Source of the DNA: Candidatus Bathyarchaeota archaeon
Lineage (GTDB): Archaea > Thermoproteota > Bathyarchaeia > 40CM-2-53-6 > RBG-13-38-9
Direction: 5' to 3'
Length of the DNA stretch: 41,160 bases
Assembly: GCA_018396915.1 (NCBI GenBank)
Contig: JAGTRD010000010.1
Location: 1 to 41,160 of the forward strand
Shown: positions 1 to 41,160 of the stretch, in pieces
How the letters are laid out: each line of letters starts with the position of its first letter
Position numbering within the stretch: position 1 is the first letter of the stretch
Notes under the pieces: model-generated
Told to the model about the DNA's origin: nothing
The model's database searches: none
What the model saw: the letters and a program-made list of their open reading frames with translations, nothing else
Made by a program: the position numbers and the translations under genes

Positions 1-91
1 TCTTGAAATTATTCCTGCAACATTCCTTTCTGGCCTCCAGATAATCATTGGATCTTGAATATTGTTGATGGATAGGCGGCTCCGCCATCAT
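1..91 (-). CDS. Possible first codons of a gene running off the left edge
   Basis: On the minus strand an ATG at 91-89 overlaps the stop codon of the MoaD-like gene (ATGA) and follows a purine-rich GGTGGAGGAGT, so a translationally coupled gene may begin here. That frame stays open for about 30 codons to the window edge. A second frame with an ATG at 48-46 is also open to the edge. I recognise neither product, and the fragment is too short to choose between the frames. Confidence 0.25.
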   Translation of the reverse strand, partial: MMAEPPIHQQYSRSNDYLEARKECCRNNFK

Positions 92-378
92 ACTCCTCCA
101 CCTACCGGTGGGATTATGACGAAGACACATCCATCATATAGCCGTGTCTCCATTCCATCGAGCATCATAATATTTCTTCCATCCAGTAGGAAATTCAGGT
201 TTGGAGAAGGCTCTGAGCCTCCTTTTTCATACACATAGTCTCTGAAGGCGACGCCATACGTCTCCGATAGAACTTCAAGTAGATTCTTGACCGTCGCATC
301 CTCCGGTAGGTTTATGGTCTCCTCAAACTTCCCAACTATCTCTCTCAGATGAGCGAAATATTTTAGCTTGACCTTCAT
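88..378 (-). CDS. MoaD/ThiS-family ubiquitin-like sulfur carrier (SAMP-like)
   Basis: A small beta-grasp protein of 96 residues, the usual MoaD length. It opens with the family pattern MKVKLKYFAHLRE, has a central NFLLDGRNI segment and ends PPVGGGV. In this family a C-terminal diglycine is adenylated by an E1-like enzyme and then carries sulfur for molybdopterin or thiolated tRNA; in archaea some members are attached to proteins as ubiquitin-like modifiers. Here one Gly and a Val follow the first GG, so either trimming occurs or the tail is a variant; this ending is common in archaeal annotations as far as I recall. No MoaE, MoeB or ELSA gene lies in the window. A minus-strand A/T-rich box near 404-413 probably drives it. 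The family is clear; the pathway is not. Confidence 0.85.
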   Translation of the reverse strand: MKVKLKYFAHLREIVGKFEETINLPEDATVKNLLEVLSETYGVAFRDYVYEKGGSEPSPNLNFLLDGRNIMMLDGMETRLYDGCVFVIIPPVGGGV

Positions 379-483
379 CCTGAAACACTTCTGAACCTGT
401 GATATTTAATTCCCTAATAAATGGTATCTGGCATCCTAGAAGATTTAAGTCTAGTAAACACATTAAAGGTTCGTGGCGGTTCG

Positions 484-1302
484 ATGTCTACTGAATCCCA
501 TATAGATCCAACAGCCAAGGTTAGCGTTGATGCTGAGGTCGGGGAGGGCTGTTACATTGGGCCAGGGGTGAGAATAATAGGCCACGCCAGGCTCGAAAGG
601 AATGTGTGGCTCGACTCCTACGTCACGATTCTAGGTGAAGTGTCGATAGGTGAAGCTACTTATGTTGGGTATGGGTGTCTCATCGGACATCCGAAGAGGC
701 AGAGTATCATTGAGATTATAAGGGGTGGAAGCGTTATGGCTAAGTCGTCAGGTCAATCAGTCTTGGGAAAGAGGTGCATCGTTAGGTCTGGAACAATCAT
801 CTATACAGACTTCATGTCCGGAGACGAGGTTGAAACGGGCCACAACGTTCTTCTCAGAGAAGATGTGAGGGTTGGAGACCGGTCCATGATAGGATCGAAT
901 GTGGTTATAGACGGTGAGGCAATCGTGGGTAGGGGTGTCTCAATCCAGACAGGAGCCTATATATGTCGAAAGTCTATAATCGAAGACTTTGTGTTCATAG
1001 GGCCGAACTGCGTATTTACAAACGATAAGTATCTGATGCAAAAGGTGTTTGAGCTAAAGGGTCCAACCGTCAGGAGGGGCGCCAGCATAGGTGCGAACTC
1101 TACCCTCATGCCAGGCGTCGTGATAGGTGAAGGTTCTGTCATAGGTGCCCAATCCGTTGTTACAAGTGATGTACCAGCAAGGACGGTTTATGTAGGGGTT
1201 CCAGCGCGCAGGTTTGGTAAGGTTCCTAAAGACTGGTCTCCAATCTTGAGAGTCAATTATGAGAGGAGGCTGGGAGAGGTTGGTGTGGATGGTTCGAGTT
1301 AA
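484..1302 (+). CDS. Left-handed beta-helix acyltransferase (hexapeptide-repeat N-acetyltransferase)
   Basis: The protein is almost entirely hexapeptide repeats of the [LIV]-G-x4 type, starting at HIDPTAKVSVDAEVGEG and ending with GANSTLMPGVVIGEGSVIGA, then the VPARTVYVGVPAR tail typical of trimeric sugar-modifying acetyltransferases. The FTNDK stretch late in the helix resembles UDP-amino-sugar N-acetyltransferases of the WlbB/WbpD type, so acetyl-CoA-dependent N-acetylation of a nucleotide sugar is the best guess. An in-frame ATG exists at 421, but the repeat fold begins just after the ATG at 484, and an A/T box (ATTTAAG, 443-449) lies at a suitable distance, so I prefer 484 (272 residues). 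The 3' end overlaps the tail of the convergent next gene by 4 nt. The exact sugar is unknown. Confidence 0.85.
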   Translation: MSTESHIDPTAKVSVDAEVGEGCYIGPGVRIIGHARLERNVWLDSYVTILGEVSIGEATYVGYGCLIGHPKRQSIIEIIRGGSVMAKSSGQSVLGKRCIVRSGTIIYTDFMSGDEVETGHNVLLREDVRVGDRSMIGSNVVIDGEAIVGRGVSIQTGAYICRKSIIEDFVFIGPNCVFTNDKYLMQKVFELKGPTVRRGASIGANSTLMPGVVIGEGSVIGAQSVVTSDVPARTVYVGVPARRFGKVPKDWSPILRVNYERRLGEVGVDGSS

Positions 1303-1676
1303 ATCTTCTCCACCCTAATCCTCTCACCGTCCCTGACTTTTCTGAATATTTTTGCATCGCCGACTATTCTTCCAAAGACATTGACTGGACTAGCCGCCAC
1401 CGGCTTCTCCCCCCTGCTGGCAGGTGTCCTTCCAAAGAAGATGCAGAAACAATTCCCAGCAGGCCAGTAGCCGCAATCGCCCACCTCAACCTCCCGCTGC
1501 GAATTCTCCTCATCTACGTCGACTGGTATGTTGAAGTACACCTCCTCCCCCCAAGTGTTGGCCCTAGAATCGAAAGGCAAACCTTCAATTATGGCCTTGG
1601 CTGTTTTTGGATTTTTATCCTCCAGTACCTCAGCTTCAACATATCCTATGCTCTCTGTATATATTCTGATCTTCAT
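1299..1676 (-). CDS. Cyclophilin-like fold protein (Cyclophil_like / DUF369 type)
   Basis: A 125-residue soluble protein. The pattern MKIRIYTESIGYVEAEVLE, then a Pro-Lys-Thr-Ala-Lys helix, GEEVYFNIP, a VGDCGYWPAG turn and C-terminal GRIVGD matches the small archaeal/bacterial cyclophilin-like family (TM1367-type, PF04126). Members have a cyclophilin-like barrel but lack the known prolyl-isomerase active residues, and their function is not established. Cys residues in the DCGYWPAGNCFC segment are noteworthy. It lies 65 nt downstream of, and on the same strand as, the 44-residue Tyr/Trp/Pro-rich ORF, so the two may be one transcript. Confidence 0.8.
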   Translation of the reverse strand: MKIRIYTESIGYVEAEVLEDKNPKTAKAIIEGLPFDSRANTWGEEVYFNIPVDVDEENSQREVEVGDCGYWPAGNCFCIFFGRTPASRGEKPVAASPVNVFGRIVGDAKIFRKVRDGERIRVEKI

Positions 1677-1741
1677 ACGAGTTCACATACTCCCTATATT
1701 GTTCTGCGACTCTTTGAGCTTTGGCTGACTCCTCTCAATCG

Positions 1742-1876
1742 TCAGTATGGCCAGACGTAGACTGGAAGAGGCCAGTAGTAAGGGAGAGGTATCATGTATG
1801 AGTATGGGATCAATGGGTAATATAATGTGTATGGAACGGTCCAAGGCCAATATGTATATACTGGATACCAGGCCAA
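1742..1876 (-). CDS. 44-residue Tyr/Trp/Pro-rich microprotein
   Basis: I read this short ORF directly; nothing in it is recognisable by family. It starts at a TTG preceded by AGGTGA with a 5-nt spacer (complement of 1882-1887); a GTG three codons upstream is the alternative. The 44 residues contain 12 Tyr, 5 Trp and 10 Pro and not one charged residue. It begins MAWYPVYTYWPW and ends PVYVWPY. Such a composition over a whole ORF with a well-placed ribosome site is unlikely in non-coding DNA of this base content. A TATA-like ACTTAAAA (complement of about 1913-1920) lies upstream. It precedes the cyclophilin-like gene on the same strand. A surface, membrane-associated or phase-separating role is only speculation. 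Confidence 0.6.
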   Translation of the reverse strand: MAWYPVYTYWPWTVPYTLYYPLIPYSYMIPLPYYWPLPVYVWPY

Positions 1877-1921
1877 ATCATTCACCTATCTTTTCTAAGA
1901 TATGAAGGCCATTTTAAGTTT

Positions 1922-1946
1922 TCTAACAAGACAAATAAGTCTGTTA
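1922..1946. repeat. Imperfect inverted repeat upstream of the microprotein gene
   Basis: CTAACAAGAC at 1922 is mirrored by GTCTGTTAG ending at 1946, with one extra base in the left arm and a short A/T spacer. It lies just upstream of the TATA-like box of the minus-strand microprotein gene, so an operator is possible. No family of regulator is implied. Confidence 0.3.
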
Positions 1947-2058
1947 GCACAATAATTAAAGAGAAAGTCTCTGAAGCCCAAGCTTCATTATGGGAGTTGT
2001 GTACAGGTCTGAAAGAAATTATAAGAGATCCCTGTAAAGAGTATTGGGAGGGTTAGGA

Positions 2059-2601
2059 ATGGTTGACTTTAGAAGACTCAGCGAACACCACTTGAGGAGG
2101 CTGGCTGCGGATTATCCTGAATCTGCAAGCTACCCAGGGGCCCTAGAGAGGAAGATTCTTGTCATCTGGAATTTTCTGAATGAGAAGCCCCCATGTACGA
2201 TTGAGGAGTACAGTATGTCTTTGAAGGAGGGTGCGAAGAAGGAGCTTGAGAGAAGGTTGGAGGAGGAGAGGCGACGGAGGGCTGAGCTCGAGGCTAAGGA
2301 AGCGAAGAGGAGAACTGTCTTGATAAAGAAGCTTAAGAGATGGCTTGTAGGCATAGAGGAGCCTATCACGGTCATAGAAGAGACAGGCCATCTAGAATGG
2401 AAGTGCCCTGTATGTGGAAATAAGGCCAAGTTTGACCTGAAGGAGCATATCGATTCAATAGCGAAAGGAGGATCGACCATCCTGACATGGTCATGCTCCG
2501 GTAAGGATGTTGTTGAAGGTCCACCACACTGGGGGTTGACGAGGGAAGTGAGGCTGGCCCAAGGTGAAGAGATAAGTAGGAAGATACTTGAGAGAGAATA
2601 G
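2059..2601 (+). CDS. Unrecognised coiled-coil protein with a CPxC metal-binding motif
   Basis: A protein of 180 residues from the ATG at 2059, which has a purine-rich GGGAGGGTTAGGA directly before it; an in-frame TTG at 2044 is the alternative. Residues about 55-95 form a highly charged Glu/Arg/Lys coiled coil. A C-terminal domain follows with CPVC at 116-119, His130 and Cys146, which could bind one zinc. I do not recognise the family. The gene ends in TAG, but the same frame continues for 15 helix-like codons (to 2649) before a TGA; see findings. Small inverted repeats lie in its leader (1972-1987, and TACAGG near 2001 with CCTGTA near 2030). Confidence 0.65.
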   Translation: MVDFRRLSEHHLRRLAADYPESASYPGALERKILVIWNFLNEKPPCTIEEYSMSLKEGAKKELERRLEEERRRRAELEAKEAKRRTVLIKKLKRWLVGIEEPITVIEETGHLEWKCPVCGNKAKFDLKEHIDSIAKGGSTILTWSCSGKDVVEGPPHWGLTREVRLAQGEEISRKILERE

Positions 2602-2603
2602 GC

Positions 2604-2744
2604 TGCTGAGAGGTTCAGGAAGAATTTGATGGAGGAATCTTTGGCATGAAGGCACATATTCATTACACAGGTCCATTCAGGCTCAGCCAAGCAATTATCG
2701 AGAAGATATATTAGTAAGGTGTATGGTCTAAAGCCTCTCAGCAC
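2604..2744. repeat. 10-bp inverted repeat spanning the intergenic gap
   Basis: TGCTGAGAGG at about 2604-2613 is exactly complementary to CCTCTCAGCA at about 2735-2744. The arms are about 120 nt apart and enclose the whole gap between the two plus-strand genes; the right arm ends just before the TATA-like box at about 2749-2757. The first arm lies within the in-frame extension after the upstream TAG. Its role is unknown and chance pairing is possible. Confidence 0.3.
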
Positions 2745-2771
2745 CAGTATAAATATTGGATGTGAAGGCGT

Positions 2772-4463
2772 TTGAGGCAGCCGGCTATAATCCTTACGCT
2801 CCTCATCATTTTCACAGTCTCATCTCTTATTCCACCGGCCAACTCTGTGGCATACGGTTACGTCTCAGGAGTGGAGAGAAAGGTTGTTATAAGCAAATAT
2901 GGCTTAGCAACATTCACAGATGTTCTGTCGATCTTCAATAATGGAACTTCACCGATGAATACTCTGGAATTTATTTATCCTAAAGGTTACTCTTCAATGC
3001 TTGATTCAATCGATGCTAGGGATGCGGATGGAAAGACTCTGAAGGTTGAGAGGGTCATCGACCAGTCCTCTATGATCTTAAGGATAAACCTAGAAACGCC
3101 TATCCAGCATGGATCAACATTCAAGATCAATATGAAAATGGTTTTCTCAGGTCTCATAACCTTCGACGGGATTGATTATAAGTTATCTCTACAGCCATAT
3201 CCGAATATTCCCTTGAGCATCGAATCATGCAACATCACAGTAATATTTCCAAAGGACACTACTCTGAAAAGTTGGCCGAACCAAACGTTTACCCGAAGGA
3301 CGGTCGATGAGAAGCCGGCCTTGATTGGAAGGGCCAAGTCCACGCAACCACTGTCAAGCGGGGAGGTTTACATCAAGTTTGGAAGTGAAGGTTATGAGCT
3401 CCTGTCCTTTGAGTCTATTAGGAGGGAGGTTGTGATGGACCCGCTGGGCCGACTGATCTCCAAAGACACATATAAGATATTGAACTTGGGTAAAGAACTC
3501 AACTATGTAACTATACCGTTACTTGAAGGCGTGAGCGAAGTGAAAGCTTATGATGCTACAGGTCCGATATCCGACAGGACCAAGTTTAAGGATGATTCAA
3601 TCCAGGTCACACCTAGATTTGGAAAACTCAAGACGAACACCTCATTCTCATTCACCTTAGAATATGATTTGCTAACCAACGGATCGATTAGGAGGACCAG
3701 TTGGGATGGAGACTGTAGGTTGACGTTGATGCTTGCTTCGCCTAGCGATTATGTTGCTAAGAATTATAGGGTTCAGGTCGACCTACCCAAAGGAGTTGTC
3801 ATCAACCGTACGTCAGTGGAGTCCAATTCAACCTCGGTCCTTCCTGACGGTAGCTATGTTCTAACCTATGAGTATTCTAAGGTCATACCTGACAAAGAAT
3901 ACATTCTGACTATCGACTACAAATATAAGCCATTCATGTATGCGATATATCCTGTCGAGTGGATTCTAGCATTAGAGGTCATAATCGGCGCTTTGGCTTC
4001 AGCAATAATTCTTAGAAAGCCACCAAGGATCATACCTTCAATATCTGTAGGGAAGATCAGAAGGTACATTGAACTTCAAGATGATAAGAGGGCCTTGAGG
4101 CTTGAGATTGAGAGGAGAAGTGAAGAGTTGAGTAGAGGGGCTATTACCAAACATGACTATCGAAGAATGAGGAAGTCGCTGGATTCGAGGTTGAGCGAGA
4201 TAAACAGGTCCCTTGCAACATTGAAGAATGAGTTAAAGAGTATCGATCCGAGATATTTGGAGATGGCGAATAGGCTCGAGAGGGCGGAGAGTGAGGTTGA
4301 AGCATTGAAGGCGAGTGAGAACCAGCTTACAAGCAGATATAGGAGTGGCCAATTGAGCAGGGAGGTATACGAGTCGATGCTCAGCGACTTGAGGAAGAAG
4401 ATTGGAAAGGCTGAAGAGACTATTGAGAGCATAATTGTGATGCTGCGGGAGGAGGCTAGGTGA
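2772..4463 (+). CDS. Unrecognised membrane-anchored surface protein with cytoplasmic coiled coil
   Basis: Domains in order: an N-terminal hydrophobic signal segment (about residues 1-26); a large extracytoplasmic beta-rich region (about 27-390) with several Asn-x-Ser/Thr sites; one transmembrane helix (about 396-416); then a basic stretch and a long charged coiled coil (about 430-563) facing the cytoplasm. The arrangement suggests a surface sensor or anchor rather than an enzyme. The start is a TTG at 2772 about 20 nt after the TATA-like TATAAATAT (2749-2757), consistent with a leaderless mRNA; no other start keeps the signal segment intact. I do not recognise the family, though the outer region is reminiscent of other archaeal predicted membrane proteins of unknown function. 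Confidence 0.75.
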   Translation: MRQPAIILTLLIIFTVSSLIPPANSVAYGYVSGVERKVVISKYGLATFTDVLSIFNNGTSPMNTLEFIYPKGYSSMLDSIDARDADGKTLKVERVIDQSSMILRINLETPIQHGSTFKINMKMVFSGLITFDGIDYKLSLQPYPNIPLSIESCNITVIFPKDTTLKSWPNQTFTRRTVDEKPALIGRAKSTQPLSSGEVYIKFGSEGYELLSFESIRREVVMDPLGRLISKDTYKILNLGKELNYVTIPLLEGVSEVKAYDATGPISDRTKFKDDSIQVTPRFGKLKTNTSFSFTLEYDLLTNGSIRRTSWDGDCRLTLMLASPSDYVAKNYRVQVDLPKGVVINRTSVESNSTSVLPDGSYVLTYEYSKVIPDKEYILTIDYKYKPFMYAIYPVEWILALEVIIGALASAIILRKPPRIIPSISVGKIRRYIELQDDKRALRLEIERRSEELSRGAITKHDYRRMRKSLDSRLSEINRSLATLKNELKSIDPRYLEMANRLERAESEVEALKASENQLTSRYRSGQLSREVYESMLSDLRKKIGKAEETIESIIVMLREEAR

Positions 4464-4574
4464 GTAAATAGCGGGATAGGCTTCTGACAGTTTTGGAGTG
4501 TATTGGCACATTTTATGGATATGTATGTTTGAGAAGCAGTCACTCATCCACCCCAAAATAATGAGGTTAAACTT

Positions 4575-4595
4575 TCTCCACAATCTCTGTGGAGA
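4575..4595. terminator. Stem-loop between convergent genes
   Basis: TCTCCACA (4575-4582) pairs perfectly with TGTGGAGA (4588-4595) across a 5-nt loop, followed on the plus strand by TTTAT. It lies between the ends of the plus-strand membrane-protein gene and the minus-strand aldolase-Fae gene, so it may limit transcription from either side. Archaea usually terminate at T-runs, so this is only a candidate. Confidence 0.35.
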
Positions 4596-4666
4596 TTTAT
4601 CAATAGCCCATTCTTAGCCGGTGACATACCTCTAAGAACTTATGGGCGGCTTGCGTGATGGCTTGT

Positions 4667-6136
4667 TCATGGTGAGTATTTGAATGGGTGCTTTGCCCTC
4701 TCCTTATTCTCTAACAATTCGTCTATTGTTGGTCTACCTTCGAGGGCCCTCCTGATGGCGTGTCTCACAGCTTTATAATTGTTTATGTAGACCCTCCTCC
4801 TATCGACGGCTGAAGGATGGGTGAACACGTTAACCATAATAACTAGGCTCTCGACAGACCTTTCAGGGATCAGACCTTCAGCTACGCTGTCAACCACAGC
4901 CTTGGCGACAGCTGCTTGGGCTGGACCGTAGACCATGCTTGCCTGCCTCATGCTCTTTATGGTCACTGTAGGTATTATCAGTGTCGTCGGCTTCACCGCT
5001 AAGTTCGGTTCAAGAATCGCTATTAGAGGTTCATGGCCGGCTGATGGTGTCGCCTTGGCTTTGACGAAGGCCTCTCCAACAGGGCCGTCTTTGAGTCCAA
5101 TGATTACCTCAACATGAGCGACCTCAGGACCTTCTCCAGCGAGGCCCTCCCCAACCCTTATCTCAGGACCCTCCACCGGCACCATATGTTTGACAGCGAA
5201 TTCGTAGGCGCCGTCTCGTACAGCTATCTCGGGGGCGAGAGCTTTACGCTCAATCTTCTCAATTCTCTCCAACTCTATTCTCAACTCCTCTAAGTCTTCG
5301 TATGAGAGTTCGCCTCCCACCGATAGTGGGAGCCTGACAGGGCCTACTTTGATATTCATCATGTTTAGGGCTGCCTTGGCTCCGACAGGCCCACTCTTAA
5401 CGATTATCCTACATATCTTCTGGATACTTGTCTGAATCTTTTTGGCCTCAGCCATATTCTCCCTGAATGCACGGTATAGTCTGAGCCAAATGTCCGGTAT
5501 GAAGTTTGCACTGGCAAGAATCATTCCTGATGCACCTGCGGCTAGGGCTGGGAGAACGACTTCATCATGGCCGCAGAGAATCGAGAGTCTCGAACCAGTC
5601 TTCTCTATGACTGTTAGTATATACTTTATCTCGCCGCTACTGTCTTTTAAGCCTACTATGTTCGGTATCTCAACGAGGTCTTCGACCATCTGCCAACTCA
5701 AGTTAACACCGGTGGCTTGTGGAATATTGTATAGGACTATTGGTAGATCAACCTTCTCTGCCAGGACCCTGTAATGTTCATATATCCCCCTATCTGCAGG
5801 TTTATGGTAGTAGGGTGTGACAACCAAGGCGGCGTCTGCGCCTACATCCTTGGCGTGGCGTGTGAGTTCAACAGCTACATTTGTGCTACTATGGCCTGTT
5901 CCCGCGATTACAGGAACCTTACCGTTTGCTTGGTCGACAACATATTCTACAACTCTCTTACGCTCCTCAAGAGTGAGGTTCTGGCACTCCCCAGTCGTTC
6001 CACATGGAACTAGGCCGTTTACTCCACTCTCAACGGAGTAGTCTACAAGCCTCCTCAATCTGCCCTCATCAATTTCCTCTCCTGAATCTGTGAAGGGTGT
6101 GACGAGGGCGGGGAAGACTCCCTCCAGCCTCAACAT
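4667..6136 (-). CDS. Fusion of a DapA/NAL-family aldolase with formaldehyde-activating enzyme (Fae)
   Basis: One uninterrupted 489-residue reading frame with two enzyme halves. Residues 1-~295 are a TIM-barrel class I aldolase of the DHDPS/N-acetylneuraminate-lyase family: GTTGE at 46-50, Tyr136 in YNIP, Schiff-base Lys164 in GLKDSSGE. The segment after YNIP reads QATG, so the Arg that binds aspartate semialdehyde in true DapA is missing; the pattern resembles 2-keto-3-deoxygluconate aldolases. Residues ~325-489 are Fae, with EVAHVEVIIG (catalytic His341), DGPVGEAF, TPSAGH, YGPAQAAVAKAV and the ending KHPF. Fae condenses formaldehyde with tetrahydromethanopterin to methylene-H4MPT in the cytoplasm. 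I infer an aldolase that releases or uses formaldehyde (for example 4-hydroxy-2-oxobutanoate to pyruvate plus formaldehyde) coupled to Fae. The ribosome site GGAGATC precedes the ATG. It lies downstream of alba. Annotation as plain dapA would probably be wrong. Confidence 0.9.
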   Translation of the reverse strand: MLRLEGVFPALVTPFTDSGEEIDEGRLRRLVDYSVESGVNGLVPCGTTGECQNLTLEERKRVVEYVVDQANGKVPVIAGTGHSSTNVAVELTRHAKDVGADAALVVTPYYHKPADRGIYEHYRVLAEKVDLPIVLYNIPQATGVNLSWQMVEDLVEIPNIVGLKDSSGEIKYILTVIEKTGSRLSILCGHDEVVLPALAAGASGMILASANFIPDIWLRLYRAFRENMAEAKKIQTSIQKICRIIVKSGPVGAKAALNMMNIKVGPVRLPLSVGGELSYEDLEELRIELERIEKIERKALAPEIAVRDGAYEFAVKHMVPVEGPEIRVGEGLAGEGPEVAHVEVIIGLKDGPVGEAFVKAKATPSAGHEPLIAILEPNLAVKPTTLIIPTVTIKSMRQASMVYGPAQAAVAKAVVDSVAEGLIPERSVESLVIMVNVFTHPSAVDRRRVYINNYKAVRHAIRRALEGRPTIDELLENKERAKHPFKYSP

Positions 6137-6152
6137 GCCTTAGAGATCTCCG

Positions 6153-6257
6153 TTACTCTCTCAAACTATCCAAAAAACTATGAGATTGATTCAAAAATGG
6201 TAGGATGACATTTCTGTTCTTGTCCTGAACCTTGACGTCCTCTACCTGAACTGTCAT
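6153..6257 (-). CDS. 34-residue ORF coupled to alba
   Basis: The ATG overlaps the alba stop codon (ATGA) and 34 codons follow to TAA, ending 16 nt before the aldolase-Fae ATG. The product starts MTVQVEDVKVQDKNRNVILP and is mixed polar/hydrophobic. I recognise no family. The coupling and ordinary codon use argue for translation, while the short length argues for caution. It could also be a decayed remnant. Confidence 0.35.
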   Translation of the reverse strand: MTVQVEDVKVQDKNRNVILPFLNQSHSFLDSLRE

Positions 6258-6586
6258 CCCTTCGATGTAGATGTCTCTGATTTTGTGGTCTCAGCCTTCG
6301 ACTTCCCCTCAGCCCTCAAAGTTATCTCTATGGAGGAGACTGATCTCTTACCTCCTTCCTTAGTCTGAACATCCTCGGTTCCTATTGTAACGCTTTCGAT
6401 CCTTAGGCTGTCGAGGAATCTTCTCTTGGTTACTTGAGCTACATCTACAGCTGTTGTTATTGCCCTTCCCCTCGCCTTCAATATCACCTCGTTACTGCCG
6501 CTGCTTATTAGGCTCACAACAGATAGCACATAGGTCATTACAGGTTTCTTTCCTACAAGAACAACATTCGGTTGCAAACCAGCCAT
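6254..6586 (-). CDS. albA: Alba chromatin / RNA-binding protein
   Basis: A 110-residue protein with the diagnostic Alba core: NVVLVGKKPVMTYVLSVV near the N-terminus, then EVILKARGRAITTAVDVA and a later SSIEITLRA strand. Alba dimers coat DNA and RNA in archaea. The Lys pair in GKKPVM is the site acetylated in Sulfolobus Alba and contacts nucleic acid. A Lys/Ser/Thr/Glu tail of about 15 residues is added after the usual end. The gene has its own TATA-like box (complement of about 6630-6640) and a GGATGAGAG ribosome site. It is the first gene of a minus-strand run with the 34-codon ORF and the aldolase-Fae gene, but a shared function is not implied. Confidence 0.96.
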   Translation of the reverse strand: MAGLQPNVVLVGKKPVMTYVLSVVSLISSGSNEVILKARGRAITTAVDVAQVTKRRFLDSLRIESVTIGTEDVQTKEGGKRSVSSIEITLRAEGKSKAETTKSETSTSKG

Positions 6587-6722
6587 CTCTCATCCCCTGC
6601 AAGACGTAGTGTGGAGGTACATAGATTTAAAAGTAACCCATCCGTCAAGGTTAGGTAGCCTCGGATAGGATTTTTAAGGGTAGACTCAAACAATAGGTCT
6701 TTGTAGTTGAACCGGTGCCTTA

Positions 6723-7571
6723 ATGTCCCGTAGAAAATCTAGACATAAGAGGCGTAAACTCTGGGAAAGAACCGTTGAGATAGTCTCAATTATTCTGATG
6801 GTCGGCCTGATAGTCTTTGTTTTCCAGAATTGGCTCGCCAAACCTGAGAGGGTAAGTGTAACTTCAGAGAAGAAAGCTGCCCTCATAGACCAGCTCTCAA
6901 TATCCTTCCCAAACCAGACTTTCGTGGCTGAGTTCAAGAAGATCTTCAGAGACGCCGGTTTCATGGTTGATGTGTATAGTGGCTCCGAGGTCACCATCGA
7001 ACTTTACAGGCAACTCCCCCTTATGGGCTACAGGGTCATAGTCTTCAGGGTTCACCAATCGACGCCAGTAGAATATCTTTTACCAAGCAGTAGGCCGGTG
7101 AAGGGGCCGCCAGTCTACCTATTCACAGGTGAGCCTTACACTGAACATAAGTATGTCATCGAACAGTTAACTGACTTGGTTGTTCCTGCGAGGGAGATAA
7201 ACGGTTCAAAGATCTACTTTGCAATTGGACCGAAGTTTGTCCATTCGATGCAGGGTAGATTTCAGAATACGTTAATAATACTTGCAGGCTGCTCAGGACT
7301 TTACAGCGCTGAGTTGGCTGACTCATTCATAGTAAAGGGAGCCTCGGCGGTTGTTGGATGGCAGAGGTTCGTGCAGATTGAATATACCGACACGGCGATA
7401 AGTCGCTTTCTCAGAGCTATTATTCTTGAGAGGACCACCATATACAGGGGTATGCTATTGACATATGCCGACGTTGGGTTTGATCCCTTGTATAAGACGA
7501 ATATGATATGTTATCCTGAGGAGAGAAGTGGTCTCACATTCGAGGAGGCCTTCACACTGCCATCTAGCTGA
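6723..7571 (+). CDS. Membrane-anchored caspase-fold-like protein (putative clan CD)
   Basis: A very basic N-terminus (about residues 1-15) is followed by one transmembrane helix (about 18-36), placing the remaining ~245 residues outside the membrane by the positive-inside rule. The outer domain has beta-alpha units: GYRVIVFRVHQS with His111, and QNTLIILAGCSG with Cys190, then a helix and GASAVVGW. The order His, about 80 residues, Cys after a hydrophobic strand, then GA-x-A-V-(V/I)-G-W resembles caspase/CHAT/gingipain (clan CD) peptidases, where these residues form the dyad. The usual HG after the catalytic strand is HQ here. Family assignment is by pattern only. It stands alone with a TATA-like TTTTTAAG near 6669-6676 and divergent from alba. 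Confidence 0.6.
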   Translation: MSRRKSRHKRRKLWERTVEIVSIILMVGLIVFVFQNWLAKPERVSVTSEKKAALIDQLSISFPNQTFVAEFKKIFRDAGFMVDVYSGSEVTIELYRQLPLMGYRVIVFRVHQSTPVEYLLPSSRPVKGPPVYLFTGEPYTEHKYVIEQLTDLVVPAREINGSKIYFAIGPKFVHSMQGRFQNTLIILAGCSGLYSAELADSFIVKGASAVVGWQRFVQIEYTDTAISRFLRAIILERTTIYRGMLLTYADVGFDPLYKTNMICYPEERSGLTFEEAFTLPSS

Positions 7572-7785
7572 CCGGTAGTCAATGTGGTTATCCGACATTT
7601 TGGGAGTAGTATCTGACATCCTACTAATGTGGTATGTGGTTTATGTTCGAGTGAAATCAAAAGGACTGTGCGCCATCCAAGATAATTATTGATGGTCCTC
7701 ATCACAGAATCCTGAATATGCCCCTTCAGGCTGCTGATGAGTTAGCCATACACCGATTACGTTGAGTTCCCCATCGGAGGATTAA
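7572..7785. other. Intergenic stretch with no recognised gene
   Basis: Between the caspase-like gene and the homocysteine operon operator region. I see no RNA gene, no long inverted repeat and no convincing small ORF in it on either strand. Confidence 0.5.
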
Positions 7786-7826
7786 ATTCCTATAGGAATA
7801 TTTTTCCTATTAAAGTATTAATATTT
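7786..7826 (+). promoter_or_regulatory. Operator-like half-sites and TATA box of the homocysteine operon
   Basis: ATTCCTATAGGAAT (7786-7799) is a perfect 14-bp palindrome. Its right half TAGGAA (7793-7798) also forms a second inverted repeat with TTCCTA (7804-7809), giving three copies of one half-site. A TATA-like TATTAATATTT follows at about 7816-7826, and the ATG is at 7848. The position directly upstream of the box suits a repressor or activator that senses sulfur or methionine status; the protein is unknown. Confidence 0.55.
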
Positions 7827-7847
7827 GAGTGGAGGACGTTCAGGGGC

Positions 7848-9347
7848 ATGGAAATCCGTAGGACAGTTGAAGAGATCAATGAGAAGATCAAAAGAGGGGA
7901 CGCCATAGTTGTAACTGCTGAAGAGATGACTGAGATAGTTAAGAGTAAGGGGGTTCAAGTTGCCGCTAGGGAGGTGGATGTGGTTACGACAGGCACGTTC
8001 GGCGCAATGTGCAGTTCAGGGGTCTTTCTCAACTTCGGCCACACAGACCCTCCGATAAAGATGGATAGGGTCACATTGAACGGTGTGGAGGCATATCATG
8101 GGAACGCAGCGGTCGACGTATACTTGGGAGCTACTAAGATGCATCCTGAGAAGATGTTTGAGTATGGTGGAGGCCACGTAATCGAGGATCTGGTTTCAGG
8201 TAGGGAGATAGAGGTTTTTGCGTCGGGGTTCCAGACCGACTGTTACCCTAGAAAATCTGTTAGGACGACGGTAACGATAGACGACCTCAACCAGGCTATC
8301 CTATGCAACCCAAGAAACGGCTACCAGAGATATAACGCGGCGTCGAATGGTAGGGATGAAGTTATCTACACCTACATGGGTAAACTCCTTCCAAACTATG
8401 GGAACGCAACCTTCTCAGGGTCAGGAGAACTCAATCCACTGACAAACGACCCTGACTACGAGACTATAGGGGTTGGAACCAGAATATTTCTAGGCGGAGG
8501 GATAGGATACGTAACAGGTCCGGGGACCCAACATGACCCAGTGAACGGCTTCGGCACCCTAATGGTTCAGGGAGACCTCAAGAGGATGAGTCCAAGGTTC
8601 TTGAGGGGAGGCAGCTTCACCAATTACGGCACAACCCTATATGTCGGCCTCGGCATACCCATACCTGTATTGAATGAAGGTATAGCGAAGAAGACAGGGA
8701 TTAGCGACGAGGAGATAAAGACAAACCTTCTAGACTATGGGGTTCCACGTAGGAGCAGGCCCATACTCAAGCAGACAGACTATGCGGAGCTCAAATCTGG
8801 CAAGATAGTGTTCAGAGACAGATCGATACCCGTCAACTCCCTGTCAAGCCTGAAGATGGCAAGAGAAGTTGCGTCTACATTGAAGAGATGGATTGAAGAA
8901 GGCACATTTCTACTCACAAATCCTCAGGAGAGGTTGCCGTTGCAAGGAACCATGAAGCCCATGAAGGTTGTTGAGGAGACGCTTTTCGCAAGGCATATAA
9001 TGGCACCTGCAGTAACCTGCCATCCAGACGAAGACCTAGATACAATAGCAGCAAGAATCATTGAAGAGAAGGTCAATCATGTAGTGGTTGTCACATCTGA
9101 TAAGAAGCTGAGAGGCATCATCACTTCATTCGACATCACAAAGGCTGTCGCCATGAAGGAGAAAGAACTCTCAAGGGTGATGACCCACCAAGTCATAACC
9201 GCATCGCCAGATGAGCCTATCGAGTCATGTGCAAAGAAGATGCAGAAGCACGACATATCAGCATTACCTATCATCGACATCGATGGGACTGTCATCGGGA
9301 TAGTTACGAGTGAAAGAATAAGCAGACTATTTGGAGAGTACCGTTGA
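7848..9347 (+). CDS. Homocysteine biosynthesis protein (DUF39/HcyBio) with two CBS domains
   Basis: Residues 1-~370 are the DUF39/HcyBio domain, recognised from TGTFGAMCSSGVFLNFGHTDPP and GGGIGYVTGPGTQHDP; conserved Cys55 and Cys132 are the likely sulfur-handling residues. Residues ~380-499 are a CBS pair (HIMAPAVTCHPDEDL and VMTHQVITASPDEPI). In Methanosarcina the homologue (MA1821) works with a NIL-ferredoxin partner to place sulfide into aspartate semialdehyde, giving homocysteine without O-acylhomoserine; that genetics is established knowledge. The CBS pair may sense adenosyl ligands. The next gene starts at the base after this stop codon, so the two are co-translated. It is the first gene of a three-gene operon. 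Confidence 0.93.
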   Translation: MEIRRTVEEINEKIKRGDAIVVTAEEMTEIVKSKGVQVAAREVDVVTTGTFGAMCSSGVFLNFGHTDPPIKMDRVTLNGVEAYHGNAAVDVYLGATKMHPEKMFEYGGGHVIEDLVSGREIEVFASGFQTDCYPRKSVRTTVTIDDLNQAILCNPRNGYQRYNAASNGRDEVIYTYMGKLLPNYGNATFSGSGELNPLTNDPDYETIGVGTRIFLGGGIGYVTGPGTQHDPVNGFGTLMVQGDLKRMSPRFLRGGSFTNYGTTLYVGLGIPIPVLNEGIAKKTGISDEEIKTNLLDYGVPRRSRPILKQTDYAELKSGKIVFRDRSIPVNSLSSLKMAREVASTLKRWIEEGTFLLTNPQERLPLQGTMKPMKVVEETLFARHIMAPAVTCHPDEDLDTIAARIIEEKVNHVVVVTSDKKLRGIITSFDITKAVAMKEKELSRVMTHQVITASPDEPIESCAKKMQKHDISALPIIDIDGTVIGIVTSERISRLFGEYR

Positions 9348-9728
9348 ATGAAAATACATCTGAATTTCGACAGGGAGAGGACTACGAAGCCAATAATCTC
9401 AACCATAATCCTGAGTACAGGAGTTCAAATAAACATCCTCAGGGCGAAAGTCGACGAGGCAGGTGGAGAGGTTCTCGTCGAGATACCTGACGCTGAAGCA
9501 GAGAAGGTGATGGATGCTTTCAGGAGTATGGGTGTCGAAGTCCATGTTGGAAGACGTGTGGAGATACTGAGGGAGAAATGCATAGACTGCGGACACTGCA
9601 TCACAATATGTCCGGTTGAAGCGATATATGCTGAGAGTGACCTGACTGTGAAACTAAACCAAGAGAAATGTGTAGACTGCGGCGCATGTATAGACTCATG
9701 CCCAGCAAGGGCAATAAGGGTAATGTAG
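9348..9728 (+). CDS. NIL-domain ferredoxin, partner of the homocysteine enzyme
   Basis: Residues 1-~65 form a NIL domain (small alpha/beta ligand-binding fold). It is followed by two [4Fe-4S] motifs, CIDCGHCITICP and CVDCGACIDSCP, the latter near the C-terminus. It corresponds to MA1822 of Methanosarcina, which is needed with the DUF39 protein for sulfide-based homocysteine synthesis, probably as electron donor. The ATG at 9348 immediately follows the upstream TGA, a tight coupling expected for a complex. The length of 126 residues is normal for the family. Confidence 0.93.
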   Translation: MKIHLNFDRERTTKPIISTIILSTGVQINILRAKVDEAGGEVLVEIPDAEAEKVMDAFRSMGVEVHVGRRVEILREKCIDCGHCITICPVEAIYAESDLTVKLNQEKCVDCGACIDSCPARAIRVM

Positions 9729-9742
9729 TAGGATGGGAGTGC

Positions 9743-10483
9743 TTGGATACTCCCAAAATATTCAGGGTAAAAAGATTTGTTGAGGACAAGTTGATAATTG
9801 TGAAGACCGACCATTACGATGCGGCGGAGGCGGCTTTCAAGTCTATAAGAAACAACAGGAGAACACTCAAAGAATACATTAGACGCTACCCCGAATTTCT
9901 GTACGCCCTCGACCCCCTCCCAGTGAGAGACGATGCTCCCGAGATAATCTGCAGAATGGCTGAGGCGGCGGAGAGGGCTTCAGTAGGCCCGATGGCGGCT
10001 GTGGCAGGAGCCCTCGCAGATATTGCAGCCGAGCAGATGGTGAGGGAAGGAGCAACAGTCGCTGTTGTCGAGAATGGTGGTGAGATATCTGCAAAGAGCG
10101 ACTCAGACCTGAAAATCGGCATATACGCTGGTAAGTCACCTCTATCTGGAAAATTGGGTTTAAAGTTTCTCCGAAACGATCTTCCGGCTGGTGTAGCCAC
10201 AAGTTCAGGGACTGTCAGCCATGCTCTCAGCCTTGGCTTCGCAGACTCGGTGACGGTGATAGCTGAGGATGCAGCCCTCGCCGACGCGGCTGCAACGGCT
10301 GCCGGTAACGCAGTATTATCAAATGATCTTCCGACCTCCATAAGATCAGGTTTGGAGGTTGCTATGAGGATTAAAGGTGTGTGTGGAGCGCTGGTGATAA
10401 GGGGGAGCCATGTAGGTATGGCTGGCTGGCTCCCGAGACTCCTACTCATCGAGGGGAGGCCCTTAGACTTTCCTGAAATCTAA
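9743..10483 (+). CDS. UPF0280 / ApbE-like protein of sulfide assimilation
   Basis: The sequence GPMAAVAGALADIAAEQMV followed by VVENGGE and GVATSSGTVSHALSLGFADSVTV is the UPF0280 (COG2122) signature, distantly related to ApbE flavin transferases. The Methanosarcina member MA1715 is needed for growth at low sulfide and acts with the two proteins encoded just upstream, so the third operon place fits that role. The frame is open upstream to 9668, inside the ferredoxin gene. I choose the TTG at 9743 because the family starts 10-15 residues before the first conserved strand and GGATGG precedes it. The product is 246 residues. The 3' end overlaps the tail of the convergent NucS-like gene by 21 nt. 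Confidence 0.88.
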   Translation: MDTPKIFRVKRFVEDKLIIVKTDHYDAAEAAFKSIRNNRRTLKEYIRRYPEFLYALDPLPVRDDAPEIICRMAEAAERASVGPMAAVAGALADIAAEQMVREGATVAVVENGGEISAKSDSDLKIGIYAGKSPLSGKLGLKFLRNDLPAGVATSSGTVSHALSLGFADSVTVIAEDAALADAAATAAGNAVLSNDLPTSIRSGLEVAMRIKGVCGALVIRGSHVGMAGWLPRLLLIEGRPLDFPEI

Positions 10484-11206
10484 CCTATACAGTTCAACAC
10501 CTGAACCCCTACATGTCTCCCTCAGTCCACCATCATACCTTAGGCAAACTATCATCTTACGAACATTCTCTATCGGAATGCTGCTCGAACTTGAGTAGCC
10601 GGCGGCTAGTCTACAGACTTGAGCGGCAGATCGGTCCCTCGCCGTTGTCTCAACCTCGACAACAACCACTCTCCCCGAACGATCCCTCAGTAAGACATCT
10701 ATCACGCCGGTAGGAGTCCCTACATTGACCCCGAGGAGGGTCAATCCCTCCTCAATCGCCTCTGGACAGTCTGAAATTATTCTGATGAGGGGATCCTCAA
10801 TTATACCTCTGGCCTCAAGATACTGGTCAGGCCCATATCTGAGTATGCTATTGAGCGAATCCTCAACTCCTCTATATCTTGCTCCTAGAAGGTGTGGATA
10901 TACATCTACAGGCTTAGAGTCTCTCTCAAGTAGAACTATCGGTGTATTCAAAAGGTTCAGTTCCTTACTCCTAGATAATGGTAGTAAGTAATTTCTTGAG
11001 GTGACTATCCGACCCCTCACCTGGGGTGGGATATTTCTGATCTTGCTTCTCAAATCTTCAACCTCTTCGGCGGTCAAATTCTCTCCATCAAATATTCTAT
11101 ATTCGACCATCCATCTCTCAAATATCTCCTCCAATATTCGTTTCAAGCCTTGAATTCTAGAGATGTATGCTCCCTTGCTGTGGATGTATAGTGTTATTCT
11201 GTACAA
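10463..11206 (-). CDS. NucS/EndoMS-like nuclease-fold protein with altered active site
   Basis: The C-terminal ~110 residues match the RecB-like nuclease domain of NucS/EndoMS: EDPLIRIISDCPEAIEEGL, TGVIDVLLRD (Asp170), VVVVEVE (Glu184) and AAQVCRLAAGY (Gln196). NucS cuts mismatched or branched DNA and usually works with PCNA. In the normal motif E-x-K the Lys is essential for metal-dependent cleavage; here the position is Glu186, so activity may be lost or changed. The N-terminal ~125 residues do not look like the NucS DNA-binding domain, and no PCNA-binding motif is seen at the C-terminus. It lies 27 nt downstream of an HTH-ACT regulator gene on the same strand. Other restriction-like or RecB-fold proteins remain possible. 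Confidence 0.7.
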   Translation of the reverse strand: MYRITLYIHSKGAYISRIQGLKRILEEIFERWMVEYRIFDGENLTAEEVEDLRSKIRNIPPQVRGRIVTSRNYLLPLSRSKELNLLNTPIVLLERDSKPVDVYPHLLGARYRGVEDSLNSILRYGPDQYLEARGIIEDPLIRIISDCPEAIEEGLTLLGVNVGTPTGVIDVLLRDRSGRVVVVEVETTARDRSAAQVCRLAAGYSSSSSIPIENVRKMIVCLRYDGGLRETCRGSGVELYRLDFRKV

Positions 11207-11233
11207 CGGACTCCGAACCTTAGACTCTATCTA

Positions 11234-11737
11234 TCAATATACTGAGACCTTAGCTATTCCAGGTATCTTCAACACTTTAGGTATCAAGTCCCCAGGTAGC
11301 ATCGTCTCTGCTATTAGGGTCAGTTTTGGTTCAGGTGAGAGCTCCGGATCGTCTACTATAGCTTGTCTAATGCTTATGTTCTCTTCAGCGATGAGTGTCG
11401 AGGCTTTAGCCAAGATCCCTACTGCATGGGGGTCGTGGGGGGTTATCTCCAAGACTCCGAAACCCAGATATTTCGCTATCTCCCTGAGAGATAGGCCTGC
11501 GGACCTCATCCTGGCGAATATCTCCCTCAATTCAGGGTTGGATGTTATCGTCTGGATGGTCTTAACGACGGTTCTCCTATCTACACCCGCCGCCTTGGCT
11601 ATTCTCACTGTCGGTATCTCTATCTGGTTACAGTATATTCGGCCATCCCTTATGGAGAGTCCTGTCTCGACGAGGAGTCTGGCTACATCAAGTCTCTCGG
11701 GGTGTCCTTCCAAGTGTTTTGCTATCTTGTTCCACAT
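11234..11737 (-). CDS. HTH-ACT regulator of amino-acid metabolism (COG2150 type)
   Basis: A 167-residue DNA-binding protein. Residues ~40-65 form a helix-turn-helix (IPTVRIAKAAGVDRRTVVKTI), a second helical region follows (SLREIAKYLGF), and ~90-167 is an ACT-like ligand domain (AVGILAKASTLIAEENISIRQAI and IPGIAKVSVY). This matches the archaeal family described as predicted regulators of amino-acid metabolism containing an ACT domain. It is divergent from trpB2 across an 87-nt promoter region, so control of trpB2 or of itself is plausible. The NucS-like gene follows it on the same strand. Confidence 0.85.
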   Translation of the reverse strand: MWNKIAKHLEGHPERLDVARLLVETGLSIRDGRIYCNQIEIPTVRIAKAAGVDRRTVVKTIQTITSNPELREIFARMRSAGLSLREIAKYLGFGVLEITPHDPHAVGILAKASTLIAEENISIRQAIVDDPELSPEPKLTLIAETMLPGDLIPKVLKIPGIAKVSVY

Positions 11738-11824
11738 GACAAATCAAGTATATTTCTGTACACGAAAGATTAAAATATTTCTCATGAGTCCAACAAGATG
11801 CTAAAAAATCCAGTAGTGATCAAG
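11738..11824. promoter_or_regulatory. Divergent promoter region of the HTH-ACT regulator and trpB2
   Basis: A TATA-like TTAAAATATTTC at about 11770-11781 faces trpB2. A/T-rich elements on the other strand (about 11749-11775) face the regulator. The gap is short, so binding by the regulator could affect both genes. No clear palindrome was seen. Confidence 0.45.
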
Positions 11825-13189
11825 ATGAAAAAGATAAAAGTAAACCTACACACCGATGAGATACCGACAAAATGGTACAATATTCTTCCAGACCTACCAC
11901 CAGGCTACCCGCCACCCCTAGATCCAAAAACATTCAAACCGATATCCCCTGAACCCTTGATGAGACTATTCCCGAAAGAATGCGTGATGCAAGCAGTCTC
12001 AACCCAGAGGGAGATAGATATACCCGAGGAGGTTCTGGAGACATACCTTGCGATCGGTAGACCGACACCACTACAGAGGGCGGTCAGGCTTGAGAGAGCC
12101 CTTAACACACCTGCGAGAATATACTTTAAGAGGGAAGACGTGAACCCTGCAGGAAGCCATAAACCAAACACAGCAATAGCCCAAGCCTACTACAATATGA
12201 AGGAAGGTGTTGAAAGACTCACCACGGAGACAGGGGCTGGACAATGGGGCTCAGCTCTAGCCCTCGCCTGCTCCCTATTCAACCTGAAGTGCACAGTATA
12301 CATGACTAGGAGCAGCTACTTAACAAAGCCTGGTCGTCGAATAGTGATGGAAGCCTTCGGAGCCGAAGTATATCCGTCGCCGAGCGACAAGACCGACTTC
12401 GGCAGGAAGCTATTGGAGAAAGATAAGAATCATCCGGGAAGCCTCGGAATAGCGATAAGTGAGGCTGTCGAGGACTGCATAAAGAATGAGAGGACAAAAT
12501 ACTCCCTAGGAAGTGTACTTGATTTCGTCCTACTCCACCAGACCATAGTAGGCTTGGAAGCGAAGAAGCAGATGGAGATCCTCGACGAATATCCTGAGGT
12601 AGTTGTTGGATGTATCGGAGGAGGCAGCAACTACGCTGGACTCTGCTACCCGTTCATCCAAGACAAACTGAAAGGTAAGAAGGATACAACATTCATCGCC
12701 TCCGAACCTAAGGCTGTACCCTCAACTACGAAAGGAGTTTACGAGTATGACTACGGGGACACAGCTGAGATAGCTCCAATAGTGAAGATGTACACTGTAG
12801 GCCACACATATCAGTGCCCGCCTATACACGCCGCAGGTTTAAGATACCATGGTAAAGCGCCGAGTATGTCATTTCTAATAAACAAAGGCGTCATGGAGAG
12901 TAGGGCTTACACTCAGACTGAAGTCATGGAGGCGGCCAGCCTCTTCGCTAGGACCGAAGGTTTCATAGCAGCCCCTGAGACAGCTCACGCCATCAAGACA
13001 GTTATAGATCTGGCCATCGAATGTAAGAGGAGAGGAGTCGGTAAGACCATACTATTCAACTACAGTGGACACGGACTGCTCGACCTGAAAGTATATGAAG
13101 AGTACCATAGCAAGACACTGCAAGACTTTGAGGCGACAAGGGAGATGCTTGAGGCCGGATTCAAGTCCCTACCAAAGATTCCGGCCTAA
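11825..13189 (+). CDS. trpB2: TrpB2-type tryptophan synthase beta chain
   Basis: A PLP enzyme of the TrpB2 subfamily, recognisable from the N-terminal DEIPTKWYNI, the long Pro-rich lead-in, IYFKREDVNPAGSHKPNTA with the PLP Lys113, and the phosphate-binding GGGSNYAG. TrpB catalyses indole plus serine to tryptophan; TrpB2 works without a bound alpha subunit and in some archaea is thought to salvage free indole. No trpA or other trp gene is in the window, which fits a stand-alone role. I start at the ATG at 11825, three bases after GTGATC, a strong 16S match; an in-frame ATG at 11798 is the alternative. It may be regulated by the divergent HTH-ACT protein. T-rich DNA follows the stop. Confidence 0.93.
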   Translation: MKKIKVNLHTDEIPTKWYNILPDLPPGYPPPLDPKTFKPISPEPLMRLFPKECVMQAVSTQREIDIPEEVLETYLAIGRPTPLQRAVRLERALNTPARIYFKREDVNPAGSHKPNTAIAQAYYNMKEGVERLTTETGAGQWGSALALACSLFNLKCTVYMTRSSYLTKPGRRIVMEAFGAEVYPSPSDKTDFGRKLLEKDKNHPGSLGIAISEAVEDCIKNERTKYSLGSVLDFVLLHQTIVGLEAKKQMEILDEYPEVVVGCIGGGSNYAGLCYPFIQDKLKGKKDTTFIASEPKAVPSTTKGVYEYDYGDTAEIAPIVKMYTVGHTYQCPPIHAAGLRYHGKAPSMSFLINKGVMESRAYTQTEVMEAASLFARTEGFIAAPETAHAIKTVIDLAIECKRRGVGKTILFNYSGHGLLDLKVYEEYHSKTLQDFEATREMLEAGFKSLPKIPA

Positions 13190-13216
13190 CATTTTTCTAT
13201 TATTCTAGAGTTATCA
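13190..13216 (+). terminator. T-rich tract after trpB2
   Basis: The stop codon is followed by ATTTTTCTATTATTCT. Such T-rich tracts serve as archaeal transcription terminators. It has no stem-loop. The call rests on composition and position alone. Confidence 0.35.
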
Positions 13217-13287
13217 CAACAATTTCTTTACTAGTCAGCCTTATAGGCTCTCAAACCCTCTCTACTCGAGGGCACTTGCTCGAGGCT

Positions 13288-13920
13288 ATGTTAAGGGAGT
13301 GGGATGGGGAGGAAAAGTCCACCCACAGACTCGCAAGACTTAAAATATTTAGATCTGAAACCAGATCCAGAAGCCTCAGAGAACGAATAACCCTCTGCAT
13401 ATACACCTTGAGAGTTCAGAAGGAGAAGCTGGAGATAATCATATTCAGGCTGAAGAGGAGAGACAGAGAATTCTTCGATAAGTGTGTGAACGCCCAAATA
13501 GTGAAAGATGAGGCTAGGGCGAAGATTTATGCTGAGGAATGTTTGCAGACAAGAAAAATATTCAGAATAGTTCTCCACTGCAAGATAGCTTTGGAACAGG
13601 TTATTCTAAGACTTGAAACTATCGAGATATTTATAGACTTGGCTGGAGCCATATCGATACCAATACACCTCATCTATGAGGTTAAAGAGAGGATCTCAGG
13701 CATATTGCCGTCTGTTTCAAGTCAGCTTGGGAAGGTTGCTGCTGAACTTGAGGATATAGTTGTCGTAGCTGGAAAGATCCGACATACTCCACTCGAAGTA
13801 TCAGAAACAACAGAAGAGGCAAAGGGTATACTTGAGGAGGCACGTGCAGTAGTTGAGGAGAAAGTTAAGAGAATTCTTCCAGATATTCCCACAGAAGATG
13901 TGGAAATGGAGTCTACATGA
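13288..13920 (+). CDS. CdvB-type ESCRT-III (Snf7-like) protein
   Basis: A mostly helical protein of 210 residues. The core RERITLCIYTLRVQKEKLEI, then RDREFFDKCVNAQIVKDEARAKIYAEEC and HCKIALEQVILRLETIEIF, is the archaeal CdvB/Snf7 signature: long helices 1-2 followed by a conserved Leu-Glu-Thr stretch. CdvB-family proteins polymerise on membranes during cell division and vesicle release in Thermoproteota. The end, ILPDIPTEDV, looks like a type 2 MIT-interacting motif, which would dock the ATPase CdvC (Vps4). CdvA and CdvC are not in the window. No winged-helix domain follows, so it is more like the shorter CdvB paralogs. An in-frame TTG at 13276 is an alternative start. Confidence 0.88.
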   Translation: MLREWDGEEKSTHRLARLKIFRSETRSRSLRERITLCIYTLRVQKEKLEIIIFRLKRRDREFFDKCVNAQIVKDEARAKIYAEECLQTRKIFRIVLHCKIALEQVILRLETIEIFIDLAGAISIPIHLIYEVKERISGILPSVSSQLGKVAAELEDIVVVAGKIRHTPLEVSETTEEAKGILEEARAVVEEKVKRILPDIPTEDVEMEST

Positions 13921-13927
13921 AGACTTT

Positions 13928-14968
13928 TCACTGTTCCGTGGGTACAGCGGTTAAGTTCAAGACAACCTCAGCTATGTCGCTTCCATACTCCTTCACCCTC
14001 CTCAAGCTCTCAATGATCAACCTCAAGGAAGACATCTGAATCGGATCTATCTTCTGCCTACTCATATCTTTGAGGACCCGTTCCTCCAGAGATTCGAATA
14101 GCTTCATTCTCCTCAAAGCTTCATCAGCATCCTCATAGTTGCGCTTGTAAAGTGCTCTTACCGAATCCTCGAAGAATCTTGTGGCTTCTTCACCTAACTC
14201 ACGTATATTTCGGAGAAGTCTCTGCGATTTTTCTTTACGCATTGCCTTTACGTTCTCAGCAATCTTGACAGCGTGATCAGCGACTCTCTCAACACTTTTA
14301 GTTACGAGCCTATACCCTATTATGTCTCTCCCAGAGTTGAGCCCTAAATGTTTCATAATGGAGGGATTCTGAGACGCCATCTTCAACTGTCTGACTATAT
14401 AGAACCCAAATCTGTCAACCTCATCCTCCATCTTCACCACCTCACCCGCCAAGAAGGCATCGTTTGCGGCTAAGGCTGAGACTGCGTCTCTGAGCATCGC
14501 AACAGTTACAGTTACCATTCTTCTGAGGGCACTATCGACTGATAGTTCAGGGTAACTTATCAACACTTGGAGGGTAAGCTCGTTTGGAGACTCAGATACT
14601 ACCTCTGTCCCAACAAGTTTCCTCCTAACAAAATCCTTCACATAGTCGGAGTGAACGGCCTCAAATCTATCTTGTGTGGTCTTCATCCTTATCACAGTGA
14701 ACCCGATTAGGTACAGAGCCACGACTCTTCGAATAATCGAGTCAGGCTCCATCAATGGATGGACTGTAAACATTGTTTCAGACGAACCTGACTTTGCAGC
14801 ACTCTCCATGGGAGATAATATCAATGTGCCTTCTGTACCTTCTGAGAATACTACTCTGTCACCCCTCCCTAGACGTCTCTCCATCGCCCACCTCTTTGGG
14901 AGGGACACGATGAAGGACCCTCCGCCAGTGATCTGTACCCTCCTGACTTCAAACTTGTCATCCTTCAT
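13928..14968 (-). CDS. AbrB-PhoU phosphate-response regulator
   Basis: Residues 1-~50 are an AbrB/SpoVT-type DNA-binding domain (FEVRRVQITGGGSFIVSLPKRW and a GDRVVFSE strand). Residues ~90-346 contain two PhoU-type three-helix bundles, including RDIIGYRLVTKSVERVADHA. Fusion of AbrB to PhoU is an archaeal arrangement for sensing phosphate uptake and controlling pst genes. The gene is divergent from pstS, so direct control of both is likely. I start at the ATG at 14968, preceded by GGTG 8 nt upstream; an ATG ten codons earlier is less likely. The 3' end is 7 nt from the CdvB gene end. This is one of two PhoU proteins in the window. Confidence 0.9.
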   Translation of the reverse strand: MKDDKFEVRRVQITGGGSFIVSLPKRWAMERRLGRGDRVVFSEGTEGTLILSPMESAAKSGSSETMFTVHPLMEPDSIIRRVVALYLIGFTVIRMKTTQDRFEAVHSDYVKDFVRRKLVGTEVVSESPNELTLQVLISYPELSVDSALRRMVTVTVAMLRDAVSALAANDAFLAGEVVKMEDEVDRFGFYIVRQLKMASQNPSIMKHLGLNSGRDIIGYRLVTKSVERVADHAVKIAENVKAMRKEKSQRLLRNIRELGEEATRFFEDSVRALYKRNYEDADEALRRMKLFESLEERVLKDMSRQKIDPIQMSSLRLIIESLRRVKEYGSDIAEVVLNLTAVPTEQ

Positions 14969-14998
14969 AATAGGCACACCCAAACAGTTGATTGACAA

Positions 14999-15105
14999 TC
15001 ATTATATTTGAACTATAATTGAGTAGGTAACTATATAGGTCTATATATTTTGTATCCAATTAATATATATACCGCTGAAATTATCTTCATGACAAGGTGA
15101 TTATA
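14999..15105. promoter_or_regulatory. Divergent phosphate-control promoter region
   Basis: A very A/T-rich gap between the AbrB-PhoU regulator and pstS. TAATATATATAC at about 15061-15071 fits as the pstS TATA box, with GGTGAT (15096-15101) as its ribosome site. AATATAAT-like sequence on the other strand near 15001-15008 fits the regulator. A small palindrome CTATATAG near 15031-15038 lies between and is a candidate operator. Confidence 0.55.
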
Positions 15106-16023
15106 ATGAAAAGGTCGTTTGTAACGTGGATAGCTGTAATAGCAATCATAATTATCGTTGGAATCTCAGTATATTGGAGCATTCCTAAAATATCAGAGCA
15201 GACTAAGACTGAAAAACAATTAGTGAACCAGAAAGGCTCCGATACCCTTCTCGTCCTTGCCCAGATATGGGCGGAAGTATACATGGCCAAGAATCCTAAT
15301 GTGCAGATCACAGTCAGCGGAGGAGGATCAGGAACAGGCATAGCGGCCCTTATAAATAAGCAGATAGATATGGCAGACGCCTCCAGAGAGATAAAAGATA
15401 AAGAGATTAAAGATGCAAAAGCTAGGGGCGTCGAACCTGTAGAGTGGAAGGTTGCTATAGACGGAATCTCGGTGATAGTCCATCCCAGCAACCCCCTAGA
15501 CAAAATCACGTTAGACCAGCTTAAAGCCATATACAACGGAAGCTATACTAACTGGAGACAGCTTGGGGGTCCAGACAAGCCGATAAACACTTACGGCAGA
15601 CAATCTAACTCTGGAACATATGTGTATTGGCAAGAGCATATCCTCCAAAACCAGAATTACAGGACAGATATGCAATCTTTGAATGGGAACGCCGATATAG
15701 TTGAGGCGGTATCTAAAGATCCTGCGTCCATAGGATATGTTGGGGTAGCCTATGCAGCTGCAAGGCCAAAAGACGTTAAGACCCTCAGCGTTCAGGAGAA
15801 AGCAGAAAGCCCAGCATACCCACCAACACCTGAAAACATAGTCAACAAAAAATATCCCATATCCAGATACATGTACATCTACACAGATGGTATCCCAAAA
15901 GGAGCTGTCAGGGAATATCTGAAGTTCATAATAAGTGATGAGGGTCAGAGGATCGTTGAGCAGGTGGAATATATACCATTACCTGAGCAGATCAGAAAAG
16001 AGCAGCTTGAAAAGTTGAGGTAG
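15106..16023 (+). CDS. pstS: Phosphate ABC transporter substrate-binding protein PstS
   Basis: An N-terminal hydrophobic segment (about residues 5-24) exports or anchors the protein. The mature part has the PstS ligand-site pattern GSDTLLVLAQ, VSGGGSGTGIAAL, MADASREI and GRQSNSGTYVYW. It captures phosphate outside the cell and hands it to PstCA. No lipobox Cys is seen, so anchoring by the uncleaved helix is likely. I use the ATG at 15106, 4 nt behind GGTGAT; the in-frame GTG at 15097 overlaps that site. It is first in pstSCAB-phoU, with a 66-nt gap before pstC that contains a T-rich stretch (about 16044-16053) which could attenuate downstream genes. Confidence 0.95.
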   Translation: MKRSFVTWIAVIAIIIIVGISVYWSIPKISEQTKTEKQLVNQKGSDTLLVLAQIWAEVYMAKNPNVQITVSGGGSGTGIAALINKQIDMADASREIKDKEIKDAKARGVEPVEWKVAIDGISVIVHPSNPLDKITLDQLKAIYNGSYTNWRQLGGPDKPINTYGRQSNSGTYVYWQEHILQNQNYRTDMQSLNGNADIVEAVSKDPASIGYVGVAYAAARPKDVKTLSVQEKAESPAYPPTPENIVNKKYPISRYMYIYTDGIPKGAVREYLKFIISDEGQRIVEQVEYIPLPEQIRKEQLEKLR

Positions 16024-16089
16024 CTCAGCTACCCAATATTCACTTATTTTTATATTCGATCTTGATACAACTATCATGGTACGCTTGGT

Positions 16090-16986
16090 ATGAGAGCGAT
16101 TAGGAGAAGATCAAGCAGAACTGTCGAGAGTGTGATAGAATACCTCATCCTAGGGTGTGCTTGCATATCGATCATGATACTGTTACTTATATTCATATTT
16201 CTTTTTAAAGAGGGTCTTCCAGCATTTGCTCACATACCGTTGTCAGAATTTATTTTTGGTACTGTTTGGCAGGTTCAGGCTGTTGAGCCTCGTTACGGGA
16301 TCTTACCACTGCTCTGCGGCAGCATCCTCGTCACCGGCGGAGCCATAACAGTATCCGTCCCCCTAAGTCTTATGTGTGCGTTATATATTTCCGAGGTTGC
16401 CCACCCTCTTGTAAGGGAGGTCATCAAACCTCTCATAGAATTGCTTGCAGGAATACCGTCAGTCGTTTACGGATTTTTGGCTTTGACAGTACTGGCTGAT
16501 TTAACCCAGCGATTCACTGGTTCAATTCATAGACTCAATGCATTGAACGGTGCTTTGATTCTTGCTGTGATGATAGCCCCAACAGTCATCAGCATATCAG
16601 AAGACGCCATAAAATCCGTTCCTAAGGAATATCGCGAAGCAGCCTATGCCATAGGTGCTGATAAATGGGAGACTATGAGCAAGATAGTCTTTCCGGCCGC
16701 ATTGCCTGGGGTCCTGGTAGCAGTGATGCTCGGCATAAGCCGGGCTATAGGGGAGACGATGGCTGTTCTGATGGCAACTGGCAATGCGCCGCTTTTCACG
16801 TTTGACATACTTAGCTCAGTCCAGACGATGACGGCTGTCATAGCCATTGAGATGGGTGAGGTTACCTTCGGCTCTATACACTACCACGCCCTATTTGCGG
16901 TAGGCTTGGTTCTCCTGGGAATAACTTTCATAATAAATTTTCTAGCTGAGGTGCTGCTTAGAAGATTTAGGAGTGTAAGGTTTTGA
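16090..16986 (+). CDS. pstC: Phosphate ABC transporter permease PstC
   Basis: A polytopic inner-membrane protein of 298 residues with about six transmembrane helices. The permease EAA-type loop KEYREAAYAIGADKWETMSKIVFPAALPG contacts the ATPase PstB. The GIPSVVYGFLAL segment in the third helix region is typical of PstC/PstA. It forms the channel with PstA. The TTGA overlap with pstA (4 nt) shows translational coupling. Confidence 0.95.
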   Translation: MRAIRRRSSRTVESVIEYLILGCACISIMILLLIFIFLFKEGLPAFAHIPLSEFIFGTVWQVQAVEPRYGILPLLCGSILVTGGAITVSVPLSLMCALYISEVAHPLVREVIKPLIELLAGIPSVVYGFLALTVLADLTQRFTGSIHRLNALNGALILAVMIAPTVISISEDAIKSVPKEYREAAYAIGADKWETMSKIVFPAALPGVLVAVMLGISRAIGETMAVLMATGNAPLFTFDILSSVQTMTAVIAIEMGEVTFGSIHYHALFAVGLVLLGITFIINFLAEVLLRRFRSVRF

Positions 16987-17843
16987 GGTTCAGAAGAGTC
17001 AAATCTCTGATTGCCTTAGCATTAATCCGGTCATCGGCTCTGATAATGGTTGGCGCCGGGGTTCTGATCTTCATCTACCTTATCGTCAAAGGCTCGGTGG
17101 TTATCAATTGGACATTCCTCACTGATCCTCCGAGGCAAGGTATGACCAGCGGAGGAATATTTCCAGCAATATTTGGAACGTTATGCCTTATGCTCCTAAC
17201 CCTGACCTTTGCACTACCAGTCGGAGTGGCATCAGCAATATATTTTGCAGAGTACGCTGGAAGGGGCAGCTCGCATCTGAATATTCTGATGAGGTTAGCA
17301 ACCAGTATTTTGGCAGGTGTCCCATCAATAGTTTACGGTCTTCTAGGACTCAGCCTCTTCGTACTCTACATGAGATTCGGCTTCAGCCTACTCTCAGCAT
17401 CCCTCACCCTGAGCATCCTTTCGCTGCCAGTGATAATAGCTGCCTCTGAGGAATCCCTGCGCAGTGTGCCGGACTCTTATAGAGAGGCCGCCGTTGCCTT
17501 GGGCGCCACGAAATGGCAAGTGGTTAGGCATGCTGTCCTACCATATGCTGTGCCTGGGATCATTACCTCCTGCATACTTGCCTTAAGTAGGGCTGCCGGG
17601 GAGACTGCGCCCATACTCTTGACAGGTGCGGCATATTACCATCCTAGACTCCCAACGTCGATATTAGACCAGTTCATGGCCTTACCCTTTCACATATTTG
17701 CCTTGGCAACCCAGTCTGTTGATCCGGTTAAGACGAGGCCCATACAGTTTGGAGCAGTTCTCATCCTCATCATGCTCGTTCTTGGAATGAATATGGCTGC
17801 TATCCTGATCAGGATCAGGCAGAGGAGGATGGCTCAAGCATGA
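16983..17843 (+). CDS. pstA: Phosphate ABC transporter permease PstA
   Basis: The 286-residue partner of PstC, with about six transmembrane helices, [17 protein letters not shown] and the EAA-loop [29 protein letters not shown]. It starts with a TTG that overlaps the pstC stop (TTGA) and ends overlapping the pstB start (ATGA), so the three proteins are made in a coupled fashion. A run of Arg near the C-terminus marks the cytoplasmic end. Confidence 0.95.
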
Positions 17844-18601
17844 ATGGTGAATGCAAGATTGAGATTCGCAACCTTCAAGTCGGATTCGGCAAACTCATGG
17901 TTATTAATAATCTGAATATGAACATCAGATCAAACTGTGTAACCGCGGTGATGGGTCCCTCAGGATGTGGAAAATCAACTTTGATAAGGACGATAAACAG
18001 GTTGAATGATCTTGTTCCAGAATGTCATGTCAAGGGTCAGGTATTACTCGACGGCAGAGACATCTATGAACCTTCGATGGATGTTGTAGAGTTACGCAGA
18101 AGGGTTGGTATGGTCTTCCAGAAGCCCAACCCATTCCCAAAATCTGTTTATGAGAATGTTGCCTTCGGACCTAGAATCCACGGGATGGCTATGGGTGATA
18201 GTCTGGATGAGATTGTTGAGAGGAGCCTCAAAGCCGCAGCCCTCTGGGATGAGGTTAAGGATAGGCTCGACGAACCCGCTCTCAGCCTCTCAGGTGGCCA
18301 GCAACAACGTCTATGCATAGCAAGGGCGCTGGCTGTCCAACCTGAGGTTATCCTTCTAGATGAGCCTTGCTCAGCACTTGACCCTGCGGCAACTTCCAAG
18401 ATAGAGTCGTTGATGGTTTCATTGAAGAAGGATTACACAGTGATCGTTGTCACCCATAATATGCAGCAGGCAGCCAGGGTCTCGGACTACACTGCATTTC
18501 TTTATTTAGGGGAGCTTGTTGAATATGGGGAGACTAGGAGGGTCTTCGAGAATCCGAGCAGTAAGCTTACTGAAGACTTCATAACAGGCAGATTCGGCTG
18601 A
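17840..18601 (+). CDS. pstB: Phosphate ABC transporter ATP-binding protein PstB
   Basis: A 253-residue ABC ATPase with Walker [11 protein letters not shown]-loop [19 protein letters not shown] (the Asn-Pro-Phe pattern is PstB-specific), signature [15 protein letters not shown], Walker B VILLDEP and switch His in [14 protein letters not shown]. It powers phosphate import through PstCA. It is coupled to pstA by ATGA and is followed 11 nt later by phoU. Confidence 0.96.
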
Positions 18602-18612
18602 AGTGGTATGGT

Positions 18613-19257
18613 ATGGAGAAGGCTAGACTACTCGACAAGGGTTTAAATGAGCTCTCAGACTTGTTGGATGAGATGGCTAAGATCGCTGAGAAGACAGTCT
18701 CAGCCTCAATCCAAGCATATCTTGAAGGCGGAGATATTGACTTACAGGTTAGACAATGGTCCGATACACTCATTAACTATAACAATCAGGTTGGAGAGAA
18801 GGCTATAGAGTTGATAGCCAGATATCAGCCCGTTGCAAACGACCTCAGAACAATCAGGGCATGCATAGAGATCTCGTACAACCTATCAAGGTTTGGCAGA
18901 TACGCATATGACATATCGACGATCCATAAGACCATAGGGGGTCGTGGAGAGTATGGGAGGGAAGTTGTTTCAGAGATGGGTGAGAGAACCATGAAGATGA
19001 TAAAGGCAAGCATAAAGGCTTACAGGACGAAAGACGCGAGACTCGCCGAAGAAGTGAGTGAGGAAGATAGAATTATCGATCAACTCTACTTCAAACATTT
19101 GAGGGATTGTGTTAAGAATCCTCCGAGAGATGTTGAGCAGCTGATCACAGATATTCTAACTGTTCGCCATCTTGAAAGGATCGCGGACCATGCAGTTGAC
19201 CTTGCGAGTTCAACCCTATATATGATCAAAGGACAAAAGATAAGCAAATGGAGATAG
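18613..19257 (+). CDS. phoU: PhoU phosphate-uptake regulator
   Basis: A helical protein of 214 residues with two PhoU repeats; metal-binding-like charged clusters occur in AIELIARYQPVANDLRTIRA and in VRHLERIADHAVDLA near the end. PhoU binds the Pst transporter and restrains uptake and signalling when phosphate is ample. It is the last gene of the pst operon. Unlike the divergent regulator it has no DNA-binding domain, so the two PhoU proteins probably have separate tasks. Confidence 0.93.
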   Translation: MEKARLLDKGLNELSDLLDEMAKIAEKTVSASIQAYLEGGDIDLQVRQWSDTLINYNNQVGEKAIELIARYQPVANDLRTIRACIEISYNLSRFGRYAYDISTIHKTIGGRGEYGREVVSEMGERTMKMIKASIKAYRTKDARLAEEVSEEDRIIDQLYFKHLRDCVKNPPRDVEQLITDILTVRHLERIADHAVDLASSTLYMIKGQKISKWR

Positions 19258-19347
19258 GGGAGAGATATAATAATCAACTCCAACATAGAGGCGTGTCTAA
19301 CTTTATCTTTGAGTATCCCACAAACTCTTTAGGGATTGTTTCACCGC

Positions 19348-20514
19348 TTATCGTCGGCTCGGCCTCGGTAGAAGTATTGAGAGAGCCGCGGAGACCAAGG
19401 CGAAGGAGGAGGCCGCTAACATTCCATTCCCAAGTCCAAACTGGTCACCTAATTTGCCGACCAATATGGGTCCAATCATCGAGCCGACACCGGAGAATCC
19501 AGATATGAGGCCAAGAGATGTGCTAAGAGACTCCTCAGGAACATGATCTCCAATCACAGCATATGGTAGTGGGAAACCGAGAAACATCCAGAAACCTGAG
19601 ATTGATAGAGAAACCAGAGAGATCGGGTACGGTGTCGCAAGGAACAGAATGAGGAATAGTCCCATAAAAAGGCAGCTCAACGCTAAAACATTTCTTCGGC
19701 CGAACTTATCTGAAAAGTATCCCCCAACAGGCTGGCTGACAACGCCGAATATCAAGATGAGTGATGTTGAGATTCCAGCAGAGGCTAAATCCAATTTTAA
19801 CTCCCTAACAAGAAATGTCGGTGTAAAACTTACTATACCAGAATAAAATATGGTTCTGAAAAGAAATATCAGCCCCACAAGTACGATCAAGTTTATTGAG
19901 TTTACAATCGACCTCCTAGAAGCGCCAGCCCCACCCCAACAAGGCAGGTTGAGGGTCAAGACGCCCGCCATCAGGCCTGTAGCCAAAGTCAATAATAGTG
20001 AGCCGCTCAGACCATAAGTTGCCAGAAGAACTCCCAAGATGGTTGGGTAGACCCCCCTGCCTAAGCTTCCTCCTAGACCGTGGAAGCCCAAGCCGAACCC
20101 CCTCCTCTCAATATATGCCGTGTTAATCAGGGACATAGATATCGGATGGTAGATGCTGAACCCTAAACCTGCAAGGAATGTTAGAGGAAATATCATGATC
20201 AATGATGTTGCGAATTGTATTGAGAATAAGGATAAACCCATCAAGGCGAGGCCTGAGGCTAAGTAGATCTTCTTGTAGCCTGTGAGATCTGATAAGTACC
20301 CTATGAGCGGCTGAGAGAAAACTGAGGTTGCTGAGTAGCATGTCAATATCATCCCAGCCTCGAACAATGTTAGATTATACCTTGAGACGAGCAGGGGCAG
20401 AATGACAGGTAGAACCATGTCTAGGCCATCATTCACGAAGTGGGCTACCGAACATACTCCAAGAGTGAATGATGGTTTCTTTACTCCGACTGTTATAATC
20501 GAATCCACTCTCAA
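19348..20514 (-). CDS. Major facilitator superfamily transporter (FSR-like)
   Basis: A 388-residue integral membrane protein with about 12 helices. N-terminal SVAHFVNDGLDMVLPVILPLL resembles the fosmidomycin-resistance/FSR-type MFS group, and GYLSDLTGYKKI and GYFSDKFGRRNV are the two loop 2-3 and 8-9 motifs (G-x-x-x-D-R/K-x-G-R/K). It exports or imports a small molecule; the substrate cannot be read from sequence. It is transcribed towards the end of the pst operon and is divergent from the DUF72 gene. Confidence 0.88.
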   Translation of the reverse strand: MRVDSIITVGVKKPSFTLGVCSVAHFVNDGLDMVLPVILPLLVSRYNLTLFEAGMILTCYSATSVFSQPLIGYLSDLTGYKKIYLASGLALMGLSLFSIQFATSLIMIFPLTFLAGLGFSIYHPISMSLINTAYIERRGFGLGFHGLGGSLGRGVYPTILGVLLATYGLSGSLLLTLATGLMAGVLTLNLPCWGGAGASRRSIVNSINLIVLVGLIFLFRTIFYSGIVSFTPTFLVRELKLDLASAGISTSLILIFGVVSQPVGGYFSDKFGRRNVLALSCLFMGLFLILFLATPYPISLVSLSISGFWMFLGFPLPYAVIGDHVPEESLSTSLGLISGFSGVGSMIGPILVGKLGDQFGLGNGMLAASSFALVSAALSILLPRPSRR

Positions 20515-20659
20515 ACACCATGATGAACCCTCTTAGATGTCAAATTGAACCTAATATGGTTTCTCTAGCCGGTATGTGATGACTTTTCGGCTTTGAGGTA
20601 GCTGGGCTGAGGCCAACCGATTTATAATGGTTCCTCGAATCATTGATGGGATGTGTTGG

Positions 20660-21415
20660 ATGGTTTCTTTGAAGGTAGGATGCTGCGGGTTTGCAGGGTC
20701 CATGTATGATTACTACGAGAATTTTGATGTTGTAGAGGTCCAGCAAACTTTTTACAAATTGCCAAAGGAGTCTACACTCTCAAGGTGGAGGATGGAGGCT
20801 CCTAGAGAATTTGAGTTCACCGTCAAGGCATACCAGGCTATCACCCATCTTAAGACGAGTCCAACTTGGAGGAGGGCAGGTAGGGATGTTGCCAGCAGAC
20901 TGCCAGAGGATATAGGTCACCTGAAACCAAGTCCAGGAAACTTTGAAGCTTGGGCGAGGACGGTTGAAGCCATGAAAATTCTTAAGGCTAAAATATGCTT
21001 GGTCCAGTGTCCACCATCCTTCACAGCAACCGAGGAAAATATTGAGAACATGAGGAGATTCTTCTCTGAAGTCGACCGTGATGGTGTGGAGGTTGCTTGG
21101 GAGCCGAGGCATAGAAGCTGGTACAGTGATCCCGAAAAGATGAGACGGCTACTCAACTCATTATCATTGATAGATGTTGTCGACATATTCAAGAGGGAAC
21201 CCTTGTCAAGTCACCCAATAGGCTATATCAGGCTCCATGGCCTAGACGGTGACGTGAACTACTCATATAGATACTCTGAAGCCGACCTTCGTAAACTCAA
21301 GGATAAGATAATCAAGTTATGTGGGTTGAAGAGAATAGTCTACGTATTCTTCAACAACGTCACAATGAAACAGGACAGTCTCATCTTCAAAAGTATCTGG
21401 CGGGAGAGCATGTGA
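20660..21415 (+). CDS. DUF72 (YecE-like) TIM-barrel protein
   Basis: KVGCCGFAGSMYDYYENFDVVEVQQTFY at the start (GxxG, then F-x-x-V-E-x-x-x-T-F-Y) is the DUF72 hallmark; later EFTVKAYQAITH and the WEPRH motif also belong to the family. DUF72 proteins are TIM barrels of unknown activity, often thought to be nucleases or sugar enzymes without proof. The ATG at 20660 lies about 35 nt after TTTATAATGG; earlier in-frame starts at 20627 and 20651 would add residues the family does not have. The product is 251 residues. Confidence 0.9.
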   Translation: MVSLKVGCCGFAGSMYDYYENFDVVEVQQTFYKLPKESTLSRWRMEAPREFEFTVKAYQAITHLKTSPTWRRAGRDVASRLPEDIGHLKPSPGNFEAWARTVEAMKILKAKICLVQCPPSFTATEENIENMRRFFSEVDRDGVEVAWEPRHRSWYSDPEKMRRLLNSLSLIDVVDIFKREPLSSHPIGYIRLHGLDGDVNYSYRYSEADLRKLKDKIIKLCGLKRIVYVFFNNVTMKQDSLIFKSIWRESM

Positions 21416-21459
21416 ATGAGATATTCAACTCTGCTCTATATAAGACTCTATTAGGCTCG

Positions 21460-21639
21460 TCAAAGTCTCGTCAGCGTAAGCCTCTCAGAGGTCACATCCA
21501 CCTCCAGAATCTTAACTTTCTCTATACTCTTTGAACCACCAAGAATGTCTCTGAGCAGAACAGTGTTTCCTGCAGACTTTGCGTATACAGCGCCTTCAAA
21601 TATCTTTTCGCCGTCAAGAAACACCTTGAATTCACACAT
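21460..21639 (-). CDS. CooT-family nickel-binding protein
   Basis: A small protein of 59 residues that I read directly on the minus strand. It begins MCEFKVFLDGEKIFEGAVYA, continues TVLLRDILGGSKSIEKVKIL and ends EVDVTSERLTL, which is the CooT (PF10133) pattern. Rhodospirillum CooT binds Ni(II) in a dimer through the Cys directly after Met, which is present here, and helps to load the CO dehydrogenase. No CODH or hydrogenase gene is in the window. It lies between two plus-strand genes, so it is a lone gene with its own promoter. It is easily missed in automatic calls because of its length. Confidence 0.85.
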   Translation of the reverse strand: MCEFKVFLDGEKIFEGAVYAKSAGNTVLLRDILGGSKSIEKVKILEVDVTSERLTLTRL

Positions 21640-21831
21640 TCCAATCCCAAATACTCAAGAGATGGATCGAATACTTACACTTTACGCCTCTTCGCAAAGA
21701 AATTTTGTCTCCATCAGTACATGTTACAGGCGACCTCTATGGTGAAGAAACCAACCATATCACACCCTTAAATACTTTAAGTAGATTAAACGTTGTCTAG
21801 TCTTGATATTCAAATTAAGAATGTGAATCCC

Positions 21832-23034
21832 ATGGATATCACGTCCACACTTATATCAACCATCACCTATGTTGTCGGATCAATCTTGTTGGGTGCCTCA
21901 ATCTTCTATATTTTGACTGTTTGGAACGTGAAGAAGCCTGAGTATCAAAATAAGTATTATCCGTACGTGAGCGTAATGGCCTATGCTTGGCAGTCTGGGA
22001 ATGTTATAGAGAGGAAGATAAACAATTTTCTAGGCCAGAACTATCCCAAAGATAGGTTTGAGGTGATAATCTACGATAATGACTCAACCGATGAGACTAG
22101 GAATATCTGTTTGAAGTATGAGGGGCTTGGTCTGATCAGGTATTACAGGTCACCCACACCCTACGATAGGAAAGCCCCTGTCCTAGACCAAGCCATAGGT
22201 GAGGTGGCCCATGGAGAGTTCATAGCCCTCACAGACCCAGACGGGGTCTGTGAGAGAGATTGGTTGATTAAGATAGTTCAGCCGTTCAGAGATCCAACGG
22301 TCGGTGCAGTATCAGGTCTCACACACTGCGGCAACTATTACCGAAACATATTCACAAGGTTGAGGGCCATAGAAGATGAATGGTGGTATAACATCAGCGT
22401 TTTGGGCAGATCTGGCAAGATAAGAATCAGCGACTTCCAACCTATATGTGGAGCCAACTATGCGTTGAGGAGGAAGGCTTGGGAGAGTGTTGGACGAACC
22501 CATGGAAGCAGCTTAGTGGAAGACTACGAGATGACATTCAAACTATATAATAAAGGTTGGAGGATGGTCTGCGCCGACGCCAATGTCTGGCAGGAAGAGG
22601 TTGAGACCATCACGGACTATCTGAGGCAAAGAAGGAGGTGGTACCAGTCGCCCATCAAAGAGGTTCTCAAAGGTAGAGGAAAGAGGAATAAGTTTCTGGG
22701 TGGTCTACCAATATCGATGCAGGCAACAGCTTTTCTATCCCTCACATACTCAATAATGGTGTGGATTTACCAAGCTACTATTGGTAGGCTAACATTCTTC
22801 AGCATCATATTCATAACACCTCTGTTACTCATATGTATGGCCCTAACTTTTGGGCTGTTAAAGGTGGGTAGAAAAGACCTTATACCATACATACCATTAT
22901 TTCTGACGTTCGACGCATCTCTGCAGATGATAGTCTTCCTAGATACTAAGCTCAGACTCAGAGAGGAACGGCACTGGGTCAAACTTGGTAGGGGTCAATA
23001 TTACCATTCTGGGACCGAGATTAGAATGGTTTGA
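21832..23034 (+). CDS. Membrane glycosyltransferase family 2 (processive-type)
   Basis: An N-terminal transmembrane helix is followed by a GT-A domain: FEVIIYDNDSTDETR, RKAPVLDQAI, the DPD metal-binding motif (ALTDPDG), SLVEDYEMTFKL (acceptor/base Asp) and RQRRRWYQS, the Q-x-x-R-W-like motif of cellulose/hyaluronan-synthase-type enzymes. Two or more helices follow near the C-terminus. It would extend a surface polysaccharide from nucleotide sugars. The start is uncertain: the ATG at 21832 is shown, but a TTG at 21793 lies closer to the palindromic TATA-like CTTAAATACTTTAAG (21767-21781) and would add 13 residues. It has no sugar-gene neighbours. Confidence 0.85.
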   Translation: MDITSTLISTITYVVGSILLGASIFYILTVWNVKKPEYQNKYYPYVSVMAYAWQSGNVIERKINNFLGQNYPKDRFEVIIYDNDSTDETRNICLKYEGLGLIRYYRSPTPYDRKAPVLDQAIGEVAHGEFIALTDPDGVCERDWLIKIVQPFRDPTVGAVSGLTHCGNYYRNIFTRLRAIEDEWWYNISVLGRSGKIRISDFQPICGANYALRRKAWESVGRTHGSSLVEDYEMTFKLYNKGWRMVCADANVWQEEVETITDYLRQRRRWYQSPIKEVLKGRGKRNKFLGGLPISMQATAFLSLTYSIMVWIYQATIGRLTFFSIIFITPLLLICMALTFGLLKVGRKDLIPYIPLFLTFDASLQMIVFLDTKLRLREERHWVKLGRGQYYHSGTEIRMV

Positions 23035-23226
23035 CATAGGTTCACCAAAAGATTGAATGTAATCAGTTTAGCTTCCCAACTGGATTATCACAGGTTAATC
23101 TTAATCAAAGGTTCCGTTTCAGCAGGTGGCTTAGAATAGTTCCAAACAACAGAATTGCCGTAGCTTATTTCTCCTGATGGTCTATAATAGTATGAAGATT
23201 GAGGAAATTTCATATGAATAGAAAGA
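23035..23226. other. Intergenic stretch before the riboswitch promoter
   Basis: A/T-rich DNA after the glycosyltransferase gene. I see no small gene or RNA in this part; the promoter and riboswitch of the next gene begin after it. Confidence 0.5.
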
Positions 23227-23257
23227 CTTTATACATGGGATTATTTTTAGTGGAGAT

Positions 23258-23321
23258 AAGGCGATGAAGCTCGCCTTTAAGCGCCTCTGCCTCAGAAATT
23301 GCGGGGGCTGATAGCTTCTAC
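23258..23321 (+). ncRNA. Fluoride riboswitch (crcB motif)
   Basis: Stem P1 AAGGCG (23258-23263) pairs with CGCCTT (23272-23277). The loop GAAGCT (23266-23271) can form the pseudoknot with AGCTTC (23313-23318). Stem P3 GCCTCTGC (23283-23290) pairs with GCGGGGGC (23301-23308), using two G-U pairs. GGCGATGA at the start and CTGAT before the pseudoknot plus CTAC after it match the conserved positions of the crcB motif; compared with the Thermotoga aptamer the pseudoknot bases differ but co-vary. TTTATA at 23228-23233 places the transcription start at about 23256, exactly the 5' end of P1. The start codon of the next gene is 22 nt downstream, so control is probably translational or by early termination. 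This is a strong match from memory of the consensus. Confidence 0.9.
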
Positions 23322-23342
23322 CAACCCATTAGAATATGAGAC

Positions 23343-24254
23343 GTGGCTAGGTTGGTCAAAGCTTGGCACGCGGGTCTGAGAACCATATTTGAACGTTTGA
23401 AAGGGAGAGATGCACAGCCAGTATGGAGTGAGACTGTTTCAGAGAGGAAGGTCCCACACGAAGTTGATATCCTATCTTTACCGCTTGAGGATGCTTTAAA
23501 GAGGGGTTCAGAGTGTCCACTCTGTTGGCTCCTGGAGAGGGAGGAGAACCGTTTTCTGGAATCATTCTATTCAGGATGGATAATGGACCCATGGTGCAGG
23601 GAGGATATTATCAGGTCCCACGGATTCTGCAATTACCACTCTCACAGATTGCTTTGGTTTGCGGAGGTCAATTTGGAGAGGCTCGGTCTAGCACTGGTTC
23701 TTGAAAGTCTGGTGATAAGTGAGAAGGCAACATTCGAAGGGTTGGGTGAAGGTATCCTCCAAGAAGTGGCCGCCCCCAGTAAATCCGCCTCTAAGCACAC
23801 TGATTCTATAAGCCCATTCCTGAGAAGCCTATACGAGAATATGTGCAAATCTTACTCAGAGTGTCCAGCATGCAAATCCTTGGATGAGTCTGACATAGCT
23901 CATATTGATACTTTCATCCAGATGATGCTGGAGAGTCCAGACTTTAGGAAGAGGTTTGAAGAATCTCATGGCCTATGCACCCCCCACTTCAGCAAGACTG
24001 TACAGATTGCATCTGAAAGATTGAGACAGCAAGACTTGAAGAAACTTATCCTCTTCCTCTGGAAAATCCAAATCAGGAACCTGAAAAGGTTAGAGTCTGA
24101 GTTGTCTAAGTTCATAAGAAAATATGATTACCGCTTCTCAGAGGAGCCCTTCGGATCAGAGATCGATATAGTCGAGAGAACGATTCGAAAACTTAGCGGT
24201 GTATCAGCCTACAACCCGATAGCATTGAAGAGGGTGAGCATGCTCTATGGATGA
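23343..24254 (+). CDS. Cys/His-rich DUF6062-like protein under the fluoride riboswitch
   Basis: A 303-residue soluble, helical protein with an internal duplication. Each half has a CPxC pair followed about 35 residues later by HG(F/L)CxxH: C58-C61 with H93, C96, H99, and C174-C177 with H209, C212, H215. Each set could hold a metal ion. This resembles the DUF6062 family, whose function I do not know. It has no fluoride-channel or antiporter features. The start is a GTG at 23343, 22 nt after the riboswitch; a TTG at 23352 is also possible. The next gene overlaps it by 8 nt. Its control by a fluoride aptamer suggests a role in fluoride stress, which would be new. Confidence 0.8.
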   Translation: MARLVKAWHAGLRTIFERLKGRDAQPVWSETVSERKVPHEVDILSLPLEDALKRGSECPLCWLLEREENRFLESFYSGWIMDPWCREDIIRSHGFCNYHSHRLLWFAEVNLERLGLALVLESLVISEKATFEGLGEGILQEVAAPSKSASKHTDSISPFLRSLYENMCKSYSECPACKSLDESDIAHIDTFIQMMLESPDFRKRFEESHGLCTPHFSKTVQIASERLRQQDLKKLILFLWKIQIRNLKRLESELSKFIRKYDYRFSEEPFGSEIDIVERTIRKLSGVSAYNPIALKRVSMLYG

Positions 24255-24666
24255 GAATCATAGAAGAGCCCTAAACACAAGCCTGAGGATCATTGAGAGA
24301 TACTTAAACATGATAAATGGAGAATTAGCCTATGAAAACGCAACTCGAAACCTCATCCTAACCTCAACCATTAACGACATCGACCATGAAACAAGAACAA
24401 GAATCTTAGAGGTTACAGCATCTATGTTAGATGGTATCAAGAAGATGAAGGAAGAATACAAATTAGAAAAGGATGAGATGCCACTGAAGAGACTTTTATG
24501 CAGCCTACTTGCCGAGATCAAAGTTATACTTGAAGAACTCAAACCGGAGAAGATGGAGAAGGCATATGGCCAAATATCTGAGGCGGATAGAAAACTGCTT
24601 AAACCACACATTCTAAATCTACTGGAACTTTGGGAGGAAGCATACCAAACTTTGGTCAGCCCATAG
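24247..24666 (+). CDS. Small helical protein, second gene of the fluoride-riboswitch operon
   Basis: A protein of 139 residues, almost entirely amphipathic helix, rich in Leu, Glu and Lys, with no signal peptide or membrane segment and a single Cys. The ATG overlaps the upstream gene by 8 nt, so the two are translated together and the products may interact. I do not recognise a family. It ends in TAG and is followed by a long gene-poor stretch. Confidence 0.7.
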   Translation: MDENHRRALNTSLRIIERYLNMINGELAYENATRNLILTSTINDIDHETRTRILEVTASMLDGIKKMKEEYKLEKDEMPLKRLLCSLLAEIKVILEELKPEKMEKAYGQISEADRKLLKPHILNLLELWEEAYQTLVSP

Positions 24667-25359
24667 TCTGGCTAATGCCTTAGAATAGATGAAACTTGCC
24701 AATTTCTAACATCCTTATCTTTCAGTTCAATATCCATTGTCATGGCCCCATCAAAATCGCCGCCATCCATACTTCAAGAGTTTAGATGCCAACATCTTCA
24801 CTTACTGGAAAGTGTGTGCAAAGAATATGGATCTCGATCTATTTCAAGAAGATCATGTCCTTAAGGTTCTAGCCTTCATGTGAGCTCGGAGGATAAGGTA
24901 TGTAATTGAGAGGAAGCAAATTGGAGCATCTTGTAATCTCATTTTGACCTTTTTTCTCAGAAGAATTTCTTGTTCAATATTGGAAACGAATGTGGCGGTG
25001 AGAGTAAACCACATCCGTGGTGATATCTGATTTCGTCACTTTGACCGCTGAGCATGAAGTTATGTACTTGCCCGTAACTTCTTGAATCTAGGATGTAAAT
25101 GCGATAGCAACACTTCATTGTGAGATAAAGTTGTATTTCACATGCAAAAGCAATTCGGTGTATTAGGACCCATTGCGGGAATATCCACATCATTAACTGC
25201 CCAACTTGACGCGTTTGTTCCAACAACGCCTGTTATGGAGATATTTACTACTACACGCTGAAACGGTTGGCCAGACTTTGATTTACAAAAAAATACTTAG
25301 AATCCACATTAAAAAAGGCATTGAATTTCTGTGAATCACTGATCTCTAGAAGTCTTTAG
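24667..25359. other. Gene-poor stretch of about 690 nt
   Basis: No gene can be supported here. Two short plus-strand frames look more protein-like than the rest: 24737-24883 (48 codons from TTG, including FTYWKVCAKNMDLDLF) and 25142-25261 (39 codons from ATG, starting MQKQFGVLGPIAGIS). Neither has a ribosome site or known family, and both could be remnants of decayed genes. A minus-strand 89-codon frame at 24957-25226 has unusual composition and is probably not a gene. Confidence 0.5.
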
Positions 25360-25473
25360 TGGGCCCGCCCGGATTTGAACCGGGGACCTCCACCGTTCCC
25401 AAATGCTATTTTATTATTTTTGTCTTTTTAGTTGTTTGTGAGGGTGGCGTCCTAACCGCTAGACTACGGGCCC
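25360..25473 (-). tRNA. tRNA-Val(CAC) with a 41-nt intron
   Basis: Acceptor stem GGGCCCG pairs with CGGGCCC, discriminator A at 25360, no encoded CCA. The D arm GTC...GAC, anticodon stem CCACC/GGTGG and T arm CCCGG-TTCAAAT-CCGGG all pair. The anticodon loop begins CTCACA, giving CAC (valine, GUG codons). An A/T-rich insert of about 41 nt (25396-25436) follows base 37, the canonical archaeal intron position, leaving a 73-nt mature tRNA. The intron would be removed by the archaeal splicing endonuclease at a bulge-helix-bulge. Confidence 0.95.
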
Positions 25474-25535
25474 TAAACTATTTTTCTATGGCTTCCTTAA
25501 AATATTTGGTGACAATGAATAATTAACGGTTAAGG

Positions 25536-26261
25536 ATGTATCCCGCTGGATATGATGGGCCTAGACCTTTCAGTTTGGTTCTAGGTGAGTTGCTGTCAAG
25601 GTATGGACGTAGATATTCGGCTGAGCTTGGGATAAGGCTTGAAGGTTCTGAGAAAGGTGAGGTCTTCAAATGGTTTACCGCCTCGGTACTCTACGGTGCC
25701 AGGATCCCTGTGAGGGTGGCCTCCAACACTTATAGTAAGTTTGTCGATGCTGGGTTGATTACTCCTGAGAGAATTATTGAGGCTGGTTGGGATAGGCTGG
25801 TCGAGGTCCTAGACTCAGGCGGCTACGATCGATATGACTTCAAGACTGCAACCAAGCTTCTTGAGGTCGCTGGTAACCTGAAGAAAAGGTATTGTGGAGA
25901 TTTGAATGTTCTGCATTCTGAGGCTTCTGGGCCAAGAGACCTCGAACAGAAGATCAAGGGTCTTGGTAAAGGTGTAGGGGATGTTACAGTCAACATATTC
26001 CTTAGGGAGATGAGGGGAGTTTGGAGCAAGGCCGATCCTCTTCCCCAAGATATTGCGGTGGAGGCTGCGGTTGCGCTCGGCCTCATCAGTGGGAGAGTTA
26101 GGGTTGAGAAGGATAGGTTGAGGGTTCTGAACGATTTAAAGTCTGTATGGCTGCGAAATCGGGTTGAGGGATGGGATTTCGTTGATTTCGAATCTGCCTT
26201 GGTCAGGTATGGGTTAGACGTTTTGAGAAAGAGTAGAGGTCGGGTGGTCTGTAGGTCCTAG
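25536..26261 (+). CDS. HhH-GPD superfamily protein (endonuclease III-like, no catalytic Lys)
   Basis: A 241-residue helical protein. The helix-hairpin-helix GLGKGVGDVTVNIFL at about residues 147-161 and the downstream Asp in LPQDIAVEAA match HhH-GPD DNA glycosylases such as endonuclease III. In endonuclease III the hairpin reads GVGRKTAN and its Lys forms the Schiff base; here that position is Val (GVGDVTVN), so no lyase reaction is expected. The C-terminal [4Fe-4S] Cys set is also absent. It may be a monofunctional glycosylase or a DNA-binding relative. Its 3' end overlaps the convergent winged-helix gene by 4 nt. The ATG has GGTTAAGG just upstream. Confidence 0.75.
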   Translation: MYPAGYDGPRPFSLVLGELLSRYGRRYSAELGIRLEGSEKGEVFKWFTASVLYGARIPVRVASNTYSKFVDAGLITPERIIEAGWDRLVEVLDSGGYDRYDFKTATKLLEVAGNLKKRYCGDLNVLHSEASGPRDLEQKIKGLGKGVGDVTVNIFLREMRGVWSKADPLPQDIAVEAAVALGLISGRVRVEKDRLRVLNDLKSVWLRNRVEGWDFVDFESALVRYGLDVLRKSRGRVVCRS

Positions 26262-26500
26262 CTGGTTTTCTCAGGTATTACCAGTTCGACTCTTCTCTTT
26301 TTCTTTAGGAGTCTTGATACTCTCACTATTCCTGTGAGCTCCAGCTTCATCAGTATCCTGTTTAACTCTCTGAAACTCACATCCCCGAAAGACTCCTTCA
26401 ACTCCTTATGTAGATCTGTATCTGGCATGGCGCCCTTCTTCTGGAGGATCTCGACTACCACACTTTGGAGGGGTCTGGGACCCCATATGTTGTCAGTCAT
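26258..26500 (-). CDS. Small winged-helix protein downstream of cdc48
   Basis: An 80-residue protein with a winged helix-turn-helix shape: LQSVVVEILQKKGAMPDTDLHKEL, then SFRELNRILMKLELTGIVRVSRLL (recognition helix and wing start) and a short basic strand. It starts 11 nt after the cdc48 stop on the same strand, so it is probably co-transcribed with it. It may be a DNA-binding regulator or an adaptor; winged-helix domains also mediate protein contacts. No precise family is recognised. Confidence 0.75.
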   Translation of the reverse strand: MTDNIWGPRPLQSVVVEILQKKGAMPDTDLHKELKESFGDVSFRELNRILMKLELTGIVRVSRLLKKKRRVELVIPEKTS

Positions 26501-26511
26501 CTTTCACACCT

Positions 26512-28686
26512 TCATGTCACTGGAATTGCGGCTCTTGCGCTTACAAACCTCTTGGAGAAGCTCTGATACCACATGTTCACATCAGATGTTATGCTCGGTC
26601 TTATCTTGGACATTGCCTCCTTGAAGTCTATCATGGTGACCTCTCTGGCATCTGGATCTCTCCTGAGGGCGTTCATTGCTGCTTCACGGCATACTGCTTC
26701 GACGTCTGCGCCTGAGTATCCTGAGGCTACCCTGGCGAGTTGGTCGAGGTCGACATCTGGTGATAGAGGCATCTTGGATGTGTGTATCTTAAATATCTGC
26801 TTTATGCTGTTCTGGTCTGGTGCAGGTACGAAGATCATCCTGTCGAATCTCCCAGGCCTTAAGACCGCTGGATCTATGATGTCTGGTCTGTTAGTCGCCG
26901 CTAGGACGACTACGTTCTCTAGGGATTCTATTCCGTCGAGCTCGGTCAAGAGTTGGCTGATTACTCTCTCTGTGACTCCTGAGTCTGCGTATCCCATGCC
27001 CCTCCTCGGGACTATGGCGTCGAGTTCGTCGAAGAATATTATCGCCGGGGCTGCTGACCTACCTTTCCTGAAAACTTCTCGTATAGCCTTCTCGCTCTCA
27101 CCAACCCATTTCGAGAAGACTTCAGGGCCCTTAATGGTTATGAAGTTCGCCTCACTCTCTGTTGCAACAGCCCTGGCCAGAAGTGTCTTTCCACATCCTG
27201 GGGGGCCATATAGAAGTATGCCTTTTGGAGGTTTGATTCCCATCCTCTTGAACATCTCAGGATTCTTTAGTGGCCACTCGACAGCCTCCATGAGCTCAGC
27301 CTTCACCTGTTCCAAGCCGCCGATGTCGCTCCAGTGGACTGTTGGTACCTCTATGTAGACCTCACGCATTGCCGTGGGTGTGATCTCGCGGTAGGCCTGC
27401 ATGAAATCCTCCATTCTTACCTCCATTTTTTCTAGAATGCTTGACGGTATCCTCTCCTCCTCCAAGTCTATCTCTGGAAGGTATCTTCTCAGAGACTTCA
27501 TAGCGGCCTCTCTGCATAGGGCTGCCACATCTGCCCCTGTATATCCATGTGTTATCTCTGATAGTCTCTTGAAATCGACGTCCTTGGCTATAGGCATGTT
27601 TCTTGTATGGATCTGCAGCATCTCGAATCTCCCCTGTTTGTCCGGAACTCCAATCTCAATCTCCCTGTCGAATCTCCCAGGCCTTCTGAGGGCTGGGTCT
27701 ATGGCGTTTGGTCTGTTGGTGGCTCCTATTACTATGACGTTCTCTCTGGAAGCCATTCCGTCCATGAGTGATAATAGTTGGGCTACAACCCTCCTCTCAA
27801 CCTCTCCAGTAACCTCCTCCCTCTTAGGCGCTATGGCGTCCATCTCGTCGATGAAGATTATGCTCGGAGCTGTCTCCTGGGCCTTCTGGAATATCTCCCT
27901 GAGCCTCGCCTCAGACTCACCATAAAACTTCGACATGATCTCTGGGCCTGAGATCACGTAGAAGTTTGCGTCAGACTCGTTGGCTACAGCCTTTGCCAGA
28001 AGTGTCTTTCCACATCCTGGCGGGCCGTAAAGGAATATGCCTCTGGGAGGATCTATTCCAAGCCTCTGGAAGAGCTCTGGATGTCTGAGGGGTAACTCAA
28101 CCATCTCACGTATCCTCTGTATCTGTTCATGTAGGCCTCCAATATCTTCGTAGGTGACTATCGGTATGCCCTTCTTCTCTGGGACGGGTTCACTCAGAAC
28201 CTGAACTATCGTGTTCTCCGTTATTCGGACAGGGCCTTTAGGCTTGGTTCTTGTTGCGATGAGCGGTACTGCGCTGCCGAATATTGAGAGCATGGCTGTA
28301 TCGCCCTCCACGAAGGGCATGTCCATAAATCTCCTCTTCACAAAGTTCACAAACTCCTCGTCTACATTCAGCCTCACATCTGTCGGTGCGAATACTATGC
28401 TCTGGGCATCCTTGACATCCCCTTTTCTGACTATGACATACTCGTTTATGGCTACTCCAGCGTTTCTCCTGAGAAGCCCATCCATACGGATAATGTCCTG
28501 ACCCTGATCTTCAGTATATGCAGGCCATATTATCGCCGCCGTAGTCTTCTTTCCCCTTATCTCAACGTAGTCGCCGGCTGTGACCGTCAGCTTCTTCATT
28601 GTCTCATTATCGACCCTAACCTTACCATGGCCGACATCCCTCTGCTTTGCGTCGGCGACTTTCAACTGGACCTCTTCCCTACTCAT
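26512..28686 (-). CDS. cdc48: Cdc48/VAT AAA+ ATPase
   Basis: A 724-residue hexameric unfoldase of the Cdc48/p97/VAT family. Residues 1-~175 are the N-domain (double-psi barrel with [11 protein letters not shown]). D1: Walker A GPPGCGKT at 221-228, Walker B IIFIDE at 276-281, arginine-finger [18 protein letters not shown]2: Walker A GPPGCGKT at 494-501, Walker B IIFFDE at 549-554. It extracts and unfolds proteins, in archaea feeding the proteasome. The C-terminus ends AIPVT and lacks the HbYX proteasome-docking tail seen in some homologues. The D1 Walker A has Cys where many have Thr, which is common in archaea. The winged-helix gene follows it. Confidence 0.97.
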
Positions 28687-28819
28687 ATATTCTCAACCTC
28701 CATATTCAAGCGTGAATTTTCTCCCCCTCCAATCTTCCGAGGGTGATACATTTCCTTTCAAGATTTGATTTGAGTTGTCCATAACATTATGCTCTCGCAT
28801 TTAAGACTGTTTACTGGCC

Positions 28820-29557
28820 TCATGTTTGCTGGAGGTCCCTTATCGTCCTTCTCAACTTGTCCAGAAAGTAGAGGTATTCCCTCATCAGGTTTTCGCCACA
28901 CTCGCTGAGGCCATAAACACCGCTTGAGACCTCTTGGATGAGGTTCATCCTCTGCAGGATCTCAAGGTTCTCATATAGAAGTTTTGGATTGACAAGTTCC
29001 CTGAAGAATCTTTTGTCCTTCGGCGAGTCCCACATAGCAAAGAGCATCCTCATTCTCGCTGAACTCTCAAATAAATCTAGGGCCTCTAATGCACCCTCAA
29101 AGAACTCTTCAAGCCTGTCGAGGATAGCGCCCTCGACTTTCACCTTCCTTCTTTCTTGGAGTCTACCCTTCCTGTAAGCTTCCCTGTTTGTACTCAGTAG
29201 GGGGTATATCCATATCGCCTCGACATTCGATGACTGCTCCAGAAGGTCCAATAATTCCTTTGACCTTTCTTCTTTTGCCCCTGCGCTACATAAGACTGTT
29301 ATGAACTTTTTACGGCCGACCCCGCATGCGTCGACGAATCTTTTAAGGTCGTCTGGAAGGAATCTTACTGGGGCGTCTACGTAGACCTCTTCGAGGCCGG
29401 CCTTAAGTAGCTCTCTGACCCCATAATACTTCTGAAATATTAAGAGTTCAGACTCGTTACGTTCTGTCATCGCCCATTCCTTGAAGGCTTCGAAACTGCT
29501 TATGTTCTGGGGTTCGGCTCTCCTATTCTTTGCCGCAGGTTCAAGTTCCATGTACAT
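28820..29557 (-). CDS. Unrecognised protein with C-terminal winged-helix-like region
   Basis: A protein of 245 residues without membrane segments. The N-terminal part (about 20-130) is alpha/beta with a VLCSAGAKEERSKELLDLLEQ stretch; the C-terminal ~100 residues (RMRMLFAMWDSPKDKRFFREL, LEILQRMNLIQEVSSGVYGLSECGENLMREY) resemble a winged helix of archaeal transcription factors. I recognise no named family. Two identical-type palindromes flank its TATA box, as expected for an autoregulated repressor. It lies just downstream of the aEF-1beta gene on the same strand. DNA binding is inference from fold-like pattern and operator layout. Confidence 0.65.
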   Translation of the reverse strand: MYMELEPAAKNRRAEPQNISSFEAFKEWAMTERNESELLIFQKYYGVRELLKAGLEEVYVDAPVRFLPDDLKRFVDACGVGRKKFITVLCSAGAKEERSKELLDLLEQSSNVEAIWIYPLLSTNREAYRKGRLQERRKVKVEGAILDRLEEFFEGALEALDLFESSARMRMLFAMWDSPKDKRFFRELVNPKLLYENLEILQRMNLIQEVSSGVYGLSECGENLMREYLYFLDKLRRTIRDLQQT

Positions 29558-29570
29558 GGGTTTATTCCTT

Positions 29571-29621
29571 GTTACTTATAGTAACGATATGTATATCCTT
29601 ATAAATGTTACTTTAAGTAAC
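29571..29621 (-). promoter_or_regulatory. Paired GTTACT-N3-AGTAAC operators around a TATA box
   Basis: GTTACTTATAGTAAC (29571-29585) and GTTACTTTAAGTAAC (29607-29621) are two palindromes with the same 6-bp arms and 3-nt centre, spaced 36 bp start to start. Between them the minus strand has a TATA-like TTTATAAGG (about 29595-29603), which places transcription start at about 29573, inside the first site, and the second site just upstream of the box. This arrangement would let one dimer block the start and another block TBP/TFB. Confidence 0.75.
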
Positions 29622-29625
29622 AATA

Positions 29626-29895
29626 TTAAGTTCTTGTCAAGGCAAGAACCTGTATCTCACTAACCCCCTCGATAGACCTCAGAACCTCCTCAACCCCATC
29701 CATCACACCGTCAACATTCTCAGGCATGGTGAGGTTGACTATGAGTGCGACAAGCCCGAACGCTATCGGGTCTTCCCTGAAACCTAGGACCGACACATCC
29801 TTAGGTAGACGGTTAACTATCTCACTCCTCAAACCTGATAGGTCGCATGAGGGGTCTGAGGGAAATATTCTGATTGAGGCCATAACCCTGCCCAT
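29626..29895 (-). CDS. Translation elongation factor aEF-1beta
   Basis: An 89-residue protein with the aEF-1beta pattern MASIRIFPSDP, then REDPIAFGLVALIVNLTMPE and VEEVLRSIEGVSEIQVL. It is the nucleotide-exchange factor that converts EF-1alpha-GDP to the GTP form during translation. The ATG at 29895 follows GAGAGGT by 8 nt; a TTG two codons upstream is less likely. The upstream zinc-ribbon gene ends 12 nt before it, an order conserved in many archaea. Confidence 0.95.
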   Translation of the reverse strand: MGRVMASIRIFPSDPSCDLSGLRSEIVNRLPKDVSVLGFREDPIAFGLVALIVNLTMPENVDGVMDGVEEVLRSIEGVSEIQVLALTRT

Positions 29896-29907
29896 CTGCA
29901 AAACCTC

Positions 29908-30069
29908 TCAAGGTCCTACATTCCCACACTTTGGACACTTATACTCCCTGGCGAAGAGTCTACACTTCTCACATCGCCATATGAGGACGTCTCCACAGTT
30001 GGGGCAGTTAAACTTTACAGCCGCCTCGCCTGGGATTATTGTTCTTCCACATTGATTGCAACTCGGCAT
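29908..30069 (-). CDS. Zinc-ribbon protein next to aEF-1beta (HVO_2753-like)
   Basis: A protein of 53 residues with four Cys pairs: CNQC, CPNC, CEKC and CPKC, making two zinc ribbons. The ending YKCPKCGNVGP is typical of small archaeal zinc proteins encoded beside aEF-1beta. The haloarchaeal homologue HVO_2753 binds zinc and affects swarming and biofilm; its biochemical role is unresolved. I start at the ATG at 30069, since the first Cys pair follows at once; a start eight codons upstream is possible. Confidence 0.88.
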   Translation of the reverse strand: MPSCNQCGRTIIPGEAAVKFNCPNCGDVLIWRCEKCRLFAREYKCPKCGNVGP

Positions 30070-30192
30070 CTTCAAGACCCTTATCTGGCTCAAGCAGAGG
30101 TCTACACCTACCCTGCAGCCTTCAGATTCAGTTCACCATTTTTCTCATAATATATAAGGATGTCTAATGCATATTTTTCTTCCTAATCATGG

Positions 30193-30645
30193 TCAAGGTG
30201 CGATCCTGAAGTCTTCCTTGATCCTTGTCAGAACTATGTGTGTATTCGTCCTCTCAACGGATGGTATAGCCAGGAGTCTCTTGGTGAAGGCGCTTAACTC
30301 CGACATGCTCTTGAATCTTGAGATGACGATAGCGTCTGTCTCACCTGTCACATCGTAGACTGCTAGGATGTTTGAATATTTGGCTATCTCCCTCTCAACA
30401 TCCAGCAGTCTACCTCCGGAGAAGACTATCTCTGTAACCGCTGTGATCGTGTAATCTAGCTTCTCATGGTCTAAGACAGCTGAGTATCCTTTTATCACAC
30501 CCTCACCCTCAAGCCTACGCAGCCGGGAGAGGACGGTAGCTGTTGAGATGTTAAGTCTCTTAGCTACTTCTCTACATGAGAGTCTAGCATCCTCTAAGTA
30601 TTCTCTCAGAATTTTTCGATCCAAATCATCTATCTTTGGCTTCAT
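30193..30645 (-). CDS. Lrp/AsnC-family transcriptional regulator
   Basis: A 150-residue protein. An N-terminal helix-turn-helix (DDLDRKILREYLEDARLSCREVAKRLNISTATVLSRLRRLEGEG in order) is followed by a RAM ligand domain (KYSNILAVYDVTGETDAIVISRF, ending TNTHIVLTRIKED). Such proteins form octamers and respond to amino acids. It is divergent from glnA with 298 nt between, so control of glutamine synthetase or of itself is reasonable. The element TGCATTTTGCA (30671-30681), just upstream of its start, is a candidate self-operator. Confidence 0.92.
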   Translation of the reverse strand: MKPKIDDLDRKILREYLEDARLSCREVAKRLNISTATVLSRLRRLEGEGVIKGYSAVLDHEKLDYTITAVTEIVFSGGRLLDVEREIAKYSNILAVYDVTGETDAIVISRFKSMSELSAFTKRLLAIPSVERTNTHIVLTRIKEDFRIAP

Positions 30646-30943
30646 ATCTTACCATCTGGCCTCAGCCAATTGCATTTTGCATTATAGGCAACATCGATAT
30701 TAGAGTTGTCCATAAATATTCATCATATACAGTGTTCCATGTTACAGAATTAATTGGAAGAGAGATGTTATTCAATAAATGTTCACCACACATAATGTCC
30801 TAGAGTTTTTCTTGATAATATGTATACATATTTAAAACTGAAGTTGATAAATGTATGCTATTTTTTGCAAATACTATAAATATAAGTTAAGATCAGTAGA
30901 ACCGCTATTAAAATATGAAAAAGAATGGAGCGGAGATATGTAG
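30646..30943. promoter_or_regulatory. Divergent Lrp-glnA control region
   Basis: A 298-nt A/T-rich gap. TGCA-TTT-TGCA at 30671-30681 is a dyad close to the Lrp gene start. Two TATA-like boxes face glnA: ACTATAAATATAAG at about 30873-30886 and TATTAAAATATG at about 30907-30918; GGAGCGGAGA precedes the ATG as ribosome site. TATACAT (about 30820-30826) and ATGTAT (about 30850-30855) form a widely spaced inverted repeat. No riboswitch-like fold or small ORF was seen. Confidence 0.5.
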
Positions 30944-32416
30944 ATGCCTGATAAGAGAATTGTCGAAGACGCAAGAAACATTCTTGAGAAGTCTGGCGTA
31001 AATAATGTACTGTGCTTCTTCAGCGATCTGAGGGGAATCCTGCAAAGCTTCACAATACCAGCCTCAGAATTCATCAACGGCGGAGCCTTCGATGATGGCC
31101 TCGGATTCGACGGCTCATCAATAAGAGGTTTCAAATCCATCCAGGAGAGTGACATGATATGGATGCCAGACGCATCCACGACATGTCTGATTCCATGGAT
31201 TGAGGATCCTATCCATAAATCAGCAATAATTTTTGGAGACATCTACGAGGCCTTCGGAGAGAAGGGTGGAGGAGGAGTATCGAACGTTGATCCTCGTGGC
31301 TACGTAGCACGCAACGCCATGAAAGAGGCTGAGAATATGGGTTACAGGGCAATATTCGGCCCTGAGATTGAATACTTCGTATTTGAAGAGGTCGACCCGA
31401 CAAAACTACACTACGACCTATGGGTTTCACCAGCCGGTGGGAAAGGAGACTCGTGGGGGCCACCTAGGGTTATTCCAAGATCCCCCGAGATCAGGCCTGG
31501 AGGAACATTACTCAGACCTAAGGAGGCCTACTTCAGGGCGCCGCCGGAGGATACGACCAACAATTATAGGAACGAAGTTGTATACTACCTCAGGAAGATG
31601 GGTGTCAACGTCGAATATCACCACCACGAGGTTGCAACAGCAGGTCAGGTTGAGCTCGACTACAAGCCCATGGAGGCAGTCAGCTGTGGAGACGCATTCT
31701 ACAAGTATAAGTTCACAGCCAGAAATATCGCTGCAAAGTATGGTTGGATAGCGACCTTCATGCCTAAACCCATATACTTGGATAACGCTAGTGGTATGCA
31801 CACCCACATGAGCCTTTGGAGGGGTGAGCCTTTCAAGGGTGAGAACGCATTCTATGACAAGGATGACGAGTACTGCCTGAGCCAGACAGCTCGATACTAC
31901 ATAGGAGGGTTGATCGAACATTCTAAGGCGCTGACGGCAATATGTTGCCCGACAGTGAACAGCTACAAGAGGCTGGTTCCAGGATTTGAAGCGCCCATAA
32001 ACATAAGTTGGAGTCCAAGAAACAGAAGCGCCCTGGTAAGGGTTCCACTATACTTTAAGAAGGAGAAGGCTGTGAGGTGCGAGTATAGGGCGGCAGACCC
32101 ATCTTGCAACCCATACCTTGCATTCTCATGCATGCTGATGGCTGGACTCGACGGAATAAAGAAGAAGATAGATCCAGGGGAACCCATAAGAGTCGACATG
32201 TACAGTTTGACCGTTGAGGAGAAGAGGAGATATGGTGTAGGGGAGTTGCCTACAACACTGAGGGACGCCGTTGAACATCTTACAACAGATGAGGTCTTGC
32301 AGAGGGCTTTGGGAAGCCACATATACGAGGCTTTCGTAGATATGAAGTTTGAAGAGTGGAACCAGTTCTGCCTCTACATAACTCCATGGGAGATAATGAA
32401 GTATCTAGACTATTGA
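30944..32416 (+). CDS. glnA: Glutamine synthetase type I
   Basis: A cytoplasmic enzyme of 490 residues that makes glutamine from glutamate, ammonia and ATP. Motifs in order: DGSSIRGF, FGPEIEYFVFEEVD, HHHEVATAGQVELDYK, GMHTHMSLWRGE, KRLVPGFEAPINISWSPRNRSALVRVP and EYRAADPSCNPYLAFSCMLMAGLDG. It is longer than most archaeal GSI (about 440). A Tyr in MYSLTVEE lies where bacterial enzymes carry the adenylylation Tyr, but modification is not known here. The Lrp regulator is divergent. The next small gene starts 16 nt after the stop and hisC follows, suggesting one nitrogen/histidine transcript. Confidence 0.96.
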   Translation: MPDKRIVEDARNILEKSGVNNVLCFFSDLRGILQSFTIPASEFINGGAFDDGLGFDGSSIRGFKSIQESDMIWMPDASTTCLIPWIEDPIHKSAIIFGDIYEAFGEKGGGGVSNVDPRGYVARNAMKEAENMGYRAIFGPEIEYFVFEEVDPTKLHYDLWVSPAGGKGDSWGPPRVIPRSPEIRPGGTLLRPKEAYFRAPPEDTTNNYRNEVVYYLRKMGVNVEYHHHEVATAGQVELDYKPMEAVSCGDAFYKYKFTARNIAAKYGWIATFMPKPIYLDNASGMHTHMSLWRGEPFKGENAFYDKDDEYCLSQTARYYIGGLIEHSKALTAICCPTVNSYKRLVPGFEAPINISWSPRNRSALVRVPLYFKKEKAVRCEYRAADPSCNPYLAFSCMLMAGLDGIKKKIDPGEPIRVDMYSLTVEEKRRYGVGELPTTLRDAVEHLTTDEVLQRALGSHIYEAFVDMKFEEWNQFCLYITPWEIMKYLDY

Positions 32417-32432
32417 GGGAGGTGATGGATAT

Positions 32433-32747
32433 ATGGGTGTCCACAGGGTCACAAGCGAAGCTGCGAAGGCATACGCGGCGAGGGAGAGAGTCTTAGGCAA
32501 CGGAATATCAACTCTGGGGATTGTAGCCGAGAAGGTAACGAGCGTAAATAAGAAGACCCTTGAGAAGTGTGGGGATCTAGCGGCTGAGATGCTCCCATAC
32601 TCGCCAGGATACGTTGGGAAGACCATCCTGATAATAGCCAGACTCTTCTGGGCCTTGGCTTCGGTGCCTGAGAAGGAGGCGAAAGTGGTACCTCTAGAAC
32701 AGCTTGAAATGAAGATCGACGAGATAAGACAGGCCATCCCAACATGA
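32433..32747 (+). CDS. Unrecognised 104-residue protein between glnA and hisC
   Basis: A small, mainly helical protein (GVHRVTSEAAKAYAARERV, a Gly-rich turn, then LEKCGDLAAEMLPYSPGYVG and KTILIIARLFWALASVPEKE). It has no membrane segment or known motif. It begins 16 nt after glnA and overlaps hisC by 4 nt (ATGA). The tight place behind glutamine synthetase suggests a partner or regulator of that enzyme, similar in size to known small GS regulators, but this is inference only. Confidence 0.7.
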   Translation: MGVHRVTSEAAKAYAARERVLGNGISTLGIVAEKVTSVNKKTLEKCGDLAAEMLPYSPGYVGKTILIIARLFWALASVPEKEAKVVPLEQLEMKIDEIRQAIPT

Positions 32748-33850
32748 ACGTCAACAGTCAAACTTTGAAAAACATTCTTACACTGATAGGAACATATGAT
32801 CCTGGACTATTCCCCGAGGATGTAACGAGAATATACGGGATACCAGAGAAAGACATAGTGAACCTGGGTTCAAACGAGAATCCGTACATGCTTCCAGAGG
32901 AGATTATTGGAAAAATCGCCGATGAACTGCATAAAATAAACAGATATCCAAACCCATCATATATGGACCTTAAAGAAGCGATCTCCGATTACATAGGCCT
33001 GCCTTCGAGCCACATAACCGTTGGAAACGGCTCGTCAGACCTCATAGACATGATATGTAAGGCAACAATTAACCCCCTGGACAAGATAATCATACCGATC
33101 CCCACATACACCCTCTATATGCTAACCTCGATGTTATGGGAGGCTGAGATAAAATATCTAGAGACTGAAGGTGAAGGCTTCCATGTGAGAGCCTCAAGCC
33201 TAGAACCGCACATGAAAAATGCAAAATTGGTCTTTCTAGGCTCACCGAACAATCCAACAGGCAGAAGCATAGATAGAAAGGAGCTTGAGAAGATGCTTGA
33301 GTTTGAGAGTCCCCTCATCATCGTAGACGAGGCTTACGCTGAATTCTCAGGTAAGACAGCGATGGAACTTGTGAAAAACAGTGAGAACCTCATTGTACTC
33401 CGGTCGATGTCGAAATATTTTTGTCTCGCAGGACTCAGAATCGGATACGCTGTCTCAAACCCTAAAATCATTGAAGGTCTAGAGAAGGTCAGGCTACCCT
33501 TCACCGTGAATAGGCTAGCCCAAACTGCTGCCATACAGGCCCTCAAGGACCTCAAACATTTCAGGGCGATCGCTGAGGAGATAAATAGGGCGAGGGAAGA
33601 CTTGTCGAGGGAGCTCAAGAAGATAGGGTTTGAGCCCATACCCTCCGACAGCAACTTTCTAATGGTCAAATTGCCCGAAGGCCAGGATTCTGAGGTATTC
33701 ACTCATAGACTGGCGAGTAAAGGGGTGATAATAAGGAGTCTGAAGAACCTCCCTGGATTAACATTGGGAGAATATGTGAGGGTTACTGTTGGAAGGAGGG
33801 ATGAGAATAAAAAGTTCCTTAAAGCATGTTGGGAGGTTCTTTCAGAGTGA
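32744..33850 (+). CDS. hisC: Histidinol-phosphate aminotransferase
   Basis: A class I/II PLP aminotransferase of 368 residues. HisC-type features: LGSNENPYMLPEE and RYPNPSYMDLKEAI at the N-terminus, GSPNNPTGRS, DEAYAEFS, and the PLP-binding SMSKYFCLAGLRIGYA with Lys224. It converts imidazole-acetol phosphate and glutamate to histidinol phosphate in histidine synthesis; relatives act on aromatic keto acids. No other his gene is in the window. It overlaps the previous gene by 4 nt and may draw on glutamate metabolism with glnA. Confidence 0.92.
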   Translation: MNVNSQTLKNILTLIGTYDPGLFPEDVTRIYGIPEKDIVNLGSNENPYMLPEEIIGKIADELHKINRYPNPSYMDLKEAISDYIGLPSSHITVGNGSSDLIDMICKATINPLDKIIIPIPTYTLYMLTSMLWEAEIKYLETEGEGFHVRASSLEPHMKNAKLVFLGSPNNPTGRSIDRKELEKMLEFESPLIIVDEAYAEFSGKTAMELVKNSENLIVLRSMSKYFCLAGLRIGYAVSNPKIIEGLEKVRLPFTVNRLAQTAAIQALKDLKHFRAIAEEINRAREDLSRELKKIGFEPIPSDSNFLMVKLPEGQDSEVFTHRLASKGVIIRSLKNLPGLTLGEYVRVTVGRRDENKKFLKACWEVLSE

Positions 33851-33886
33851 AGATGTCGTATATTCTAGCCGAAACCTATACAATAG

Positions 33887-33906
33887 CACTACTATTTTGA
33901 GTAGTG
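33887..33906. repeat. Stem-loop after hisC
   Basis: CACTACT (33887-33893) pairs with AGTAGTG (33900-33906) over a 6-nt loop, and the stem can extend by a G-T and an A-T pair. It lies 37 nt after hisC and upstream of tatA, followed by TTAATAAACC which could be the tatA TATA box. It may be a terminator-like hairpin or an operator. Confidence 0.4.
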
Positions 33907-33950
33907 TTAATAAACCTCCTCCTAGACATAGAAAGGGCGAGGTGGATTTG

Positions 33951-34256
33951 ATGCCTTTCATAGGCCCTTGGGAAATAGCCCTAATCCTAGTGATAGTCCT
34001 AATAATATTTGGTCCGAAGAAGCTCCCTGAACTTGCCAGATCGATAGGAGACGCTATTAGACAGTACAGGCAAGCTACCGAAGGGTTGACTGCGCCTCCA
34101 CCAGCAACATCAGCCCAACCTGCACCTGCCCAGAAGTCTACGGATATTCTAATACAGACCGCCAAGCAGCTTGGCATACAGACGGAAGGAAAAACTATGG
34201 AGGAGATCTCTAGGGAGATCACTGAAAGGGCTAAGAAAGAGGGTGAGGCCAAGTAA
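33951..34256 (+). CDS. tatA: Twin-arginine translocase subunit TatA/E
   Basis: A protein of 101 residues with a short N-terminal transmembrane helix (about 5-22), the hinge FGPKKLPELARSIGDA and an amphipathic helix, then a Pro/Ala-rich and charged tail. This is the TatA/TatE layout; the protein forms the size-variable part of the Tat pore for folded proteins. The ATG at 33951 follows GAGGTGGATTTG with a good spacer; the open frame extends upstream into hisC but without coding character. TatC is not in the window. The final ~30 residues (QTAKQLGIQTEGKTMEEISR) form an extra small helical domain. Confidence 0.93.
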   Translation: MPFIGPWEIALILVIVLIIFGPKKLPELARSIGDAIRQYRQATEGLTAPPPATSAQPAPAQKSTDILIQTAKQLGIQTEGKTMEEISREITERAKKEGEAK

Positions 34257-34352
34257 TCTATCGTAGTCTGGACCCCACTGCAGATAGGCCTCGAATCGAC
34301 TATTGAACGGTTAAACGACGATACTTCAGAAGGAGGGTGGTGTTTACTCTAC

Positions 34353-36284
34353 TCAATTTATTGAGCATATTGGGGTAGGGCATCCTCCACCATACTCCGC
34401 CTCAGCGCTCACATAGTTCATGGTTGAACCTATGTATAGGACCTGTTGCCTCTTACTCCCGTACCTGTAGACTGTTATCCCTTTACACTTCAGTTTGTAG
34501 GCCAACCAGTAAGCCTTCTCAACATCCTCAGGTGTAGCGTCGTTTGGAAAGTTTATCGTCTTGGAGACGGCGTTATCTACATGCCTCTGGAAGACAGCCT
34601 GCATCCTTACATGCCACTCAGGCTTTATGTCGAAGGCTGTGGCGAAGAGTCTCCTCACATCTTCAGGAACCTCCTCGATCTTCCTCACAGATCCTGTTCT
34701 CGCTATCTTGGAGATGAGCTCCTCACTATAGAAGCCACGCTCCTTCGCTAACCTCTCGAACTCAGAGTTTATCTCGGTGAGTCTCGTTCCCTCCATCACG
34801 TTACGTATGAAGGCGACAGCGAATAGGGGTTCGATGCCGCTGCTTACACCGGCTATTATGCTGATGGTCCCTGTCGGCGCGATAGTCGTCACTGTGGCAT
34901 TCCTCATGGCCTTGAAACCCCTGGTGGGCCATATGCTCATCTCGAAATTTGGGAATGAACCCCTCATCTCACCGAGTTCGGCGGAGTATCTGTGCCCCTC
35001 ATCATTTATGAACTTCATAACCTCCTCCCCGAACCTTAGGGCGTCGTCTGAGTCGTAGGGTATTCCCATCTTTATCAATGCGTCGGCGAAACCCATGACG
35101 CCCAACCCTATCTTCCTATTCCCCTTTGTAACTTTCTCCACATTCGGTGTGGGGTACCTGTTTGCATCTATAACATTGTCTAGGAAATGGACAGATCTCC
35201 TGACGCAACCCCTCAACCCATCCCAATCTACCTTTCCGTCCTCGATGAACTTTGCAAGGTTTATTGAGCCCAGATTACAAGACTCATTTGGTAAGAGGGG
35301 CTGCTCGCCACAGGGGTTTGTGCTCTCTATAGGGCCCAGTTGAGGTGTTGGGTTATGCCTGTTCACCTCATCGATGAATATCAGTCCTGGATCCCCTGTC
35401 CTCCATGCTGATGTAACTATTAGATTCCAAAGGGTTCTAGCCTTCATCTTACGTGTAGGCTTACCTGTCCTCGGATTTACCAGCTCAAAGTCGAGATCAT
35501 TCTCAACCGCCTCCATGAAAGAGTCTGTGACTGCCACAGACAGGTTGAAGTTTGTCAGGAACCCCTCCCTTTCCTTCGCAGTTATGAACTCTATAATGTC
35601 TGGGTGGTCGACTCTCAGAACAGCCATGTTCGCGCCCCTTCTCCTACCACCCTGCTTTATAACATCCGTTGCAGCGTCGAAGATTCTCATGAAAGAGATT
35701 GGTCCAGAAGCGATGCCTCCTGTCGACCCTACAAAGTCTCCCTTCGGCCTAAGCCTCGAGAACGAGAAACCTGTTCCACCCCCACTCTGATGGATCAAAG
35801 CCATGTCTCTGAGAGTGTTGAATATCTCCGAGATCGAATCGTTAACCGGCAGAACATAGCAAGCTGAGAGTTGACCCAGCCTCGTACCGGCATTCATGAG
35901 TGTCGGCGAGTTCGGTAGGAAGTAAAGCTTAGACATCAGGCTATAGAATTCCTGGGTCGGGTCTGCACTCCCACCATACTTAAGGTCTACAGATGCGATA
36001 GACTTAGCAACCCTCATGAACATTCGGGCAGGAGTCTCAATCACCCTGCCAGACTCGTCCTTGAGTAGGTATCTACGCTCAAGGACATTGATGGCGTTGA
36101 TTGATAGTTTCAGCTCATCCTCAACGCCGAATATCCTCTTCGCCTCACGAATCTCAGCGCGCCTCTTCCTGTATAGGATGTAGGCCTTAGCAACTTCTGG
36201 GAGTCCCTCAAGCATCAAAACCCTCTCAACAATATCCTGAACGTCTTCAACACCAGGAATCTTTCCCTCGAACTTATCCTCCAA
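34353..36284 (-). CDS. nrdJ: Adenosylcobalamin-dependent (class II) ribonucleotide reductase
   Basis: Converts ribonucleotides to deoxyribonucleotides with adenosylcobalamin as radical source. Seen here: the last part of an ATP-cone (ELEDKFEGKIPGVEDVQDIVERVLMLEG), then the ten-stranded barrel with SACYVLPVNDS, GGTGFSFSRLRP, NPCGEQPLLPNESCNLGSINL (radical and redox Cys, catalytic Asn/Glu) and PTGTISIIAGVSSGIEP. The C-terminus ends GGGCPTPICSIN with a Cys pair for re-reduction. The first conventional start in frame is a TTG at 36284, but the ATP-cone clearly begins about 51 codons upstream (next feature), so the gene start is abnormal. The length with the cone is about 695 residues. Its cofactor could come from the cob genes at 37.7-41.2 kb. 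Confidence 0.93.
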   Translation of the reverse strand: MEDKFEGKIPGVEDVQDIVERVLMLEGLPEVAKAYILYRKRRAEIREAKRIFGVEDELKLSINAINVLERRYLLKDESGRVIETPARMFMRVAKSIASVDLKYGGSADPTQEFYSLMSKLYFLPNSPTLMNAGTRLGQLSACYVLPVNDSISEIFNTLRDMALIHQSGGGTGFSFSRLRPKGDFVGSTGGIASGPISFMRIFDAATDVIKQGGRRRGANMAVLRVDHPDIIEFITAKEREGFLTNFNLSVAVTDSFMEAVENDLDFELVNPRTGKPTRKMKARTLWNLIVTSAWRTGDPGLIFIDEVNRHNPTPQLGPIESTNPCGEQPLLPNESCNLGSINLAKFIEDGKVDWDGLRGCVRRSVHFLDNVIDANRYPTPNVEKVTKGNRKIGLGVMGFADALIKMGIPYDSDDALRFGEEVMKFINDEGHRYSAELGEMRGSFPNFEMSIWPTRGFKAMRNATVTTIAPTGTISIIAGVSSGIEPLFAVAFIRNVMEGTRLTEINSEFERLAKERGFYSEELISKIARTGSVRKIEEVPEDVRRLFATAFDIKPEWHVRMQAVFQRHVDNAVSKTINFPNDATPEDVEKAYWLAYKLKCKGITVYRYGSKRQQVLYIGSTMNYVSAEAEYGGGCPTPICSIN

Positions 36285-36447
36285 CTCATCTACAACTATC
36301 TTTGTAATCCTTCCAGCGACTCCACCATCCGAAGTTGAGACAGCATCAATAGCCTTCTTTATAGCAGCCTCAATCTTCCCAGGCTCAAAATCTACTATTC
36401 GACCATCCCTCTTGCGGATTTTAGAGATCTTATAGCCCGAGAGACAT
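36285..36447 (-). other. 5' part of nrdJ encoding the ATP-cone, without a normal start codon
   Basis: The minus-strand frame of nrdJ stays open upstream to 36446 and encodes GYKISKIRKRDGRIVDFEPG followed by KIEAAIKKAIDAVS, the ATP-cone allosteric domain. It contains no ATG, GTG or TTG before 36284 and meets a TGA at 36449. An ATG at 36447-36445, right behind GGGGTG, is one frame off; loss of one G from the GGG at 36438-36436 would join it to the cone. Either a frameshift (biological or assembly error) or a rare start codon is implied. Confidence 0.7.
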
Positions 36448-36548
36448 CACCCCAACCTTCAAACAATCAGAGATTTACCTGTCGACATAATGAAACTGGC
36501 CCCTTCATTTATATGAACATGGAGGGCTAGGATAAAAATCTTGTAAAT

Positions 36549-36749
36549 ATGTTTATTCTCGACGAGGAACATTTTGCAAACCATTACAGACCTGACCATG
36601 TATGCCGGCTATGTGAAAACTATCAAAATTTCGCCTATGCAATAGAGTGTTTTCTCCACCAGCCTAGAGCCAAAAAAATAGGGAGAGGTGCAGGCTCAAA
36701 CCTAAGGGCCCGCATATTCAGAGGAATGGCCGGACGGCTATGTAGCTGA
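36549..36749 (+). CDS. Doubtful 66-codon ORF with a CxxC
   Basis: An open frame of 66 codons behind a TATA-like TTTATAT (about 36508-36514). It contains HVCRLCENY and a basic C-terminal third. It overlaps the end of the minus-strand Lys/Pro-rich gene by 12 nt. I recognise no family and the ribosome site is weak, so it may be chance. Confidence 0.25.
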   Translation: MFILDEEHFANHYRPDHVCRLCENYQNFAYAIECFLHQPRAKKIGRGAGSNLRARIFRGMAGRLCS

Positions 36750-36884
36750 CTCCGCTGATGGTGGAGTCTCAACTTTTGGAGCTTCAGATGGGGGTGGGGT
36801 TGGAGGAGGTTTGGGCTTGGCCTTCTTCTTAGGTTTAGCCTTCTTCTTAGGTTTAGTCTTTACACTCTTCTTAGGCAAAGCCAT
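36738..36884 (-). CDS. 48-residue Lys/Pro-rich basic protein
   Basis: The ATG at 36884 opens MALPKKSVKTKPKKKAKPKK, then more KAKPK units, a Pro-rich linker and a short acidic end. The Lys-Pro-Lys-Lys-Ala repeats resemble the tail of histone H1 or of bacterial HU/H1-like DNA-compacting proteins. A TATA-like ATCTTAAATCTA (complement of about 36910-36921) lies about 30 nt upstream, giving a nearly leaderless mRNA. A longer frame starting at 36944 has no coding character before the ATG. A nucleic-acid-binding role is inferred from charge only. Confidence 0.6.
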   Translation of the reverse strand: MALPKKSVKTKPKKKAKPKKKAKPKPPPTPPPSEAPKVETPPSAESAT

Positions 36885-36981
36885 TACCAGAGAGATGAAT
36901 GTAGCTGATCTTAGATTTAAGATTGTAGTATAGGTAAACCCCATTCTCCATCATAATACGTTAAGAATAGAGATTGTTCTA

Positions 36982-37719
36982 TTATGGGCCGGCTAGGAAA
37001 CTCAAGGTCAAAGCGATTGAGTCGTAGATTCCATGCATAATGGCGACCGCTGTAGTGTTCCTTCCTAACCTCTGCCATATGAAGCCTAGGAATAGTCCTG
37101 CGACTAGGGTCGGCGCTATAGCTCTTACAATATTGAGTCCATGCATCAAGCCGAACAGTAGGGAGGCTAGAATCCACCCCTTCACTCTGCCAAGCGAATC
37201 TTCAAACCCCTTCTGGACATACCCTCTGAAGAAGAGCTCCTCTACAGGCCCAACCAAGACCATTGAGAAGGTGATTAGGATGAGGAGTTGGGCTGGGTCT
37301 CTGGGTGTGACGAGCCGCGTGAAAGCCTCTTCTGAAGGGTCGGAACCAAGAATGACGTTCTGCAGCCATGCGACAGTCGCCGCCGAAAAAAGCATCGCCA
37401 AAGCTAATAAGGCCATTCCGAAGGCCATGGTGGCTGAGACCCTCTTAAATCCCAATGTACTGAGACTTGCCTTACTCCTTCTCACAAATACCATAGTCAA
37501 CAATAGGATCGCAGACTCGTTCACAGGGATAGATACTAAAGATAAAGGGTACTGCGGGTCCTTGAGTGAGACTCCAACTAAGGTTAAGGCGAGGGAAGTC
37601 GCTAGGGAGGCCGCTAGTACACCAGCAACTACGACGATGAAACAAGCTAATGAAGACTTTGCTCCCCACACCCCACCACCTGGCCGACCGGATCCAACAT
37701 ATTCATCTATCGTCGACAT
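36982..37719 (-). CDS. CPBP-family intramembrane metalloprotease (CAAX protease-like)
   Basis: A 245-residue membrane protein with about seven helices. The catalytic set is complete: E160-E161-x-x-F-R (PVEELFFRGY), His193 in FGLMHGLN and the final HGIYDS with His229. This is the Rce1/CPBP (ABI) family, metal-dependent proteases inside the membrane. In archaea their substrates are mostly unknown. The gene ends the minus-strand run after cobY, 27 nt downstream of it, so it may share the cobamide transcript by read-through rather than by function. Confidence 0.9.
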   Translation of the reverse strand: MSTIDEYVGSGRPGGGVWGAKSSLACFIVVVAGVLAASLATSLALTLVGVSLKDPQYPLSLVSIPVNESAILLLTMVFVRRSKASLSTLGFKRVSATMAFGMALLALAMLFSAATVAWLQNVILGSDPSEEAFTRLVTPRDPAQLLILITFSMVLVGPVEELFFRGYVQKGFEDSLGRVKGWILASLLFGLMHGLNIVRAIAPTLVAGLFLGFIWQRLGRNTTAVAIMHGIYDSIALTLSFLAGP

Positions 37720-37746
37720 GACAATTCACGTTGCGCATACTAAATT

Positions 37747-38385
37747 TCACTGGTCGATATATATTGAGCCGACCTTACTCTGCGAGTTGCCAGTAATATA
37801 TTGTTTACTTAGCAGCCTACGCAGCCTCTCAACGTCGCGTGGGGTGTTGATGTTTAGAGAAACCTCCAATGAGTCTACTAGTAGATCAGCCTCCTCTATA
37901 TGTTCCATCCAAATATAGTTACTATCTATGATATTCAATCCGGCTGGCCTCAACCTCTCCTCACCTTCGGAACTGTCTTTCCTCCCACCCCGACTATGTG
38001 TAACAACCTTCAACGCCGGTTTTCCACATGTAAAGTAATGCTGGATGACATAATCTATCAGTCGACTCGAGATTAGAGGTAGGTCTGCTGAGACTACTAA
38101 AACTATCCTTGGAACTAGCGTCTCAATGGCCTGCCTCGCATCTGCGACATATCCTGAGCCTTCGGTTCTTATCACCCTCAATCCCATCCTAACCGCCTCC
38201 TCCTCGGTTCTTGGTGTGTATCGGCTTGTGGCGATGATGACCTCGCCAATTTTGGAGGAGCCCTTGAGAGCCTCAACTACCCTCAAAAGCATGCTCTTAC
38301 TATCGATGATGATGAGGGGTTTCTCAACTTCAGAGCCCATTCTGGTCCCCCTTCCACCAGCCATGATCAGGCCGACTAGATCCAA
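37747..38385 (-). CDS. cobY: GTP:adenosylcobinamide-phosphate guanylyltransferase CobY
   Basis: A nucleotidyltransferase with the start motif GLIMAGGRGTRMGSEVEKPL (GTP-binding loop), VLVVSADLPLISS and a late Asn/Thr/Pro segment (NINTPRDVERL). CobY is the archaeal replacement of bacterial CobU and attaches GMP to adenosylcobinamide phosphate. I choose the TTG at 38385, which overlaps the cobS stop by 10 nt; a start farther upstream at 38463 would run deep into cobS. The product is 212 residues. It sits between cobS and the CPBP protease. Confidence 0.9.
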   Translation of the reverse strand: MDLVGLIMAGGRGTRMGSEVEKPLIIIDSKSMLLRVVEALKGSSKIGEVIIATSRYTPRTEEEAVRMGLRVIRTEGSGYVADARQAIETLVPRIVLVVSADLPLISSRLIDYVIQHYFTCGKPALKVVTHSRGGRKDSSEGEERLRPAGLNIIDSNYIWMEHIEEADLLVDSLEVSLNINTPRDVERLRRLLSKQYITGNSQSKVGSIYIDQ

Positions 38386-39134
38386 TTTAGAGTCCCCATG
38401 GTAAGGAGGGATAAGGTTCTTGAGAGTTCGTTGACAGCTCCTAGGACGTCTCCTGTCACACATCGGAAGTTAATGTTTGATATGTAGTAGATTAAAATTC
38501 CAACAGTCAAGGCTGAAAATACGCCGACTAAACCCCTAATACCAATAGTGAGTGTGGAGACTCCTATAGTGAAGAGTAGAGATGTAATGAGAGTGATCTT
38601 GCCGCGTCGCCCAGTCAATGTTGAAATAAATATGGCGCCCAAACCATCCTGTGCTGGCTTACCTATCACGGCTACTAGAACCATGACAAGTTTGGCTGAA
38701 GCTTCGGAGACCACCATGAGTGGAGGGAGCTCTACAGCGGGGATCGACCATATGCATGAGGCTAAAAGGAGTGTGTTGAGGAGGCCAAGACCGAAACCTC
38801 CAGCGCCTGTACTCTTATCTCTCATAATGGAGACTTTCTCCTCAGGTGATCCATGAGCCATCACGCCATCACCAAAATCCAGTAGGCCGTCGAAATGGTG
38901 GAGGCCCGTGACTAGGTAGATGATGCAAATTGTCAAAACAGTTGATGTCAGACCTGTTGGGATGAGTTCCCTCAATATTTTTCCAAGGAGCCCTATGAAA
39001 AATCCGAGGGCAGCTCCAAAAATTGGGAAGAGATACATGTTGGATGCGGCCTCCCTGACTTCTCCGGGGTCTTTTCCAATGGGGATTATGGTCAGGAATG
39101 CCACAACACTCTTCAGGCCCCTCATTGGAGTCAT
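38376..39134 (-). CDS. cobS: Cobalamin synthase CobS
   Basis: A membrane protein of 252 residues that joins adenosylcobinamide-GDP to alpha-ribazole (or its phosphate), the last assembly step of cobamides. The core TGLHHFDGLLDFGDGVMAHG followed by KVSIMRDKSTGAGGFGLG carries the acidic residues of the CDP-alcohol-transferase-like active site. Several membrane helices surround it. It begins 5 nt after the cbiS stop; the next gene, cobY, overlaps its end. An ATG three codons in (39125) is an alternative start. Confidence 0.93.
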   Translation of the reverse strand: MTPMRGLKSVVAFLTIIPIGKDPGEVREAASNMYLFPIFGAALGFFIGLLGKILRELIPTGLTSTVLTICIIYLVTGLHHFDGLLDFGDGVMAHGSPEEKVSIMRDKSTGAGGFGLGLLNTLLLASCIWSIPAVELPPLMVVSEASAKLVMVLVAVIGKPAQDGLGAIFISTLTGRRGKITLITSLLFTIGVSTLTIGIRGLVGVFSALTVGILIYYISNINFRCVTGDVLGAVNELSRTLSLLTMGTLNWI

Positions 39135-39139
39135 CGAGG

Positions 39140-40267
39140 TTACCTTCGTCTTCCCAGTTTGGTGTAGACGTTTGATGAGACTCCAGCCACCAAGGCTCCT
39201 ACCGCATCGTCTGCGAATGGTCCAAGCCTCCTTATTATCCCCGGTTTGGCCCTGTCAAACCTCACATATTCAAATACGCCCTTGGCCCCTGCAATATAGT
39301 TGCTTATAGCCATCCCCAAGATTTCGTCTGCGAGGAGGCTCACAGGGTCCCTAGAATATTTTTTCTCTGGGAGGCTTGGAATGAGACCTGAGTAGCCGTC
39401 ATCATCAAGATGTAAAGCTCCAAGTACCAGGGCTGCGACGTTATGGTCTGAAGCAGCCTCCTCAAGGAGCCTCCTGAAAATTCTTCTAACCCTGATCTTT
39501 GAGCCTAAAGCCTTATGGTGAATATAGTTTTCCATGAAACTATCCTCAAGATCCTTGATTCTTATACCTCTCTCTTCGAGCCTGGTGAGCAACGGCCGGT
39601 TTGGAGTGGCCCCATCCTGCTTCTCAATAGCCTCCTTAACTGCCCTATGCACTGTATTTGCAATAGCCATACCAAGGGCTGTGCCTGGTCCTGCATAGTG
39701 ATGTTTTGGACCCTCCTCCACTGAGCCTACCATCACCGCATCTGTGGATGTCCCTGTAGCCAACCTATGTGAGATTGAACTTCTTATGTCGAGCTCCTTG
39801 AAGACTAGGGATTTCGCCTCAGTCACCGTTTGGACAGCGTTGACGAGGCAACTATCCGTGGCCCTGACGTTCATTAAAACGATAATGTTGACTGTTCCAG
39901 CATTGTTCGCCAGCGCAGGTTTCTCACCGGCCCTCATAGAGTTACTCGTCCCAGCCGTGGCCACCGTTGAGACTTTGACCTTGCCTAGGCTCAAGCTTGA
40001 GAGACCGAAACAATCAAGGTATGCTGCCGTCATGAAACCTGCTGTTGAATCCGGCGTCAGACCCAACCTGTATGCGTATGTTGCTAAGTAGGTTTGTGGA
40101 TCTCTGCACCTGAAGTTTTTCGGAACGTGCCTCACAATTATTGAGTTGACCCTGCGAAATCCTCCGTTGAGGACTGCAGAGCTGAGTGCCCTTACAGGCC
40201 TCTCAGACTTAATTATCAAACTCTCCCTAGAGCATTTCATGTGGGCGCCTACTGGAAGATTCGACAT
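39140..40267 (-). CDS. cbiS: CbiS: CbiZ amidohydrolase fused to CobZ phosphatase
   Basis: A bifunctional protein of 375 residues. The first ~215 residues are CbiZ (RALSSAVLNGGF, STVATAGTSNSMRAGE, TEAKSLVFKELDI, ATGTSTDAVMVGS), an adenosylcobinamide amidohydrolase that turns salvaged cobinamide into cobyric acid. The last ~150 residues (DHNVAALVLGALHLDDDGYS, DEILGMAISNY, DDAVGALVAG) are PgpA-like, as in archaeal CobZ, an alpha-ribazole-phosphate phosphatase. The same fusion, CbiS, is known from Methanopyrus kandleri, so both activities are established for the architecture. The ATG at 40267 starts one base after the cobT stop; a start 11 codons upstream would overlap cobT. Confidence 0.9.
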   Translation of the reverse strand: MSNLPVGAHMKCSRESLIIKSERPVRALSSAVLNGGFRRVNSIIVRHVPKNFRCRDPQTYLATYAYRLGLTPDSTAGFMTAAYLDCFGLSSLSLGKVKVSTVATAGTSNSMRAGEKPALANNAGTVNIIVLMNVRATDSCLVNAVQTVTEAKSLVFKELDIRSSISHRLATGTSTDAVMVGSVEEGPKHHYAGPGTALGMAIANTVHRAVKEAIEKQDGATPNRPLLTRLEERGIRIKDLEDSFMENYIHHKALGSKIRVRRIFRRLLEEAASDHNVAALVLGALHLDDDGYSGLIPSLPEKKYSRDPVSLLADEILGMAISNYIAGAKGVFEYVRFDRAKPGIIRRLGPFADDAVGALVAGVSSNVYTKLGRRR

Positions 40268-40268
40268 T

Positions 40269-41160
40269 CTAATCGACCAACCCCTTATATTCCAGTTCAA
40301 CCCTCTCCTGAATTTCGGAACATGTTATAGCGCCTGAGCTCTTCAGGATGGCAGCTATGGATGCCCCCCCAGCACCTACACCCTCCTTGACCACCCCAAA
40401 CTCGTAGGCTTGCAGGCCTCGATGCTTAGATTTTGAGAAGCATAATCTCGAAGCAAGTATCGGAACCTCGCATATCTGCTCGACGAGACCCACAAGGTCT
40501 GAACTCTTATCTTTGATAAGCCACTCCGTAGTCCCTATAGCTAGGTTGCTTGTGTCGGAGGGGTCTATGTAATCTACGATGGCGAGGATCGCCGCCATCT
40601 GTGTCCCTCCAGCCATAAGAATCTTCACATGGCCAGCTGCACCCGCAATTATACCTGCAAAACCGGCTTGAACAGGGTCTCCAACCATCTCGATGGCTTC
40701 TATTGGGCTTCTCTCCAGGTCTCCCTTCCTTAATCCAGCCGAGTTTAGCGCCTCCTCCGCAACTGAGAGTTTGAGGTCGTGTGGATTGTCAGGCATGCTG
40801 CTGCTAACCTTACCTTCAGCGTCGATACCCATGGCCATCATGACTGAGAGGGCTGTTGTAGTGCCTCCTGGAATACTCTCTCCCAATACCAGAAATTCAG
40901 ATGTTCTGGCGAGGTTTAGGCCCAGCGTTTTTGAATTCTCGAATATTGTTGTTGCCTCTTTTACAGCGTGGCCGCATCTTATATCATTCCCTGGGGAACC
41001 TCCCAAATCGATGAATGGAACTTTTGGCTTTACCTTGGAACCTGCATCGGCTATTAATACAGGCAGACCTGCAAGGTCTACTGCAGCCTTTGTGATTAGA
41101 GCTGGTGTAGGTACCCCTTCAGGGGTTACAGGTATACTACCGATACATTTGCACCCTCCA
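40269..41160 (-). CDS. cobT: CobT-like nicotinate-nucleotide:dimethylbenzimidazole phosphoribosyltransferase (5' end missing)
   Basis: The frame is open from the TAG at 40269-40271 to the right edge, so the N-terminus lies outside the window; about 296 codons are visible. VPFIDLGGSPGNDIRCGHAV, LGESIPGGTTTALSVMMAMG, EMVGDPVQAGFAGIIAGA and GVGAGGAS match the archaeal CobT-like family. It activates the lower ligand base to alpha-ribazole phosphate, the substrate of the CobZ half of the next gene. The archaeal subfamily may use a different base or donor. It begins the cobT-cbiS-cobS-cobY series as seen here; more genes may lie upstream. Confidence 0.9.
   Translation of the reverse strand, partial: GGCKCIGSIPVTPEGVPTPALITKAAVDLAGLPVLIADAGSKVKPKVPFIDLGGSPGNDIRCGHAVKEATTIFENSKTLGLNLARTSEFLVLGESIPGGTTTALSVMMAMGIDAEGKVSSSMPDNPHDLKLSVAEEALNSAGLRKGDLERSPIEAIEMVGDPVQAGFAGIIAGAAGHVKILMAGGTQMAAILAIVDYIDPSDTSNLAIGTTEWLIKDKSSDLVGLVEQICEVPILASRLCFSKSKHRGLQAYEFGVVKEGVGAGGASIAAILKSSGAITCSEIQERVELEYKGLVD

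Follow-up and report, generated by a model that had tools for sequence, protein, structure and literature searches.

A fluoride riboswitch ahead of a DUF6062 gene in a Bathyarchaeota genome and its relation to a recurrent, probably non-export gene unit

The riboswitch and two overlapping genes

The window, the whole 41,160-nucleotide stretch of a Candidatus Bathyarchaeota contig analysed here, carries a fluoride riboswitch aptamer followed by two genes on the same strand. The features of the locus are the following:

23228..23233, + strand: TATA-box-like TTTATA (from the sequence), some 25-30 nt 5' of the aptamer
23251..23327, + strand: fluoride riboswitch aptamer (RF01734), found by cmscan
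23266..23271, + strand: pseudoknot 5' strand GAAGCU, 6/6 pairs with 23313-23318
23281, + strand: G replacing the nearly invariant C in AACCG (cmscan alignment)
23313..23318, + strand: pseudoknot 3' strand AGCUUC, partner of 23266-23271
23343..24254, + strand: P0001, DUF6062 protein of 303 aa with a GTG start (Pfam PF19538)
24247..24666, + strand: P0002, small helical-type protein of 139 aa with relatives in 5 other genomes of the class

The aptamer matches the full RF01734 model (positions 1-64) with 43.5 bits (E 6e-9; gathering score 34 bits) and is the only copy in the genome (1.63 Mb, 96% complete). This covariance search bears out the first-pass annotation, which had read the leader as a fluoride riboswitch whose pseudoknot still pairs. 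P1 is formed by GGCG and CGCC (23260-23263 and 23272-23275). In the class to which the genome belongs, the pseudoknot is fully paired (6/6) in 65 of 70 aptamers and its strands covary, with GGCATT/AATGCC, GAAGCT/AGCTTC and GGGGCC/GGCTCC as types. The mean number of pairs in these 70 class aptamers was 5.86 versus 4.58 when the 3' strands were shuffled (maximum 5.11 in 2000 shuffles). Conserved flanks had been claimed as well; P1 and the pseudoknot stand, but a deviation in the flank had been missed. The consensus AACCGCC reads AAGCGCC in the window, with a G at 23281, a form seen in none of the other class aptamers (70 compared). It is the only highly conserved position at which the window aptamer departs from the model, and as a single position is not defining by itself, we kept the RF01734 assignment because of its score. 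The likeness to the family lies in P1, P3, the pseudoknot, the conserved flanks and a score above the gathering threshold, whereas G23281, the expression platform and the targets set the window apart.

The TTTATA element agrees in position with the putative transcription start proposed in the first pass. TATA-like AT-rich matches lie within 40 nt upstream of 60 of the 70 class aptamers, a weak signal that was counted with no background control. Behind the window aptamer, neither a terminator nor a Shine-Dalgarno (SD) platform is recognisable. A candidate platform, in which AGCUUC-UACCAACC (23313-23326) pairs with GGUUGGU...AAGCU located 3' of the GTG, appears in the minimum-energy fold. In a duplex test using the strand minus its last three bases, this hairpin was no better than dinucleotide shuffles (p 0.41), and it was dropped since shuffled sequence is equally good. 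The same test gave p <= 0.05 for 21% of the class aptamers.

P0001 starts 15 nt after the aptamer and matches DUF6062 over nearly the full profile (positions 4-239 of 243; E 2.9e-45, 155 bits against a cut-off of 27). It contains two C-x2-C-x32-GxC-x2-H units, residues 58-99 and 174-215, with 32 residues between the two halves in both, which gives precise form to the two CPxC...HGxCxxH-like units described before. The full-length match and the two CxxC...GxCxxH units are what P0001 shares with this Pfam domain of unknown function; P0001 differs in being linked to a riboswitch, which most members in the phylum are not. All named relatives of P0001 come from Candidatus Bathyarchaeota metagenome-assembled genomes, and the window was assigned to Bathyarchaeia on this ground. 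The predicted structure is weak overall (pLDDT 66) with a good second unit, and the pairs of putative metal ligands sit at helix starts, a modelled placement that we would expect for structural metal sites. A comparison of the model with PDB folds returned nothing at E <= 0.001, the model being too weak to read. PADLOC models of anti-phage defence gave no match either, and a reading as a defence gene was therefore rejected.

The ATG of P0002 at 24247 lies within the 3' end of P0001, as the first pass had noted for a small second gene translated in overlap. No Pfam family scored above the cut-off for P0002. Its relatives share 33-36% identity with it, which marks P0002 as a real gene.

Gene order behind the riboswitch across the class

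We surveyed 257 genomes of the class, 58 of which contain the riboswitch and 14 a homologue of P0001. Every one of the latter 14 is also among the riboswitch genomes (Fisher 2.3e-10, uncorrected for relatedness), and in 13 of them the homologue follows the riboswitch on the same strand at a distance of no more than about 2 kb. The exception (G197) has the two on different contigs. In 12 of these 13 genomes a further gene, here termed TOR, is placed between riboswitch and DUF6062, so that the common gene order in the class is riboswitch - TOR - DUF6062.

TOR is a protein of about 290 aa that matches the Pfam family Prenyltrans (PF00432; E 7e-24 and 2e-32) and is confidently modelled (pLDDT 87) as an alpha/alpha toroid. 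A weak match of TOR proteins to Ribophorin II was also seen. The gene occurs in 28 class genomes and, in 25 of them, is the one that directly follows the riboswitch. The three exceptions are a contig that starts inside TOR (G121), a broken TOR whose adjacent aptamer has decayed to 19.7 bits (G118) and a TOR gene without aptamer (G217). In six genomes TOR is followed by a different family, X, and not by DUF6062. Family X (about 220 aa) has no match in Pfam or NCBIfam and occupies the DUF6062 position at L048, L049, L053, L054, L056 and L065.

A search with a TOR profile found no TOR in the window genome. Its PF00432 matches, just two, are large proteins of extracellular type encoded on contig C19 and were rejected as TOR. 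In the tree, P0001 and the riboswitch-linked DUF6062 of G036 form one group (support 97/94); G036 has the full riboswitch - TOR - DUF6062 order, and this grouping makes a loss of TOR in the window lineage the simplest account. The comparison shows the window operon as a variant of the riboswitch - TOR - DUF6062 unit with its first gene missing. We also considered whether the 40-residue N-terminal extension of P0001 is a remnant of TOR and rejected this, as about 20% of shuffles align as well.

The P0002 family is found in six class genomes, the window genome and five others. Three distant genomes (G072, G096 and G098) carry a member in their fluoride-gene clusters, on the same strand and downstream of TOR or TOR-DUF6062 genes; in G098 only a TOR fragment lies ahead of it. 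These members have MFS, NUDIX, pyrophosphatase, antiporter or P-type ATPase genes in their vicinity. Two genomes of the same order (G030 and G031) also carry a relative of P0002, which there stands alone with no riboswitch detected nearby.

Genes known from the classical fluoride response, namely those for pyrophosphatase, enolase and a Na+/H+-type antiporter, are present in neighbouring riboswitch clusters. At L079 (G096), several fluoride-riboswitch matches are scattered around TOR, DUF6062, MFS, pyrophosphatase, enolase-like and P-type ATPase genes. Another locus (L069:4911-5306) encodes, after a full-length copy, a half-length DUF6062 of 132 aa with a single C-x2-C...GxC-x2-H unit, as if it were a free module.

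Known targets and exporters

Genes described behind this riboswitch encode exporters, Na+/H+ antiporters, pyrophosphatase, haloacid-dehalogenase-fold enzymes, enolase, formate hydrogen lyase and chorismate mutase (PMC11139923), to which the original motif paper adds mutS and K+/Cl- transport (PMC2864571). None of TOR, DUF6062, X and P0002 is among the targets named in these two papers, in line with the earlier statement that the two window genes are not known targets. Our search of the open-licence literature for DUF6062, or for a fluoride riboswitch together with a prenyltransferase or Bathyarchaeota, returned no paper, a result that does not prove priority.

Neither CrcB (PF02537) nor CLC (PF00654) was found in the 96% complete window genome, and the same searches gave matches in most control genomes. 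The remark that the operon stands in place of a known exporter thus holds genome-wide. Of the 257 class genomes, 45 have CrcB and 49 have CLC. Both exporters are missing from 18 of the 28 TOR genomes and from the window genome, which makes 19 genomes with TOR or a riboswitch-linked DUF6062. Conversely, 22 riboswitch genomes lack both exporters, and 17 of these, window genome included, have TOR or a riboswitch-linked DUF6062. Among the riboswitch genomes, 7 have both TOR and CrcB, 18 TOR only, 25 CrcB only and 8 neither, a negative association with p 5e-4 (uncorrected for relatedness). The exporters CrcB/Fluc-DUF190 and CLC-F share the riboswitch class and the archaeal class with the TOR unit, and CrcB-DUF190 stands behind many of 69 surveyed aptamers. 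They differ from the unit in that TOR, X and DUF6062 have no membrane-like segments: peak hydropathy of the P0001, P0002, TOR and X proteins is 0.6-1.6 versus 2.3 in a CrcB control. For the window genes, the top 19-residue values are 1.25 (P0001) and 1.08 (P0002) versus 2.31. As no protein of the unit is predicted to span the membrane, the unit is not an exporter.

The survey thereby confirms that DUF6062-like genes recur behind the motif, in 13 class genomes and in one genome of another class (G421), and the proposal of non-exporter fluoride targets made in the first pass is supported and broadened by this recurrence of TOR and DUF6062.

Proposed function and alternatives

In the fluoride riboswitch class, binding of fluoride switches genes on, and a known ligand reveals the function of the target genes. 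By analogy with this class, fluoride together with Mg2+ would stabilise the aptamer pseudoknot and turn on expression of the window operon, at the level of either transcription or translation. DUF6062 may then bind a metal, most likely zinc, through its two Cys3His sites and, partnered by TOR or P0002, could shield or restore a fluoride-sensitive metal-dependent enzyme, which is our best guess. Taken as a whole, a two-gene fluoride-switched operon in which DUF6062 acts with TOR or P0002 in non-export protection of metal or enzymes is the reading that we favour with moderate confidence. A fluoride-induced stress module working by other means than export is its likely part; enzyme or metal protection as the mechanism is a rather doubtful one. 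That archaea of the class and some relatives have in the combination of riboswitch, TOR and DUF6062 (or X, or P0002) an exporter-independent resistance system, and that it forms the main fluoride defence of the genomes without a known exporter, is conceivable and is put forward tentatively. The ligand ties DUF6062, P0002, the degenerate prenyltransferase-fold TOR and the unnamed family X to fluoride; many of the archaea concerned lack every known exporter. If true, a soluble branch would be added to fluoride defence and DUF6062 would gain a first testable function.

DUF6062 could instead have a general role in metal homeostasis or regulation and have been borrowed by several stress regulons, with an indirect link to fluoride. 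In a phylum-wide sample of 398 genomes, 28 carry the family. The riboswitch - TOR - DUF6062 order of G421 is the sole such region among those checked outside the class. In another lineage, three genomes (G376, G416 and G435; loci L152, L154 and L158) carry TOR-DUF6062 pairs without a detectable riboswitch, and therefore the pair exists independently of the switch. The remaining DUF6062 genes checked outside the class are standalone and have no riboswitch. Together, the pairs and the standalone genes indicate that the family is not fluoride-specific, and with so many standalone copies in the phylum its basic role need not concern fluoride. A bacterial DUF6062 gene (Monoglobus, L209:2894-4226) even lies directly behind the gene for the manganese efflux pump MntP. 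Within the class, however, the riboswitch accompanies all 14 P0001 homologues, 13 of them in cis, and we consider a merely indirect link unlikely.

The main rival to enzyme protection is a change of the membrane through TOR: its substrate would be isoprenoid lipids or a prenyl donor and DUF6062 its helical partner, so that less HF enters the cell. HF does enter by membrane permeation (PMC11139923). The nearest solved structures to TOR, a PF00432 protein, are Rab geranylgeranyltransferase (RabGGTase) beta subunits and squalene-hopene cyclases, which share its toroid fold. The zinc ligands of RabGGTase beta are Asp, Cys and His. The Asp and Cys positions fall on Asn and Asn in TOR, and in the TOR family two of the three ligands are replaced (D to N, R or S; C to N or A), the His being kept in part of the family. 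TOR is also set apart from RabGGTase by its partner, DUF6062 in place of a prenyltransferase alpha subunit, and from squalene-hopene cyclases by the DxDD motif of class II terpene cyclases, which was found in none of 26 TORs. With the zinc ligands replaced and DxDD absent, TOR was filed neither as a prenyltransferase nor as a class II cyclase. Moreover, TOR is missing from the window genome, where DUF6062 is present, and altogether we regard membrane remodelling as improbable.

For the window itself, the leader might be a relic: with TOR lost, a mutated aptamer would no longer sense fluoride and the operon would simply be expressed. The G at 23281, the missing TOR and the absence of a recognisable platform fit such a relic, as does the decayed aptamer beside a broken TOR in the relative G118. 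Against a relic speak the good fit of the rest of the aptamer to the model (43.5 bits), its unbroken pseudoknot and the two genes, whose reading frames are intact and whose metal ligands are conserved; we consider a relic about as improbable as membrane remodelling. Finally, that P0001 or P0002 is a new type of fluoride exporter was rejected as extremely improbable, since neither protein has a transmembrane-like segment, even though the window genome lacks a known exporter.

The window contains several further features of note. Genes of a phosphate-type ABC transporter together with PhoU (15097-19257, + strand) lie a few kb from the fluoride operon. Rfam detects a tRNA gene at 25360-25473 (- strand) whose anticodon arm contains some 43 bases left unaligned, a probable intron; ARAGORN reports none there. 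In an open reading frame of 489 aa (4667-6136, - strand), a dihydrodipicolinate-synthase-family domain (4-273) is followed by a formaldehyde-activating enzyme domain (328-485), a fusion that looks unusual. Another of 563 aa (2772-4463, + strand) matches Ribophorin I with 42 bits, the cut-off being 25, here in an archaeon.
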